NCBI RefSeq assembly: GCF_001571325.1
Contig: NZ_BCTO01000012.1
Span: 1-64,000 of the forward strand
Direction of reading: 5' to 3'
Origin: Delftia tsuruhatensis NBRC 16741
GTDB lineage: Bacteria; Pseudomonadota; Gammaproteobacteria; Burkholderiales; Burkholderiaceae_C
DNA length: 64,000 nt
The notes under the pieces are model-generated. The model was not told the DNA's origin. It searched no databases and saw only the letters and a program-made list of their open reading frames with translations. The translations under genes and the position numbers were made by a program. Below, in pieces: positions 1 through 64,000 of the stretch (position 1 is the stretch's first letter; every line of letters starts with the position of its first letter).

Positions 1-307
1 GGTGGATGGGGTTGCCTGCGCCCTGGTGGGTGCTGCTGGAGTTGCCCTGGGTGGCGGGGCCGGCGCCGCCGCAGGGGCTGCCGCCGGGCGTGGGGGTGCA
101 GGTGCCGCCGCCCGAGCCGCCACCGCCACCGCCGAGGTCGATGCCGCCGCCCGTGCCGGGGGCGCAGCTTTGCACGGTGGGGTCGCATTTGCTGGAGCCG
201 CCGCCCAGGTTGGGGGCGGCGGCTGCGGGGGAGGCCTGGGCCAGCAGTGAGGCGATGCACAGCAGGGCGCTGCCCAGCAGGGGGGTGAGATGGGGTCTAT
301 TCAACAT
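1..307 (-). CDS. Secreted Gly/Pro-rich protein, 5' part only
   Basis: Partial gene: the ATG at 307 overlaps the stop of the upstream TadE-like gene (ATGA) and the frame stays open to the window edge, giving about 102 residues. Residues 1-31 look like a Sec signal peptide (positive start, Leu-rich core, AAA-type cleavage site near residue 30). What follows is low-complexity: Gly runs, Pro, Ser and Thr with scattered Cys pairs. I do not recognise a family. Its place as the last visible gene of the Tad operon suggests an exported or surface component, but that is inference. Function and length cannot be judged because the 3' end lies outside the window. Confidence 0.6.
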   Translation of the reverse strand, partial: MLNRPHLTPLLGSALLCIASLLAQASPAAAAPNLGGGSSKCDPTVQSCAPGTGGGIDLGGGGGGSGGGTCTPTPGGSPCGGAGPATQGNSSSTHQGAGNPIH

Positions 308-1272
308 CATGCGTCTCCCGTGCAGTTGGGGCAGTCAGCCCCTTTACAGTCGTTGTCGTTTCCATCTCCATTGCCTCCATCTCCTCCATCTCCGGTGCCA
401 TCGCCGCCGTCGTCTTCATCGCCCTCATCGCCCGGCCCCGGCGGCCCGACCGTGGTGCAGCCCACGGTTTCGCAATCGGGCGGTTCACCGGGTTCCGATG
501 TATCGGGCTGGCCTGGGTCCTGCGGATTGCCCTTGTTGCCTGTGTCGGGGATGGATACCGTGGCATCGCTTTCCATAGCGTCGCTTTGCATGTGCAAGGT
601 GGCCTGCGCGACGATGGGCAGTCGACCGTGCTGGATGAGTTCGGTGTGGAAGGGGTCGCTTCCGTCGTCCAGCCAGCGCAGGTAGTGCTGGTAGATGCCG
701 CGCACCAGCGGGATCTTGAGTTCGTAGCCGTGGGTGACGCGGATCTTGAGCAGGTTGGCGTCCTGCACGCTCTGGCCCGACTTGCTGCCAATGTCTTTTT
801 TGTCCCGGTGCGCCAGGCCGGCGTTGGGGATGGCGGGCACGCCATATTTCTCTTTCAGGTGGGGCTCGCTCCAGTCCTCGAAGCTCTCGCGCGTGGGGTT
901 GATGAGGTCGATGCGCAGGTGGTCTTTAAGGTCGGCCTTGGCCTTGGCCTTGGCATCCGCCAGTTCGGTGCTGTTGCTGCCACCGCCATACAGCGGAACC
1001 ATGGCGCGCAGATAGGCGTCACGGATATCGTCCATGCGCGCATGGGCCATGGTGCCCGCGCGGGCGGCCATGAAGCTGGCGTGATTGATCTGGTTCTTGT
1101 TGAAGAAAACCAGGCCGTACTGCAGCAGGGCCAGCCCCAGCAGGGTGATGATGGGGCCGACCACGGTGAACTCGACCATGGCGCTGCCGCGCTGGCGCGG
1201 CCTGCGGAATGAGGTGCTCTGGCGCATGAGGATGCCTGCAGGTTTGCGGCCAGCGGACGGGCTTGTATCCAC
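307..1272 (-). CDS. TadE-like pseudopilin of the Tad pilus locus
   Basis: A 321-residue protein with the TadE-type N-terminus: a basic stretch (residues 20-29), then a G-S-A-M-V-E-F motif directly before one hydrophobic helix (about residues 34-57), as in pseudopilins processed by a prepilin peptidase. The helix is followed by the N-Q-I-N-H-A-S-F-x-A-A-R-A pattern typical of TadE proteins. The C-terminal third is Asp/Gly/Glu-rich with several Cys and probably disordered. The start is GTG at 1272, 14 bases after the lipoprotein gene stop; an in-frame ATG at 1227 is an alternative. It is longer than usual TadE proteins (about 150-200 aa). It is the second TadE/G-type protein family member in the locus besides the pair at 10768-13064. 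Confidence 0.75.
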   Translation of the reverse strand: MDTSPSAGRKPAGILMRQSTSFRRPRQRGSAMVEFTVVGPIITLLGLALLQYGLVFFNKNQINHASFMAARAGTMAHARMDDIRDAYLRAMVPLYGGGSNSTELADAKAKAKADLKDHLRIDLINPTRESFEDWSEPHLKEKYGVPAIPNAGLAHRDKKDIGSKSGQSVQDANLLKIRVTHGYELKIPLVRGIYQHYLRWLDDGSDPFHTELIQHGRLPIVAQATLHMQSDAMESDATVSIPDTGNKGNPQDPGQPDTSEPGEPPDCETVGCTTVGPPGPGDEGDEDDGGDGTGDGGDGGNGDGNDNDCKGADCPNCTGDA

Positions 1273-1286
1273 CCGCTGGCCATGCT

Positions 1287-2450
1287 TCAGGGCCTGTTTG
1301 GGTGTGGCAGGGGGATGTGGATGGGCACGTCCGGTCCGGCCTTGTCCTTGCGCATCAGCATCAATTGCATGGTGCCCTGGGGGCCGGCGCCGAGGATGTG
1401 GATGATCTCGGCCTGCTTGCCGGTGATTTCGCCTTCGAGGCCATCGAGGGTGTAGTCCTGCCGGGTGAGGGGTGTGTCGGGCCGTGGAGCATCTGCGCGG
1501 ACGTCGCTCGCAGGGCCTTCCAGCACGACGTTGATGCGTTGGCTGCGCGAGTCAGGGATCAACTGCGAGTTCACAAACGTCAGCTCTGGCACTTCCATCA
1601 CTGTGCGCCTCTGGCTTTTGGGGTCTGTGTAGTCGATCTTTACGCCAGTGAGCTTGCCCGTGGCCGTATTGAATTCCGCCTCGTAGTTGACGCCGGTGTC
1701 CAGTATGTCGGTGGTGTACGGGTCCAGCCGTTGTGCCGTGCCGGCCAGCGTGCTGACACTGCCGATATAGGTCACGGTCGGCTCGCTCGGCGCCTGGCTC
1801 TGGTCGGTGAGCAGTCTGATGGCGGAAATCCAGTTGGTGTTTTCGCTGCGCATGTTGGGCATGCGGCCGACCATGCTGAGGTTCTGGCCTTCCGAGAAGG
1901 TGGTGCCCCAGATGCCTTCCTCGTGCTGGTCCGGTGGTCCTACGAGGAAGATGACGCCTGCATCGCCGCTGATGTTCTTGTAGTGGCTCTGGCCCGCCTC
2001 CGGGTAGTGCGTGACTTGCGGGTACTGCCTGCCCTGCACGATGAAGGTGTTGCGCCCTACCTGGAAGTCGCGCCTTGCCATGCCGTAGGAGCTGTAGATG
2101 AAACTGCTTTCGATGGCCTGGCCCGGCTGCTGGCTATAGGTGAGTGTGGTGTTGTGGATCACACCCATGCCGCTGAAATCGATCAACGACGTTTGTGCAT
2201 CGGGATCGGTGATGAGTTTGATCAGGTCAGACTCCTCAATGGCCGATGAGGTGGGTTGCAGACAGCTGCCCGTGCTGCTGAGTTTGGTGCACAGCGGGCC
2301 TGAGGGGGCGATGAAGACGCCGGAACTGGCGGTGCCTCCGGGGCCTGGGTCTCCCGCGCCGCCTTCGTTGCCGGAGCCGCCACCGCAGGCGGTCAGGGCC
2401 AGACCAGCGGCGCAGGCCAGTAGCCAGGATGAAGGGTGTGTCAGCCGCAT
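1287..2450 (-). CDS. Putative outer-membrane lipoprotein in the Tad operon
   Basis: The chosen ATG at 2450 places a lipoprotein signal at the very N-terminus: R-L-T-H, a Leu/Ala core, then the lipobox L-T-A-C with Cys about residue 20 and a Gly/Ser linker. The frame is open up to 2576, but earlier starts would bury the signal. The mature part (about 365 aa) is rich in alternating polar/hydrophobic strands and ends with a Gly-rich beta pattern (L-E-G-E-I-T-G-K... G-T-M-Q-L), reminiscent of TbpB-like or Slam-dependent lipoprotein barrels; that likeness is weak. I do not recognise a named family. Position between DUF192 and a TadE-like gene suggests a role in pilus assembly or anchoring at the outer membrane. 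Confidence 0.65.
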   Translation of the reverse strand: MRLTHPSSWLLACAAGLALTACGGGSGNEGGAGDPGPGGTASSGVFIAPSGPLCTKLSSTGSCLQPTSSAIEESDLIKLITDPDAQTSLIDFSGMGVIHNTTLTYSQQPGQAIESSFIYSSYGMARRDFQVGRNTFIVQGRQYPQVTHYPEAGQSHYKNISGDAGVIFLVGPPDQHEEGIWGTTFSEGQNLSMVGRMPNMRSENTNWISAIRLLTDQSQAPSEPTVTYIGSVSTLAGTAQRLDPYTTDILDTGVNYEAEFNTATGKLTGVKIDYTDPKSQRRTVMEVPELTFVNSQLIPDSRSQRINVVLEGPASDVRADAPRPDTPLTRQDYTLDGLEGEITGKQAEIIHILGAGPQGTMQLMLMRKDKAGPDVPIHIPLPHPNRP

Positions 2451-2607
2451 GTGCGTGGCACCGTGGTCTGTGGGAGAGGTGATGGATGGATGGTGCATGT
2501 CCGTCGGTTTTTCAATGCGTAGTGGAGGAAGGCCGGCAGGGCCGGCTGGCAATTCACTTTGGTGTGTTCTGGGCAATGCGTTGTGTGGGCACCTCCGCGG
2601 CGTTGCA

Positions 2608-2994
2608 TTAGGAGTTGGACCCGTCAGGGGTGAAGGCGCAGACGTTCAGCGCAGCCCCGGCACCTTCGATGGGCCAGGGCTGCAACTGCATGCCCGACAC
2701 CAGGCCCTGGCAGGCGATGGCACCTGCACGCATCTCCAGCACATGCCTGCTGCCGCGTTCGCCCCGGCTGAGGCGCCAGGGCGCAACGCCTGGACGCAGG
2801 CCGGTGATGCGGCCCTGCCGATCGAGGTAGACGATGTCGATGGCCTGCCGCATGAAGCAGGTGTGCACGCTGGTGCAGCGCGCGATGAGCAATGCGCAGC
2901 GGGCGGCGGGTTGGGCCTGGCCCATGAGGCCGGCAAGGCGCTGCCAGAAGCCGCAGGCCTGGCGCACCAGGAAGGGGGAGGGCGGCATCTGCAT
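2608..2994 (-). CDS. DUF192 family protein
   Basis: A 128-residue protein matching DUF192: an N-terminal region with R-x-x-G-L-M-G (around residues 19-25), the F-M-R-Q-A-I-D-I-V-Y-L-D core (residues 47-58), and V-L-E-M-R-A-G near residues 85-91. The ATG at 2994 overlaps the tadC stop by one base (TGATG), so the pair is translationally coupled; a nearby second ATG at 2988 is possible. DUF192 proteins are small beta-rich, often exported proteins without an agreed function, and they occur beside tadC in other proteobacterial Tad loci. Here no clear signal peptide is visible. A longer open frame upstream (to 3771) lies out of frame within tadC and is not real. Confidence 0.8.
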   Translation of the reverse strand: MQMPPSPFLVRQACGFWQRLAGLMGQAQPAARCALLIARCTSVHTCFMRQAIDIVYLDRQGRITGLRPGVAPWRLSRGERGSRHVLEMRAGAIACQGLVSGMQLQPWPIEGAGAALNVCAFTPDGSNS

Positions 2995-3926
2995 CACAGT
3001 CCCGAGTTCAACAGCTTCATCGCTATGGGGAACAGCAAGACGATGAAGGTGCAGGGAAAGATGAAGGCGATCAGCGGAAAGAGCATCTTCACGGGCGCTT
3101 CCATCGCGAGTTTTTCCGCGCGCATGAAGCGTTCGGAGCGGCGCTGATCGGCCTGTGCCCGCAGCACGGGGCCGAGGTTCATGCCCATGCTCTCTGCCTG
3201 GATCACGGCGGAGGTGAAGTTGGCGACGCTCGGCTCGTTCAGGCGCTCGGCCATGCCGCGCAGTGCTTCGGCACGCGCCTTGCCGGCGCGTATATCGCGC
3301 AGCACGCGCTGGAATTCGTCGCGCACCAGTCCCTGGGGGCCTTTGGCCACGGCCTGGGTCATGGCGCCCTGCATGTTCAGGCCGGCTTCCACGCACAGCG
3401 TGATGATGTCCAGGAAGAAGGGCAGCATGCGCAGCAGTTCGCGCCGGCGCACGGCGATGCGATCCCTGAGCCAGATGGCGGGGTAGGCCCAGCCCAGCAG
3501 TGCGCCTGCGGCCATGGCCTGCAGATAGATGGGCAGGGCGATGTGGCGCGCACCGCCATCGGCGCCCCGGGACAGGCCGTCGAAGCTGGAGACCAGCCAC
3601 CAGGCCGCCAGCGCGGCCACCCCGGCGCCGACGATGCGGCTGGCGATGAACTGCGCAGGACTGAGCGCATAGTCCAGTCCCGCCTGTCGCAACCGCAATT
3701 GCACGGCTTGCGCGGTTCTGCCCGTTCCGAGCCGGGGCGACAGGTGGTGGCTGATCCACTGGATGGGCCACCAGACCATGCGCAGGGCCAGTGGCGGCGG
3801 ATCCTTGTAGCTGCGGTCCTCGGCGGGAACGCTGCTCATCGAGTGGCCCAGGAGCCAGGCCACCAGGGCAGCACTGAGTCCGGCTGCCACAGCGATCAGG
3901 GCGAGTATCACGGTGTTGGAGTCCAT
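2994..3926 (-). CDS. tadC: Tad pilus inner-membrane platform protein TadC
   Basis: A 310-residue type II secretion F-domain protein. A first membrane helix at about residues 5-27 is followed by a second hydrophobic pair near residues 85-145, the cytoplasmic G-L-N-M-Q-G-A-M motif region with helical bundle (about 160-270), and a C-terminal hydrophobic helix with I-F-P-C-T-F-I-V-L-L-F-P. TadC and TadB form the inner-membrane platform driven by TadA. ATG at 3926 is chosen because a GAAGG Shine-Dalgarno lies 7 bases upstream and it clears the tadB stop (3937); the longer frame to 3971 would overlap tadB. Length is normal for the family. Confidence 0.9.
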   Translation of the reverse strand: MDSNTVILALIAVAAGLSAALVAWLLGHSMSSVPAEDRSYKDPPPLALRMVWWPIQWISHHLSPRLGTGRTAQAVQLRLRQAGLDYALSPAQFIASRIVGAGVAALAAWWLVSSFDGLSRGADGGARHIALPIYLQAMAAGALLGWAYPAIWLRDRIAVRRRELLRMLPFFLDIITLCVEAGLNMQGAMTQAVAKGPQGLVRDEFQRVLRDIRAGKARAEALRGMAERLNEPSVANFTSAVIQAESMGMNLGPVLRAQADQRRSERFMRAEKLAMEAPVKMLFPLIAFIFPCTFIVLLFPIAMKLLNSGL

Positions 3927-3936
3927 GGTGCGGCCT

Positions 3937-4806
3937 TCAGACGTCGATGGCGACGATCTTTCGGATGACATAGATGCCCATGGCCTCGAAGCAGGCGATC
4001 ACGGCCAGCGCCCCCCAGCCCACGCGGGAGTGCCAGAGCATGGACATGGCTTGCGGCTCCATCCGGTCGAGGATGAGCATGAGGACGAGGGGCAGGGCGC
4101 CGACGACCCAGGCCTGCAGTTTTCCCTGGGCGGTGAGGGAGCCGATCTTGGCTTCCATTTGCAGCCGGCTGCGCACGGTGGAGGCCGTGCGTTCCATGGT
4201 CTCGGCCAGGCCGCCTCCGGTTTCGCTGGCGATGCGCATGGCCGAGGTGATGAGCACGGTGCTCTGGGTGGGCACGCGCAGGCTCAGGTGATTGAGTGCC
4301 TGTTCCAGGGATACGCCCAGGCGCTGCTCGCGCAGCATCAGCGAGAACTCCTGGCTCAGCGGCGGGCGGGACTCGGCCACAAGCTGGGCGATGGCGCTGC
4401 TCAGGCCAATGCCGGCGCGCAGGCCGCCGCTGAGCATCATCAGCGCATCGGGCAACTGCTCTTCAAACTTGCGCAGCCGGCGCTTGCGCATGTGCCGGTA
4501 CAGCAGCCGGGGCAGCAGCCCCAGCGCGAAGAAGGCGGGCACAGCCAGCAGATGGCTGCCGCTGACCAGCCACACCAGCACGCCGCCCAGCGACATGACT
4601 GCCAGGTTGGCCAGGAAGAGTTTGCGCGGGTCGATGAAGAGGAAGAATTCCGCGGCCTGAAAGCCGGCGCGCTCCGTGAAGCCGGCCCGGTAGCGCCTGA
4701 GCGTGGAGCCACCCAGGTCCAAGGCCAGCCATGTCAGCAGACCGACGCAGAGGGCGACCACGGCCGTGATCAGGGCCAGGACGGTGTCTGGCGAGAGCCC
4801 GCTCAT
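3937..4806 (-). CDS. tadB: Tad pilus inner-membrane platform protein TadB
   Basis: A 289-residue F-domain protein, paralogous to TadC next door. Hydrophobic helices occur at about residues 8-28, 65-100 and at the C-terminus (about 225-285). Between them is the typical cytoplasmic segment with L-P-D-A-L-M-M-L-S-G-G-L-R-A-G and, later, G-G-G-L-A-E-T-M-E-R. It is expected to pair with TadC in the platform on which the TadA ATPase acts. Its ATG overlaps the tadA stop by ATGA, and tadC starts 10 bases after its stop, so the three are made from one message. Length fits the family. Confidence 0.9.
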   Translation of the reverse strand: MSGLSPDTVLALITAVVALCVGLLTWLALDLGGSTLRRYRAGFTERAGFQAAEFFLFIDPRKLFLANLAVMSLGGVLVWLVSGSHLLAVPAFFALGLLPRLLYRHMRKRRLRKFEEQLPDALMMLSGGLRAGIGLSSAIAQLVAESRPPLSQEFSLMLREQRLGVSLEQALNHLSLRVPTQSTVLITSAMRIASETGGGLAETMERTASTVRSRLQMEAKIGSLTAQGKLQAWVVGALPLVLMLILDRMEPQAMSMLWHSRVGWGALAVIACFEAMGIYVIRKIVAIDV

Positions 4807-6542
4807 GGCCGCTCTCCGGCATGCAGGTCCGCGCTCTCGGAGCCCGGACGGAAGATATCCAGGTCCAGCGCATGGCCGCTGGCGCGCAGTTCGTCGTAGA
4901 AGTGGGGAACGACATCGCAGCCGGTGAACAGGCCCTGCACCTTGGCCAGGCCGTTGGCCTGGGCGGCATAGCCTTTGTTGGCAAAGCGGAACAGCTCCTG
5001 CAGCTGGATCTTTCCGCTTTCCATGCCGCTGACTTCGCAGATGTGGGTGACCAGGCGTGTGCCGCAGGCAAAGCGGGTCTGCTGCACGATGATGTCCACG
5101 GCGCTGGCGATCTGCTCGCGTATGGCCGCCAAGGGCAGTTCCATGCCGGCCATCAGCACCATGGTCTCCAGCCGGGCGAGCCCGTCTCGCGGGGTGTTGG
5201 CGTGCAGCGTGGTCAGAGATCCCTCATGGCCCGTGTTCATGGCCTGGAGCATGTCCAGCGCCTCGGCGCCGCGGCATTCGCCGACCACGATGCGGTCCGG
5301 GCGCATGCGCAGGGTGTTGCGCACCAGTTCTCGGATGGGCACGCCGCCCTTGCCTTCGACATTCGCGGGGCGCGACTCCAGGCTGATCAGGTGCTCGTGG
5401 GCCAGCTTGAGTTCGGCGGCGTCCTCGACGGTGATCACGCGTTCGCCGGACGGGATGAAGTTGGACAGGATGTTGAGCAGCGTGGTCTTGCCAGACCCCG
5501 TGCCGCCCGAGACGATGATGTTCTTGCGGGCCTCCACGCAGATGCGCAGGAAGTCGGCCATGGCCGGGCTGAGCGCGCCGAACTGCACAAGGTCGGCGGC
5601 ATTGAGCTTGCGCCTGGCGAACTTGCGGATGGTCAGCGTGGAGCCCTTGAGCGCCAGCGGCGCGATGATGGCGTTGACGCGCGAGCCGTCCTTGAGCCGT
5701 GCATCGACCATGGGCGAGGATTCGTCGATGCGCCGGCCCAGCGGTGCCACGATGCGCTCGATCACGCCCATGACGGCGCGATCGCTGGTGAAGCTCAGGG
5801 CATGCTTTTGCAGGCGCCCCGCGCGCTCGACATAGATTTCGTCGAAGCGGTTGACCATGATTTCGCTGACCGTTTCGTCGGCCAGCAATTCCTCCAGCGG
5901 CCCCAGCCCCACGGCCTCGTCCAGAACCTGCCTGCGCAGCGCGTTGCGGTCCAGCTGGGCCGGTATCTCGTCGTCCATGTCCTGCAGCGTTCTGGCGATG
6001 AGCCGGTCCGCCTCGGCGCGCAGGTGTTCGTCGGACATGCTGGAGACGTCATGGCGGCGCAGGTCCATGGTGTCGATGAGCTTGGTGTGCAGGCGCTTGC
6101 GCCATTCGAATTGCAGCGCCTGAAAGTGGGCGTCCCCGGGCTCGGCTGCCGCAGGCTCGGGCGCGTCGGCAGGCGCTGCCAGCGCCGTGTCCTGTGTGCT
6201 CTGCATGGGCGCTGCGGCCGGTACAGGAAAAGGCGCGGCTTGCGGCTCTTCACCGCTGTTCAGGATGCGCAACTGGAACGGGCCAATGCCGATGAGGTCG
6301 CCGTTTTGCAGCGGGCCGTATTGGGCGGTGATGCGCTGACCGTTGACCAGCACGCCGCCGAAGCTGCCTGCGTCGTCGATCAGCACGCCCGAGGGGCTGG
6401 TGAAAAGGCGTGCATGCTCCTTGGCAAGGCGCCAGTTGTCCAGGCGGACTTCGCACTGGGAGCCTTTGCCGATGGAGCACATATCGGGCACGCTCAACGG
6501 CTGGTGCCGGCCGTCGGGGTGGATGATTTCAAGGTCGATCAT
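4803..6542 (-). CDS. tadA: FHA-TadA fusion: Tad pilus assembly ATPase
   Basis: A 579-residue protein in two parts. Residues about 1-90 form an FHA domain (S-I-G-K-G, L-A-K-E-H-A-R, G-G-V-L-V-N-G), a phosphothreonine-binding fold. After an Ala/Pro linker (about 100-140) comes a full TadA/CpaF ATPase: Walker A G-G-T-G-S-G-K-T-T at 346-354, the Asp-box region, the Walker-B-like R-I-V-V-G-E-C-R-G at 417-425 and the T-L-H-A-N-T His-box. The ATPase powers pilin polymerisation at the cytoplasmic face. The ATG at 6542 overlaps the rcpA stop (ATGA) and starts right at the FHA fold, so it is preferred over the frame extension to 6581. Standalone TadA proteins are about 400-480 aa; the excess is the FHA part. 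Confidence 0.92.
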   Translation of the reverse strand: MIDLEIIHPDGRHQPLSVPDMCSIGKGSQCEVRLDNWRLAKEHARLFTSPSGVLIDDAGSFGGVLVNGQRITAQYGPLQNGDLIGIGPFQLRILNSGEEPQAAPFPVPAAAPMQSTQDTALAAPADAPEPAAAEPGDAHFQALQFEWRKRLHTKLIDTMDLRRHDVSSMSDEHLRAEADRLIARTLQDMDDEIPAQLDRNALRRQVLDEAVGLGPLEELLADETVSEIMVNRFDEIYVERAGRLQKHALSFTSDRAVMGVIERIVAPLGRRIDESSPMVDARLKDGSRVNAIIAPLALKGSTLTIRKFARRKLNAADLVQFGALSPAMADFLRICVEARKNIIVSGGTGSGKTTLLNILSNFIPSGERVITVEDAAELKLAHEHLISLESRPANVEGKGGVPIRELVRNTLRMRPDRIVVGECRGAEALDMLQAMNTGHEGSLTTLHANTPRDGLARLETMVLMAGMELPLAAIREQIASAVDIIVQQTRFACGTRLVTHICEVSGMESGKIQLQELFRFANKGYAAQANGLAKVQGLFTGCDVVPHFYDELRASGHALDLDIFRPGSESADLHAGERP

Positions 6543-8782
6543 GGGGGGCTGCCGGTTGCGGAGGTCAGGGGAGAAAGCCACTGGGTCTCGGCCCAGCCCA
6601 GCCGGTCATTGATGCGCACGGCCGAGAACTGGGCCTGCGGGGCCTGGGGCAGCACCTGCACAAGGCTGCCCACGGGCAGGTTCTGGAGGACGGGGGCGTT
6701 GATGTCGGGGGACACGCGAAGGGCAAGCCGATCAAGGCCCACACGGTAGGTGCCTGGTGCGGAGTGGCCCGTGGTGGCGCCGGATTCATGGGGCGTGAGA
6801 GCCCGGCCTTGCCGCGCCTGGCGCGCATGGGGTCCGTCGGGTGCGGGCTTCATGCCGGGAACGTGCGCGACGGGCTGCAGGCTTTCATCGCGCACCCAGC
6901 CCGTCAGGGCTGCGACCGCCACCGCGCGCCAGCCGGAGTGCGGGTTGTGGGCGGCAGATGAACCGGGTGCGGCACGCACGAAACTGCCTTGGCCCAGTTG
7001 CAGCAGGGTGTCGCTTTGCGCCCGAGGTTCGGCATGCAAGGCCAGCCCGTCATGCACCACGCGCCAGTGGTTGACCAGCGGCTGGTCCGCTGCTGCCGCG
7101 GAGGCCAGCGGGTTGCCGGTGTGCGGCAGGGCGGGCCAGTGTTCGGGCAGGGTCGCGGTGGCCGGTGCGGGCAGGGGCCGCACTGGCGCGGGGAGTTCCT
7201 GCACAGGCGCCGCGATGCTGGCGCTTGCGCTGGCCACAGGCAGGGGCACCAGCCGGGGAGGATGCTCGGGCGCAGGGCCGGGTTCGGTCAGGTAGGGCTG
7301 GGGACCGTAGCGCTGGCCCAGGCGCGCACCGGCGTCTTCCACGCGCTGCAGCAGGCCCGGCGATCGGCTGTTGATCACCGTGGGCGTGACGAAGACCACC
7401 AATTCGGTCTCTTCGTTCTGGAATCGCTGGGACCGGAACAGGGCACCCAGCACGGGCAGGTCTCCCAGGAAGGGAACCTTGTCGACGTTGTCGCCACCCT
7501 TGCGCGACAGCAAGCCGGCCAGCACCATGGTCTCGCCGTCCTGGACGTTGAATTCGGTGAAGGTGCGCCGAGTGCTCAACCCGGGCCCCGAGGGCGTGGA
7601 GAACGATGGGTCGATGTTGCTGACCTCGCTGTCGATCTCGGCCCTGATGACGCCGTTGCGGTCCACGCGCGGCGTGATGCGCAGCTTGACGCCGTAGGGC
7701 TTGAACATGACCACGGGGCCGTAGATCGTGGCCACGGAGTACGGATATTCGCCACCGGCCAGGAACTCGGCCTTGGAGCCATTGCGCGCCGACAGCTGGG
7801 GCTGGGCAAGAATGCTGGCCTTTCCGTCGCGGGCCAGCAGGTCCAGCCTGGCTGTCAGGCCCATGTTGACGGCGGTGAGGACGTTCAGGCCTCGGGGCAG
7901 CGGGCCTTTGTCACCGCTTTCCGGGGTGATCGGTGGGTTCTGGACGCCGATGACCAGACCGGGCTGATGGCCGCGCCGCGCCGGCGACCAGATGCCTCCC
8001 ACGCTGGCCCCGCCCTGGGCGGTCCAGCGCAAGCCGAATTCGCGCAGCTCATTGACCGGGAATTCGACCACCTTCACGTCCATGAGCACCATCTGCTCCC
8101 AGCCGATCTGGTTGGTGAAGTTGATGATCTGCGGGTAGTGCTTTCTGAGGTCTTCGATCTTCTTGAGATCGACATCGCTGAGATGGTCCCCTTCGACCAC
8201 CACCTTGTCTCCAATGATGGAGGCCCGCGCGTTGGGGATGGTGCTGAGAAAGGCTGCGATCTCGCGCGCATGGCGGCTTGTGTCGCCGCGCACCACATGG
8301 ATCTTGACGCGCTGATATCGGCCGTCGGCGTTCCACACGAACAGCGAGGAGGTGCCGATCTCGTTGGCGAAGATGATGACCTCGCGCTCGTCCAGCGCGG
8401 CGGCCGTCAGCACCCGGCCATTGCCCACGGCAATGCGCGCCACGCCGGGGCTGGGGAAGACGCGCGATTCGCCCACGAACATCTCGATTTCCGGCACCTG
8501 AGCCTGGTCGTCCGGTTTCTGTATGGGGCGGTACGGCTGGCCCGCCGCTGCCTCGCGGCTGGGCACGCCCTGCAGCATGGGCGCGAATCCACCCGGCATG
8601 CCTAGGGACTGCGCAGAGCTTGTTGCATCCTCTGGTATCTGGGCTGTTGCCGGGCCGGCCAGGCTCCAGCCCAGGGTCAGCACGAAGCCGCAGCGCAAGG
8701 CCTGCAGTAAGGGCGTTGGACTGGAGCGGGCGGACAGGGATGCAGTGTGGGCTGAACGGATGGACATTGGGATCAGGCGCAT
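6539..8782 (-). CDS. rcpA: Tad secretin RcpA/CpaC with two C-terminal SH3-like domains
   Basis: A 747-residue outer-membrane secretin. A signal peptide (about residues 1-47, ending A-T-A-Q) precedes the pilus/BON-type N-terminal domains (V-G-E-S-R-V-F at 103; the I-G-D-K-V-V-V-E-G-D BON-like stretch near 190) and the secretin core (about 310-472, with V-P-F-L-G-D-L-P-V-L-G at 436-446). Usual CpaC/RcpA proteins end shortly after this. Here a Pro/Ala linker (about 500-570) leads to two SH3b-like repeats, residues 573-637 and 678-739, both with the L-A-L-H/R-x-x-P...G-W pattern. SH3b domains often bind peptidoglycan. The gene overlaps tadA by ATGA and follows cpaB by 36 bases. Confidence 0.9.
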   Translation of the reverse strand: MRLIPMSIRSAHTASLSARSSPTPLLQALRCGFVLTLGWSLAGPATAQIPEDATSSAQSLGMPGGFAPMLQGVPSREAAAGQPYRPIQKPDDQAQVPEIEMFVGESRVFPSPGVARIAVGNGRVLTAAALDEREVIIFANEIGTSSLFVWNADGRYQRVKIHVVRGDTSRHAREIAAFLSTIPNARASIIGDKVVVEGDHLSDVDLKKIEDLRKHYPQIINFTNQIGWEQMVLMDVKVVEFPVNELREFGLRWTAQGGASVGGIWSPARRGHQPGLVIGVQNPPITPESGDKGPLPRGLNVLTAVNMGLTARLDLLARDGKASILAQPQLSARNGSKAEFLAGGEYPYSVATIYGPVVMFKPYGVKLRITPRVDRNGVIRAEIDSEVSNIDPSFSTPSGPGLSTRRTFTEFNVQDGETMVLAGLLSRKGGDNVDKVPFLGDLPVLGALFRSQRFQNEETELVVFVTPTVINSRSPGLLQRVEDAGARLGQRYGPQPYLTEPGPAPEHPPRLVPLPVASASASIAAPVQELPAPVRPLPAPATATLPEHWPALPHTGNPLASAAAADQPLVNHWRVVHDGLALHAEPRAQSDTLLQLGQGSFVRAAPGSSAAHNPHSGWRAVAVAALTGWVRDESLQPVAHVPGMKPAPDGPHARQARQGRALTPHESGATTGHSAPGTYRVGLDRLALRVSPDINAPVLQNLPVGSLVQVLPQAPQAQFSAVRINDRLGWAETQWLSPLTSATGSPP

Positions 8783-8818
8783 GGAGCGATGAAAAAGGCA
8801 GGAGCGGGTGAGACGCCT

Positions 8819-9835
8819 TCAGCGAGGCAACGCGCTTGGCTGGATCGGGAAGGACGCAGGGAAAAGAGGAGCCTGGCCTGGTTGCAGTGCGGCTTGCGGG
8901 GCTGGCTGCACAGGCGTGGGGGCTGCGGCTGCCTCGGGCGGGCCTTCGCCGGCATCGTGGGCCTTGTCCTGGCGCAGCAGCAGGTCTTCGGGCTTGAAGT
9001 CCATGCGGCGTCCGCCATAGAGCACGGGAACGGCTCGGCCCGGTGATTGCGCTGCGCCCGCTGTCTGAATCAGGGACTGCACGTCGCCTGCCAGGCCCAG
9101 CAGGGCGGCCATGGCAGCGCTGTCTTCTTCGACAACCTCCGAGTCCTTGGGATTGCGCAGCAAGGCGGTGATCTTTCCCGCCTCTCGCGCGATGATCACG
9201 CTGCGGGCCTGCGCCTTGGAGGTGTCCAGCGTGACCGTGGAGTACTGGCGCCGCTCACCGCTTCTGGGGTCATCCACGGACCGCTGGCCGGTGGCCATGA
9301 CCTGGACGTTCTGCAGCAGTGGAAAGGTGGTCTTGCGGCCTTTCTGATCCAGGGTGAGCATCAGGTCGATGGCATCCCCCGGCTCCAGCAGGCCCGAGAT
9401 GGAGTTGATCTCGTCCACATGCACGGTGATGGCGCGCCGCCCTACCTCGATGCGGGCCGAGAAGGTCGGCACCTTGTCGCCTTCGAGCAGGTTCCACAGC
9501 AGGATGTCGCCGTGCTGCATGCCATGCTCCAGCGCGCGGCCTGCAATGCGGGAAAAATCCTCGGGGCCGATGGCCAGCGAGTGCGCGTAGTCGTGGGGAA
9601 CGTCGCGCACGGCAATGGTCTCCTTGGATATGGGCTCGCCTTTGCTGAGATTGCGCTTGGCAACGATCAGCGGCCGGGTTTTGCTTTTTCCGCGCGCTTC
9701 TATGGCCTCCATCTGGCGATGCAGGTAACTGCGTGCAATGACGGCTGCGCCCAGGCCGATGGCCAGGGCCATGGCAAGAGCGACCCAGGTTTTGTTGGGA
9801 CGCAGGGCGGTGATTCGGGCGAGTGCGGAGTTCAT
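8819..9835 (-). CDS. cpaB: Flp pilus assembly protein CpaB/RcpC
   Basis: A 338-residue protein with an N-terminal membrane anchor (about residues 14-36), a SAF-like domain (R-P-L-I-V-A-K-R-N-L-S-K-G-E-P-I, about residues 50-115) and the RcpC/CpaB beta domain (I-T-V-H-V-D-E-I-N-S-I-S-G-L-L-E-P-G-D-x-I-D-L, about 145-170). The tail is Pro/Ala/Gln-rich. CpaB links secretin and pilin in Tad systems. ATG at 9835 fits the family start; the frame open to 10018 overlaps the small pilin gene upstream and would put out-of-family sequence before the anchor. It sits 10 bases after the small Flp-like gene. Confidence 0.88.
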   Translation of the reverse strand: MNSALARITALRPNKTWVALAMALAIGLGAAVIARSYLHRQMEAIEARGKSKTRPLIVAKRNLSKGEPISKETIAVRDVPHDYAHSLAIGPEDFSRIAGRALEHGMQHGDILLWNLLEGDKVPTFSARIEVGRRAITVHVDEINSISGLLEPGDAIDLMLTLDQKGRKTTFPLLQNVQVMATGQRSVDDPRSGERRQYSTVTLDTSKAQARSVIIAREAGKITALLRNPKDSEVVEEDSAAMAALLGLAGDVQSLIQTAGAAQSPGRAVPVLYGGRRMDFKPEDLLLRQDKAHDAGEGPPEAAAAPTPVQPAPQAALQPGQAPLFPASFPIQPSALPR

Positions 9836-9845
9836 GGCTGACGGG

Positions 9846-10025
9846 TCAAATGGGCAGGGAGAGGGCGAAGCTGAACTTCTGGTAGGCAGCCTGCAGGGCG
9901 AGCAGCAACTGGTGCAGCACGCTGTTGCTGTCCACCATGCCGACGCCCAGCGCGAAGGCCAGGGCCGCGCAGACCACGGCGTACTCCACCGAGGACTGGC
10001 CGCGCAGGCGATGGGCAATCTTCAT
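9846..10025 (-). CDS. Second, very small Flp-like pilin
   Basis: A 59-residue gene, shorter than common ORF cut-offs. ATG at 10025 overlaps the stop of the upstream gene (ATGA); TGA at 9848-9846. The protein starts with a basic leader M-K-I-A-H-R-L-R-G and then Q-S-S-V-E-Y-A-V-V followed by a hydrophobic stretch (about residues 14-30). This is the Flp prepilin pattern: cleavage after Gly, with Glu at +5 and Tyr at +6. The remaining 30 residues are amphipathic. It differs from the main Flp at 13077. It may be a minor pilin or pseudopilin that caps or starts the fibre; that role is inference. Confidence 0.75.
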   Translation of the reverse strand: MKIAHRLRGQSSVEYAVVCAALAFALGVGMVDSNSVLHQLLLALQAAYQKFSFALSLPI

Positions 10026-10771
10026 GGCGCGGTCTCCACCGCCACGCTGGTGACGAGAACGATGCTGGTGAGGCCCAGCGCATTGCGGGAAATGACGGCC
10101 GTCGCCTCTTTGCCCGGGCCGCGCATCAGCACCGTGATGGCGCCGGTCTCAGAGCCGAACGCGTGGGCCTTGGTGTCTGTGGCGGCGTCGAAGCGGCGTT
10201 CCAGCGCATAGCCCTGCTCCTGCAGCGCCGCAGTGAGGCGTTGCGCATTGAGCGCCTCGCCGTGCCTGTTCGTAGCAACGAGATGGGTGGACAGCTGGCC
10301 ACCGTCCTGGGTGTTCAGCAGGCTGGCGATCTCGGTTCCCGCTGGCAGCAGGCGTCGCCATCGGGCTCTTTCCCCCTGGCTGCGGGCCTTGCCGCTCAAG
10401 GCTGCGCGCAGGTGGGTGACAGCGACAAGGCCACGCGTGCCGCCGTCGGGGGCGGGTTCCAGTCGGATGGTGAGGTAGTGCTCGCCCTGGGCGCGGCCCA
10501 GAATGCGCTGGCCATCGCGCTGGTCGTCCATCAGGGGCTGGCCCAGGGTGCGAACAAACCAGTCGCCGGTCTGCCGGGGTGTGCTGCGGGTGGCGAAGCC
10601 GGTCAGCCGCATGGGCAGGCCGTCCAGGTCCATCTGCTGGCCGATGTGGTAGCTCCTGGCGTGTTCGGGCAGCGGGATCTCGGGCCAGTTGGCCTGGGCC
10701 AAGGCATGGGTGAGCCCTGGCGTCAGCAGGCCCAGGCAGATGGAGCGGAGCATGCGGGCCGTTGTCATCAT
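10022..10771 (-). CDS. Secreted protein of unknown function in the Tad operon
   Basis: A 249-residue protein with a signal peptide (about residues 1-26, ending A-L-A-Q-A). The mature part seems to contain two similar halves, about residues 40-125 and 140-240, each with a helix followed by an R/Y-x-x-I/V strand pattern and ending in V-A-V/V-I-S; this likeness was judged by eye. No known motif is seen. ATG at 10771 overlaps the stop of the TadE-like gene (ATGA), and its own stop overlaps the small pilin start. By position it could fill the place of an RcpB-like periplasmic or outer-membrane gating protein, but sequence does not prove this. Confidence 0.7.
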   Translation of the reverse strand: MMTTARMLRSICLGLLTPGLTHALAQANWPEIPLPEHARSYHIGQQMDLDGLPMRLTGFATRSTPRQTGDWFVRTLGQPLMDDQRDGQRILGRAQGEHYLTIRLEPAPDGGTRGLVAVTHLRAALSGKARSQGERARWRRLLPAGTEIASLLNTQDGGQLSTHLVATNRHGEALNAQRLTAALQEQGYALERRFDAATDTKAHAFGSETGAITVLMRGPGKEATAVISRNALGLTSIVLVTSVAVETAP

Positions 10772-11580
10772 TCGGCCCTCAGCCTGTCTGCCGGAACGAT
10801 GTCCTGCCACCGGTCCAGGCGTCCGAACTTGGGGGCCGGCACTTCCATCAACTCGAAGACCGGTATGGCCACATCCAGCAGTGTCTCCACCGGGGAGAAC
10901 AGGCTGTTGAGCGGCGCCAGCCGGCCGAACCGATCCATGGTCTGCTCCACGGAGCGCGAGGCCCAGGGCTCGATAAGCACGCTGGTGTGGCGTGTGACGC
11001 GCAGGTTCAGTTGGTCGAAGGGGGTGTAGCTTTGGATGCCTGCGGGCAGGTTGGCCAGGGGCACGGAGATGTTGGCGCGGTATATGCCCTGGGCGCGCAG
11101 GTCAAGCTGTGTGTGGCTGGCCAGGGGGACTATGCGAAATGGCACGCCGTCCCTGCTGGCCTTGAAGGCATTGCTGTGCGCTGTGGACTGGCTTTCGCCA
11201 AAGCTGACCGAGATGGTTGAAAAACGCGGGATCAGCGGATTGCCTGCAGGGTCCGTCCACAGCGGATTGCGGTGCGCGTCGAAATCACCTGCCGTGTCGC
11301 CCGTCTTGATGGGGGCATCGGGGCGGCTGAAGTAGCGCCTGCGCACTTCGGCTGCCAGTTGGTCAGGCTGCTTGGAGCTGCCTGCCGCGTCGTTGTGCAC
11401 CGTGGCATCGAAGGCCGCATAGCGGCTGGCTATCTGGGTGGCATGGGCAATGTCCTGGTACTTGCCGATCATGGGCATCAGCAGGAACAGGCCCAGCAGG
11501 GGCGCTGCCATGGCCAGGAATTCGACCAGGGCCTGGCCTGCCTGCCGCCTTGGGTAGCGGGCGCGGTTCAGGAGGTTCAT
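10768..11580 (-). CDS. TadE-like minor pseudopilin
   Basis: A 270-residue protein with a TadE-type N-terminus: basic leader, R-Q-A-G-Q-A-L-V-E-F, then one hydrophobic helix (about residues 18-38) followed by I-A-H-A-T-Q-I-A-S-R-Y-A-A-F. The Glu at the head of the helix matches pseudopilin processing sites (G-Q-A-L-V-E-F, Glu at +5). The C-terminal 200 residues are an extracytoplasmic domain without a motif I can name. ATG at 11580 overlaps the stop of the TadG-like gene by ATGA; the longer frame to 11652 is discounted. It is likely assembled with Flp as a minor component. Confidence 0.78.
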   Translation of the reverse strand: MNLLNRARYPRRQAGQALVEFLAMAAPLLGLFLLMPMIGKYQDIAHATQIASRYAAFDATVHNDAAGSSKQPDQLAAEVRRRYFSRPDAPIKTGDTAGDFDAHRNPLWTDPAGNPLIPRFSTISVSFGESQSTAHSNAFKASRDGVPFRIVPLASHTQLDLRAQGIYRANISVPLANLPAGIQSYTPFDQLNLRVTRHTSVLIEPWASRSVEQTMDRFGRLAPLNSLFSPVETLLDVAIPVFELMEVPAPKFGRLDRWQDIVPADRLRAE

Positions 11581-13064
11581 GGGATCTGCCCTCGCTGGCG
11601 CATCTGCTGGCCAAGTACATCGGGTTGGGAGTGGATCAGGCGCACCTGCCAATACGGGTTGAACAGGCTGGGCAGCTCCAGGGGGAGACCCTGGCTTGCG
11701 CCATAGCGGTTCTGACGCTGTGCCAGAGGGCGTTCGAAGAACACTTCGGACGTGGCAACGGCCACCATTTCGCCTTGGGCGACCTGGCTCTGATAGGCGT
11801 TGATGCGGCTGTCTGAAGTGCTGGTTATCTGGCTGGCGCTATCGGAGGTGCGCAATTGGCTGTGCGCCCGCGACAGGCGCACGCTGAACCGCAGCGTGGG
11901 GTCGTTCTTGTCCAGTTGCGGCTGGCTCAGGTCGTAGTAGCTGGGCAGGCCGGTGTAGTGGGTCCAGTGCGCGGAGGAGGCTCTGGCAGAGGCCCTTCTG
12001 TTGTTGCGGGAGCCTCCGAGCCAGGCGGACGAGTCATTCTGGTCCAGGTCGTCGGGGTGGGCCTGCTGTTCGCCCCAGGCAATGGGCTCCTCCCTGAGCC
12101 GGCAGCGTGGGATGAGTCCACCCCTTCGCTGGGCACGCCAGAAGGACTCGGTGTCTTCGGCGATCCACTCGTCGTAGTTGACCAGTTCGGTGCCGCCGCG
12201 TCGGCGCACCTCGCTTTTGCGCTCTCTCGCAATGCAGATCTCGTCTGGGCCGGGCACTTCTGCCTCGGCCGTCCAGACGCGTTCCTTGGTGAATCTGTCG
12301 CTATGGGCCGCATACACGGCCAGCTCTGCCATGCGGCCCCGGTCCTTGCCGGTATAGCTTTGGGTAAATCCATCCAGGTCGTCAGTCAGCGCCACGGCGA
12401 TGCCAGGGCCCAGGGGCAGCACCTTCACGCTGCCGTCGCCCGCGTAGTTGGCCTGGGCCACGGCCTGCATAACGCTGCGGCGAATGCTCTGCAGGTAAAG
12501 CGGGCGATGCAGCAGGTTATGGGCCTGCTGTATGGCCAGCTTGTTGACCTCCACCGCAGAGACTGTGGCGGAGGCCAGCGGCGGCACGGTCTTGGCTATC
12601 CGCTGGATGTACTCGCCTGCATACTGAACGGTGCCGTAGCACATGAGCGCATACACCGGGCCGTATTTGAACGCTGCCCCAATGGCTGCGCCGTATCCAT
12701 AGGGGTCGTTGCATTCGGGGAACTGCGTGGGCAGGTTCTCCGCATGGGTCTGGGCGTATTGCGCCCACGAGGACAGGCTCACCATCTGCGCCACCAGCAC
12801 CTCGTTGGCGATCAGGGCGCGATTGCCGTAGGCCGTGAAATTCAGCGCCCGCGCGTGCATCACGCCGGCGCTGTAGGCCACGGCATCGGCCGTGCTGACG
12901 AGCTTGGTTTTTTCCTGGGAGAGCTGGCCGGTGTTGAACAGAAAGAACAGCGAGGCCAGTGCGCCGATCAGGACAAAGATGCCGTAGATCAGTGCCTGCC
13001 CGCGTTGCCCGTCCCGCCTCCGTATCCGTATCCGACCGCCGCGCAGGGTGGTGATGGTGTGCAT
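11577..13064 (-). CDS. TadG-like Flp pilus protein
   Basis: A 495-residue protein: basic leader with G-Q-R-G-Q-A-L-I-Y-G, one hydrophobic helix (about residues 24-46), then the L-V-S-T-A-D-A-V-A-Y-S-A-G-V motif (near 54-67) that marks TadE/G-like proteins, where the residues after the helix read like D-A-A-A-L-A-A-A. A long extracytoplasmic region follows with several Cys (C-N-D-P, M-C-Y-G, E-I-C-I, P-R-C). No von Willebrand MIDAS motif (DxSxS) is visible, unlike some TadG proteins. It begins 12 bases after the flp stop, so it is co-transcribed with the main pilin. Confidence 0.78.
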   Translation of the reverse strand: MHTITTLRGGRIRIRRRDGQRGQALIYGIFVLIGALASLFFLFNTGQLSQEKTKLVSTADAVAYSAGVMHARALNFTAYGNRALIANEVLVAQMVSLSSWAQYAQTHAENLPTQFPECNDPYGYGAAIGAAFKYGPVYALMCYGTVQYAGEYIQRIAKTVPPLASATVSAVEVNKLAIQQAHNLLHRPLYLQSIRRSVMQAVAQANYAGDGSVKVLPLGPGIAVALTDDLDGFTQSYTGKDRGRMAELAVYAAHSDRFTKERVWTAEAEVPGPDEICIARERKSEVRRRGGTELVNYDEWIAEDTESFWRAQRRGGLIPRCRLREEPIAWGEQQAHPDDLDQNDSSAWLGGSRNNRRASARASSAHWTHYTGLPSYYDLSQPQLDKNDPTLRFSVRLSRAHSQLRTSDSASQITSTSDSRINAYQSQVAQGEMVAVATSEVFFERPLAQRQNRYGASQGLPLELPSLFNPYWQVRLIHSQPDVLGQQMRQRGQIP

Positions 13065-13076
13065 GGGCAGGCCCGC

Positions 13077-13343
13077 TTACTTGTTCTCGTAGGCGTCGAG
13101 GCCCTTTTCCTTGCGCTCTCCATCAGCCTTGCCGGCGGCAGCTTCTGCCGCCTGGATGGCCTTCTTGGCTGACTTGCCGGCCACTTCATTGGCAATGCCG
13201 GAAGTCTGGGCGCGGATGGTTTCGCCAAAGTACTGGTAGACGGCAATGGCGGCCACGCCAATCAGGGCCACGATGATGATGTACTCGGTCATGCCCTGGC
13301 CGCGTTGCTTGCGAGATTGAAGTGAGGTATTGAAGGTGGTCAT
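13077..13343 (-). CDS. flp: Flp-type major pilin
   Basis: An 88-residue prepilin. The leader ends R-K-Q-R-G and is followed by Q-G-M-T-E-Y-I-I-I-V-A-L-I, the Flp signature (Glu +5, Tyr +6 after the cleaved Gly) and a hydrophobic helix to about residue 40. The C-terminus is a charged Ala/Lys-rich helix, longer than in most Flp pilins (50-70 aa). ATG at 13343 has an AGGAGC Shine-Dalgarno 7 bases upstream (13350-13355); the frame extension to 13418 lacks family likeness. It is the first gene of the Tad operon and is likely the most abundant product. Processing needs a prepilin peptidase that is not in the window. Confidence 0.9.
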   Translation of the reverse strand: MTTFNTSLQSRKQRGQGMTEYIIIVALIGVAAIAVYQYFGETIRAQTSGIANEVAGKSAKKAIQAAEAAAGKADGERKEKGLDAYENK

Positions 13344-13445
13344 GCAAAAGCTCCTGTGCTGGTGGAAGAATCTGTAGGGACGTAAGCAGGCGGACGCAGG
13401 GCTGCAGCCGTGCATCACGGAAACGGGAAAAAGGGAAAACGCAAT

Positions 13446-13655
13446 TCAGGAATAAGCGGGCACCAGAGCGGTGGCTGGCGGTTCTTCCGAATTGCGCATG
13501 TGCAGGGAATCAGCCGTGCCCAGGCACAGGGCCTTGGCGTCAGCGCACTGCGTCAAGGCGCTGAATGAAAGCGATGCATGGATGGTCTCTCCCTCAAGGT
13601 TGGCGGTGGACTGCCGCTTTGGCGCTGCGCGCCAGGACAGTTCTGCGTGGGGCAT
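13446..13655 (-). CDS. Doubtful small ORF upstream of flp
   Basis: A 69-codon frame lying alone in the flp upstream region. Its codon use is moderately G/C-rich at third positions and includes CTG and GCC codons like nearby genes. It has no recognisable motif, signal peptide or strong ribosome binding site. It could be a real small protein or chance. Kept only because it does not overlap another gene. Confidence 0.2.
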   Translation of the reverse strand: MPHAELSWRAAPKRQSTANLEGETIHASLSFSALTQCADAKALCLGTADSLHMRNSEEPPATALVPAYS

Positions 13656-13757
13656 TGGCAGGAAAAAGGCACCTGCCTATGCCTGACTTTCCGGCGGCGA
13701 TTCATTGCTGCCTGAAGTCATTTCTTGTGCCGCCAAGCCTATGAACTTTTTTCTCGC

Positions 13758-13772
13758 TTGTCTCTAAGACAA
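13758..13772. promoter_or_regulatory. Palindrome, possible operator upstream of flp
   Basis: Perfect 6-bp arms around a 3-base centre (TTGTCT-CTA-AGACAA) inside the AT-rich stretch. Form and placement fit a dimeric regulator site, but its partner is unknown and it is over 400 bp from the flp start. Confidence 0.25.
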
Positions 13773-14056
13773 CTCCTGACGATGTTTCTGAATGCATCGA
13801 CGGAGATTTTTGCTGTCATTTCAATAGCAAGCTATTTAGTGAATTCCGTGTTTTCGACGATCCATCCGTGGCAGATAAATCGAGGCGAAATAGGCTCAAA
13901 TTGGGTGATCTGAAAAGTCAATCTGAATCGATGCAGGACGATTCCTATTTTTCAGAATTCAGGTGCGGGCCGCCGACAGGAGCCTGGGCGCGGGGCTCGA
14001 TGGGCAGGAGTGCGGGCATGCCGCTGCGGCGTCGGCATGCCGGTGAAAAGCTTGAA

Positions 14057-14090
14057 ATGACGGCCGGCCTGAGGATGGCCGGCCGCCTCT
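14057..14090 (-). terminator. Hairpin after queF, likely terminator
   Basis: GGCCGGCC arms around a 7-base loop lie within 10 bases of the queF stop. On the minus strand the stem is followed by a mixed, only moderately T-rich tail, so efficiency is uncertain. Confidence 0.5.
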
Positions 14091-14091
14091 T

Positions 14092-14940
14092 TTACTGCCG
14101 TGCAGAGCGCACGTTGGCCGGCAGCGCGCCAGGATGGCTGGTGCGGAATGGGTTGATGTCCAGGCCGCCACGGCGCGTGTAGCGTGCGTACACCGAGAGC
14201 TTGATGGGGCGGCAGCGGGTCCAGATGTCCATGAAGATGCGTTCCACGCATTGCTCATGGAATTCGTTGTGGTTGCGGAAGCTCACCAGGTATTGCAGCA
14301 GGCCTTCCTGGTCGATCTGCGCGCCGCTGTAGCGGATCTGCACGCTGCCCCAGTCGGGCTGGCCCGTGACCAGGCAGTTGCTCTTGAGCAGGTGGCTGAC
14401 GAGGGTCTCGGTGACGGGCGCTTCCTCGTGGTTGGCGTGCAGCAGCTCTGGGGCGGGCTGGTACTGCGTGCATTCCACGTCCAGGCGGTCCAGCAGCAGG
14501 CCGTCCAGTTCCTGCACCATTTCCTGGTCGAAGCGGTCCAGGCCGATGATCTTCACGCCGATGCTGCCCTTTTGCTCGCTGCCTCGCCATAGCGCTTCGG
14601 CCAGGTCGGTGCGAAGGCGTGCCTGGACTTCGGCCGCGTCGGCCAGGCGGGTGTTGTTGAAGCTGTTGAGGTAGAGCTTGAACGACTTGCTTTCGATGAG
14701 ATTGGGGGTCTCGCAGGGGATCGTGAAATGCACGAGCGCCACCTGCGGCTTGCCGCGCAGGTTGAGCCAGGACAGTTCGAACGCCGTCCACAGGTCGGCG
14801 CCGAAGAAGGGCATCTGGCTGCCCTGAATGCCGATTTCCTCGCGCTTGGGCGCGCGGGGCAGGGGGAACAGCAGCGAGGGGGCGTACTGGTCGACGTAGG
14901 CAGAGCTTTTGCCCAGCTGGGATTGTTCGGGAGTGTTCAT
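14092..14940 (-). CDS. queF: NADPH-dependent 7-cyano-7-deazaguanine reductase QueF
   Basis: Makes preQ1 from preQ0 with NADPH in queuosine tRNA modification. The 282-residue length and two-domain layout match the long (unimodular, YqfC-like tandem T-fold) type. Key features: the nucleophile region V-T-G-Q-P-D-W-G with the preceding S-N-C-L-V-T-G (catalytic Cys), the E-S-K-S-F-K-L-Y QueF motif near residues 80-90, and F-H-E-Q-C-V-E-R with substrate-binding Glu/His near residues 230-240. ATG at 14940 is the family start; the frame extends to 15054 without family likeness. No preQ1 riboswitch of a type I can recognise lies in the 155-base leader. It stands downstream of the dioxygenase gene on the same strand. 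Confidence 0.93.
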
Positions 14941-15095
14941 GGAAAAAGGGCCGGCCGTGCCGGCGCTGGTCAGGCCTGGACGGTCCGCGCGGAGCGCGTG
15001 GACCCAGGCTTTGAAGCTAACTGAATTTCCATGCCCGCAGGCATGGGCGGCCATATAAGGTCAATAAGGGTGGGTGCGCCCGGGTCCGATGGTGC

Positions 15096-15980
15096 TCAGT
15101 GGAATTCGCGTTCGCGCAGCCATTTGGTGGCAATCCATTTTTCGCCGGCCAGCACGGGCGCGCCGCCGTGCAGGGTACGCGTGGAGGGGTCGGGGCGTTC
15201 GTAGCTGAAGAAGACGGCGTTGCCCCGGCGCGGAACCACTTGCAGTGGCACTTCGGGAAAGATGGTGGCGCCGCCGCGCTCGGGCTCGTTCAGGTAGATG
15301 ACCAGGGTGCCCACGCGCTGGCCGCCGCGCTTGAGGATGGTAGGCGTGCCGGGTTCGCCGGGCGCGAAGTAGTCGTGGTGGGGCTTGTACTCGGCGCCCG
15401 GGCCGTAGTGCAGCACCTGCAGGCCTTCGCCGTGGTCCAGCGGCCAGCGCAGCAGGCGGGCGATGCGTTCTTCCAGCTGGCGGACGATGCCGGTTTCCCC
15501 GCGCTGGAAGAACATGCCGTTGCTGGTGCGGTCGTCATTGATCTCTTCACCGCCGCTTTGCGTGGCCACGGTGAGCGAGCGCGCCATGCGCGGACGCGCG
15601 GCGGCGATGATGGCGTCGCACTCCTCATGCGAGAGCAGGTTGCCGAAGACCACGATGCGCGGGTTGCGCATGCTGACCAGTACCTGGACCTTGCGGTCGC
15701 CGACATCGATGCTGGTGGGGTCCTGGGAGAGGTCCGGCTCGGGCAGCGAGGAGGCCGAGACGACGACGGCCGGTGGCGCCGCTTCGCCTTGGTGGGGCAG
15801 GTCCAACGCCCGCCGGGCCAGTTCTTCGCTCCAGCCCACGTCGCGCATGGAGCGCAGCAGGGCCGCAGGCCCTATGCCGGATGCGCGCTGGTCGCGTACC
15901 CATTGCATGAGTTCAGGCGTGAGACCCGCCGGCAGGTCCTGCGCGGTGCTCGGGGAATCTGGTGAGGATTTGAGGCTCAT
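15096..15980 (-). CDS. 2OG-Fe(II) oxygenase, prolyl 4-hydroxylase type
   Basis: A 294-residue Fe(II)/2-oxoglutarate dioxygenase of the P4Hc family. The iron ligands are visible as H-x-D (His201, Asp203 in K-P-H-H-D-Y-F) and a distal His271 (T-L-H-G-G); Lys281 in E-K-W-I-A-T-K-W should bind 2-oxoglutarate. Substrate is unknown: bacterial members hydroxylate proline in proteins such as EF-Tu, or free amino acids. The first 65 residues form a separate helical segment (L-T-P-E-L-M-Q-W-V-R-D... W-S-E-E-L-A-R-R-A-L) like a small UBA-like fold, a layout common in Burkholderiales members. A 7-bp hairpin at 15029-15046 lies downstream. Confidence 0.85.
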   Translation of the reverse strand: MSLKSSPDSPSTAQDLPAGLTPELMQWVRDQRASGIGPAALLRSMRDVGWSEELARRALDLPHQGEAAPPAVVVSASSLPEPDLSQDPTSIDVGDRKVQVLVSMRNPRIVVFGNLLSHEECDAIIAAARPRMARSLTVATQSGGEEINDDRTSNGMFFQRGETGIVRQLEERIARLLRWPLDHGEGLQVLHYGPGAEYKPHHDYFAPGEPGTPTILKRGGQRVGTLVIYLNEPERGGATIFPEVPLQVVPRRGNAVFFSYERPDPSTRTLHGGAPVLAGEKWIATKWLREREFH

Positions 15981-16058
15981 GGCGTGCAGTGCGGCCCTTG
16001 CCGCAGTGAATGGACTCCAAAGGCATCGAGGCCGGGGCCGGCCGGTGGCCGGCGAGGC

Positions 16059-16844
16059 TCAGTCAGCGGTCTTGCGGCGGAACACCAGGCGCGCAGGCGT
16101 CGAGGAAGCTGGCGCCAGTGCGTAGCCTTCCAGATCGAAGGCTTCGAGTTCAGCCGCGCTGCGAGCGCGTTGCTGTATGGCAAATCGTGCCATCAGCCCG
16201 CGCGCGCGTTTGGCATGGAAGCTGATGATCTTGTAGGCGCCGTTCTTGTAATCCTCGAACGCGCATTCCACCACCGGGGGCTTGAGGTGCTTCAAGTCTA
16301 CCGATTTGAAGTATTCCTGCGAAGCCAGGTTGACGACGACGCGCTCGCCCGCCGGCTGCCGGGCCGCGCGCTGGTTCAGGTACTCGGCAATGCGGCTGCC
16401 CCAGAACTGGTAGAGGTTGCTGCCATGCGCGGTCTCCAGCCGGGTGCCCATTTCCAGGCGGTAGGGCTGCATGCGGTCCAGCGGACGCAGCACGCCGTAC
16501 AGGCCGCTGAGGATGGCGATGTGCTGCTGCGCCCAGTCCAGGTCTTCGGCGTCCAGGCTGCGCGCCTGCAGGCCTTCATAGACATCACCGTTGAAGGCCA
16601 GCAGCGCCTGGCGGGCATTGGTGGCCGTGAAGCGAGGGCTGAAGGCCTCGTAGCGCGCCACGTTGAGCGCAGCCAGCTTGTCGCTGATGCCCATGAGTTC
16701 CGACAGTTGCTGCGGCGATTGGCGGCGCAGCACTTCGATCAGCTCCAGCGGCTGTTCGGAGAAGACGGGAAGCGTGTGTGGCAGCTTCGGCGGCAGCGGT
16801 GTGTCGTAGTCCAGCGATTTGGCGGGGGAGAGCAGCAACAGCAT
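16059..16844 (-). CDS. yaaA: Peroxide stress protein YaaA (DUF328)
   Basis: A 261-residue YaaA/UPF0246 protein. It begins M-L-L-L-L-S-P-A-K-S-L-D, the family hallmark, and contains Y-G-V-L-R-P-L-D-R-M-Q-P-Y-R-L-E-M-G (about residues 120-140) and the C-terminal H-A-K-R-A-R-G-L-M-A-R-F motif. In E. coli YaaA lowers free iron and protects DNA during peroxide stress; it binds DNA. ATG at 16844 is chosen because the family begins there; the frame extension to 16856 uses TTG. It follows rne on the same strand after a hairpin terminator, so it may have its own promoter. Confidence 0.92.
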   Translation of the reverse strand: MLLLLSPAKSLDYDTPLPPKLPHTLPVFSEQPLELIEVLRRQSPQQLSELMGISDKLAALNVARYEAFSPRFTATNARQALLAFNGDVYEGLQARSLDAEDLDWAQQHIAILSGLYGVLRPLDRMQPYRLEMGTRLETAHGSNLYQFWGSRIAEYLNQRAARQPAGERVVVNLASQEYFKSVDLKHLKPPVVECAFEDYKNGAYKIISFHAKRARGLMARFAIQQRARSAAELEAFDLEGYALAPASSTPARLVFRRKTAD

Positions 16845-16904
16845 GGCGGGACGCAAGCTCCAGGATAGAGAGGGAGGAAAGACAGATGGACGGGGGTGGC
16901 GGCA

Positions 16905-16934
16905 GAAACAAACAGGGGCCGCGAGGGCCCCTGT
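16905..16934 (-). terminator. Terminator downstream of rne
   Basis: A 9-bp stem (ACAGGGGCC with GGCCCCTGT, 16912-16934) with a short loop. Read on the minus strand it is followed by TTGTTTC, a T-rich tail, about 20 bases after the rne stop. Confidence 0.65.
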
Positions 16935-16951
16935 GTCGTCACTGTCTGTGG

Positions 16952-19900
16952 TCAGACATGGGCCACGCCCTGCGGTTGCTGCTCGAATGGCAGCTGCAGG
17001 TCGCTCAGGTCCTTGCGTGTTTCCACGAGGATCAGAGGACCATCATCCAGCACGACCATGGGCGGGCGCTCGCGCACGACGCGCTCGGGCTGCGGTTCGG
17101 CCGCGATGGCTGCCTGCGCAGCGGCCACCTTGTCGGCATCGGAGCCCACCCATTGCAGGCCCGAGGCGGCGGCCAGCGCCTGCAGCTCGGACACGGGCAA
17201 CTGGTAGGCCTGGACCTTGGGCAGGCCGCGTTCTGCGGTTGCCTCAGCGGCCTTGGCTGCAGCGGGCTCGGCTGCGGCAGAAGCAGCAGAAGCGGCAGGT
17301 GCAGCAGGTGCAGCAGGTGCTGGCACGTCTGCCGTCACGGCAGGGGCCGCCACAGGGGCCGGTGCGACCGGCGCGAAGGCCGCGCTCTGCTGCTCGGGCA
17401 CCGCGACGGGTTGCTGCACTTCCACAACTACCGCAGGCTGTGCGGCCACTGGGGCTTCGGCCACGGCTTCGGGGGCCTGGACTTCGGCAGCAGAGTTGGC
17501 GGCGTTGAAGTAGCTGCGACGGGCTGGCTGCTGGTCCTGCTCGGGCACGGAGGCCTCGAAGGACTGCACGGCTTCGCCTTCGGCTTCACGCGGCGCGCGC
17601 TCTGCACGGTCACCGCGATCGCCACGCTCGCGGCGGTCACGGCCGTAGCGGTCGCGCGAACGACGCTGGCGCGGCTGCTCTTCGCCGGAGGCGGGAGCAG
17701 CGTTGTCCAGGGACTGGTCCTGCTGCTGGGCCTGGTTGTCCAGCTTTTCTTCGGACTCGGGCGCGACTTCGAACTGACGGGGCTGGCGCTCGCTGCGTTC
17801 ACCGCGTTCGGCGCGATCTCCACGCTCGCCTCGTTCACCGCGCTCGCGGCGGCCTTCGCCGCGTTCCTGGCGGTCGCCACGCGGCGCGCGCTCGGGACGC
17901 TGCTCGAGGGTGCTGCCATCTGCCGCCAGGGCTGCGGAGGCGTTCACGGCCTCCAGCGGCTGGCGGTTTTCGCCGTCGCGGCTGCGCTCGCCTCGGCCGC
18001 GGCGTTCGCCGCGGTCGGTGCGTTCACCGCGCTCGCCACGATCCGGGCGCTCACCACGTTCACCGCGTTCCGTGCGCTCGCCACGCTCGGCATTGCGGCG
18101 GTTGCGATCGCCACCGCCAGCCTGGCGCTCGGCGTTGGGGGCGCCGGCGCGCTCACCGCTGCGCTCGGTGCGCTCACCACCACGCTCGCCATTGCGTTCG
18201 TTGCGGCGGCCACGGCTGTCGTTGCGGCCGTCACGGCGACCTTCGCGTGCGGGGGCTTCGGCAGCCGGCACGGGCGCTGCGACCGGCGCAGGTGCCGCGC
18301 CAAAGCCGAACAGGCTCTTGAGCCAGGCAAAGAAGCCTTGTTCGCGGACCACGACGGGGGCGGCGGCCGGTGCGGGCGCTGCCGCCGTGGCTGCAGGCTT
18401 GGCGTCGCGCTGCTGGCCGTTGGCCGGGCGGTTGCGGCTGCCTTCGGGACGAGGCTCGGCAATGGGAGCCGGCATGTCCGGCAGCACACCCTTGATCATG
18501 GGTGTCTGCTTGTTGGTGGGCTCCTGCGAGCGGCGTGTCACCGTGGTTTCGGTGTCCAGCTCTTCGGCCAGCTTGTAGCTGGCTTCCATGCTTTCCAGGC
18601 GCGCATCGTCGTGCTTGAGGCGCTCGAGCTTGTAGTGCGGCGTGTCCATGGACTTGTTGGGGACCATGATCACGTTGACGCGCTGCTTGAGTTCGATCTT
18701 GGTGATCTCGCCGCGCTTTTCGTTGAGCAGGAAGCTGGCCACTTCCACGGGCACCTGGCAGTGCACGGCGGCCGTGTTGTCCTTCATGGACTCTTCCTGG
18801 ATGATGCGCAGGATCTGCAGCGCAGAGCTTTCCGTGTCGCGGATATGACCGGAGCCGCCGCAGCGCGGGCAGTTGATGTGCGCGCCTTCGGACAGGGCGG
18901 GCTTGAGGCGCTGGCGGCTCATTTCCATGAGACCGAACTTGCTGATGGTGCCGAACTGCACGCGCGCACGGTCCTGGCGCAGCGCGTCGCGCAGGCGATT
19001 CTCGACTTCGCGGCGGTTCTTGCTCTCCTCCATGTCGATGAAGTCGATGACGATCAGGCCGCCCAGGTCGCGCAGGCGCATCTGGCGCGCGACTTCGTCG
19101 GCGGCTTCCAGATTGGTGCGGGTGGCGGTTTCCTCGATGTCGCCGCCCTTGATGGCGCGGGCCGAGTTCACGTCGATGGAGACCAGGGCCTCGGTGTGAT
19201 CGATGACGATGGCGCCGCCCGAGGGCAGGGTCACGGTGCGCGCGTAGGCCGATTCGATCTGGTGCTCGATCTGGAAACGGCTGAACAGGGGGGCATCGTC
19301 ACGGTAGCGTTTGACGCGGGCGGCATGCTCGGGCATGACGTGCTGCATGAACTGCTGCGCCTGCTCGTAGATGTCGTCGGTGTCGATGAGGATGTCGCCG
19401 ATGTCGCCGTTGAAGTAGTCGCGGATGGCGCGGATCACCAGGCTCGATTCCTGGTAGATCAGGAAGGCGCCCTTGGCCGACTTGGCTGCGCCGTCGATGG
19501 CGTTCCACAGCTTGAGCAGGTAGTTCAGGTCCCACTGCAGCTCGGGCGCGGTGCGGCCGATGCCGGCGGTGCGGGCAATGATGGACATGCCCTTGGGGTA
19601 CTCGAGCTGGTCCATCGCCTCCTTGAGTTCGGCACGGTCCTCGCCCTCGATGCGGCGCGAGACGCCACCGCCGCGCGGGTTGTTGGGCATCAGCACCACA
19701 TAGCGGCCGGCCAGCGAGATGAAGGTGGTCAGGGCCGCGCCCTTGTTGCCGCGCTCTTCCTTCTCGACCTGGACGATCAGTTCCTGGCCTTCACGGATGA
19801 CTTCGTTGATGCGGGCCTGGCTGGGCGAGACGCCTTCGGCGAAATACTGCTTGGAGATTTCCTTGAAGGGCAGGAAGCCGTGGCGGTCTTCGCCGTAGTC

Positions 19901-20074
19901 GACGAAGCAGGCCTCAAGGCTGGGCTCCACGCGCGTGACCACGGCCTTGTAGATGTTGCCCTTGCGCTGCTCGCGTCCTTCGATCTCGATCTCGTAGTCG
20001 AGGAGCTTTTGTCCATCGACGATGGCAAGGCGCCGCTCTTCCGACTGCGTGGCGTTGATGAGCATCCGTTTCAT
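16952..20074 (-). CDS. rne: Ribonuclease E
   Basis: The 1040-residue endonuclease that starts mRNA decay and processes rRNA and tRNA. The catalytic half (about 1-520) has the S1 domain (about 38-120), the active-site Asp301 (D-V-N-S) and Asp344, and the Zn-link C-P-R-C (Cys402, Cys405) that holds the tetramer. The C-terminal half is disordered. It starts with a short amphipathic segment [10 protein letters not shown] (about 581-590), placed like the E. coli membrane-targeting helix. Arg/Glu/Gly tandem repeats (about 611-830) and an Ala/Pro-rich region follow, with a conserved patch at the end (about 950-1040). Such tails scaffold degradosome partners. The long leader suggests feedback control, as in E. 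coli. Confidence 0.96.
17590..18244 (-). repeat. Short tandem repeats in the rne scaffold region
   Basis: Degenerate 9-15-bp repeats encoding [11 protein letters not shown] and similar units, in two blocks (about residues 611-705 and 733-828) split by a less repetitive stretch. This in-frame low-complexity DNA is the cause of long open frames on the opposite strand. Such repeats usually vary in copy number between strains. Confidence 0.7.
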
Positions 20075-20666
20075 GATGCGTTTCCTTTATTCGTTTTCTC
20101 TGGGGCGCGCCGGGGTGCAGCCTCTGCTGCCAGACCGTCACGCCTTTGACTTGTAATCAAAGACAGGCTCGCGAGGGAGCCGAGATGCCGGACTGACGCA
20201 TTGAAACGAAAGGAATCGCCGAATGCCTTGCTTCTTGAGACCTGGCTCAAGTCAGCAATGGGGGCAAGGGCAGGGGGACGAGAGCGATGAGAGAGGCACG
20301 CCGTCCAGCTTCAAGCGAAGCTGCTGCACGTGCAGGGCAGGCGGGAGGCTTGGGGGCGGCAATGATCCTGGGCGCAGGCGTTTTCCTGCTCCACAGCGTG
20401 ACCATCCATGCCCAAAAGATCCACATGCTCGCTTTTGATCCGCTGGCAGCGGCGGACGCCGGGTCCGACCCCTTCTGCCAGCTTGAGATTCCGTATCAGT
20501 GTTTCAATTCGTCAGCCACAACCGATGCAACGACGAACTTCGCAGGCCATCTTTTCCTGCTGTTTCGCGTGCATGACACCGGATGGCATCGACCTGCCTG
20601 TGCGGGGAAATGGTTGTTTGGACTAAACTCCATGAGAATCAACCACTTATAAATAGTTCGGCACAG
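20075..20666. other. rne-rluC divergent intergenic region / rne leader
   Basis: About 590 bp between the rne start (minus) and the rluC start (plus). No convincing gene: a plus-strand frame of 121 codons (20287-20652) has no family likeness and no ribosome binding site. If rne is transcribed from the candidate -10 at 20676-20681, its 5' leader would be almost 600 nt, in keeping with the long self-regulating leaders of enterobacterial rne. I could not identify the hp2-like stem by eye. Confidence 0.5.
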
Positions 20667-21671
20667 GTGAAACACATTATAGAGGGCAAACCGGCAGACG
20701 ACCGTTCCCTGAACGCAGCCACTGCCGCAGTGCGGCTGATCGAAGTCGATGACGATTCGGCCGGACAGCGGTTGGACAACTTTCTCATACGCCATCTCAA
20801 GGGCGTTCCCAAAACCCATGTCTATCGCATCATCCGCAGTGGAGAAGTGCGCATCAACAAGGGGCGCGTCAGTGCGGAAACCCGCGTCTCGACCGGCGAT
20901 GTCGTTCGCGTGCCGCCCGTGCGCATTTCCGAAAAAGCCGCCGAAAAGGCCGAGCGGCCTGCACCCGCCAGGGATTTCCCCAGTCTGCTGGAAGACGAGC
21001 ATCTGATAGCCATCGACAAGCCTGCCGGTGTGGCCGTGCACGGGGGCTCGGGCGTGAGTTTTGGCGTCATCGAGCAATTGCGCCAGGCGCGGCCGCAAAG
21101 CCGCTTTCTGGAGTTGGTGCATCGGCTCGACCGCGAGACATCCGGCATCTTGCTGGTGGCCAAGAAGCGCTCGGCGCTGACGCATCTGCAGGACCAGTTC
21201 CGCGAGCGCGAAACCGGCAAGACCTATCTGGCGCTGGTCCAGGGCACCTGGCCTGCCAACCGCAAGGTGATTGATCTGCCGCTGCACAAATACCTGCAGG
21301 CCGACGGCGAGCGCCGCGTGCGGGTGACCACGGCCGATGATCCTGACGGCATGCGCTCCGTCACGCTGGTGCGCGTTCGCAGCACGCTGGCGCCCCAGCC
21401 CCTGCTGGGTCTGCCGGCCATGAGCCTGCTGGAGGTGACCATCAAGACCGGGCGCACGCACCAGATCCGCGTGCACCTGTCCAGCCAGGGGCACCCGATT
21501 GCGGGGGATGACAAGTACGGGGACTTCGACCTGAACCGCCGGTTGCAGAAACAGGGGCTCAAACGCATGTTCCTGCACGCATGGCGGCTACAGTTCACAC
21601 ACCCGTCCAGTGGTGAGCGGGTGGAATTGCGCGCCGAGCTTCCCGAGGAGCTGGCCCGTTTCGCCGGCTGA
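20667..21671 (+). CDS. rluC: 23S rRNA pseudouridine synthase RluC
   Basis: Makes pseudouridine in 23S rRNA (955/2504/2580 in E. coli). An S4 domain (about residues 30-80, Q-R-L-D-N-F-L...K-T-H-V-Y-R-I-I-R) precedes the RluA-type catalytic domain with H-R-L-D-R-E-T-S-G, whose Asp is the nucleophile, and R-T-H-Q-I-R-V-H. I prefer GTG at 20667 (V-K-H-I-I), giving 334 residues, since relatives begin close to this point; ATG codons at 20583 and 20610 in the same frame would add sequence without likeness. Divergent from rne, as in many proteobacteria. The HAD phosphatase gene follows after 24 bases. Confidence 0.93.
   Translation: MKHIIEGKPADDRSLNAATAAVRLIEVDDDSAGQRLDNFLIRHLKGVPKTHVYRIIRSGEVRINKGRVSAETRVSTGDVVRVPPVRISEKAAEKAERPAPARDFPSLLEDEHLIAIDKPAGVAVHGGSGVSFGVIEQLRQARPQSRFLELVHRLDRETSGILLVAKKRSALTHLQDQFRERETGKTYLALVQGTWPANRKVIDLPLHKYLQADGERRVRVTTADDPDGMRSVTLVRVRSTLAPQPLLGLPAMSLLEVTIKTGRTHQIRVHLSSQGHPIAGDDKYGDFDLNRRLQKQGLKRMFLHAWRLQFTHPSSGERVELRAELPEELARFAG
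20676..20681 (-). promoter_or_regulatory. Candidate -10 box for rne
   Basis: A perfect TATAAT on the minus strand. No good -35 hexamer is seen 16-18 bases upstream, so this is only a candidate. It overlaps the first codons of rluC on the other strand. Confidence 0.3.
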
Positions 21672-21695
21672 CGCCGGATTTGACTCCTTGCAGAC

Positions 21696-22382
21696 ATGAC
21701 AACTCCTGGTTCTTCCGAGATATACCGTGCGCGCCGCTTCGACCTCATTGCCTTCGACTGGGATGGGACGCTGTCGGATTCCACCGCGGTGATCGTCAAG
21801 TGCATTCAGGCGGCCGTGGCCGATGTGGGAGGCACGCCCCCCAGCAATGAGGCGGCCTCCTATGTGATCGGCATGGCGCTGATGCCGGCATTGGCGCGTG
21901 CGGCGCCCGATGTATCGCCCGAGAAATACCCGGAGCTGGGCAACCGCTATCGCCACCATTTCATCAAGCACCAGGACGACATCAGCCTGTTCGCCGGCGT
22001 GCTGCCCATGCTGGCGGCGCTGCGCGAGCGCGGCCACCTGCTGGCCGTGGCCACGGGCAAGAGCCGGCGCGGTCTGAACGATGCGCTGCAGGACCCGCAA
22101 CTGCGCGGCATGTTCGACAGCTCGCGCACGGCGGACGAAACCGCCGGCAAGCCCAACCCGCTGATGCTGCAGGAGCTGATGGCCGAATTCGGCGTGGAGC
22201 CTGGCCGCGTGCTGATGATCGGCGACACCACGCACGACCTGGAACTGGCCCGCAATGCTGGCTGTGCCAGTGTGGGCGTGGGCTATGGCGCGCATCCCAC
22301 CGACGGCTTTGGCGTGCTGCAGCCGTTGCATGTGGCGCAGAGTGTTGCGGATTTGCATCAGTGGCTGCTGGCCCATGGTTGA
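21696..22382 (+). CDS. HAD-superfamily hydrolase, Gph/PGMB-like
   Basis: A 228-residue HAD phosphatase. Motif I is F-D-W-D-G-T-L-S-D-S (nucleophile Asp20, acid/base Asp22), motif II V-A-T-G-K-S, motif III the Lys in G-K-P-N-P, motif IV I-G-D-T-T-H-D. The cap is the small helical type between motifs I and II. It resembles phosphoglycolate phosphatases and RluC-linked phosphatases; substrate is not decided by sequence. It starts 24 bases after rluC and probably shares its transcript, a linkage common in this order. Confidence 0.88.
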   Translation: MTTPGSSEIYRARRFDLIAFDWDGTLSDSTAVIVKCIQAAVADVGGTPPSNEAASYVIGMALMPALARAAPDVSPEKYPELGNRYRHHFIKHQDDISLFAGVLPMLAALRERGHLLAVATGKSRRGLNDALQDPQLRGMFDSSRTADETAGKPNPLMLQELMAEFGVEPGRVLMIGDTTHDLELARNAGCASVGVGYGAHPTDGFGVLQPLHVAQSVADLHQWLLAHG

Positions 22383-22383
22383 G

Positions 22384-22416
22384 TCGTCATGCCCGCGTCA
22401 GCGCGGGAATCCATGC
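22384..22416. repeat. Short palindromic repeat resembling dRS3/REP-type elements
   Basis: Imperfect palindrome CCCGCG-TCAG-CGCGGG flanked by CAT/ATGCC and GGAATCCATG, resembling the GTCATtCCCGC...GCGGGAATCC family that is scattered between genes in many proteobacteria. Only one copy is seen in the window. It separates the HAD phosphatase and Rieske genes. Confidence 0.4.
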
Positions 22417-22431
22417 TTGTGAGGTGCGCTG

Positions 22432-22800
22432 GTGACCGTTGATCGCATCGTTTTGTGTGCCAGCGAGGCCTTGCAGGAAGGTGCGAATGCCGTGCCTTTC
22501 GACGTGGTCTACGCGGGGCATGCCTGCCGCGCATTCGCCATCCGCTTCGAGGGACAGGCGCATGCCTATCTGAACCGCTGCACGCACGTGGCCATGGAGA
22601 TGGACTACCAGCCAGACCGCTTTTTCGATGATTCCGGGCGTTGGTTGCTGTGCGCAACCCATGGTGCGGTCTATGCGCCGGACAGCGGCGCCTGCGCTGG
22701 CGGCCCCTGCCGTGGCGGCCTGGTGAAAATCTCCCTGAGCGAAAGCGCGGGGGTGGTGCACTGGCATACTGCCGATAACCTGAAACCCGTCGAGTTCTGA
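22432..22800 (+). CDS. Rieske [2Fe-2S] domain protein
   Basis: A 122-residue single-domain Rieske protein. The cluster ligands are in C-T-H (about residues 50-52) and C-A-T-H-G (about 80-84). This fits the Rieske C-x-H...C-x-x-H scheme. The spacing between the two motifs is longer than in ferredoxin-type Rieske proteins of dioxygenases. It starts with GTG at 22432, with a GAGGTG Shine-Dalgarno 5 bases upstream. It lies one base before sppA, so the two are co-translated. Its electron partner is unknown; the same Rieske-sppA pairing occurs in related bacteria. Confidence 0.88.
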   Translation: MTVDRIVLCASEALQEGANAVPFDVVYAGHACRAFAIRFEGQAHAYLNRCTHVAMEMDYQPDRFFDDSGRWLLCATHGAVYAPDSGACAGGPCRGGLVKISLSESAGVVHWHTADNLKPVEF

Positions 22801-22801
22801 C

Positions 22802-23848
22802 ATGACTTCCCCCATACCCCCGGAAAATCCTGGCTCCGCATCGCACCCTTCCCCGGGTGCGGACCTGTGGGCCCGGGCCACGCCCGCCGCGGCGGCTGCC
22901 GATGCGCGAACGGCGGCATCGAGCGGCTGGGAGCGGGACGTGCTGGAAAAGCTGGTCTTCGCCACCATCCACGAGCAGCGCGCCTCGCGCCGCTGGCGAC
23001 TCTTCGGCCGCCTGCTGTGGACGGCACTCATCCTGGTGGTCCTGTGGGTGCTGTTTGCCAAGGACACGGCGACCACGACCAGCTCCTCTCCGCATACCGC
23101 AGTGGTCGAGGTCAAGGGCGAGATCGCTGCAGGCGCCGACGCCAGCGCGGAATTCGTGGTGGCCGCCATGCGCAGCGCCTTCGAGGACTCGGGCTCGCGT
23201 GCCGTCGTGCTGCTGATCAACTCGCCAGGCGGCAGCCCGGTGCAGGCCGGCATCATCAATGACGAAATCGTGCGGCTCAAGGGCAAGTACGACAAGCCCC
23301 TGTATGCCGTGGTGGAGGAAACCTGCGCTTCGGCTGCTTATTACATTGCTGCGGCGGCCGACGAGATCTTTGTCGACAAGGCCAGCATCGTGGGCAGCAT
23401 CGGCGTGCTCATGGATGGCTTCGGCTTCACGGGCGCCATGGAAAAGCTGGGCGTGGAGCGCCGCCTGCTGACGGCTGGCGAGAACAAGGGCTTCCTGGAC
23501 CCGTTCAGTCCCATGTCCGAAGCACAGCGCGCCCATGCCCATCAGATGCTGGGCCAGATCCACTCGCAGTTCATCAATGTGGTCAAGGCCGGCCGTGGCG
23601 ATCGCCTGCACGAGACGCCCGAGACGTTCAGCGGCCTGTTCTGGACGGGTCAGCAGGCCGTGGAGATGGGCCTGGCCGACAAGCTGGGCAGTCTTGACTA
23701 CGTGGCCCGTGAGGTGGTCAAGGCGGAAGAGGTGGTGGATTACACGCGCCGCGACAACGTGGCCGAGCGCCTGGCCAAGCGTTTTGGCGCGGCCTTCGGT
23801 GGAGGTGCCGTTCAGGCGCTGCGCTCCAGCCTTCCGTCTCTGCGCTGA
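22802..23848 (+). CDS. sppA: Signal peptide peptidase SppA, S49 family
   Basis: A 348-residue membrane-bound serine protease of the short S49 type (E. coli SppA is twice as long). One membrane helix at about residues 62-85; then V-V-E-V-K-G-E-I, the N-S-P-G-G-S loop, the catalytic Ser in C-A-S-A-A-Y-Y-I-A, and the general-base Lys in T-A-G-E-N-K-G. It degrades signal peptides cut from exported proteins, so it fits an envelope role. It ends before a bidirectional terminator. Confidence 0.92.
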   Translation: MTSPIPPENPGSASHPSPGADLWARATPAAAAADARTAASSGWERDVLEKLVFATIHEQRASRRWRLFGRLLWTALILVVLWVLFAKDTATTTSSSPHTAVVEVKGEIAAGADASAEFVVAAMRSAFEDSGSRAVVLLINSPGGSPVQAGIINDEIVRLKGKYDKPLYAVVEETCASAAYYIAAAADEIFVDKASIVGSIGVLMDGFGFTGAMEKLGVERRLLTAGENKGFLDPFSPMSEAQRAHAHQMLGQIHSQFINVVKAGRGDRLHETPETFSGLFWTGQQAVEMGLADKLGSLDYVAREVVKAEEVVDYTRRDNVAERLAKRFGAAFGGGAVQALRSSLPSLR

Positions 23849-23872
23849 TTTCCCTGGCGTCTGCCAAGATGC

Positions 23873-23910
23873 AAAAAGCCCGCCTTCTTGTGGAAGGCGG
23901 GCTTTTTTGT
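23873..23910. terminator. Bidirectional terminator between sppA and the rsmI-like gene
   Basis: Stem GCCCGCCTTC / GAAGGCGGGC with a 5-base loop, an A-run on the left and a T-run on the right, so it can end transcripts on both strands. The two flanking genes converge here. Confidence 0.88.
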
Positions 23911-23928
23911 TCATCGAGGAAGACAGTC

Positions 23929-24720
23929 TCAGCGACCGATGGAAAACACCACCGGCGTGCGGTTGTCCGGCACTTCCTTGTGCTGGCGCCATTCGCGCAC
24001 CAGACGGCTTTCGATGCGGGCGCTCTCCAGTGTCAGGCCGCAGGCCAGCGCCAGGCGCGTATGGGGTTGCAGCGTCTGCAGCAGGGCCTGCCACAGCGCG
24101 GCGTTGCGGTAGGGCGTCTCTATGAACTGCTGGGTCTGGCCTTGGCGCAATGCCAGGGCTTCAAGCTCCTTGATGCGCTGAACCCGCCCGCCAGCGTCCT
24201 GCGGCAGGTACCCCACAAAGGCATAGTTCTGTCCGTTGAGTCCGCTGGCGGCCAGGGCCAGCAGCAACGACACCGGACCGATCAGGGGCACGACCCGTAT
24301 GCCCAGATCATGCGCGGCGCGCACGATGGAGCTGCCGGGGTCGGCCACGGCGGGCATTCCGGCCTCGCTGACCAGTCCCATGTCGTGGCCCAGCAGCAAG
24401 GGGGCGAGCAGTGGCTTGGCATCGAAGACCGCCGCGCCCTTGTCGCCGTGGTCGCCCTTCTTGTGGGCCTCGCGCGGCAGTTCTGTGATCTGCTGGGCTT
24501 GCAAGGGCTGGGCCAGGGCGTGCAGTGCGTCAATGCGCTTCAGGTAGGCGCGCGTGCTTTTGGCGTTTTCGCAGATCCAGTGGGTCAGGCGTGCAGCGGT
24601 GCGCAGTGTTCCATCGGGCAGGACCTGCGTCAGCGGCGTTTGCTCGTCGCAGCCGAAGTCCAGCGGCGCGGGCACCAGATAGAGCGTTCCTTTGGTGGGT
24701 TGGGTTGCAGCATCGTTCAT
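23929..24720 (-). CDS. SAM-dependent methyltransferase, tetrapyrrole-methylase (RsmI-like) family
   Basis: A 263-residue protein of the class III methylase fold: L-Y-L-V-P-A-P-L at the start, the S-E-A-G-M-P-A-V-A-D-P-G motif (about residues 118-129), and V-V-P-L-I-G-P-V-S. These are the RsmI (16S rRNA C1402 2'-O) hallmarks, but this protein lacks the extended C-terminal domain of RsmI and begins differently, so it is the RsmI-like paralogue seen next to maf in Burkholderiales. The ATG at 24720 overlaps the maf stop by ATGA. Confidence 0.85.
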   Translation of the reverse strand: MNDAATQPTKGTLYLVPAPLDFGCDEQTPLTQVLPDGTLRTAARLTHWICENAKSTRAYLKRIDALHALAQPLQAQQITELPREAHKKGDHGDKGAAVFDAKPLLAPLLLGHDMGLVSEAGMPAVADPGSSIVRAAHDLGIRVVPLIGPVSLLLALAASGLNGQNYAFVGYLPQDAGGRVQRIKELEALALRQGQTQQFIETPYRNAALWQALLQTLQPHTRLALACGLTLESARIESRLVREWRQHKEVPDNRTPVVFSIGR

Positions 24721-25337
24721 GGCAGCACGGCTCCTGCGGCGCGCAGCAGCTGGCAGGTGCGGATCAGCGGCAGGCCGATCAGCGCCGTGGGGTCGTCGCT
24801 GACGATGGCATCCAGCAGCGCGATGCCCAGTCCTTCGCTCTTGGCGCTGCCTGCGCAGTCATAGGGCTGTTCGGCGCGCAGGTAGCGTTCGATCTCCGCG
24901 TCGTTGAGATCACGAAACCGGACCTGGACGGTGACCACATCGGTCTCGGCAAAGCCGCTTTCCCGGCAGACCACGCTCACGGCGGTGTGGAAATTCATCT
25001 GGCGCCCGCTCATCTGGCGCAGTTGTTCGGTGGCGCGCTCGTGGGTGCCGGGCTTGGACAGCGGCATGCCATCCAGCTCGGGTACCTGGTCGGAGCCGAT
25101 GACGACGGCGCCCGGGTGCAGCGCCGCCACGGCCTGTGCCTTGGCCAGGGCCAGTCGCAACGAAAGTGCATGCGGTGTTTCGCCGGTCAGCGGTGTCTCA
25201 TCGACTTCCGGGGACACGGCCTGGAATGGTAGTTGCAGCCGTTCCAGAAGTTCGCGGCGGTAGCGTGAGGTGGAACCAAGGATCAGGGGGCGTGCCAGGC
25301 CGGGAGCCTGGGCTAAGGCGAGGTGGGAAGCTTGCAT
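24717..25337 (-). CDS. Maf-like nucleotide pyrophosphatase (YceF type)
   Basis: A 206-residue Maf/Ham1-fold protein. It has L-I-L-G-S-T-S-R-Y-R-R-E-L-L at residues 18-31, D-E-T, G-S-D-Q-V with the catalytic Asp (about 82-85), and the K-S-E-G-L-G motif. The G-S-D-Q form and absence of an S-x-x-D-T signature point to the YceF group, which hydrolyses 7-methyl-GTP and keeps it out of RNA. It lies divergent from yceD-rpmF, as yceF does in E. coli, with 25 bases between starts. Confidence 0.88.
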   Translation of the reverse strand: MQASHLALAQAPGLARPLILGSTSRYRRELLERLQLPFQAVSPEVDETPLTGETPHALSLRLALAKAQAVAALHPGAVVIGSDQVPELDGMPLSKPGTHERATEQLRQMSGRQMNFHTAVSVVCRESGFAETDVVTVQVRFRDLNDAEIERYLRAEQPYDCAGSAKSEGLGIALLDAIVSDDPTALIGLPLIRTCQLLRAAGAVLP

Positions 25338-25362
25338 GCCCGGATTCTCTTACACTGCCCGC

Positions 25363-25920
25363 ATGAGCAAGGAATTTTCTGCGGTCCGTCTCGATGTTCG
25401 CGCTTTTGCGCAATCGGCGGGCCATCTCCAGGGTCAGTCGGCGCTTTCGGCCTTTCCTCGTCTGGCCGAGGATGCGCAGCCGGATGCCGCTGATGGGCAC
25501 GGCGAGGTGCACTGGCAGGCTGACGGCGAACTGGTCGAGCAAACCGGCGGTTCGGGCCAGGTCTGGCTGCATCTGCAGGCCGATGCTGTCGTTCCGATGG
25601 TGTGCCAACGCTGCCTCACTGTGGCACCCATCTCCCTCCAGGTCGATAGGTCTTTCCGCTTTGTTGCGGACGAGACCACGGCCGAGTCCGAGGATGACGA
25701 GAGCGACGAGGACCTGCTGGTGCTCAGCCGCGAATTCAACCTGCTTGAACTCATAGAGGATGAGCTGCTCATGGAGTTGCCCGTGGTGCCACGCCACGAC
25801 AGCTGCCCCGAGCCGGTGAGCATGCAGTCCAGCGACGCAGACTTCGAGCAGGCCAGCGAGGACAAGCCCAATCCATTTGCCGTGCTGCGCGGGCTGGATG
25901 TGGGCAAGTCAGCCGACTGA
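25363..25920 (+). CDS. yceD: YceD, DUF177 protein linked to 23S rRNA
   Basis: A 185-residue DUF177 protein. The conserved C-x-R-C (M-V-C-Q-R-C-L) lies near residue 82, followed by the acidic stretch (D-E-S-D-E-D) and L-L-E-L-I-E-D-E-L-L-M-E-L-P-V-V-P-R-H. It is co-located with rpmF across bacteria and is thought to help 23S rRNA accumulation. ATG at 25363 is the family start; the open frame extends to 25270 into maf on the other strand. First gene of the rpmF-plsX-fab run. Confidence 0.9.
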   Translation: MSKEFSAVRLDVRAFAQSAGHLQGQSALSAFPRLAEDAQPDAADGHGEVHWQADGELVEQTGGSGQVWLHLQADAVVPMVCQRCLTVAPISLQVDRSFRFVADETTAESEDDESDEDLLVLSREFNLLELIEDELLMELPVVPRHDSCPEPVSMQSSDADFEQASEDKPNPFAVLRGLDVGKSAD

Positions 25921-25966
25921 TTGCGATGTCCGGAAAAAAGGCCGAGGCCGGGAAAAGCGATTGCGC

Positions 25967-25972
25967 TATAAT
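25967..25972 (+). promoter_or_regulatory. Candidate promoter -10 for rpmF
   Basis: A perfect TATAAT 85 bases before the rpmF start, just after the yceD stop. No strong -35 is seen at the right distance. It would give rpmF and the genes behind it a transcript independent of yceD. Confidence 0.45.
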
Positions 25973-26057
25973 CAAGGGCTTCGCGCGAAACCCCCTCGTG
26001 TCTTTAATGGGCTGATCGCGTTTTTTACCAACCCTTTTCAGATACACAGGAGCCATC

Positions 26058-26240
26058 ATGGCTGTTCAGCAGAACAAGAAGTCCCCCTCCAAGCGCGGTA
26101 TGCACCGTTCGCACAACGCACTGAATGTGCCTGGCATTGCCGTGGAACCCACCACCGGTGAAACCCATCTGCGTCACCACATCAGCCCCAACGGCGTGTA
26201 CCGCGGCCGTCAAGTGCTGAAGAACAAGTCCGAAGCCTGA
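26058..26240 (+). CDS. rpmF: 50S ribosomal protein L32
   Basis: A 60-residue L32: [19 protein letters not shown] at the N-terminus and [15 protein letters not shown] later. It lacks Cys residues, so it is the zinc-free type. Ribosome binding site AGGAG at 26048-26052. A strong terminator follows, so much of its transcript probably ends before plsX. Confidence 0.97.
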
Positions 26241-26260
26241 TCTTCGACCGTTCCCGCAGG

Positions 26261-26302
26261 GCCCGCGGCTACAGTTTTCGTAGCGCGGGCTTTTGTTTTT
26301 TC
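26261..26302 (+). terminator. Terminator after rpmF
   Basis: Stem GCCCGCGGCTAC / GTAGCGCGGGC (one mismatch/bulge) with a 7-base loop, then TTTTGTTTTTT. It lies between rpmF and plsX, so plsX expression must rely on read-through or a separate start. Confidence 0.85.
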
Positions 26303-26353
26303 TGATGGTTGCTCCTATCTTTCCAGGCCTTGCAACAGGCTTGCCAGTCGCAC

Positions 26354-27394
26354 ATGATCACTTTGGCCGTTGACTGCATGGGGGGTGATCACGGCCCCCG
26401 CGTCACGCTTGCGGCGTGCCGCCAGTTCCTCGATTCCCACCCCGATGCCCGGCTGCTGCTGGTCGGCCAGCCCGATGCGCTGGCTGGCTTTGCGCATGAG
26501 CGCGCCAGTGTGGTGCCGGCCTCGGAAGTGGTCGGCATGGATGATCCGATCGAGATGGCGCTGCGCAGGAAGAAGGATTCCTCCATGCGCATCGCCATCC
26601 AGCAAGTCAAGGATGGCGCGGCTGCCGCTGCTGTGTCGGCTGGAAACACGGGTGCGCTGATGGCCATCTCGCGCTACCTGCTCAAGACACTCGATGGCAT
26701 TGATCGCCCTGCCATCGCGCCCCAGTTGCCCAATGCCAAGGGCGAGGCCACCACGGTGCTGGACCTGGGTGCCAATGTGGACTGCTCGGCCGAGCATCTG
26801 CTGCAGTTCGCCGTCATGGGCTCGGCCCTGGTGTCTGCCCTGAACAACGAAGAGGCGCCCTCGGTGGGTCTGCTCAACATTGGCGAGGAGCAGATCAAGG
26901 GCAGCGAGGTCATCAAGCGCGCTGGCGAACTGCTGCGCGCGGCCGGCAAGGCCGGTCATCTGAATTTCTACGGCAACGTCGAAGGCAACGACATCTTCAA
27001 GGGCACGACCCAGGTCGTGGTCTGTGATGGCTTTGTGGGCAACGTGGCTCTCAAGTCTTCCGAGGGGGTGGCGTCCATGATCTCCAATGCCCTCAAGCAG
27101 GAGTTCAAGCGCAACATCTTCACCAAAATGGCGGCCATCGTTGCCTATCCGGTGCTAACTGCTTTGATGAGGCGCGTGGATCATCGCCGCTACAACGGCG
27201 CGGCGCTGCTGGGCCTTCGCGGGCTGGTCTTCAAAAGCCATGGATCGGCCGATGCCTTGGCTTTCGAGCACGCGCTGAAGCGCGCGTATGATGCGGCCCG
27301 CAACAACCTGCTCGACCGTGTCCGTACCCGTATCTCCGCAGCCCTGCCTCTGTTGCTGGCTGCGCAGTCGGAATCGGGACCGTCGGCGCCCTAA
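26354..27394 (+). CDS. plsX: Phosphate acyltransferase PlsX
   Basis: A 346-residue acyl-ACP:phosphate transacylase that makes acyl-phosphate for PlsY, the first step of membrane phospholipid synthesis. Begins [14 protein letters not shown], the family signature, and has [17 protein letters not shown] and [13 protein letters not shown] at 26354 is chosen over the frame extension to 26309 on family grounds. fabH starts 5 bases after its stop, linking lipid and fatty-acid synthesis. Confidence 0.95.
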
Positions 27395-27399
27395 TACAG

Positions 27400-28377
27400 A
27401 TGAGACGCTACGCACGCATCACCGGCACGGGCAGTTACCTGCCACCCCGCCGACTCACCAATCACGATCTGGCAGCCGAACTGGCCCAGCGCGGCATCGA
27501 GACCTCGGACGAGTGGATCGTCGAGCGCACCGGCATCCATGCCCGACACTTTGCCGCGCCAGAAGTGGCCAGCAGCGATCTGGCCTTGGAGGCATCGAAG
27601 AAGGCGCTGGAAGCCGCCGGCTGCCAGCCGCAGGATATCGATCTGATCATCGTCGCCACATCGACGCCGGACATGGTCTTCCCGTCCACGGCATGCATCC
27701 TGCAAAACAAGCTCGGCGCCAATGGCTGTGCGGCCTTTGATGTGCAAGCCGTATGCAGCGGCTTTGTCTACGCCCTCACCGTGGCCGACGCCATGATCCA
27801 GTCCGGCGCTGCGAGCCGCGCGCTGGTGGTGGGCTCCGAAGTATTCAGCCGCATCCTGGACTTCAACGACCGGACGACCTGCGTGCTGTTCGGTGACGGT
27901 GCCGGAGCCGTGGTGCTGGAGGCGTCCGAGCAGCCAGGCATTCTGGCTTCCGACCTGCATGCCGACGGCAAGCATGTCGGCATCCTGTGCGTGCCAGGCA
28001 ATGTCTCCGGTGGCCAGATCCTCGGTGATCCGCTGCTGAAGATGGATGGGCAGGCCGTGTTCAAGCTGGCGGTCGGCGTGCTGGAGAAGGCTGCTCGCGC
28101 CACGCTGGACAAGGCAGGGCTCACCGATGCCGACATCGACTGGCTGATCCCCCACCAGGCCAATATCCGCATCATGCAAAGCACGGCGCGCAAGCTCAAG
28201 CTGTCCATGGACAAGGTGGTGGTGACGGTGGACCAGCATGGCAACACGTCGGCTGCCTCGATCCCCCTGGCGCTGGACCACGGCGTGCGCAGTGGCCAGG
28301 TCAAGCCCGGTCAGACCGTGCTGCTGGAAGGTGTTGGCGGCGGCTTCACCTGGGGCGCGGTACTTCTCAAGATGTGA
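27400..28377 (+). CDS. fabH: 3-oxoacyl-ACP synthase III (FabH)
   Basis: A 325-residue KAS III that condenses acetyl-CoA with malonyl-ACP to start fatty-acid synthesis. The Cys-His-Asn triad is seen as Cys119 in V-Q-A-V-C-S-G-F, His in P-H-Q-A-N-I-R-I (about 252), and Asn in [10 protein letters not shown] (about 282). The C-terminal [10 protein letters not shown] is typical. Length and context fit the housekeeping enzyme. Confidence 0.97.
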
Positions 28378-28385
28378 TGCGGGAT

Positions 28386-28427
28386 GCCTGCCTGAGGGCA
28401 GGCGCCCATGGCGCGGCCTTTTTTTTT
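28386..28427 (+). terminator. Hairpins and T-run between fabH and fabD, possible attenuator
   Basis: Two adjacent hairpins, GCCTGCC-TGAG-GGCAGGC (28386-28403) and GCGCC-CAT-GGCGC (28402-28414), followed by GGCC and nine T residues ending just before the fabD start. It looks like a terminator but lies inside an operon of essential genes, so it is more likely partial or conditional. Confidence 0.55.
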
Positions 28428-28434
28428 GAAAATC

Positions 28435-29379
28435 ATGAAGAAGTTTGCATTCGTTTTTCCTGGTCAGGGTTCGCAATCGGTAGGCATGCTCGACGGATGG
28501 GGTGACCATCCCGTCGTGGCCCAGACCTTGGTCGAAGCCTCCGATGCCCTCGGCGAAAACATCGGCCAGCTGATCCAGCAGGGGCCGAAGGAAGCTCTGG
28601 CGCTCACCACCAATACCCAGCCTGTGATGCTGGTGGCCGGTGTGGCTGCCTGGCGCGTCTGGCAGGCCGAAGGCGGCGCGCTGCCCGACGTTGTGGCGGG
28701 CCACTCGCTGGGTGAGTACTCGGCCCTGGTCGCGTCAGGTGTGCTGACCCTGGCCCAGGCTGCGCCGCTGGTGCGGCTGCGCGCGGCTGCCATGCAGGAG
28801 GCCGTTCCCGTGGGAACCGGTGCCATGGCTGCCATCCTGGGGCTGGATGCCGACAAGGTGCGCGCAGGCTGCGCAGAAGTCACGGCGGCATTGGGTGGTG
28901 CGGAAGTCGTCGAGGCCGTGAATTTCAACGACCCCTCGCAGACCGTGATTGCCGGCAGCAAGGCGGCTGTCGAGAAGGCCTGCGAGGCCCTCAAGGCCGC
29001 AGGCGCCAAGCGCGCGCTGCCGCTGCCGGTGTCGGCGCCTTTCCATTCCAGCCTGATGAAGCCTGCGGCCGAAAAGCTCAAGGCGGCGCTGGCTGCCACC
29101 GTGCTGGCTGCACCGCGCATCCCAGTGCTCAACAACATCGATGTGACTGTGCAGCAGGATGCCGACGCCATTCGCGATGCGCTGTATCGCCAGGCCTTCG
29201 GCCCGGTGCGCTGGGTGGAATGCGTTCAGGCCATGAAGGCCCGCGGCGTCGTCCACCTCGTCGAGTGCGGTCCCGGCAAGGTGCTGATGGGCCTGACCAA
29301 GCGGATTGACGCGGACCTGACGGCCGCTGCCCTCTATGACCCGGCCACGCTGGCTGACGTGAAAGAATCCCTCGCATGA
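28435..29379 (+). CDS. fabD: Malonyl-CoA:ACP transacylase (FabD)
   Basis: A 314-residue transacylase that loads malonate on ACP. Begins M-K-K-F-A-F-V-F-P-G-Q-G-S-Q-S, with the nucleophile Ser in G-H-S-L-G-E-Y (about residue 92) and the catalytic His in P-F-H-S-S-L-M. ATG at 28435 is the family start; the frame extension to 28408 would begin inside the hairpin. fabG overlaps by ATGA. Confidence 0.96.
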   Translation: MKKFAFVFPGQGSQSVGMLDGWGDHPVVAQTLVEASDALGENIGQLIQQGPKEALALTTNTQPVMLVAGVAAWRVWQAEGGALPDVVAGHSLGEYSALVASGVLTLAQAAPLVRLRAAAMQEAVPVGTGAMAAILGLDADKVRAGCAEVTAALGGAEVVEAVNFNDPSQTVIAGSKAAVEKACEALKAAGAKRALPLPVSAPFHSSLMKPAAEKLKAALAATVLAAPRIPVLNNIDVTVQQDADAIRDALYRQAFGPVRWVECVQAMKARGVVHLVECGPGKVLMGLTKRIDADLTAAALYDPATLADVKESLA

Positions 29380-30122
29380 CTGACAACCAGAACAAGCCCC
29401 AGGTTGCCCTGGTGACGGGTGCCTCGCGCGGCATCGGTGCCGCCATTGCCCAGGAGCTGGCAGCACGCGGCTACCGCGTGATCGGCACGGCCACCACCGA
29501 TGGTGGTGCCGAGAAGATCAGCCAGGCCCTGTCGGCCCATGAAGGCTGCCGTGGCGTGAACCTCAATGTCACGGACGTGACCGCCGTCGATGCCCTGATC
29601 GACAGCATCGTCAAGAATGACGGTGGCCTGCATGTGCTGGTCAACAATGCCGGCATCACACGCGACACCCTGGCCATGCGCATGAAGGACGATGACTGGG
29701 ATGCGGTGATCGACACCAATCTCAAGGCGGTTTTCCGAGTCAGCCGTACGGCCATTCGGCCCATGATGAAGCAGCGCTTCGGACGCATCATCAACATCAC
29801 CAGCGTCGTTGGTGCCTCCGGAAACCCCGGTCAAGCCAACTATGCAGCTGCCAAGGCCGGCGTTGCCGGCATGACGCGTGCGCTGGCCCGTGAACTGGGC
29901 AGCCGCGGCATCACGGTCAATTGCGTGGCTCCGGGCTTCATCGCCACCGACATGACGGCGGAGCTGCCTGAAGAGCAGAAAAATGCCCTGAAATCGCAGA
30001 TCGCCATGGGTGATCTGGGCCAGCCCAGCGACATCGCCCATGCCGTGGCCTATCTCGCATCGGCGGGCGCAGGCTACGTCACCGGCCAGGAATTGCACGT
30101 CAACGGCGGCATGTACATGTAA
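29376..30122 (+). CDS. fabG: 3-oxoacyl-ACP reductase (FabG)
   Basis: A 248-residue short-chain dehydrogenase using NADPH for the first reduction step of each elongation cycle. Cofactor motif T-G-A-S-R-G-I-G (residues 14-21), N-N-A-G, catalytic Ser in I-T-S-V-V-G, Tyr and Lys in Y-A-A-A-K, and the FabG end G-Q-E-L-H-V-N-G-G-M-Y-M. Start overlaps the fabD stop (ATGA). Confidence 0.96.
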   Translation: MTDNQNKPQVALVTGASRGIGAAIAQELAARGYRVIGTATTDGGAEKISQALSAHEGCRGVNLNVTDVTAVDALIDSIVKNDGGLHVLVNNAGITRDTLAMRMKDDDWDAVIDTNLKAVFRVSRTAIRPMMKQRFGRIINITSVVGASGNPGQANYAAAKAGVAGMTRALARELGSRGITVNCVAPGFIATDMTAELPEEQKNALKSQIAMGDLGQPSDIAHAVAYLASAGAGYVTGQELHVNGGMYM

Positions 30123-30232
30123 GCGCTGCGGCGGCTGCGGGCAGATCCCTGCCAGAAGCCGCCGTTGCTTGCAACCGAAGAGGCCGTTTCCTCGCGACGG
30201 CCGGCTGAAGAGGGCGTAAGGTCCGAAACGGC

Positions 30233-30511
<279 letters not shown>

Positions 30512-30550
30512 CAGGGCCCTGACCCGAGCGATCAGCAGAAGGTTTTACGC

Positions 30551-31795
30551 ATGAGCCGTCGTCGCGTTGTCGTGACCGGCCTGGGTTGCATCTCCCCCGT
30601 GGGTAACACGGCGGGCGACGCCTGGGCCAATCTTTTGGCCGGCCAGTCCGGCATTGACCTCATCACCAAGTTCGATGCCTCGAACTTTGCCTGCAAGATT
30701 GCGGGCGAGGTCAAGGGATTCGATGTGGAGTCGTACATGAGCGCCAAGGATGCGCGCTCCATGGACACCTTCATCCATTACGGCATCGCTGCTGCGGCGC
30801 AAGCCGTGCAGGACTCAGGTCTGCCCACGGGCGAGGCCTTGTCGGATGATCTGGCTACGCGCATCGGCTGTGTGATCGGTTCGGGCATCGGCGGCTTGCC
30901 GCTGATCGAGAACACCCACGCAGAACTGGCTGCGCGCGGACCGCGCCGCATCACGCCGTTCTTCGTGCCTGCCTCCATCATCAACATGGTGGCTGGCCAT
31001 GTGTCCATGCGGTTTGGCTTCAAGGGGCCGAATCTCGCCGTGGTGACTGCCTGCACGACCGGGCTGCACTGCATAGGCGAAGCAGGGCGCATGATCGAAT
31101 ACGGCGATGCCGATGTGGTGGTGGCTGGTGGCACGGAAGCCACGGTCTCCCCGCTGGGCGTCGGCGGCTTTGCCGCCATGCGCGCACTGTCCACGCGCAA
31201 TGATGATCCCAAGGCCGCCTCGCGTCCCTGGGACAAGGACCGCGACGGCTTTGTGCTGGGCGAAGGTGCAGGCGTGCTGGTGCTGGAAGAGTACGAGCAT
31301 GCCAAGGCCCGCGGTGCCAAGATCTATGCTGAACTGTGCGGCTACGGCATGAGTGCCGATGCCGGCCACATGACGGCGCCCAACATGGACGGCCCGCGCC
31401 GCGCCATGCTGTCAGCTCTGCGCAACGCCGGCATCAACGCCGACCAGATCGACTATCTGAATGCGCACGGCACATCCACGCCGCTGGGCGACCTCAACGA
31501 GACCAATGCCATCAAGGCGGCTCTGGGCGATCACGCCAAGAAAATCGTTGTCAGCTCGACCAAGTCCATGACCGGTCACCTGCTGGGTGGCGCTGGCGGC
31601 ATCGAGAGCGTCTTCACCGTGCTGGCATTGCACGAGCAGAAGATTCCCCCGACCATCAATCTGGACAACCAGGATCCCGAGTGCGATCTCGACTACTGCG
31701 CCAACACGGCACGGGATGCGAAGATCGAAGTGGCAGTGAAAAACAACTTCGGGTTCGGCGGCACCAACGGAACGCTGGTGTTCAAGCGAATCTGA
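30551..31795 (+). CDS. fabF: 3-oxoacyl-ACP synthase II (FabF)
   Basis: A 414-residue elongating condensing enzyme. Cys-His-His triad: Cys in V-T-A-C-T-T-G-L-H (about 165), His in [11 protein letters not shown] (about 305), His in [11 protein letters not shown] (about 342). It starts 39 bases after acpP, and a strong terminator ends this fab block. Confidence 0.97.
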
Positions 31796-31812
31796 GGCCT
31801 GCACGCCTCACC

Positions 31813-31850
31813 ATGAAAAGCCCGCCCCGCAAGGGAGCGGGCTTTTTTAT
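31813..31850 (+). terminator. Terminator after fabF
   Basis: Stem AAGCCCGC / GCGGGCTT with a GC-rich inner loop, preceded by A residues and followed by TTTTTT, 20 bases after the fabF stop. Confidence 0.85.
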
Positions 31851-31889
31851 TTCTCCCATGGGTCAGGGCGCGTCCGGCAGGGGTGGAAC

Positions 31890-31904
31890 GCATGTCAGAC
31901 ATGC
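31890..31904. promoter_or_regulatory. Perfect 15-bp palindrome upstream of the orphan membrane gene and rpoE
   Basis: GCATGTC-A-GACATGC, 7-bp arms around one base, 23 bases before the ATG at 31928. Size and symmetry match a dimeric repressor site. No regulator can be named from sequence. Confidence 0.4.
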
Positions 31905-31927
31905 TGCGGTTTTGCGACACTGCAGGC

Positions 31928-32401
31928 ATGACGTCACGCCATGCCCCGCCCGCAGTCCGCCATCCGCTGAATCCACCGCGTGGGTCGGTCGCATGCCTGT
32001 GCGCGCTTTGGCTGCTGGCGGCCATGCTTTTGCTGGCGTGGGCGCTTGATCTTCAGTCCGGATGGGGGCCTGCCGTCGTGGCTGTCACGGGTTCTCTGGT
32101 TGCAGCTTCAGGCATGTGGCATGGATGGCGCGCCCTGGGCAGAGGCTTTGTTGCATGGGATGGCGCGCAGTGGTGGCTTGGTGAGGCAGCCGCTGCCCAC
32201 GATGCGCAGCCGGTGCTGCTGCAGGTGCGCGCTGACGGTGGTCAATGGCTATGGGCGCAGGCCAGACCCGTTACGACGGGGTCTTTGCGCTGGCGAAGCT
32301 CCCGCTGGCTGCTGCTGTCTTACAGGCAGAGTCCTGAAACCTGGGGTGATTTGCGGCGTGCTGTATATTTCCCGCCCAGACCTACAGAACGCGCGCAGTG
32401 A
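31928..32401 (+). CDS. Conserved hypothetical membrane protein upstream of rpoE
   Basis: A 157-residue protein with two hydrophobic helices (about residues 20-42 and 46-66), then a Trp-rich soluble part (W-D-G-A-Q-W-W-L-G... W-L-W-A-Q... W-R-S-S-R-W-L-L-L-S-Y). I recognise no domain for certain; layout recalls small YgfX-like proteins, which have two membrane helices followed by a short beta domain. It overlaps the GTG alternative start of rpoE, so it is the first gene of the rpoE-rseA transcript. The start at 31928 is chosen over 31883 because the longer frame would cover the palindrome. Confidence 0.65.
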   Translation: MTSRHAPPAVRHPLNPPRGSVACLCALWLLAAMLLLAWALDLQSGWGPAVVAVTGSLVAASGMWHGWRALGRGFVAWDGAQWWLGEAAAAHDAQPVLLQVRADGGQWLWAQARPVTTGSLRWRSSRWLLLSYRQSPETWGDLRRAVYFPPRPTERAQ

Positions 32402-32439
32402 CTGCGCCAGGGCCGCCACGGCCCGTCTTCACCGATTTC

Positions 32440-33069
32440 ATGACGCCTCCCGAATTCCCGCCTTCTTCTGCCGACAGCGACCTGGCTCTGGTCGAGCGCA
32501 CCAACGCAGGAGACATGCGGGCCTTCGAGCTGCTGGTCATCAAGTACCAGCGCCGCATCGAGCGCCTCATTGGCCGCATGGTGCGCGACGTGGACCTGGT
32601 GCCTGACATTGCGCAGGAAACCTTCATCCGGGCCTATCGGGCGCTGCACCAGTTCCGGGGTGATGCCCAGTTCTACACCTGGCTGTATCGCATCGCCGTG
32701 AATACCGCCAAGAAGGCGCTGCTGGACATGAAGCGCTCGCCGCTGATCACCGAAAGCGCGTTACACAACGGGGATGACGATGATGAAACTTCCCGGCTCA
32801 GCCAGGAACTAACCACCGAAGAAACACCCGAAACGATCCTGGCGGCCCAGGAAATTGCCCAGGCAGTCAACGCCGCCATGGAGGCCTTGCCCGAAGATCT
32901 CCGTCAAGCCGTCACGTTGCGGGAAATCGAAGGCCTGAGCTACGAGGAAATCTCGAACGCCATGGGTTGTCCCATAGGCACCGTGCGTTCACGCATCTTC
33001 CGTGCACGCGAAGCGATTTCAGCGAGAGTCAAGCCTTTGCTGGAGCGCCAGTCTGGCAAGCGGTGGTAG
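32440..33069 (+). CDS. rpoE: RNA polymerase sigma factor RpoE (ECF)
   Basis: A 209-residue ECF sigma factor. Region 2 (D-x-A-F-E-L-L-V-I-K-Y-Q-R-R-I... D-I-A-Q-E-T-F-I-R-A-Y-R-A-L... F-Y-T-W-L-Y-R-I-A-V-N) and region 4 (L-R-E-I-E-G-L-S-Y-E-E-I-S-N-A-M-G-C-P-I-G-T-V-R-S-R-I-F-R-A-R) are complete. It directs the envelope-stress response and is held by RseA, encoded next. ATG at 32440 is preferred; GTG at 32398, overlapping the previous stop, would add 14 residues. Confidence 0.94.
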   Translation: MTPPEFPPSSADSDLALVERTNAGDMRAFELLVIKYQRRIERLIGRMVRDVDLVPDIAQETFIRAYRALHQFRGDAQFYTWLYRIAVNTAKKALLDMKRSPLITESALHNGDDDDETSRLSQELTTEETPETILAAQEIAQAVNAAMEALPEDLRQAVTLREIEGLSYEEISNAMGCPIGTVRSRIFRAREAISARVKPLLERQSGKRW

Positions 33070-33142
33070 CAACGGGTGATGGCCATCGGGTGGCGCATTT
33101 TTTGGGTACAGGGTCTCAGAGCAGACAGGCAGGTGATTGATC

Positions 33143-33856
33143 ATGAATGACGATCTGACGAAGCGCGAACAATTGTCGGCATTGGCTGATGGCGAACTCT
33201 CTGCCGCGGAGCTGCAGGCCGCGCTGGCCTATGCGCAAAGCGATGCAGGCCAGCAGGAATGGCGCATGTACCACCTGGTGGGCGATGTGCTGCGCTCCCC
33301 TGAGCTGGCGCACCACAGCCGGCACGATCTGCTTTCCGGAATCCGCTCCCAGTTGGCCAACGAGCCGCGCCGCCCCCTGGTTCCCGTCGCCGCAGACGAG
33401 CTGGAGCAGGTCGCGCGCCCGGCGCACGGCAGGGCCGTCGTCAATGGCGCGCCGCTGCACGATGCAGCCAATGCGTCGGTATTCCGCTGGAAGATGGCTG
33501 CGGGTTTTGCTTCCGTGGCGGCCGTGGCTGCCATTGGCTGGAGCGTGATGCTCGGCGCGCCTGCAGGCCCCGGCGCGGCGCCGGGCCGGGCATTGGCCGC
33601 CCTTGAAACGGGGGCGCCTGCAGCGGCTGCTGTCGCTGGAAATGCCCAGGACTTCCCTCTCGGAGATACGGCCCAATCCTCTTCGGTGGTGGCTGTGGCA
33701 GGCCCTTACGGCCAAAGCGTCATGCTGCGTGATCCGCGCCTGGATGCGCTGCTGGCCTCCCATCCGCAATACAGTGGTCCGGCCACGTTGCAGATGCCGG
33801 CCAGCTTCCTGCGCAATGCCAACTTCGCCTCGGCACCGCGCGCGAACCAGCGCTGA
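33143..33856 (+). CDS. rseA: Anti-sigma-E factor RseA-like
   Basis: A 237-residue protein with the RseA N-terminal domain: L-S-A-L-A-D-G-E-L-S (about residues 11-20), then W-R-M-Y-H-L-V-G-D-V-L-R, which clamps sigma-E. One membrane helix at about residues 115-135 (A-G-F-A-S-V-A-A-V-A-A-I-G-W), then a periplasmic part where DegS/RseP-type cleavage would take place. The order rpoE-rseA-mucD is the usual signalling cassette, though an rseB gene is not present between them here. A ribosome binding site AGGTGA precedes ATG 33143. Confidence 0.85.
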   Translation: MNDDLTKREQLSALADGELSAAELQAALAYAQSDAGQQEWRMYHLVGDVLRSPELAHHSRHDLLSGIRSQLANEPRRPLVPVAADELEQVARPAHGRAVVNGAPLHDAANASVFRWKMAAGFASVAAVAAIGWSVMLGAPAGPGAAPGRALAALETGAPAAAAVAGNAQDFPLGDTAQSSSVVAVAGPYGQSVMLRDPRLDALLASHPQYSGPATLQMPASFLRNANFASAPRANQR

Positions 33857-33861
33857 ATCCC

Positions 33862-33892
33862 GCAGGAGAGCATGGCTCTCCTGCCTTCTTTT
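33862..33892 (+). terminator. Hairpin after rseA, likely terminator
   Basis: Perfect 10-bp stem GCAGGAGAGC / GCTCTCCTGC with a 3-base loop right after the rseA stop, followed by CTTCTTTT. It suggests that mucD needs its own promoter. Confidence 0.75.
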
Positions 33893-33936
33893 GCACCCGC
33901 GTCCAGCCGTTCGGCATTGAAATGGACGCGGGTGCA
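33892..33936. repeat. Long inverted repeat between rseA and mucD
   Basis: Perfect 14-bp arms TGCACCCGCGTCCA / TGGACGCGGGTGCA separated by 17 bases that hold a smaller GCCG-TT-CGGC hairpin. No T-run follows, so it is not a plain terminator. It lies between the rseA terminator and the sigma-E-like promoter. Confidence 0.75.
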
Positions 33937-33989
33937 GTCATTTGTGGCCCATGCACGGCGGTTCGCGCCGCATGCATGCTGCCGATTCG

Positions 33990-34018
33990 GGAACTAACAG
34001 CGTCTTTCAGGCTTCTGA
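33990..34018 (+). promoter_or_regulatory. Sigma-E-like promoter for mucD
   Basis: GGAACTA, 17 bases, TCTGA. The sigma-E consensus is GGAACTT, 15-17 bases, TCTGA/TCNAA. It lies about 140 bases before the mucD start, downstream of the rseA terminator, which makes sense for a gene under the neighbouring sigma factor. Confidence 0.55.
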
Positions 34019-34161
34019 GCCATCGTCTGGCCGGTGCATGCCGGGACTGCGCCAGAATGTGGCGTTCGTCCGAGATGCAAGTCGGCACCGCGTATCTGAA
34101 CAGGCCGCCCGTGCGCAATGGGAACGGGGGCAACACAATGATTGAGAAGGAAAGGATCACC

Positions 34162-35631
34162 ATGACCACAGTTCGATGGAAGACGCTGCAGTCCTGCACA
34201 CTGGCAGGCGTTCTGGCGCTGGCTGCTGGCAGCGCCTCAATGCTGGTGCCGGTGAGTGCCGCTCATGCGCAAAGCGGTGCCGTGGTGCGGGGTCTGCCGG
34301 ACTTCACCGACCTGGTCGAGCAGGTAGGGCCTTCCGTGGTCAACATCCGCACGTTGGAGAAGGCGTCGGCCAACTCTGCCGAGGCGCTGGGCATGGATGA
34401 GGACATGCTCGAGTTCTTCCGCCGCTTCGGCCTGCCCGTGCCCAATGTGCCGCGCCAACGCCCCCAGCCGCGTTCACAGCCTGACGAGGAACAGCCGCGT
34501 GGCGTGGGGTCGGGCTTCATCCTGACGGCGGACGGCTTTGTGATGACCAATGCCCACGTGGTCGAAGGCGCTGACGAGGTCATCGTCACGCTGACCGACA
34601 AGCGTGAGTTCAAGGCCAAGATCGTGGGCAGCGACAAGCGCACCGACGTGGCCGTGGTCAAGATCGATGCCACCGGACTGCCCGCCGTGAAGATCGGCGA
34701 CGTGAACCGTCTCAAGGTCGGTGAGTGGGTGATGGCCATCGGATCGCCCTTCGGCCTCGACAACTCGGTCACCGCAGGCATCGTCAGCGCCAAGCAGCGC
34801 GACACGGGAGACTATCTGCCCTTCATCCAGACCGATGTGGCCATCAATCCCGGCAACTCGGGCGGCCCGTTGCTGAACATGCGCGGCGAGGTCGTGGGCA
34901 TCAACAGCCAGATCTATTCGCGTTCCGGCGGTTTCATGGGGATCAGCTTCGCGATTCCGATCGACGAGGCCGTGCGCGTCAGCGACCAGCTGCGCGCCAC
35001 CGGCAAGGTCACGCGAGGGCGCATCGGCGTGCAAATCGGGCAGGTCACCAAGGACATTGCCGAATCCATCGGCCTGGGCAAGGCTCAGGGTGCGCTGGTC
35101 TCTGCCGTGGAACCCGATTCCCCAGCCGCCAAGGCCGGCGTCGAGGCGGGTGACGTGATCATCAAGTTCGATGGGAAGGCCATTGAGAAGGTCGCCGACC
35201 TGCCGCGTCTGGTGGGCAATACCAAGCCCGGAACGCGCAGCACCATCACGGTATTCCGCCGCGGAGCCGCCAAGGATCTGACCATGGTGATCGCCGAAGT
35301 CGAGCCCGATGGCGCTCCCCAGGCAAAGGCTGCAGGCAAGGGCAGCACCCTGGTCTCCCAGTCGCTGGGCCTGACGCTGGCCGAACTCACGGATGCCCAG
35401 AAAAGGGAATTGGGCATCAAGGGCGGTGTCCGCGTGACGGCCGCTGTCGAGGCGGCAGCACGCGCAGGCCTGCGCGAAGGTGATGTGATCCTGCAACTGG
35501 CCAATGTCGAGATCACGGGGCTCAAGAGCTTCGAGGCCACGCTGGCCAAGGTGGACAAGAGCAAGCCGGTGAACCTTCTGGTGCGCCGCGGCGAATGGGC
35601 TCAGTACGTGCTCATCCGTCCTGCCCGCTGA
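34162..35631 (+). CDS. mucD: Periplasmic serine protease/chaperone MucD (DegP/HtrA family)
   Basis: A 489-residue periplasmic protease. Signal peptide about residues 1-36 (ending A-H-A-Q-S). Trypsin-like triad: His132 (N-A-H-V-V-E-G), Asp162 (R-T-D-V-A-V-V-K), Ser233 (P-G-N-S-G-G-P-L). Two PDZ domains follow (about 285-375 and 395-480). It removes misfolded envelope proteins and is a classic sigma-E target. ATG at 34162 is supported by AAGGA 5 bases upstream and by the signal peptide; the open frame extends to 33922 through the hairpin and promoter and is not used. Confidence 0.95.
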   Translation: MTTVRWKTLQSCTLAGVLALAAGSASMLVPVSAAHAQSGAVVRGLPDFTDLVEQVGPSVVNIRTLEKASANSAEALGMDEDMLEFFRRFGLPVPNVPRQRPQPRSQPDEEQPRGVGSGFILTADGFVMTNAHVVEGADEVIVTLTDKREFKAKIVGSDKRTDVAVVKIDATGLPAVKIGDVNRLKVGEWVMAIGSPFGLDNSVTAGIVSAKQRDTGDYLPFIQTDVAINPGNSGGPLLNMRGEVVGINSQIYSRSGGFMGISFAIPIDEAVRVSDQLRATGKVTRGRIGVQIGQVTKDIAESIGLGKAQGALVSAVEPDSPAAKAGVEAGDVIIKFDGKAIEKVADLPRLVGNTKPGTRSTITVFRRGAAKDLTMVIAEVEPDGAPQAKAAGKGSTLVSQSLGLTLAELTDAQKRELGIKGGVRVTAAVEAAARAGLREGDVILQLANVEITGLKSFEATLAKVDKSKPVNLLVRRGEWAQYVLIRPAR

Positions 35632-35700
35632 GGGGCTGGGGCAGGTCGGTTTTTCGGGGTCCTGGGGAATACCCTCGGAATCCGGACCAAGGCCTGCCCA

Positions 35701-35730
35701 TGCCCCTTGGGGCATTGGGTAAAATGCCCC
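35701..35730 (+). promoter_or_regulatory. Mutually exclusive hairpins
   Basis: The central GGGGCA (35709-35714) can pair with TGCCCC on its left (35701-35706) or, as GGGGCATT, with AATGCCCC on its right (35723-35730). Only one can form at a time, as in attenuators. No T-run follows either. Confidence 0.4.
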
Positions 35731-35841
35731 ACCAAAGCGTGACGGCTCAAGGCGTCAGAAACCTGTTTTCAAAGAGGATTGTTGCGGTGCAAAAGCACCG
35801 CACTATCCGGTGATCGACGGGCTAGAAATGGCTTGTCGGGT

Positions 35842-35863
35842 CTGTTGATAAACTGTTGATAAA
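35842..35863. repeat. Two tandem 11-bp repeats, DnaA-box-like on the minus strand
   Basis: CTGTTGATAAA occurs twice head-to-tail with an 11-bp period, one helical turn. The reverse strand reads TTATCAACAG, one mismatch from the DnaA box TTATCCACA. Function unknown. Confidence 0.6.
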
Positions 35864-35909
35864 TAATTGTGACAGATCAAGCCCGGAGCTTTGCAGGCCT
35901 TGTCAGGGC

Positions 35910-35937
35910 TTGGTTTCCAGCCCTTTTTGCCTACAAT
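35910..35937 (+). promoter_or_regulatory. Candidate sigma-70 promoter upstream of lepA
   Basis: TTGGTT, 16-base spacer, TACAAT. The -10 differs from consensus at one base; the -35 is only half matched. Transcription would start near 35944. Confidence 0.45.
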
Positions 35938-35943
35938 AAAGTC

Positions 35944-36008
35944 CCAACTATCGCAGTTGCCAGAGATTGTTGGTTCGGGGCGCGTCGTTCATGGACGCGC
36001 CCTTTTTT
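35944..36008 (+). ncRNA. Possible small RNA or lepA leader with terminator
   Basis: From the candidate start near 35944 to the T-run at 36003-36008 is about 65 nt. It would contain a 5-bp hairpin CAACT-ATCGC-AGTTG (35945-35959) and a terminator stem GGGCGCGTC / GACGCGCCC (35978-36002) followed by TTTTTT. It could be a stand-alone small RNA or an attenuated lepA leader. Sequence alone cannot decide; the right end is firmer than the left. Confidence 0.35.
35978..36008 (+). terminator. Intrinsic terminator 53 bases upstream of lepA
   Basis: 9-bp GC-only stem, 7-base loop, then six T residues. It has full terminator form, yet lies after the last visible promoter and before lepA. Confidence 0.75.
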
Positions 36009-36060
36009 CTTGCGCGCCGACCCTGTCGTTTTCCACTTTCACTAGCAGTCCTTCTCGTTG

Positions 36061-37868
<1,808 letters not shown>

Positions 37869-37869
<1 letters not shown>

Positions 37870-38846
37870 TGCAAGCCATGCAATGGATTACGGCCGTCGT
37901 GCTGGCGGCTTTCGTGGGCTATATCGGCGCCTGGTACACGGGCTTCATCGAGGGCAACTTCGCGTTGCTGCTGTTCCTGGCCACCGTGGTCACTGGCCTG
38001 TACTGGGTGGCCGAACGGCTGTATTTCCTGCCCCGCCGCCGCCGCGCCGCCGTGGCCATCGAGGAGGCTGCCGTGGCGCGCCGCGCAGAACTCGACCGCA
38101 TGGGCATCGCCAAGACCGACATCGAGGTGTCGGAAGAGGCCAAGGGCCGCATCCTCATGCAGCCCTGGTGGCTTGACTGGACCGCGGGCCTGTTCCCCGT
38201 GATCGCCATCGTCTTTGTCCTGCGCTCGTTCCTGTTCGAGCCGTTCAAGATTCCCTCGGGCTCCATGATTCCCACGCTGCTCGTGGGCGACCTGATCCTG
38301 GTGAACAAGTTCACCTACGGCGTGCGCCTGCCGGTGATCAACACCAAGATCACCCAGGGCCAGCCGCTGCAGCGCGGCGATGTGGTGGTGTTCCGCTATC
38401 CTCCGCAACCCAGCCTGGACTACATCAAGCGCGTGGTGGGCCTGCCGGGTGACGAGATCTCCTATCTGAACAAGCGGCTGACGGTCAATGGCAAGGAAGT
38501 CCCGGTCAGCGAACTGCCGGACTTCTTCGACAAGGACGCGATGCGCTACTTCAAGCAGTACGAGGAGTCGCTGGGCGACAAGCCGCACCGCATGATCGTG
38601 AACCAGGACGTGCCCGCATTCATCCAGGGTGCCAGCGGCTTCGAGTTCCGCGAGAACTGCCGCTACAGCGTCGAAGGCATCACCTGCAAGGTGCCCGAGG
38701 GCCAGTACTTCATGATGGGAGACAACCGCGACAATTCGCTGGATTCCCGATACTGGGGCTTTGTGCCCGACAAGAACATCGTTGGCCGGGCCTTCTTCGT
38801 CTGGATGAACTTCGGGGATTTCAAGCGCATCGGCGGCTTCCATTGA
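37869..38846 (+). CDS. lepB: Signal peptidase I (LepB)
   Basis: A 325-residue S26 peptidase that removes Sec signal peptides at the outer face of the inner membrane. Two N-terminal helices (about residues 8-25 and 31-50), a third hydrophobic stretch at about 105-123. Catalytic Ser132 (P-S-G-S-M-I-P-T-L) and Lys187 (D-Y-I-K-R-V-V-G-L-P-G-D), plus M-G-D-N-R-D-N-S-L-D-S-R-Y-W-G near the end. Translationally coupled to lepA. Confidence 0.96.
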
Positions 38847-38852
38847 TCACAT

Positions 38853-38885
38853 GCATGCCTGAGGGCCAGATGCCCCCAGGCATGC
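38853..38885 (+). promoter_or_regulatory. Long stem-loop between lepB and DUF4845
   Basis: GCATGCCTG / CAGGCATGC outer arms with an inner GGGC / GCCC stem: 13 pairs with one mismatch. No T-run follows, so it is unlikely to terminate. It precedes the rnc operon section and could be a processing site for RNase III. Confidence 0.5.
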
Positions 38886-38916
38886 GCGAGGGATTCACAT
38901 CGGAGGAGGAAAAAGC

Positions 38917-39279
38917 ATGTTGACATCGAACAACCGGCGTTCGCGCCAGCGCGGTCTGTCCTTTCTGGGACTGGTGTTTGTGATTGCCCTGGGCGTGGGT
39001 GTGGTGGCCGTGGGCGCACAATCAGTGCCGGTCTTCCTGGAGTACCAGGCCATCGTCAAGGCCGCCAACAAGGCGGCCCGCGAAGGCAATTCCGTGGCCG
39101 AGGTCAAGGCCAGCTTCGAGCGTTCCGCCGCCATTGATGACTTCACATCCGTGAAGGGCGCAGACCTCGAGGTGACCAAAATCAATGACCGTGTGGTGGT
39201 GGGGTTCGAATATTCGCGCGAGATCCATCTCGTGGGCCCCGCCTACCTGACTTACCGTTTTAAGAAGCAGACCCAATAG
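38917..39279 (+). CDS. DUF4845 membrane-anchored protein
   Basis: A 120-residue protein with [12 protein letters not shown] and one membrane helix at about residues 13-33, then a small extracytoplasmic domain. The leader looks like a type IV pilin-like start (R-G-L-S-F) but lacks Glu at +5. DUF4845 genes sit between lepB and rnc in many beta- and gammaproteobacteria; function is unknown. It has one of the strongest ribosome binding sites in the window (GGAGGAGG, 38902-38909). rnc begins at the base after its stop. Confidence 0.88.
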
Positions 39280-39963
39280 GTGCCTCCCTTACTGAATGCG
39301 CTGCAGCTGAGGCTGCAGCATCAATTTGCCGAGCCTGCATTGCTGCAGCGTGCCGTCACGCACCGCAGCTTCTCGGCAGACAACAACGAGCGCCTGGAAT
39401 TCCTCGGCGACTCGGTGCTGAATCTTGCCATTTCCAGCCTGCTCTACCAGCGGCTCAGTTCCATGCCCGAGGGCGATCTGTCCCGCGTGCGCGCCAACCT
39501 GGTCAAGGAAGGCACGCTGCACCAGATCGCGCTGAGGCTGCAGTTGCCCGATCTGCTGCGCCTGGGCGAAGGCGAATCCAAGTCGGGCGGCAAGCAACGC
39601 CCCTCCATCCTGGCCGATGCGGTCGAGGCCCTGATCGGCGCAGTGTATCTGGACGCCGGCTACGCTGCGGGCGAGAAGGTGGTACACCATCTCTTCGAGG
39701 GCGTGGACATCAACCCCCACATGCGCGCAGCCGAAAAGGATGCGAAGACGGCCCTGCAGGAATGGCTGCAGGGGCGGCGCATGAAGCTGCCGCAGTACGA
39801 AGTGGTTGCCACCACGGGCGCCGCCCATCGCCAGACCTTCGAGGTGGCCTGCGCGATTGCCGAGTTGCAACTGCAGGCCCGGGGAACGGGTGCCTCGCGC
39901 AGGGCCGCCGAGCAGACGGCTGCCACAGCCATGCTGGAACTATTGAAAGCAAGACACGCATGA
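39280..39963 (+). CDS. rnc: Ribonuclease III
   Basis: A 227-residue double-strand-specific RNase that cuts rRNA precursors and structured mRNAs. The catalytic signature [12 protein letters not shown] is at about residues 36-47, with [13 protein letters not shown] later, then a dsRNA-binding domain (about 150-225, with A-H-R-Q-T-F-E-V and G-A-S-R-R-A-A-E-Q-x-A-A). It starts with GTG at 39280 directly after the DUF4845 stop. era overlaps by ATGA. Confidence 0.95.
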
Positions 39964-40994
39964 ACCAAGACAAACCCCCGGCGCCGGCACAGACCGCCGC
40001 CGAACTCGATGCCCTGCTGGCTGCGGCCAAGCCCGGCGCTGGCGCAGCTCGCACGGCATCCGCTGCTGATGACACCCCGGCACCCGAGGTGCCGACCGGC
40101 CCGCAGCGCTGCGGCCTGATCGCCATCGTCGGCAAGCCCAATGTGGGCAAGTCCACGCTGATGAATGCGCTGGTGGGCCAGAAGATCAGCATCACCTCGC
40201 GCAAGGCGCAGACCACGCGCCACCGCATCACGGGCATTCGCACGCGCGCCGCGACGCAATTCATCTTTGTCGATACGCCGGGTTTCCAGACCAAGCACAG
40301 CACGGCACTGAACAAGTCGCTCAACAAGACCGTGATGGGCGCCATCGGCGACGTGGACCTGATCCTGTTCGTCGTGGAAGCCGGCCAGTTCACGCTGGCC
40401 GATGCCAAGGTGCTGTCGCTGTTCAAGCCTGGCATCCCCACGCTGCTGATTGCCAACAAGCTGGACACCGTGGGCCGCCGTGCCGAGATCGCCCCCTGGC
40501 TCAAGGGCATGCAGGAGCGCCATCCGTTCGCCGAGTTCGTGCCCATGTCGGCCAAGAACAAGGGAGACATCGAGCGCCTGTTCGGCATCTGCGAGAAGTA
40601 CCTGCCCGAGCAGGACTGGATGTACGCCGCCGACGAGCTGACCGACCGCAGCGAGAAGTTCCTCGCCTCGGAGACCGTGCGCGAGAAGCTGTTCCGATTC
40701 ACGGGCGACGAGCTGCCCTACACCTCCACGGTGGTCGTCGACAAGTTCGAGGAAGAGGCCAGCAAGCAGCACAAGCGTTTCATCCGCGTGGCGGCCACCA
40801 TCGTGGTCGAGCGCGACGGCCACAAGGCCATGATCATCGGAGAGAAGGGCGAGCGCCTCAAGCGCATCAGCACCGAGGCGCGCCAGGAGCTGGAGAAGCT
40901 CATGGATGCCAAGGTCTTCCTCGAAGTCTGGGTCAAGGTCCGCTCCGGCTGGGCCGACGACGAAGCCCGCGTGCGTTCGTTCGGCTACGAGTGA
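39960..40994 (+). CDS. era: GTPase Era
   Basis: A 344-residue GTPase for 30S assembly that binds the 3' end of 16S rRNA. G1 [10 protein letters not shown]3 D-T-P-G-F, G4 N-K-L-D, then a C-terminal KH domain ([17 protein letters not shown]). A Pro/Ala-rich extension of about 45 residues precedes the G domain and makes it longer than E. coli Era (301 aa), as usual for this family of bacteria. ATG overlaps the rnc stop. Confidence 0.95.
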
Positions 40995-41021
40995 GCACCC
41001 TTACCGCAAGGCCCTGCGTCC

Positions 41022-41792
41022 ATGGCTAGCGCCAAGCGTGTCTCGGACGAGCCGGCCTTCGTCCTGCACAGCTACGACTGGAGCGAGTCCAGCCTGATCC
41101 TTGAGGTCTTCACGCGTCACCGGGGCCGCGTGGCGCTGGCGGCCAAGGGCGTCAAGCGGCCGACCTCGAACTTTCGCCCCGTGCTGCTGCCGCTGCAGCC
41201 GCTGAGCCTGAGCTACAGCCTGGGCGGCGAGGGCAATGGCGAGATCCATACCCTCAAGGGCGCAGAGTGGGTGGGCGGGCATGTCATGCCCCAGGGTGAC
41301 GCCCTGCTGTCGGGCCTGTACCTCAACGAGCTGCTGATGCGCCTGCTGGCGCGCGACGATCCCTACGCGGCGCTGTTCGACATCTATGCCGGCGTGGTGC
41401 GCGTGCTGGCAGGCCAGCATGGCGATGCCATCGAGCCCGTGCTGCGCACCTTCGAGCTGCTGCTGCTGCGCGAACTGGGCCATCTGCCTGCCTTGAATGA
41501 GGAAAGCGCCACGCTGGCTCCGCTGGCCGAGGGGCGTCGCTATGCGCTGGTGGCCGAAGGCGGCCTGCGCCCGGCGCTGCAGGGCGAGCGCGCCGTGCTG
41601 GGCGCTGCGCAATGGCAGGCCATTGAAAGCGCGCTGCAGGCACGGCAGGCCTTCAACGCCACACTGCATGTGGTGGCCCAGCCCGAGGCGGCGCTGGCCC
41701 TCAAGCCCCAACTGAGGGCCTTGCTGCAATACCATTGCGGCAGTCCCATGCTGCGCACCCGCCAGCTGATGATGGATCTGCAATCGCTATGA
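41022..41792 (+). CDS. recO: DNA repair protein RecO
   Basis: A 256-residue protein of the RecFOR pathway that loads RecA on SSB-coated gaps. N-terminal OB fold ([20 protein letters not shown]... [12 protein letters not shown]), then a helical domain. The zinc-finger cysteines of some RecO proteins are absent, as in other proteobacteria. pdxJ overlaps by ATGA; era lies 27 bases upstream. Confidence 0.92.
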
Positions 41793-42562
41793 ATCTTTCC
41801 CACGCTTCGCAGCGCACGGCGCTGTCGGTCAATGTCAACAAGGTTGCGCTGCTGCGCAACACGCGCCATCTGGGCATTCCCAGCGTGACGCGCGCCGCGC
41901 GCATCTGCCTGGAGGCCGGTGCCCAGGGCATCACCATCCATCCGCGTCCCGACCAGCGCCATATCCGCAGCGAAGATGTCTATGAACTGCATGCGCTGAT
42001 GAAGCAGTGGCCGCAGGCGGAGTTCAACATCGAGGGCAACCCGACGCAGAACCTGATGGACTTCATCCGGGCCACGCGCCCGCACCAGGCCACCTTCGTG
42101 CCCGACAGCGAGGACCAATTCACCAGCGACCATGGCTGGAACTTCCCGCAGGACGCCGAGCGCCTGAAGCCGCTGATCGCCGAATGCCGCCAACTCGGCG
42201 TGCGCGTCAGCCTGTTCATGGACCCGGTTCCCGCACAGATGGCCGCTGCGCGCGCCGTGGGCGCCGACCGGGTCGAGCTGTACACCGAGCCCTATGCGGC
42301 CGCCTGGGGCACGGCAGACCAGGAAGTTCAACTGCAGGCCTACGCGGCGGCGGCCCAGGCTGCGCTGGACGCCGGGCTGGGCATCAATGCCGGCCATGAC
42401 CTCAGCCGCGACAACCTGGCCGCCTTCGTGGCGCGCGTGCCGGGCCTGCTCGAAGTCTCCATCGGCCATGCGCTGATCGCCGACGCGCTGGAGCTGGGCT
42501 ACGCCCAAACCGTGCGCGCCTACCAGCAGTGCATAGACCAGGGCATGGCGGCGCGCGCCTGA
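41789..42562 (+). CDS. pdxJ: Pyridoxine 5'-phosphate synthase (PdxJ)
   Basis: A 257-residue TIM barrel that joins aminoacetone phosphate and deoxyxylulose phosphate, the last ring-forming step of vitamin B6 synthesis. [12 protein letters not shown] near the start, then H-P-R-P-D-Q-R-H-I (about 51-59), F-N-I-E-G-N-P-T, and [10 protein letters not shown]. The recO-pdxJ-acpS order is classic. Confidence 0.95.
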
Positions 42563-42582
42563 AGCTTTCGCGGAGCGAATCC

Positions 42583-42978
42583 ATGATCTACGGCATCGGT
42601 ACCGACATCTGCGACGTGCGCCGCATCCGCGCCAGCCTGGAGCGCCATGGCGACCGTTTCGCCGAGAAGGTGCTGGCCGAAGGCGAACTGTCCACCTGGC
42701 GAGCCCGCCGCGCGCGCTGGCCCGAGCGCGGCATCCGCTTCGTCGCCACGCGCTTTTCCGCCAAGGAGGCCTTTTCCAAGGCCATAGGCATGGGCATGGT
42801 CATGCCCATGACCTGGCGCAGCTGCGAGGTCGTCAAGCTGCCCAGTGGCCAGCCAGCCATCGTGCTGCACGGCGCGCTCAAGGAATGGTTCGAGGCACGG
42901 AACCTGCAGGTTCACCTGTCCGTGACCGACGAGAGCGACTATGCGGCCAGCTTCTGCGTGGTCGAGCGCCGCGCCTGA
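42583..42978 (+). CDS. acpS: Holo-ACP synthase (AcpS)
   Basis: A 131-residue phosphopantetheinyl transferase that activates ACP (acpP at 30272). Signature [11 protein letters not shown] at residues 5-15 and [13 protein letters not shown] (about 57-69). It follows pdxJ by 20 bases. Confidence 0.95.
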
Positions 42979-43027
42979 CACCCGGCCGGCGCAGCGCTGG
43001 CTTTTTTGACTCCACAGGATTCATAGC

Positions 43028-44119
43028 ATGACCGAGCACGCACCCCTGATCATCGACATCGCCGGCAAGGCGCTCACCGACGCGGACCGCCGGCGCCTGG
43101 CGCATCCGCTGGTCGGCGGCATCATCCTCTTCGCCCGCAACTGGGAAAGCCGCGAGCAACTGGTGCAGCTGTGCGCCGATATCAAGGGCGTCAAAGCCGA
43201 CCTGCTGATCTGCGTGGACCACGAGGGCGGGCGCGTGCAGCGTTTTCGTGCCGACGGATTCACGCATCTGCCGCCCATGCGCGCCTTCGGCCAGATGTGG
43301 ATGGACGACGGCAAGGGCAGCAAGCAGCGCGAAGGCAGTGGCGCCCTGGCCGCCATGAACGCCGCCACGGCGGCCGGCTACGTGCTGGGCACCGAGCTGC
43401 GTGCCTGCGGCGTGGATTTCAGCTTCACCCCGGTGCTGGACCTTGACTACGGTGCCAGCAGCGTCATCGGCGACCGCAGCTTCCACCGCGACCCGCGCGT
43501 GGTGGCGGCGCTGGCCCGCAGCCTAATGCACGGCCTGCTGCAGGCCGGCATGGGCAACTGCGGCAAACACTTTCCCGGCCACGGCTTCGTCAAGGCCGAC
43601 TCGCATGTGGACATTCCGGTCGATGGCCGCAGCCTCACCGCCATCCTGGGCGAGGACGCCGCGCCCTATCCCTGGCTGTCCAGCGTGCTCACGGCCGTGA
43701 TGCCGGCCCATGTGATCTACCCCAAGGTCGACAGGCGCCCGGCCGGTTTTTCCGCCAAGTGGCTCAAGGACATCCTGCGCAGCCGCCTGCGCTACGACGG
43801 CGCCATCTTCAGCGATGACCTGAGCATGGAGGGCGCGCGCCGCATCGACGGGCAACTCATCGGCTACACCGACGCAGCCCTGGCCGCGCTGGAGGCCGGC
43901 TGCGACATGGTGCTGCTGTGCAACCAGAGCCTGGGCCTGGGCGAGCATGTGGACGAGCTGCTGGCCGGCATGGAGGCCGCGCAGCGCAGTGGCCGCTGGC
44001 AGCCCGATGCCGACAGCGAATCGCGCCGCCTGGCCCTGCTGCCGGAGACCGTGCCCCAGCCCTGGGACGACCTCATGCGCCAGCCGGCCTACCTCCAGGC
44101 GCTGGACCTGCTGCCTTGA
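43028..44119 (+). CDS. nagZ: Beta-N-acetylhexosaminidase NagZ
   Basis: A 363-residue cytoplasmic GH3 enzyme that removes GlcNAc from cell-wall recycling fragments, and so can affect AmpC beta-lactamase induction. K-H-F-P-G-H-G ... D-S-H motif (about 178-196) includes the catalytic His loop; the nucleophile Asp is in F-S-D-D-L-S-M-E-G-A. D-H-E-G-G-R-V-Q-R-F is also seen near residue 60. It lies 49 bases after acpS. Confidence 0.94.
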   Translation: MTEHAPLIIDIAGKALTDADRRRLAHPLVGGIILFARNWESREQLVQLCADIKGVKADLLICVDHEGGRVQRFRADGFTHLPPMRAFGQMWMDDGKGSKQREGSGALAAMNAATAAGYVLGTELRACGVDFSFTPVLDLDYGASSVIGDRSFHRDPRVVAALARSLMHGLLQAGMGNCGKHFPGHGFVKADSHVDIPVDGRSLTAILGEDAAPYPWLSSVLTAVMPAHVIYPKVDRRPAGFSAKWLKDILRSRLRYDGAIFSDDLSMEGARRIDGQLIGYTDAALAALEAGCDMVLLCNQSLGLGEHVDELLAGMEAAQRSGRWQPDADSESRRLALLPETVPQPWDDLMRQPAYLQALDLLP

Positions 44120-44228
44120 TGGATTGACGAGCGCAGCGGCTGGCCGGCTGAGGCCTGGCGGGCTTTGCAAAGGCTGTGCGGGCCATGGAGGACGCGCACG
44201 CCAAGTGTTTTCACAGGAGAGTTTTCCC

Positions 44229-45335
44229 ATGCGCGTTGGCGTGCTGACCGGAGGTGGCGACTGCCCCGGCCTGAATGCGGTGATCCGTGCGGTCACCAAG
44301 TCCCTGATCAACCACGGCCAGTGCGAGGTGCTGGGCATTGCCGACGGCTTCGAGGGCCTGATGCTCGACCCGCCCGGCGTCAAGCCCCTGGGCTGGGACG
44401 AGGTCTCGGGCATCCTGCATGTGGGCGGCACCATCCTGGGCACCAGCAACAGCGCCAATCCCCTGCGCGATGAGGCCACGCTGGAGCATGTGGGTCGCAA
44501 CGTCCGGGCGCTGGGACTGGACGTGGTGGTGGCCATCGGCGGCGACGGCACCATGAGCCTGGCGCATGGCCTGGCCGAACAGGTGGGCCTGACCTGCGTG
44601 GGCGTGCCCAAGACCATCGACAACGACATTGCCAACTGCGAGCGCAGCTTTGGTTTCGACACCGCCGTGGCCACGGCCACCGAGGCGCTGCGCCGCATCG
44701 AGAGCACAGCCAACAGCCACCACCGCGTGATGATCGTCGAGACCATGGGGCGCCATGCCGGATGGCTGGCGCTGGAGGCCGGCATTGCCGGTGCGGCCGA
44801 CGTCATCCTGCTGCCCGAGATCGACTACGACCTGCAGGCCATCGTGGATTTCTGCCGCATGCGCGAGCAGCGCCAGCGCTACACCATCATCTGCATCGGC
44901 GAGGGCGCCAAGGAAAGCGGTGCCAGCCTCACGGTGCGTGAGCGCATAGAGCAAAGCCCGGACCCCGTACGCCTGGGCGGCGTCGGCCATGTGCTGCGCG
45001 AGCGCCTGCAGCCCCATCTCAGGAGCGAGGTGCGCACCACGGTGCTGGGCCATGTGCAACGCGGGGGCGACCCCACTCCCTTTGACCGCGTGCTGGCCAC
45101 GCAGTACGGCCACCATGCGGCGCAGCTGGTGCTGTCCGGCGGCTTTGGGCGCATGGTCACGCTGCAGGGCGGGCAGATCGGCAGCGTGGAAATCTCACGC
45201 GTGGCCAACACCCAGCGCACCGTGCCGCTGGACCACGGCCTGCTCACCATGGCGCGCGACATAGGCATTTGCCTGGGCGAGCCCCGCAAGCCTGCTGCGT
45301 CGCCGGCCGCCGCTGGCCGCGCTGGCCGCCACTGA
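44229..45335 (+). CDS. pfkA: 6-phosphofructokinase
   Basis: A 368-residue PfkA-family kinase. L-T-G-G-G-D-C-P-G-L-N at residues 6-16; G-G-D-G-T-M at 104-109; P-K-T-I-D-N-D at 127-133 with catalytic Asp131; M-G-R-H-A-G-W. Gly107 stands where ATP enzymes have Gly and PPi enzymes Asp; Lys128 stands where E. coli ATP-PFK has Gly and PPi enzymes Lys. This Gly/Lys pair marks the ATP-using or mixed long clade, so phosphate donor is not certain. Many Comamonadaceae are described as lacking classical glycolysis, which makes its role (glycolytic or gluconeogenic) of interest. A ribosome binding site CAGGAGAG precedes ATG 44229. Confidence 0.88.
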   Translation: MRVGVLTGGGDCPGLNAVIRAVTKSLINHGQCEVLGIADGFEGLMLDPPGVKPLGWDEVSGILHVGGTILGTSNSANPLRDEATLEHVGRNVRALGLDVVVAIGGDGTMSLAHGLAEQVGLTCVGVPKTIDNDIANCERSFGFDTAVATATEALRRIESTANSHHRVMIVETMGRHAGWLALEAGIAGAADVILLPEIDYDLQAIVDFCRMREQRQRYTIICIGEGAKESGASLTVRERIEQSPDPVRLGGVGHVLRERLQPHLRSEVRTTVLGHVQRGGDPTPFDRVLATQYGHHAAQLVLSGGFGRMVTLQGGQIGSVEISRVANTQRTVPLDHGLLTMARDIGICLGEPRKPAASPAAAGRAGRH

Positions 45336-45342
45336 GCCCGCC

Positions 45343-46002
45343 ATGCGGCAACAGGGGCGCATCACCGGCTGGAAGGACGAGCAGGGCTTCGGCTTCATCG
45401 AGCCCGATGGCGGCGGGGCGCCGGTCTTTGTCCACATCAAGTCCTTCACCGATCGCCGCCGCAGGCCCGAGGGCGGCGAGCGCGTCAGCTACGTACCCGG
45501 CCGCAACGCCCAAGGGAAATGGCGCGCCCAGGATGTCGCCTTCATTGGCGAGTCCAGTAGCGGCCATCCGCAGCCTGCGCGGCGACGCCGTGCCGGCATG
45601 TCCTCGCGGCCTCAGTCAACTGTGCGAGGCCAGGTGGCAGTGGGGCTGGCCGCTGCCTTCTTCTGCGTGCTGATGGCCGTTGCCTGGATTGGCCGCATGC
45701 CCTGGGCACTGGTCGGCCTGTATGCGGCGGCAAGCTTCGTGACCTTCATGGTCTACGGATTCGACAAGTCCGCCGCCGTGCACGACCGCTGGCGTACCAG
45801 CGAAGGCCGCCTGCACCTGCTGGCGCTGCTGGGCGGCTGGCCTGGCGCGCTGCTCGCGCAAGGGCTGCTGCGGCACAAGTCCAGCAAGGCCTCGTTCCAG
45901 TTGGTGTTCTGGATCACCGTGGGGATCAACTGCTGCCTGCTGGCCTGGCTGCTGTCACCGGCGGGTGCGCCGTTGCGGGCTCTGGCACCCGGCATCTTCT
46001 GA
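45343..46002 (+). CDS. Cold-shock domain fused to DUF1294 membrane protein
   Basis: A 219-residue protein. Residues about 4-70 form a cold-shock nucleic-acid-binding domain with both RNP motifs (G-F-G-F-I and V-F-V-H-I). An Arg-rich linker (about 76-90) leads to DUF1294, with membrane helices at about 98-118, 122-138 and 190-206, and the conserved F-D-K-S-A-A and L-L-G-G-W-P-G-A motifs. The fusion is found in various proteobacteria; function unknown. It would place an RNA/DNA-binding domain at the inner membrane. It follows pfkA by 7 bases. Confidence 0.88.
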   Translation: MRQQGRITGWKDEQGFGFIEPDGGGAPVFVHIKSFTDRRRRPEGGERVSYVPGRNAQGKWRAQDVAFIGESSSGHPQPARRRRAGMSSRPQSTVRGQVAVGLAAAFFCVLMAVAWIGRMPWALVGLYAAASFVTFMVYGFDKSAAVHDRWRTSEGRLHLLALLGGWPGALLAQGLLRHKSSKASFQLVFWITVGINCCLLAWLLSPAGAPLRALAPGIF

Positions 46003-46020
46003 AGACCCAAGGAGCAGGCG

Positions 46021-46683
46021 ATGACCCAGGTTGGACCAGGGGCCGAAATGCCCAGCGCAAACGATGCATCGCTGCAGACCTGGCAGGCATCTTGGCAGCA
46101 TGCCTGGTCCGCACTGGGCGCCAGCGCGCCGCAGCCTGTGCTGGCCGAGCTGCTGCAAAGCTACAGCGAGCCCCAGCGCCACTACCACACGCTGCAGCAT
46201 CTGGGCGAGGCCATGGGCCTGCTGCAGCCGGCGCTGGGCCTGGCCGCGCACCCCGGCGAGGTGGCGCTGGCGCTGTGGTTCCATGATGCCGTCTACGAAA
46301 CCCAGGCCAAGGACAACGAGGCGCGCAGCGCCGACTGGGCCGTGGCCGTGGTGCGCGGGCAGGGCCTGCCGGCGGAGGTGGCCGGGCGCGTGCACGGCCT
46401 GATCATGGCGACCTGCCACACTGCACAGCCGTCCGGGATCGACGCCCAACTGCTGGTGGATGCCGACCTGGGCATTCTCGCGGCCGACCCTCTGCGGTTT
46501 GCCGAATACGAGTTGCAGGTGCGGGCCGAGTACGAATGGGTGCCCTTGCCGCTGTACCGCACCAAGCGCCGCGAGGTGCTGCAGGGCTTCATGCAGCGCG
46601 AGGCCATCTACTGCACTGACTGGTTCCGGCAACGGCTGGAGGCGCGGGCGCGGTGCAACCTCGCGCAGGCGCTGGGTTTGTAG
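46021..46683 (+). CDS. Predicted HD-superfamily phosphohydrolase
   Basis: A 220-residue protein with metal-binding HD-type residues: R-H-Y-H-T-L-Q-H (about 55-62), W-F-H-D-A-V-Y (about 85-91) and L-V-D-A-D-L-G-I-L (about 146-154). It belongs to a family often named predicted metal-dependent HD phosphohydrolase, misnamed in databases after an NMDA receptor subunit. Substrate unknown. It lies 18 bases after the CSD-DUF1294 gene and probably shares its transcript. Confidence 0.85.
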   Translation: MTQVGPGAEMPSANDASLQTWQASWQHAWSALGASAPQPVLAELLQSYSEPQRHYHTLQHLGEAMGLLQPALGLAAHPGEVALALWFHDAVYETQAKDNEARSADWAVAVVRGQGLPAEVAGRVHGLIMATCHTAQPSGIDAQLLVDADLGILAADPLRFAEYELQVRAEYEWVPLPLYRTKRREVLQGFMQREAIYCTDWFRQRLEARARCNLAQALGL

Positions 46684-46793
46684 GCGGCGCCTGCGTCGGC
46701 ATCCTATGATCGGGGGCTGCTGCGGGCCGTGCAGGCCTGCCTCCCTTTCTTTCTTATCTTGCCCAGGCTCTGCCTGGCTCACCGGACGCGCAG

Positions 46794-48011
46794 ATGACCA
46801 CCCTTGGAACCCCTTACTCCCCCCATGCCACCAAAGTCATGCTGCTGGGCAGCGGCGAACTCGGCAAGGAAGTGCTGATCGCGCTGCAGCGCCTGGGCGT
46901 GGAAACCATTGCCGTGGACCGCTACGAGAACGCGCCCGGTCAGCAGGTGGCCCACCACGCACGCACCATCACCATGAGCGATCCGGCCCAGCTCAAGGCC
47001 TTGATCGAGGCCGAGAAACCCCACCTGGTCGTGCCCGAGATCGAGGCCATTGCCACGCCCATGCTCGAAGAGCTGGAAGCGGCAGGCGTGGTCACCGTGA
47101 TCCCCACGGCCCGCGCCGCGCGCCTGACCATGGACCGCGAAGGCATTCGCCGCCTGGCCGCCGAGACGCTGGGCCTGGCCACCAGCCCTTACCGCTTCTG
47201 TGATTCGCAGCAGGAACTGCAGGCTGCCATCGACGGCACGGATGGCCAGCCCGCCATCGGCTTTCCCTGCGTGGTCAAGCCCGTGATGAGCAGCTCGGGC
47301 AAGGGCCAGAGCAAGCTGGACGGCCCGGACGACGTGGCCAAGGCCTGGGACTACGCCATGGCCGGCGGCCGCGTGAGCCATGGCCGTGTGATCGTCGAAG
47401 GCTTCATCGACTTCGACTACGAAATCACCCAGCTCACGGTGCGCGCCAAGGGTGCGGACGGCCAGGTGCAGACGCATTTCTGCGATCCGATCGGCCACAT
47501 CCAGCAGTCCGGCGACTATGTGGAAAGCTGGCAGCCCCATCCCATGCACCCGGCGGCGCTGCAGAAGTCGCGCGACATCGCCAAGGCGGTGACCGACGAC
47601 CTGGGCGGCCTGGGCCTGTTTGGCGTGGAGCTGTTCGTCAAGGGCGAGCAGGTCTGGTTCAGCGAAGTCTCGCCGCGCCCGCACGACACGGGGCTGGTCA
47701 CGCTGGCCACGCAGTGGCAAAGCGAGTTCGAGCTGCATGCGCGCGCCATCCTGGGCCTGCCCGTGGATGCCTCGCTGCGCAATCCCGGCGCCAGCGCCGT
47801 GATCTATGGCGGGCAGGATGCCGAAGGCCTGGTGTTCGACGGCGTGGACGAGGCCCTGGCCGTGCCGGGCACGGACTTGCGCCTGTTCGGCAAGCCAGAG
47901 AGCTTCGTCAAGCGCCGCATGGGCGTGGCCCTGGCGCGCGCCCAGGATGTGGAGCAGGCGCGAACCAACGCCAAGCTGGCCGCCAGCAAGGTCCGGCCGC
48001 GCAAGCCCTGA
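46794..48011 (+). CDS. purT: Formate-dependent GAR transformylase (PurT)
   Basis: A 405-residue ATP-grasp enzyme that makes formyl-GAR from formate, ATP and GAR in purine synthesis, independent of folate. G-S-G-E-L-G-K-E at the N-terminal P-loop-like region, [15 protein letters not shown] (about 157-171), and [10 protein letters not shown] (about 287-296), all PurT hallmarks. It ends at a strong bidirectional terminator. Confidence 0.95.
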
Positions 48012-48027
48012 GGCGCTGCCCAATGAC

Positions 48028-48063
48028 AAAGCCGCCGTCCCTTTGCCGGGCGGCGGCTTTTTT
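48028..48063. terminator. Bidirectional terminator between purT and mscS-type gene
   Basis: Stem GCCGCCGTCC / GGGCGGCGGC (one G-T pair) with A-run left and T-run right. The flanking genes converge. Confidence 0.88.
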
Positions 48064-48078
48064 CATGGGGTACCGGCC

Positions 48079-48759
48079 TTAGTTGGTCGTGTGCATGGGA
48101 GGCTGCGAGGGCTGGGCATCATGCGGCGTGGTCAGCCGGATGGCGCGCTCCTCCTCGCCATGGCTGGCATGCTCGCCATCCGCGCCCAGGCCCCCCTTCC
48201 AGCGCCGGACCACGCGCTGGAAGATCAGCGAGTTGGGGATCTGCAGCAGATTGGGCGAGCCATCGGGCGCATGGGCATCCTGCAAGGTGGTGTAGAGCAT
48301 GTTGATGTCGATCACGCGGCCCTTGGCACCGGGCTTTTCGGCCGTGTCCAGCACCTCGATGTAGTCGCCCAGGCGAAAGGGCCCGACGATGACGATGAGC
48401 AGGGCGCAGAACAGGTTGGACAGCACGCTCCAGGCCGCAAAGAAGGCCACGGCGCCCACGGTGGCAAAGCCGGTGAAGGCCGTCCACAGCACGGTGGCCG
48501 AGACGCCCAGGCGCTCCAGTACCAGCGGCACGGTGGCGGCGATGAGAATCCAGCGGAACACGCCGCGCAGCGGCACCAGCAGCTCCGGCGGCAGGCCGTA
48601 GTGCCTGCCCGCGCGTGCGATCAGCCGGCGAACCAGGCGATTGAGCAGCCAAGCCGCACCGATGATCAGCAGGATCTGGGCACCGGGGATGATGAACTCC
48701 AGCCAATCCTGCATCCATGCGGGCAGGTGCGCTTGAAAACGACGCATAACTTCAAACAT
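48079..48759 (-). CDS. Small-conductance mechanosensitive channel (MscS family)
   Basis: A 226-residue MscS-type channel. Helices at about residues 20-40, 62-82 and 88-118; the last is the pore helix with the G/A pattern (F-A-T-V-G-A-V-A-F-F-A-A-W-S-V-L-S-N). The beta domain begins G-P-F-R-L-G-D-Y-I-E-V and G-R-V-I-D-I-N-M-L-Y-T-T, but the C-terminal part is short and ends in a charged tail rich in Glu and His, so it is shorter than E. coli MscS (286 aa). It would release solutes on hypo-osmotic shock. Confidence 0.88.
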   Translation of the reverse strand: MFEVMRRFQAHLPAWMQDWLEFIIPGAQILLIIGAAWLLNRLVRRLIARAGRHYGLPPELLVPLRGVFRWILIAATVPLVLERLGVSATVLWTAFTGFATVGAVAFFAAWSVLSNLFCALLIVIVGPFRLGDYIEVLDTAEKPGAKGRVIDINMLYTTLQDAHAPDGSPNLLQIPNSLIFQRVVRRWKGGLGADGEHASHGEEERAIRLTTPHDAQPSQPPMHTTN

Positions 48760-48855
48760 TCAGGAAACAGCAATCCGCATTCAGGACCCGGATGCGCGGC
48801 TTGCGCGCGCCCGGCATTGAGCTGCGATCGTAAGCGCAGGCGCAAGGCCCGGCAG

Positions 48856-49929
48856 TCAGGTGCGGCGCTGCTCCACCGTGTCCATCTGCATCTCGAAGCT
48901 GAAGAAGCGGTCGCGCCCCTGCGCCTTGGCCGCGTACAGGGCCTGGTCGGCGCGCATGAGCATGGCTTCGGCGCTGGTGTATTCGTCGGGGACGCAGGTG
49001 GTGATGCCGCCCGACAGCGTGAGGCCCGATTCATGGGGTGAGTCGGGGTGGCGTATGCGCAGCACGCGCAGCATCTGGCCCACGGCACGCGCGAACGTCA
49101 TGGCCCCCGAGCGTGGCGTGCGCGGCAGGATGAGCGCGAATTCCTCGCCGCCATAGCGCGCCGCCACGTCACGCGGGCGCACGCAGACCTCGCGCAGCAG
49201 GCGGCCTATCTGTTTCAGGCATTCATCGCCATGCACATGGCCATAGGTGTCGTTGTAGCGCTTGAAATGGTCCAGGTCGCAGAGCATCAGCGTCAGCGGC
49301 TGGCCCTCGCGGCGGGCCGAGGCGATCTCGGCATGCAGGATGCGGTCGAAGCCTCGGCGGTTGACCAGGCCCGTGAGCTGGTCGAGCTCGACCATTTCGT
49401 TGAGCTTCTGGTTGGCCTCATGCAGCTCGGCCGACAGCGATACCAGGCGCCGGCGCATGTCCAGCAGGCGGCGCATGGCGCGCAGCTTGGCCACGAGCAC
49501 GATGGGCTTGACGGGCTTGACCAGGTAGTCGTCGCCTCCGGCCTCGATGCCGCGCCACACGTCCAGGTCATTGTCCAGTCCGGACAGGAAGATGACGGGC
49601 GTCCACTCGCCGGGCTCGGCCTCGCGCAGCTGGCGGGCCACCCAGTAGCCGTCCTCGCCCGGCAGACGGATGTCGAGCAGCACGAGGTCGGGGCGCTGCT
49701 CGCGGAACAGTGCCAGGGCGCTGGGGCCATCGGCAGCCTCCAGCACGCGGGTCACGCCCGCATGCAGCAGCTCGCTGACCAGACTGGTGCGTACCGAGGC
49801 CTGGTCTTCCACGACCAGCACGCAAAACGGCGATGCCTCGTCCGTCGGCTTGGCGAAGCGCGCTCCGGTGGGCTCGATGGCGGGAGAGTCGGTGCTGTCG
49901 GTGGGCGAAGGTGGTGGGGCAGCGGGCAT
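48856..49929 (-). CDS. Response regulator with GGDEF domain (diguanylate cyclase)
   Basis: A 357-residue PleD-like protein. REC domain about residues 36-155 with phospho-acceptor Asp86 (L-V-L-L-D-I-R-L-P-G) and Lys in V-K-P; a coiled linker (about 160-182); GGDEF domain about 183-350 with intact G-G-E-E-F at 260-264 and the inhibitory I-site R-P-R-D at 251-254. It should make cyclic di-GMP when phosphorylated and be feedback-inhibited. The sensor kinase is not in the window. Cyclic di-GMP often controls pili such as the Tad system here, but a link is only a guess. Confidence 0.93.
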   Translation of the reverse strand: MPAAPPPSPTDSTDSPAIEPTGARFAKPTDEASPFCVLVVEDQASVRTSLVSELLHAGVTRVLEAADGPSALALFREQRPDLVLLDIRLPGEDGYWVARQLREAEPGEWTPVIFLSGLDNDLDVWRGIEAGGDDYLVKPVKPIVLVAKLRAMRRLLDMRRRLVSLSAELHEANQKLNEMVELDQLTGLVNRRGFDRILHAEIASARREGQPLTLMLCDLDHFKRYNDTYGHVHGDECLKQIGRLLREVCVRPRDVAARYGGEEFALILPRTPRSGAMTFARAVGQMLRVLRIRHPDSPHESGLTLSGGITTCVPDEYTSAEAMLMRADQALYAAKAQGRDRFFSFEMQMDTVEQRRT

Positions 49930-50048
49930 GGCCTTCAGGGTTGTGAGACCAGAAATGGGTCAGGGGGCTGCGCAGTACGCGGCATGGGGGTGGCGCCAGT
50001 GTAAGTCGGTCGTTGTATTCGTGTGCGATTGTGGATGCCCGGCTTTCT

Positions 50049-51065
50049 TCAGGCCAGGGGCAGGTCCGTGCGGGCCCGGCTGGCTTCGTCGTGCCATTGC
50101 ACGAAGGCGTCGGCGGCCGCACACAGGCGTGGGTTGCCCAGTTGCTGCAGCAGCCTGCAAGCTGCAAAGCCCTGGGCTTTTTCGTCATAGGCAAGCGCCC
50201 ACTGGCGGCGCTCTTGCCGCGTCTGCTCGGGCTGGGGCCAGCGGCGCAGCGAGGTGGACAGTCCGGTCAGGCCCATGCGCCAGGGCTTGCCCGATACGCG
50301 GGCGCGAAAGCACTGCTGGCGCTCGCACAGCAGGGCATAGAGCGGGTCCACCTGCAAGGCGTCGAACAGCTGCGTGACGGCAGGGTCGTCGGGTGCGAAA
50401 TCGGTATGCGTGACGATGACACGCAGGCCCTTGGGCGTTTCATAGACGCGCAGCCCCCAGTCGGCATGGCTTTGGTGGAAGGCCTGCACGCGCTCCATGG
50501 CGCGTGCGGACGGCGAGTCCGTGGCCGCGCGCCGGCGCGCCTGCCGCGCCTCCCACCAGCGCTGCACGCGCCGCATGGCCAGGAACAGCAGCAGCACGAC
50601 CAGCGCTGTGGCCACCATCCTCGAATTGTTCTTGTGCGGTGCCAGCCGGGCCAGCCAGGTGGCGGCCGAAGCCAACAAAAGCAGGGTCACGACGGGAAAG
50701 CGCACAGCGCTGGGCGGCTCGGGCAGGTCGATATCGGCGATGGCCACGCGCTCGGTGTTCAGGCAGTGGGCGCCGTAGCTGTTGCGCGTCATCACCGTGC
50801 CGTCGCGCCGCTGCAGGACTTCTTCGCGTATGGGGGTGCTGAAGCCGTCGAGCGCGTACTCGTTCTTCCATTCCATGCGCGGCTCGCCTGGGGGCAGCGC
50901 CGCATTGCGGGCGTCTTGCAGGGCCTTGGCGGCACGCTCCTGGGCGTGGGCCTGGGCAGCCTCCTGGCTGGTGTCGGACCATCCCCAGCGCTGGACGGTG
51001 ATGCCGTGGGTGGGGCGGCTTTCATGCCGCAGGCGCGCCTGCGCCCAGTAGGTGGGGATGTGCAT
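50049..51065 (-). CDS. Hypothetical membrane protein
   Basis: A 338-residue protein I cannot assign. Residues 1-120 are soluble and polar (with a conserved-looking W-A-Q-A-R and W-G-W-S-D), then two closely spaced hydrophobic helices at about 122-140 and 147-163, then a basic stretch (R-R-V-Q-R-W-W-E-A-R-Q-A-R-R-R) and a C-terminal soluble domain (about 180-338) with G-L-R-V-Y-E-T-P-K-G-L-R-V-I-V-T-H. This order suggests both ends on the cytoplasmic side. The gene follows lysS on the same strand after a hairpin terminator. Confidence 0.75.
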   Translation of the reverse strand: MHIPTYWAQARLRHESRPTHGITVQRWGWSDTSQEAAQAHAQERAAKALQDARNAALPPGEPRMEWKNEYALDGFSTPIREEVLQRRDGTVMTRNSYGAHCLNTERVAIADIDLPEPPSAVRFPVVTLLLLASAATWLARLAPHKNNSRMVATALVVLLLFLAMRRVQRWWEARQARRRAATDSPSARAMERVQAFHQSHADWGLRVYETPKGLRVIVTHTDFAPDDPAVTQLFDALQVDPLYALLCERQQCFRARVSGKPWRMGLTGLSTSLRRWPQPEQTRQERRQWALAYDEKAQGFAACRLLQQLGNPRLCAAADAFVQWHDEASRARTDLPLA

Positions 51066-51084
51066 GGCGAGCCAGTATAGGGAA

Positions 51085-51118
51085 AAGCCGCCTGGCTCCC
51101 AAGGGAACGCAGGCGGCT
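51085..51118 (-). terminator. Terminator downstream of lysS
   Basis: Stem GCCGCCTG / CAGGCGGC with a 14-base loop; on the minus strand it is followed by TTTTCCC. It lies between lysS and the hypothetical membrane protein gene. Confidence 0.7.
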
Positions 51119-51156
51119 TCAGTTGGCCATGCGCGCAGGCGCTGGATGCCGGGGGG

Positions 51157-52716
<1,560 letters not shown>

Positions 52717-52962
52717 GACAATGAGCGCCAGCGCAAAACGCCGAGGGGCCGGAAAAAAGCCGGAGGGGAAAATCGGGGAAAGCCGAAAAAAAGCCAGGCG
52801 GGAAGGGCTGGAAAATGCAGCGGCAGCAGCAAATGCCACCGGCAGGCCCCGCAGCTGGCGGGCTGAATCCGCGATTTTAAGTTTTTTGCCGCGCTTTCGG
52901 TGCGTGGTGCCGTCAATGTGCCGGACCTTGCTGCGGTATGACGCCGCAGGACCGCCAATTCG

Positions 52963-53637
52963 TCAGTGCGCGGCGGGCGGGGGGCCGGGCGCCGTCCCCT
53001 GCGAATTGCCTATGCCGCTGCGTTCCAGCACATCCGCCACCAGCTCCAGCCGCACCAGCGGGCTGTCCAAGGCCATCAGTTGCTGCTTGATGGACACGGG
53101 CAGGGGCAGCAGCTCGGTCCAGCGGTTGGCCACCCAGCCGCAGTCGCCCATCTGTTCGGCGCTGGGCAGCCGGGCATGGTCGGCGTCGGTGGATCGTGCG
53201 TGCAGCTGCATCAGCACCTGGGCCAGGGCCTGGGCCGTGGCGAGCAGGTGATCGGGGACGGGGACGGCGGTGTCGGCAGGCAGCAACTGCACATCGGCCA
53301 CCCACAGGCCGTGGGGCAGCTGCCGGTGATCCTGCATGCGAAAGCGCTGCGTGCCCTCGCACTGCAGGTGCAGCAGGCCGGGCTGGGGCTGCTGCAGCTG
53401 GACGATGCGTGCCAGCGTGCCCACGGCATGCAGCTGCTCGGCGGCCGCACCGGCCTTGCGCACTTCGCTGCCGGCCTGCAATGCCACCACGCCGAAGGGG
53501 GCTCCCGTGCGCTCGCACTTGCGGATCATGTCGAGGTAGCGGACCTCGAAGACGCGAAGGCTCAGCAGGCCTTGGGGAAAAAGGACGCTGCCCAGGGGGA
53601 AAAGCGGCAGGGAGTGCAGTGCGGTATGGGCGGTCAT
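52963..53637 (-). CDS. LON substrate-binding-domain protein
   Basis: A 224-residue protein with only the N-terminal LON domain: L-P-L-F-P-L-G-S-V-L-F-P-Q-G-L-L-S-L-R-V-F-E-V-R-Y at residues 10-34 is the family start. It has no AAA+ or protease part. Such stand-alone LON-domain proteins are widespread and of unknown function; they may bind peptides. It is divergent from yggT with 90 bases between starts. Confidence 0.88.
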   Translation of the reverse strand: MTAHTALHSLPLFPLGSVLFPQGLLSLRVFEVRYLDMIRKCERTGAPFGVVALQAGSEVRKAGAAAEQLHAVGTLARIVQLQQPQPGLLHLQCEGTQRFRMQDHRQLPHGLWVADVQLLPADTAVPVPDHLLATAQALAQVLMQLHARSTDADHARLPSAEQMGDCGWVANRWTELLPLPVSIKQQLMALDSPLVRLELVADVLERSGIGNSQGTAPGPPPAAH

Positions 53638-53727
53638 GTGATGGGCGGGATGCGGCAGCTATCATCCCATGCTGTGCCAAGGCCGGCTGGCCGTGGTCCG
53701 ATCTTCCTCTCGCAGTCCTACAACGCC

Positions 53728-54285
53728 ATGCTTTTTCAGATCGTTTCCTTTTTGCTCGACGTGGTCGTTGGCCTGCTGACCGGCGTCTGCCTGTTGCGCA
53801 TGTACATGCAGGCCCAGCGCATTCCCTTCGGCAACCCGGTCGGCCAACTGGTGTTTGCGCTGTCCGACTGGATCGTGATGCCGCTGCGCCGCGTCATCAA
53901 GCCGGCCGGGCGCTGGGACATGTCCAGCCTGATCGCGGCCTTCCTGCTGCAGATGCTGCAGTTCGTGCTGCTGTGGCTGCTGATGGGCGGGCAGTCCAAT
54001 GTGGTCGCCCTGCCGTGGCTGGCCCTGTGCGGCCTGGTGCGCGTGGCGCTGTCGGGCATGGTGGGCGTGCTGCTGATCTATGTCATCTTGTCGTGGGTGC
54101 AGCCGCAGTCGCCGATGTACGGCGTGCTGCAGCGCCTGTCCGAGCCCATGCTGCGGCCCATTCGCCGCATCGTGCCCCTGATCGGCGGTATCGATCTGTC
54201 GGCACTGGTGGCCCTGGTGCTGCTGCAGATTGCGCTGATGGTGCTGGGCTATATCCAGGGCTCGGGCCTGATGTTGCTGGCCTGA
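53728..54285 (+). CDS. YggT family membrane protein
   Basis: A 185-residue protein made of two YggT units, each a helix pair: about residues 1-25 and 65-85, then about 90-120 and 160-182, with the repeated R-x-x-x-P-F/P-x-x-R-x-I motif (P-L-R-R-V-I-K-P near 52-60; L-R-P-I-R-R-I-V-P near 142-150). In E. coli YggT is linked to osmotic/turgor behaviour; exact role open. ATG at 53728 is chosen; the frame extension to 52966 runs opposite the LON gene and is not coding. Confidence 0.9.
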   Translation: MLFQIVSFLLDVVVGLLTGVCLLRMYMQAQRIPFGNPVGQLVFALSDWIVMPLRRVIKPAGRWDMSSLIAAFLLQMLQFVLLWLLMGGQSNVVALPWLALCGLVRVALSGMVGVLLIYVILSWVQPQSPMYGVLQRLSEPMLRPIRRIVPLIGGIDLSALVALVLLQIALMVLGYIQGSGLMLLA

Positions 54286-54307
54286 TTTCCCCAGTTTCCC
54301 GGACGTG

Positions 54308-54346
54308 AAAAAGCCGCCGCAGGCACCCACCTGCGGCGGCTTTTTT
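54308..54346. terminator. Bidirectional terminator between yggT and accD
   Basis: Stem AAGCCGCCGCAGG / CCTGCGGCGGCTT with a short loop, A-run left and T-run right. yggT (plus) and accD (minus) converge here. Confidence 0.9.
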
Positions 54347-54362
54347 GTGTCTGCGCGAGGCT

Positions 54363-55238
54363 TTACTGAACAGCGTCGGCCGGCAGGCGCTGCAGCATGG
54401 CAAGCGATGCGGCGATGCGGTCGCGCAGCTCGCGGCGGTCCACGATCATGTCCACGGCGCCCTTGTCCTGCAGGAACTCGGCGCGCTGGAAGCCTTCGGG
54501 CAGCTTCACGCGCACGGTGGTCTCGATCACGCGCGGGCCGGCGAAGCCGACCAGGGTCTTGGGCTCGGCAATGACGATGTCTCCTACGAAGGCGAAGCTG
54601 GCGGAGACGCCGCCGAAGGTGGGGTCGGTCAGCACCGAGACGTAGGGCAGGCCCTTCTTGGCCAGGCGCGTGAGCGCTGCATTGGCCTTGGCCATCTGCA
54701 TCAGGCTCAGCAGGCCTTCCTGCATGCGCGCGCCGCCGGTGGCGGTGAAGCAGATGAAGGGGACCTTCTGCTCGATGGCGGTCTCGACGCCACGCACGAA
54801 GCGCTCGCCGACCACGGAGCCCATGGAGCCGCCCATGAATTCGAACTCGAAGCAGGCTGCGACCACATTGACGCTCTTGATGGCGCCGCCCATGACGACC
54901 AGGGCATCGGTCTCGCCGGTGTTCTCCAGCGCTTCCTTGAGGCGCTCGGGGTACTTGCGGCTGTCCTTGAACTTCAGGGCGTCGACAGGAATGACTTCCT
55001 GGCCGATCTCATAGCGGCCTTCGGCATCCAGGAAATGGTTCAGGCGGGCGCGCGCGCCGATGCGGTGATGGTGGCTGCAGCTGGGGCAGACGTTCTGGTT
55101 TTTCTCCAGATCGGCCTTGTAGAGCACGGTCTCGCAGCTCGGGCACTTGATCCACAGACCTTCGGGGATCTGCTGGAGGCGATCCGTAGGGTTGGTTTGC
55201 TGGATTTTGGCAGGCAGGAGTTTTTCAAGCCAGGACAT
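54363..55238 (-). CDS. accD: Acetyl-CoA carboxylase carboxyltransferase beta subunit
   Basis: A 291-residue subunit that, with AccA, moves CO2 to acetyl-CoA, giving malonyl-CoA for fatty-acid synthesis. The zinc ribbon C-P-S-C...C-P-S-C (Cys32, 35, 51, 54) is intact, and the crotonase-fold part has G-A-R-M-Q-E-G. It follows trpA after 65 bases, as in many proteobacteria where trpFBA-accD form a supra-operon. Confidence 0.96.
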
Positions 55239-55303
55239 GGTGTTTCCTTTTCAGGCGCAGGGCATGCGGCACCGGGCCGCATGCAAGGGCTGCATTATGC
55301 GAC

Positions 55304-56113
55304 CTACGCGTCGAGTGCCTTGCGCACGCCGCGCAGGAAGTCGATGGTCAGGGGGACGATCTTTTCGTGGGGCTGGCCGTCCAGCATCTCGATGATGCGG
55401 CTGCCGATCACCACCGCATCGGCCACGCGGCCGATGGCCTGTGCCGTGGCCGCGTCGCGGATGCCGAAGCCCACGCCCACGGGAATGCTCACATGCTCGC
55501 GGATGCGCGGCAGCATGGCTTCCACGGCTGCCGTGTCGAGCGCGCCCGAGCCGGTCACGCCCTTGAGCGAGACGTAGTAGACATAGCCGCTGGCCACGCG
55601 CGCCACCTGCTGCATGCGCTCGGTGGTGGACGTGGGTGCCAGCAGGAAGATGAGATCCATGTCGCGCGCACGCAGTTGCGCGGCGAATGCCTCGCACTCC
55701 TCGGGCGGGTAGTCCACGATGAGCAGGCCGTCGACGCCGGCTTCGGCCGCATCGTCCACGAAGCGGTCCTTGCCGTGGATCTGGTCGTAGCGCTCCACCG
55801 GGTTGGCATAGCCCATCAGCACCACGGGCGTGGTCTGGTTTTTCTGGCGGAACTCGCGCACATAGGCCAGCACCTGCACCAGGCCCACGCCGTTGGCGAT
55901 GGCACGGTCGCCAGCCTTCTGGATGGTGGGGCCGTCGGCCATGGGGTCGGAGAAGGGCACGCCCAGCTCGATCACATCGGCGCCAGCCTCCACCATGCCG
56001 TGCATCAGCGACGGCGTGATGGCCGCGAACGGGAAGCCCGCGGTGATGTAGGGGATCAGGGCCTTGCGGCCATCTTCCTGGAGTTTGGTGAAAGTCGTGG
56101 TGATGCGGCTCAT
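55304..56113 (-). CDS. trpA: Tryptophan synthase alpha chain
   Basis: A 269-residue TIM barrel that cleaves indole-3-glycerol phosphate. Catalytic Glu in [16 protein letters not shown] (about 49) and Asp in [10 protein letters not shown] (about 130 in the usual numbering). ATG at 56113 overlaps the trpB stop (ATGA), so the partner subunits are made together. Confidence 0.96.
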
Positions 56114-57366
56114 TGAGCTGCTCCTCCCTTGACCGTGAGCCCGCGCATGGAGGGACGGTCGTAATAGTCGGCGCCCGAGAGATCGGCCACGGTGCCGATG
56201 TCCTTGTCGCCGCGACCGGACAGGTTCACGAGGATGGACTGGTCGGCGCGCATGGTCTTGGCCAGTTGCATGGCATAGGCCACGGCATGGCTGGACTCCA
56301 GGGCGGGAATGATGCCTTCGGTGCGGCACAGGTAGTGGAAGGCGTCCAAGGCCTCCTGGTCCGTGATGCCCACGTATTGGGCGCGGCCCAGTTCCTGCAG
56401 CCAGGCGTGCTCGGGGCCGACGCCGGGATAGTCAAGGCCGGCGCTGATGCTGTGCGTCTCGGTGATCTGGCCGTTCTCGTCCTGTAGGATGAAGGTGCGG
56501 TTGCCGTGCAGCACGCCGCTGCTGCCGCGCTGCAGCGAGGCCGAGTGCTTGCCGCTGTCCAGGCCCTCGCCCGCAGCCTCCACGCCGATCAGGCGCGTGT
56601 TCTCGAACGGGATGTAGGGGTGGAAGATGCCCATGGCATTGCTGCCGCCGCCCACGCAGGCGACCACGGCGTCGGGCTGGCGGTCGGCGCCCAGGAACTC
56701 GGGCATCTGCGTCAGGCATTCCTCGCCGATGACCTTCTGGAAGTCGCGCACCATCGCGGGGTAGGGGTGGGGGCCGGCCACGGTGCCGATGATGTAGAAG
56801 GTGTTGTCCACGTTGGCCACCCAGTCGCGCATGGCCTCGTTGAGCGCATCCTTGAGCGTGCGGCTGCCCGATTCCACCGGCACCACGGTGGCGCCCAGCA
56901 GGCGCATGCGGTAGACGTTGGGGCTTTGGCGCTTCACGTCCTCGGAGCCCATGTAGACGATGCACTCGAGGCCGTAGCGCGCGCAGATGGTGGCCGTGGC
57001 CACGCCGTGCTGGCCGGCGCCCGTCTCGGCAATGATGCGGGGCTTGCCCATGCGCCGGGCGAGCATGGCCTGGCCGATCACGTTGTTGATCTTGTGCGCG
57101 CCCGTGTGGTTGAGGTCTTCGCGCTTGAGGTAGATCTGCGCGCCGCCCATCTCGCGCGACATGCGTGCCGCGTGGTAGACGGGCGAAGGGCGGCCGACGA
57201 AATGGGCCAGCTCGGACTGGAATTCGGCAACGAATTCCGGGTCGTTCTGGTACTTGGCGTAGGCGTCGCGCAGCTCGGTCAGAGCGTGTGTCAGGGTTTC
57301 GCTGGCAAAGCTGCCGCCGAAGCGGCCAAAGTGGCCAGATGCGTCAGGGTACTGGTATTCGAACAT
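56110..57366 (-). CDS. trpB: Tryptophan synthase beta chain
   Basis: A 418-residue PLP enzyme that joins indole and serine. The PLP Lys92 is in H-T-G-A-H-K-I-N-N, and the phosphate-binding Gly-rich loop is [13 protein letters not shown] at 57366 (M-F-E-Y-Q) lies 23 bases inside the 3' end of trpF; another in-frame ATG at 57390 would overlap it further. Confidence 0.96.
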
Positions 57367-58066
57367 GGCTTGTCTGCAAAAGTTGGTCATCGGCCGCGCG
57401 CACGGCGGCGATGAATCGGTGTATCTTGCCGGCGTCCTTGATGCCCCTGAGGGGCTTGCCGTCGGGACCATCGGCCTCGACGCCGGAACTGACATCAACG
57501 GCCAGCGAGAGTCCTCGCGGGCGCACTTGCAAGATGCCATCGGTCACGTTTGCAGGCGTGAGTCCACCAGACAAAACGAGGTGAGAGGCGACGTTTGGTG
57601 GAAGGAGTGACCAATTGAATGCTTTTCCGCCACCACCATAGCCGTCGACATGGGCGTCGAGCAGTATGGCCTGGGCTTTCGAGTAACGCTGGGCATATTC
57701 TACGAGGTCGAAGCGCGCGGCATCGGGACCAAGGGGAATGCGCGCGGCGCGCAGGAAGGCGCGGGTGCCGCCCGATGTGGCGGCAAGGCAGTCCTCGGGC
57801 GACTCGTCGCCGTGGAACTGCACGCAGGCGCCCGGGATGGCGGCGCAGGCGGCCATCACGTTGGCGGCGCTTTCATTGACGAACAGCAGCACCGGTGTCA
57901 CGAAGGGCGGCAGGCGCCGCGCCAGCTCGGCGGCACGCTGCACCGTCACGGCGCGCGGGCTGGGGGCGTAGAGGACAAAGCCCACGGCGTCGGCGCCGGC
58001 GGCCACGGCTGCGTCCACATCCTGTTCGCGGGTGAGTCCGCAGATCTTGATTCGGGTGCGCTGCAT
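57344..58066 (-). CDS. trpF: Phosphoribosylanthranilate isomerase
   Basis: A 240-residue TIM barrel for the third step of tryptophan synthesis. The catalytic Cys is in [10 protein letters not shown] (residues 5-14) and the Asp near [13 protein letters not shown] at 58066 is chosen because the family starts there. A GTG at 58102 would overlap the truA stop (GTGA) and add 12 residues. Its 3' end overlaps trpB. Confidence 0.94.
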
Positions 58067-58098
58067 GGGGGCTGAAGAATGGGGGAAGGCCTGCTCGT

Positions 58099-58947
58099 TC
58101 ACGGGAGCCAATCATAGGCCGGGCTGCGCGAAGGAAGGCCCCATGAAGGATCGTATACGGGACCCAGAAAGTACAGGCCGTCCGGCGAGAAGGTGGGCGC
58201 GGCGGCATCGCGGGAGCGCGCCTCCAGCACCTGTTGCATCCACTGCGGCGCGTGTGTGCCCTGGCCTACGGCGAGCAGGCAGCCCATGATGTTGCGCACC
58301 ATGTGGTGGAGGAAGGCGCTGCCCTCGAACTCGAATCGCCAGTAGCAGCATTCCATGGCTGCATCCCCGGGACGCATGGAGCTGGCCGCGGCCATCTGGG
58401 CGCCGTCGCCTGCCATGCGGCGGGTGATGGACAGGCGGTGCAGTGTCTTGACGGGGGATTTGGCCTGGCAACCCGATGCGCGGAACGAGCTGAAATCGTG
58501 CTCTCCCAGCAGGTGCTGGGCGGCGGCCTGCATGGCGTCACCGTTGAGTGCATGGAACACCCAGCCCACACGCCCGGCCTCCACGCTGGGCCGCACGGGC
58601 GACTGCAGCAGCACATAGGCATAGCGCCTGGCTGTGGCGCAGGCCCGTGAATGGAAGGAGTCGGGCACGGGCTGGGCCCATTGCACGGCGATGTCCGGCG
58701 GCAGGAAGGTGTTGGTGCCACGGACCCAGGAGAACGGGGCCCTGTCCAGCGGCGTGTCGAAGTGGACGACCTGCATGAGGCCGTGCACTCCGGCATCGGT
58801 GCGGCCCGCACAGAGGGTGTGGACCTCCTGAGCGGCAAAGCGGCCCAGGGCCGCTTCGAGATGGTCTTGAATGGTGTTGCCAGACAGCTGGCTTTGCCAG
58901 CCACTGTAGCGCTGGCCGTTGTAGGCGACGCCGAGGGCTACGCGCAT
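58099..58947 (-). CDS. truA: tRNA pseudouridine(38-40) synthase TruA
   Basis: A 282-residue enzyme that modifies the anticodon stem-loop of tRNA. Catalytic Asp51 is in A-G-R-T-D-A-G-V-H-G. L-G-V-A-Y-N-G-Q-R-Y-S-G-W-Q at the start and H-H-M-V-R-N-I-M-G near the end are typical. Order fimV-truA-trpF is conserved in beta- and gammaproteobacteria. Confidence 0.95.
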   Translation of the reverse strand: MRVALGVAYNGQRYSGWQSQLSGNTIQDHLEAALGRFAAQEVHTLCAGRTDAGVHGLMQVVHFDTPLDRAPFSWVRGTNTFLPPDIAVQWAQPVPDSFHSRACATARRYAYVLLQSPVRPSVEAGRVGWVFHALNGDAMQAAAQHLLGEHDFSSFRASGCQAKSPVKTLHRLSITRRMAGDGAQMAAASSMRPGDAAMECCYWRFEFEGSAFLHHMVRNIMGCLLAVGQGTHAPQWMQQVLEARSRDAAAPTFSPDGLYFLGPVYDPSWGLPSRSPAYDWLP

Positions 58948-59036
58948 GGCGAGGCCTCCGGCATGTGTTGGGTGTGCATCAAGTTGTCAGTTTTCCATGG
59001 TGGCATGTACCACCCTGTCACGCGAAACCGGCACGC

Positions 59037-59054
59037 GGCGCCTGGGCAGGCGCC
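59037..59054 (-). terminator. Hairpin downstream of fimV
   Basis: Perfect 8-bp stem GGCGCCTG / CAGGCGCC with a 2-base centre, 9 bases after the fimV stop. There is no T-run on the minus strand, so termination is doubtful and read-through into truA is possible. Confidence 0.35.
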
Positions 59055-59062
59055 GTCGGGCT

Positions 59063-61969
59063 TCAGTCTATCTCGGCAAGGAGGCGCTGGGCTTTGGCCT
59101 TGAGATCGCCGTGGGCCTCGGAGATCACTTCCTCGATGAGTGTACGGGCTCCGTCGCTGTCGCCGATGGCATTGAATTCCTGGGCCAGGGCGAGCTTGGT
59201 GGCCAGCGGGTCCTCGGGCGCCGAAGGCGGCGTTGCGGCCGTGGGAGTGTCATTGCCCAGGTCCAGGGACAGGCTGCCCAAGTCGAATTCCAGCGATTCG
59301 GCCGGTTCCGGCTTGGCCTTGGCCGCCGTTTCCAGCACGCCGCCGGAATGCGCTGCTGCCGGCGCTTGGGCTGGCGCCTCGGTGCCCAGGTCTTCCAGGT
59401 TGAACTCCATGGCGTCCAGCGACAGCAGATCGGTACTGGCGTGGCTGTCGTCCGTGGTGGAACCGGTCAGGGGCGAGGGTTCGGTGGCCGGGAAGCTGTC
59501 CGTGACCTGCCGTGTGACGGGCATGTCCAGCGGCAGCATCTCGGTCGGCTGCATGTCGCTCATGGCGCTGCTGTGGTTCAGGGCATCCGTCAGCGAGGCA
59601 TGGGCCGTGGGCTGGAAGCCGGGCATGTCCAGCGATGCAGCAGGCGGCTCCACGCGGGGATCCATGCGAGGCGCCTCGCTTGCTGCGGGCTGCATGGGCT
59701 CCAGTGGTGCGCGCAGCGTGGGCTCCAGCGCAGCGAAGTCCTGTTCGCTGGGCATGGGGGCCGGTGCGGGCAGCGGGCTGGCGTGCTGCGCGGGCAGGCT
59801 GGCGTCGGCCAGGCCGCCGGGCAGGTCCATGTTGAGGTCCATGTCCAGGTCCATGGGCAGGGTGGCAGGGCCTTCGCGGTGCGCCTCCATGTCCAGGGGG
59901 CGGCTGGCCAGCGAGGCGGCCGCCAGTCCGGCAGCTGCCGCTGCGGCGCCGCCGGCAACGGCGGCAGCAGACAGGGGCGCGGCGCCGGCAGGCTGGTAGA
60001 GGGCGTTTTCCGGGTCCAGGATGCGGCCCTGGTCGGCCAGGCGCTGCCAGTCCACGCCCTTGCCCTGGGTCAGGCCGTGCAGGGTCTGCGCGACGGCCTC
60101 GAAGGCCTTGCGGTCATGGCGCTTGGCGTAGATGTCGGCCAGCTTCTGGTGCAGTGCGGTGCGGCTGGGATCGGTGCGCAGGGCTTCCTTGAGGATTTCC
60201 TCTGCCTGCAGGTCGCGGCCATAGGCCAGGTAGACATCGGCCTCGGCCACGGGGTCCACATCGCCGGCATCGAGCTGACTGGGCGAGTAGTGCATGGAGG
60301 TGCCCGACAGCTGGCTCGATGTGCCGGTATCCACGCGTTGGCCGCCACTGGCTCCAAAGAAGGAATCGGCCGCGAGCTGGCTGTCGCCAAAGGCGCTTTC
60401 GCTGGAGGCTGCGGCAGCGCGGCGGCGCTGCATGACGCGGTAGCCACCATAGCCCAGCAGCAGGGCCAGCAAGGCGGCGCCGGCCAGCGGGATGGTGGGA
60501 TCTTCCATCAGCGTATCGATGAAGCTGGGCTCGGCGATCGGTGCGACGGGGGCGGGTGCCGGCTTGGGCTTCGGCGGCTCGGCAGGAGCGGGCGTGGCGG
60601 GCACGGCTTCTGCCGCGGGCGCTGCCGGGCCGGCAGCATTGGCTGCGGCGTCTGGAGCAGCAGCGGTGGCGGCAGCGGCCGCAGCGGCTGCATCGGCAGG
60701 CGCCGCCGGGGCCGGGGGCGTTGTCTGGGGCGCTGCAGCTTCAGGCGCTGCAGGCACGGTCGGCGCGCCCGGCACAGCCACGCCGTTTGCCGTGCCGCCG
60801 GCTGCCGAGGCAGGTGCTGCAGCAGCACCTTCGGCGGGCTTGGTGGCGGCGGCGATCTGGCTCAGCTCGGACATGTTGCGCTGCAGTTCGGCCGTGCGCG
60901 ATGCCTGGTCGTCGGACTGCTTTTGCTTGGCCAGGCGCTCGTCTGCCTCCACGCCCTTGACAGCACCTTTGGACAGGGTGAGCTTGTCGGGTGCGGCGGT
61001 GGAGGGCTTGCGGTCTTCGACCTGGGCCTGGACGCTGCCCGATGCTTCACGATTGGCCGATGCCACGGGCGCGGCCGGTGCGGCGCTGGCCAGCTGGCGG
61101 CGGAACTGGTTGAAATCCCGGGACTGGGCTGCAACGATCTGGCGCGCCTCGCGCGGCGAGGTGGCCTGTGCCGTGGCCTCGTCAGGCACGGTGAGCACGG
61201 CGCCGGAGCGCATGCGGTTCACATTGCCGTTGATGAAGGCCTTGGGATTGGAGCGCAGCATGGCCACCAGCATCTGGTCCAGCGAAACGCCTGCGGGCAG
61301 GTGGGCGGCGGCAATGCGGCCGGCCGTGTCTCCGGTCTTGATGCGGACCTCGGATGCTTCGGACGGTGCCGGCGCTGCAGCAGCGCGCTCGCGGGCTGAT
61401 GCGGTGCTCCGGCGCGGGGCTGCCGGAGCAGGGGCTGGACGGCTTTCCTCGGTGTTGCCTGCGGCAGCTGGCGAGGGGGCCGGCGCGGCGCGGCGCGGTG
61501 CGGCGCCCGGTTCGGGGGCGGAGGCCTGGGCTGCAGCCGTCACGGCAGGCGGCAGCTTTTGCAGGGTGGGCGGATCCAGCAGCAGGGTGTAGTTGCGCTG
61601 CAGGTTGCCCGAGGCCCAGCTGGCGTCGATCACCAGATCGACAAAGGGCTCGTTGACGGGCTGGGTGCTTGTGAGTCGCAGCACGGCCGATCCGTCCGCG
61701 CGACGCTGCACGCTGACGCGCACCTGGCTGGCCGTGGCGTTGTACTCCATGCCCTGGGTGCGGAAGACGCCGGGAGAGGCCACGCCCACGCGCAGGCCTT
61801 CGGCTTCAGCCGCCGTGATCTGGGGGATTTCGACTTCGGCACGCAAGGGCTCGCCCAGGGCCGATTGCACGTTCACCCGGCCCAGAGCCAGTGCCCAGGC
61901 CTCGGAGGCGGGCAGTGCGACCGAGACGACGGCCGCAGCGGCCAGCACAGAGAGTTTCCAACGATGCAT
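59063..61969 (-). CDS. fimV: FimV/HubP-like protein with LysM domain
   Basis: A 968-residue inner-membrane protein that in Pseudomonas and Vibrio organises the cell pole and helps type IV pilus assembly and cAMP/c-di-GMP signalling. Signal peptide about residues 1-27; FimV N-terminal domain about 27-150 (L-G-E-P-L-R-A-E-V-E-I); LysM-like peptidoglycan-binding stretch about 205-262; membrane helix near 490-510 (I-P-L-A-G-A-A-L-L-A-L-L-L-G-Y-G-G-Y); a long acidic, repetitive cytoplasmic part with a TPR-like unit (A-D-V-Y-L-A-Y-G-R-D-L-Q-A-E-E-I-L); and the conserved FimV C-terminal domain (last 50 residues, ending L-L-A-E-I-D). Confidence 0.93.
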   Translation of the reverse strand: MHRWKLSVLAAAAVVSVALPASEAWALALGRVNVQSALGEPLRAEVEIPQITAAEAEGLRVGVASPGVFRTQGMEYNATASQVRVSVQRRADGSAVLRLTSTQPVNEPFVDLVIDASWASGNLQRNYTLLLDPPTLQKLPPAVTAAAQASAPEPGAAPRRAAPAPSPAAAGNTEESRPAPAPAAPRRSTASARERAAAAPAPSEASEVRIKTGDTAGRIAAAHLPAGVSLDQMLVAMLRSNPKAFINGNVNRMRSGAVLTVPDEATAQATSPREARQIVAAQSRDFNQFRRQLASAAPAAPVASANREASGSVQAQVEDRKPSTAAPDKLTLSKGAVKGVEADERLAKQKQSDDQASRTAELQRNMSELSQIAAATKPAEGAAAAPASAAGGTANGVAVPGAPTVPAAPEAAAPQTTPPAPAAPADAAAAAAAATAAAPDAAANAAGPAAPAAEAVPATPAPAEPPKPKPAPAPVAPIAEPSFIDTLMEDPTIPLAGAALLALLLGYGGYRVMQRRRAAAASSESAFGDSQLAADSFFGASGGQRVDTGTSSQLSGTSMHYSPSQLDAGDVDPVAEADVYLAYGRDLQAEEILKEALRTDPSRTALHQKLADIYAKRHDRKAFEAVAQTLHGLTQGKGVDWQRLADQGRILDPENALYQPAGAAPLSAAAVAGGAAAAAAGLAAASLASRPLDMEAHREGPATLPMDLDMDLNMDLPGGLADASLPAQHASPLPAPAPMPSEQDFAALEPTLRAPLEPMQPAASEAPRMDPRVEPPAASLDMPGFQPTAHASLTDALNHSSAMSDMQPTEMLPLDMPVTRQVTDSFPATEPSPLTGSTTDDSHASTDLLSLDAMEFNLEDLGTEAPAQAPAAAHSGGVLETAAKAKPEPAESLEFDLGSLSLDLGNDTPTAATPPSAPEDPLATKLALAQEFNAIGDSDGARTLIEEVISEAHGDLKAKAQRLLAEID

Positions 61970-62201
61970 AAAGCGTCAAACCTGTGTGGATGCAATTGGG
62001 CGGGCACTATTGTTATTGTGAGGATGCCCGCGTTTGCACATGTAATTGAAATTTACCCGGGGATAGATGGCACGCCATATACCAAGGTGCTTGGGTCGCA
62101 TTGTCGGCCACGCTATAGGATCGCAAGCGTCTGGTTGCCGGTGAACGCTGCCAGTTGTTGTCGAACGGCAACGAGAAGAAACACAATGTATCTTCGGTGA
62201 T

Positions 62202-62219
62202 TGTAGGCAACCGCCTACA
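62202..62219. promoter_or_regulatory. Inverted repeat upstream of fimV
   Basis: Perfect 7-bp arms TGTAGGC-AACC-GCCTACA. May be an operator or a leader hairpin for fimV. Confidence 0.35.
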
Positions 62220-62236
62220 GTCAGGGGACAAGAGAC

Positions 62237-62253
62237 TTGGGCATTGTGCCCAA
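62237..62253. promoter_or_regulatory. Second inverted repeat upstream of fimV
   Basis: Perfect 7-bp arms TTGGGCA-TTG-TGCCCAA, 17 bases from the first repeat and of a different sequence. Confidence 0.35.
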
Positions 62254-62272
62254 TCGCACAGGGTTTAAAGCC

Positions 62273-62313
62273 GAAAAAAGCGCCATGTCCCGGGCCAGGA
62301 CATGGCGCTTTTT
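62273..62313 (-). terminator. Terminator downstream of asd
   Basis: Perfect 11-bp stem GCGCCATGTCC / GGACATGGCGC with flanking A-run and T-run, so it is effective on either strand. It lies 24 bases after the asd stop. Confidence 0.88.
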
Positions 62314-62336
62314 GTGTTGGCTCAAGCCGGCGGTGC

Positions 62337-63449
62337 TCAGGCGGCCAGCAGGATGCGCAGCATGCGGCGCAGCGGCTCGGCGGCGCCCCACAGCAGTTGG
62401 TCGCCGATCACGAAGGCCGACAGGTATTCGGGGCCCATGTTCAGCTTGCGCACGCGGCCCACGCCGACTTCCAGGCCGCCGGTGATGGCGGCGGGCGTCA
62501 GTTCCTTGACGGTGATGGCGCGTTCATTGGGCACCCACTTCACCCAGGGGTTGCCGGACTTGATGATGGCTTCCAGCTCCTGCAGGGGCAGGTCCTTCTT
62601 GAGCTTGAGGGTCAGCGCCAGGCTGTGGCAGCGCATGGCGCCGATGCGCACGCACAGGCCGTCGACGGGAATGGTCTGCTCCGTGCCCAGGATCTTGTTG
62701 ACCTCGGCCTGGCCCTTCCACTCTTCCTTGGACTGGCCGTTGTCCAGCTGTGCGTCGATCCAGGGGATCAGGCCGCCAGCCAGAGGCGCGCCGAAGAATT
62801 CGGTGGGCACATCGGTGCGGATGGTCTGAGCCACCTTGCGGTCGATATCCAGGATGGCGGAGGCGGGCGTGGCCAGCTCGTCGGCCACGGCCGCATGCAC
62901 CACGCCCATGCCCTTGAGCAGTTCGCGCATGTGGTTGGCGCCGCCACCGGAGGCTGCCTGGTAGGTCATGGAGCTGACCCATTCCACGAGACCGGCCTTG
63001 AACAGGCCGCCCAGCCCCATCAGCAGGATGGAGTTGGTGCAGTTGCCGCCAATCCAGTTCTTGCCGCCCGCGGCGAGCTTGGACTGGATCAGGCCTTCAT
63101 TGACGGGGTCGAGCACGATGACGGCATCGCCTTCCATGCGCAGCGACGATGCGGCATCGATCCAGTGGCCGTTCCAGCCCGAGGCGCGCAGCTGGGGGAA
63201 GACTTCCTTGGTGTAGTCACCGCCCTGGCAGGTGATGATGATGTCGCACTTGGACAGCTCGGCAATGTCGTTGGCATTGCGCAGCTCGGTGTGGGTCTTC
63301 GCCATGGCCGGGGCCTTGCCGCCGGCGTTGGAGGTGGAGAAGAAAACGGGCTCGATCAGGTCGAAATCGCCCTCTGCCTGCATGCGGTCCATCAGCACGG
63401 AGCCGACCATGCCGCGCCAGCCCACCAGGCCTACCAATTGCTTGCTCAT
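62337..63449 (-). CDS. asd: Aspartate-semialdehyde dehydrogenase
   Basis: A 370-residue enzyme that makes aspartate semialdehyde for lysine, diaminopimelate, threonine and methionine. NADP motif [11 protein letters not shown] at the start; catalytic Cys137 in G-G-N-C-T-N-S; and the substrate His in R-I-G-A-M-R-C-H-S. This is the gammaproteobacterial-like group rather than the shorter Gram-positive type. Order leuB-asd-fimV-truA is conserved. Confidence 0.96.
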
Positions 63450-63825
63450 TTTTGAAACGCCCTTTCAGTGTGAAAACAGTGCTGGATCAAGACTGTTGTC
63501 GCCCGGCTCGTCTGGGCCAGGTGAGGGCGCACGACGAACCGGGCTGGGTCAGCCTTTGATTGTCGTAATGGTTGTGGATGTGATTGCGCGCACGGCCACA
63601 CCAGCCTGGGCGGCGGGTGCAATGTTCAGCAGGAGGAACGGGCGGGCGGCAAACATAAGAGCAGTCATTCTAGCGAATACGCCAGGAAAGAGAATGTCTG
63701 TTTGATGAATATCTTCGTCGAAATGGCGAAAAGCAGACGTCTGTTTTGACGCTTTGCCTGGTTTTGGAAAATCCTGGCCAGGCAGGGCAGCCGCAAGCCC
63801 GGAGGCTCGCGGCTGTCGTGGACGT
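63450..63825. other. asd-leuB intergenic region
   Basis: About 375 bp without a supported gene. It has an AT-richer part (63655-63780) with a 10-bp palindrome CAGACGTCTG at 63734-63743. It should hold the asd promoter. Small frames here (35 codons from 63656 and 61 codons ending at 63665, both minus) lack ribosome binding sites and likeness. Confidence 0.55.
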
Positions 63826-64000
63826 CAGGCCAGCGCGGCCACCACGGCATCGCCCATCTCGCGGGTGGAGACCTTGATCGTGCCTTCGCTGTGGATGTCG
63901 GCCGTGCGCAGGCCCTGGGCCAGGACCTTTTGCACGGCGGCTTCGATACGCTGTGCAGCAGCCTCCTGGTTCAGCGAGAAGCGCAGCATCATCGCAGCCG
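63826..64000 (-). CDS. leuB: 3-isopropylmalate dehydrogenase, C-terminal end
   Basis: The 3' part of a gene that runs off the right edge: 57 codons to the TGA at 63828-63826. The visible sequence [10 protein letters not shown]... and the ending [13 protein letters not shown] fit the last helices of LeuB (leucine synthesis, oxidative decarboxylation of isopropylmalate), where T-x-x-M-G-D-A-V is the usual end. The neighbour asd supports the call. Confidence 0.85.

Follow-up and report, generated by a model that had tools for sequence, protein, structure and literature searches.

The closest described system to the RNA reported here is IhtA of Chlamydia, in which pairing of a loop over the AUG of a histone H1-like gene has been proven to repress that gene (PMC4355289, PMC3469542). 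Short two-hairpin RNAs with a terminator are likewise described in Betaproteobacteria, among them the RF02278 double-hairpin or toxic sRNAs, bdhR1, ncS03/05/27/62, and Bordetella S17 (PMC5688073, PMC11722255), and CcnA of Caulobacter is also a bacterial RNA tied to cell cycle control (PMC8959179). With respect to replication control, the DnaA box is given as TTWTNCACA (PMC4585315), E. coli DnaA prefers double boxes 2 to 3 bp apart (PMC11317965), and the DARS core, which has three DnaA boxes, is marked by the opposed orientation of boxes I and II (PMC8682772).

The DNA analyzed here is a 64-kb stretch (the window) from a member of the Comamonadaceae; among 80 named lepA loci, its closest relative was that of Delftia sp. 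PS-11 (98%, 200 residues). Between the end of mucD (trypsin and PDZ domains) at 35631 and the start of lepA (LepA_C) at 36061, an earlier note had proposed an unannotated RNA of about 65 nt that was either a new sRNA or a lepA-lepB attenuator. We consider it reasonably probable that this locus encodes a family-specific, trans-acting sRNA, likely controlled by DnaA, that blocks the translation of two nucleoid-type proteins; no experiment has been performed, and there are no data on expression, Hfq, DnaA binding, or targets. The features of the region are as follows.

35843..35862, minus strand: double DnaA box, TTATCAACA twice, 2 bp apart (TGTTGATAA-AC-TGTTGATAA on the plus strand)
35910-35915, plus strand: weak −35-like element TTGGTT, read from the sequence
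35932-35937, plus strand: −10 element TACAAT, read from the sequence, with a 16-nt spacer to the −35 element (promoter, 35910..35937)
35943..36008, plus strand: predicted small RNA of ~65 nt, from the fold and the covariance model match
35944..35973, plus strand: 5' hairpin CCAAC-t-ATC / GAT-t-GTTGG, arms 35944-35952 with 35965-35973
35953..35962, plus strand: loop core GCAGTTGCCA, whose complement TGGCAACTGC occurs at two gene starts
35978..36008, plus strand: intrinsic terminator with T-run, from sequence, scan, and fold; arms GGGCGCGTC (35978-35986) and GACGCGCCC (35994-36002)
36003-36008, plus strand: T-run of the terminator, read from the sequence
36061..37869, plus strand: lepA, ATG at 36061, 52 nt past the T-run; LepA_C (PF06421); possible read-through product

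No transcript ends have been mapped; the RNA start was inferred to lie 6 to 8 nt past the −10 element, and the RNA end was taken to be the end of the T-run. The promoter-like pair described in the earlier note held for its −10 element, which was exactly TACAAT in 96 of 97 RNA loci (all preselected for TACAAT with at most one mismatch), but not fully for its −35 element, which was judged to be weak because a consensus scan of 35000-37000 returned no sigma-70 site at threshold. The two hairpins and the full terminator were confirmed by sequence, scan, and fold. The scan of the same region recovered the terminator, with 3 terminator-like sites compared to 1.7 ± 1.4 in shuffles. The predicted fold of 35943-36009 consisted of two hairpins, with the terminator folding independently, and had an energy of −29.3 kcal/mol, whereas shuffles gave −17.2 ± 2.9 (z = −4.2), with none of 200 reaching so low an energy. 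A shorter alternative pairing in the first hairpin, CAACT/AGTTG, may be what the earlier note had seen. One criterion for a trans-acting sRNA is an intergenic position with its own −10 element and an intrinsic terminator, and this was met on sequence features only, with a weak −35 element. Since the RNA recurs at the same place throughout the family, the feature is not due to chance, and the predicted RNA gene appears nearly certain to be real. The ~65-nt sRNA upstream of lepA was thus borne out by its fold (z = −4.2), its family-wide recurrence, and its fixed place beside lepA.

The spread of the RNA was determined with a covariance model (R1) built from 44 sequences, that of the window included; as one of the model's own members, the window was matched with 89 bits at 35942-36008. 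At a score of at least 43 bits, the model matched 72 of the 80 named lepA loci, of which 43 were its own members; the match in L099 was cut by the contig end, and the loop in L079 was changed. Loci L060, L061 (contig too short), L085, L088, L095, L103, L108, and L111 were unmatched. When the family was scanned, matches were present in 178 of 200 genomes and 125 of 141 genera, weak matches counted; 20 low scorers among the 178, falling below the matches listed, comprised 9 with the GCAGTTGCC loop and 11 with another hairpin or none. Across the order, four sampled family members scored at least 83 bits and the 146 other genomes at most 29.1 bits. An occurrence outside the family was rejected: 29 of these 146 genomes were matched, none above 29.1 bits, and no lepA start was present in any of the 26 of 29 loci fetched. 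In all 116 genomes with both the RNA and LepA among the matches listed, the RNA was on the lepA strand, 1 to 187 nt upstream (median, 45). Family genomes such as G288, G305, G256, G334, G224, and G278 have kept a −10-like element and a terminator before lepA, with a quite different 5' hairpin and loop, as if other putative small RNAs had taken the place of this one.

The loop sequence GCAGTTGCC was identical in 54 of 54 RNAs of alignment A1 and in all 44 of alignment A2, whose loci had been picked for the GCAGTTGCC core with at most one mismatch. Paired cells accounted for 96.3% of helix 1 and 99.2% of helix 2 in the alignment. Roseateles-type rows were left out of model R1 because MAFFT had misplaced their 3' arm in A1. 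In a comparison of the stem among relatives, suggested earlier as a check, the inner stem differed in kind among 31 distinct hairpins (no formal count was made), with the types CCAAC-t-ATC/GAT-t-GTTGG in the window, CCAACAA/TTGTTGG in the Roseateles type, and CCAACACC/GGGTTGG in L102. Covariation in the Comamonadaceae-type alignment was not significant, since that alignment is too conserved: a single pair had substitutions in both partners, 96 of 500 shuffles scored equally high, and RNAalifold gave 0.

Sequence complementarity links the hairpin loop GCAGUUGCCA to AUGGCAACUGC, the start region shared by a SWIB-domain gene and an H1-like gene. Both genes emerged from an unbiased search in which the 10-mer complement TGGCAACTGC was sought in eight genomes, yielding 110 loci, and the flanking proteins were clustered. 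The sites of G000, G048, G203, and G204 were all read, except for the RNA's own in three of them, and those of G218, G361, G331, and G395 were read only in part. In two clusters, each drawn from five genomes, the site lay at the start codon. One represents a SWIB-domain protein (PF02201; ~100 residues). The other represents a protein rich in Lys and Ala that is encoded directly behind nrdB (PF00268); this protein has no Pfam match, so that "histone H1-like" is our own description. The other clusters were dropped because their sites were not at conserved start codons or came from only two or three genomes. A third frame starting with ATGGCAACTGC (L212, G203:C1:651894; 259 codons, MATASFDTAG...) was present in one genome only. 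In each of the eight genomes, the TGGCAACTGC 10-mer outnumbered its reversed form, a difference that may reflect composition and carries no weight.

Both genes began with exactly ATGGCAACTGC in the RNA-bearing genomes (SWIB, 28/28; H1-like, 28/28), which were chosen by hand among those with a model match; the SWIB starts were located without use of the site. Identity, profiled only for starts bearing the site, was 1.00 from +1 to +11 in both genes, compared with 0.57 and 0.50 at +12 and 0.71 and 0.57 at −1. Codons 2 and 3 were invariably GCA and ACT at both starts, down to their synonymous third bases, while in the rest of the H1-like genes GCA supplies 17% of the Ala codons and ACT 13% of those for Thr. 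At codon 4, the third base, which lies just outside the complementary stretch, varied. The window loop reads GCAGUUGCCAG, and predicted pairing is therefore 10 nt in the window and 11 nt in relatives whose loop continues with U; the loop of many relatives, GCAGUUGCCAU, is able to pair with the full conserved start stretch. The window RNA was predicted to pair with the two starts better than 499 of 500 and 500 of 500 loop shuffles did.

The same starts were compared in genes and genomes without the RNA. Plasmid SWIB genes started otherwise in 5 of 5 cases; they were rejected as an outgroup, as the search gave only distant copies. Fifteen family genomes lacking a model match (the complete ones listed, among 22) were compared. 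The SWIB start was exact in 7 of them and changed in 8; the H1-like start was readable in 13 (G278 had none, and G285 was without an nrdB match), being exact in 5 and altered in the other 8. Thus, a genome without the RNA may still retain the site. The GCAGTTGCC sequence was absent from the DNA upstream of lepA in all 11 of these 15 genomes that were read, and the absence of the RNA from G223, G337, G348, and G376 rests on model scans alone. In G348, G376, G272, G350, and G315, the changed H1-like start is merely the sequence that comes closest to the site with no more than two mismatches. RNA presence was associated with exact starts (Fisher P = 4e-5 and 1e-5), with descent ignored. Analysis of co-loss on the NrdB tree had no power: there were five changes of RNA state, and nothing can be concluded because only one independent pair was on well-supported branches. 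A conserved, exposed stretch complementary to conserved mRNA sites is a further criterion for a trans-acting sRNA and was met as far as sequence can tell. The SWIB and H1-like genes are described here as likely targets, with pairing and repression inferred and the starts compared within the family only.

Upstream of the promoter, the double DnaA box is the sole such place within three mismatches in the 64-kb window on both strands. A pair of TGTKNATAA 9-mers, 2 bp apart, was present with at most two total mismatches in 95 of 97 RNA loci (67 with none), while a similar mucD stretch, used as a control, had at least five mismatches in 96 of 96; the RNA was present without the double box in L032 and L102. 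These 97 loci were the window, the named loci, and the best 30 family scan matches, picked for GCAGTTGCC and a near-TACAAT element and not dereplicated by species. The free fifth base of TGTKNATAA fits the DnaA box TTWTNCACA. The distance from box start to −10 start was 90 bp in 68, 89 bp in 17, and 91 bp in 5 of the 95 loci (89 to 91 bp in 90/95); the gap between the RNA and lepA in the same loci ranged from 0 to 196. Without mismatch, the double-box pattern occurred in 6 of 12 genomes, once each and always at the RNA locus. With one mismatch, it was at the RNA locus in 14 of 16 RNA-bearing genomes and at five further places, and it occurred in 1 of 15 RNA-lacking genomes, on a contig other than that of lepA; none of the RNA-lacking loci read showed double boxes. 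A double box 2 to 3 bp apart near a promoter is one criterion for a DnaA-controlled promoter and is observed here; DnaA control of the RNA is probable, with binding and the direction of control being inferred.

Other elements were noted in and around such boxes. One of the five further places (L193) is directly upstream of dnaA (DnaA confirmed by Pfam). Double boxes with one mismatch also lie between desaturase-like and rRNA-methyltransferase-like genes in two genomes (L194 and L195) and beside a DnaK-like gene (L192), these names being taken from the protein letters. In the window, 35849-35861 (TAAACTGTTGATA), across both boxes, also fits the IHF consensus TAAnnnnTTGATW as quoted in PMC8682772, a fit that is lost where the second box of a relative reads TGTGNATAA. 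About 120 bp upstream of the double box, at 35716-35725 (TGGGTAAAAT), lies a further extended −10-like element, and GNTARAAT was present within 200 bp upstream of the box pair in 81 of 95 loci (no control); such an element could give a longer RNA running through the boxes. A dyad, GTTG(C)-N-(G)CAAC, lies between the boxes and the promoter in 80 of 95 loci, ~7 bp past the double box in, e.g., L037.

These results suggested a working model. From the conserved gene anatomy, we infer by sequence and comparison that a sigma-70-type promoter with a strong −10 and a weak −35 element would be transcribed into a ~65-nt, two-hairpin RNA whose second hairpin is the terminator. The 5' hairpin would present the conserved loop GCAGUUGCCA, which could pair over 10 nt with AUGGCAACUGC, i.e., with the start codon and codons 2 to 4. 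At the complementary SWIB and H1-like starts, which are observed, inferred pairing of the loop with the AUG would keep ribosomes off both mRNAs, and repression is likewise inferred. The double box, found at its fixed distance ~90 bp upstream of the −10 element, probably lets DnaA set the RNA level, although its binding and the direction of its effect are inferred, and the two nucleoid-type proteins would in this way be tied to replication.

The position of the RNA allows another reading. In every one of the 116 genomes, it lies beside lepA, immediately upstream and on the lepA strand, which a free trans-acting gene need not do, and a terminator before lepA is kept in most genomes even with a different hairpin. 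In L047, L062, L098, and L105, moreover, the T-run runs directly into the lepA ATG, leaving no space for a separate promoter or Shine-Dalgarno sequence, so that lepA mRNA there most likely comes from read-through; in general, lepA is probably transcribed by read-through or from an unfound start. The RNA could accordingly be the 5' leader of lepA-lepB, starting near 35943, in which lepA expression is set at 36008 by a terminator that is leaky or conditional and the short RNA is the terminated product, without trans function. Of the rivals, this is the one that we take most seriously, and we still consider it unlikely. The attenuator branch of the earlier note is not excluded, given the constant adjacency to lepA and the contact of T-run and ATG, but it is the less likely branch and has little support, because no antiterminator pairing was seen by eye (no systematic search was made), the RNA lies anywhere from 1 to 187 nt from lepA, and the spacing between box and RNA is constant. 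A leader would also leave the conserved loop and the complementary gene starts unaccounted for. The sRNA branch was favored by an RNA with its own −10 element, a compact two-hairpin form, a conserved loop, an upstream module at a fixed distance, and two trans sites.

Two further rivals accept the RNA or the boxes and dispute what connects them to the rest. The RNA may be real and its true targets or protein partners others, the gene starts being alike for a different reason, such as favorable early codons of MATAKK proteins. That genomes lacking a model match still had the site at 7 of 15 SWIB and 5 of 13 H1-like starts, and that the association is untestable on the tree, would fit this explanation, which we rank next and also doubt: 11 nt are common to two unrelated genes and include two seldom-used codons, the constraint stops where complementarity stops, and plasmid SWIB starts differ in 5 of 5. 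The least probable of the three is that the boxes form a replication control site of the DARS or datA type and that the RNA merely occupies the same intergenic region. In 77 of 95 loci, the double box is indeed preceded by an opposed pair, YCCACA-N5-YCCACA, 44 to 45 bp away in 70, which recalls the opposed boxes of the DARS core as described in PMC8682772. However, the spacing from box to −10 element is fixed within a base or so, which a separate site would not need, only one box pair was found in the window, and the RNA-lacking loci that were read showed no boxes.

The trans-acting sRNA remains our preferred reading. Its broadest form, that a DnaA-controlled sRNA couples the replication initiator to translation of chromatin-type proteins family-wide as an independent counterpart of IhtA wired to the replication cycle, is tentative, and we place it slightly short of an even chance. 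If true, a regulatory RNA with two identified targets would belong to the core of the family of Comamonas, Acidovorax, and Variovorax; the guarding by an RNA of the initiation codon of a histone H1-like gene in bacteria would have a second, independent case; DnaA would be connected to nucleoid-type proteins by a route open to direct testing; and the strong terminator before lepA would be explained.

Among known RNAs, no Rfam family reached its gathering score in the window. The RF02278 model, in particular, had no row at gathering score in the window (more than 50 bits being required) and none at E ≤ 10 in 35850-36100, so that the RNA differs from that family in lacking a match. Permissive Rfam rows were discarded as being at chance level, those for AsrC being antisense and over the lepA start, and ncS35 (PMC5760752) and S17 were rejected as identities because both are located elsewhere, S17 adjoining coq7 rather than lepA in the accessible description. 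The genome of the window does have one RF02278 member, a Betaproteobacteria toxic sRNA (G000:C9:27285-27347, L112; 65.1 bits against a cutoff of 50), whose visible C/U-rich stretch is unlike the loop of the RNA upstream of lepA. CcnA differs in acting on CtrA and GcrA, according to the title of PMC8959179. The DnaA-bound double-box promoters of E. coli, e.g., nrdA, have two boxes 2 to 3 bp apart upstream of the promoter, as here; the portion of PMC11317965 available mentions no sRNA for any of the 16 bound regions, the terms "sRNA" and "small RNA" being absent from it, and DnaA binding at the present locus is inferred. In the open-access literature, as far as it was accessible and with subscription papers and supplements outside its scope, we recognized no description of this RNA among lepA-upstream, family, DnaA-controlled, or SWIB/H1-like-targeting sRNAs, and we rate it as a new RNA family and as new among start-codon-blocking sRNAs. 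Compared with IhtA as described in the parts of PMC4355289 and PMC3469542 available, which report no DnaA boxes, it is found in unrelated bacteria, is shorter (~65 versus 107 nt), has two stem-loops and thus does not meet the three-stem-loop criterion, and has a predicted contact of 10 to 11 nt in place of the 7-nt CAUGGCG. As in IhtA, a hairpin loop is the complement of the sequence around the initiation codon of an H1-like gene, there is a second target encoding a small basic protein (a likely one here), and the last hairpin is an intrinsic terminator. By this analogy, with pairing and repression inferred, the RNA may be said to work like IhtA without being classed as IhtA.
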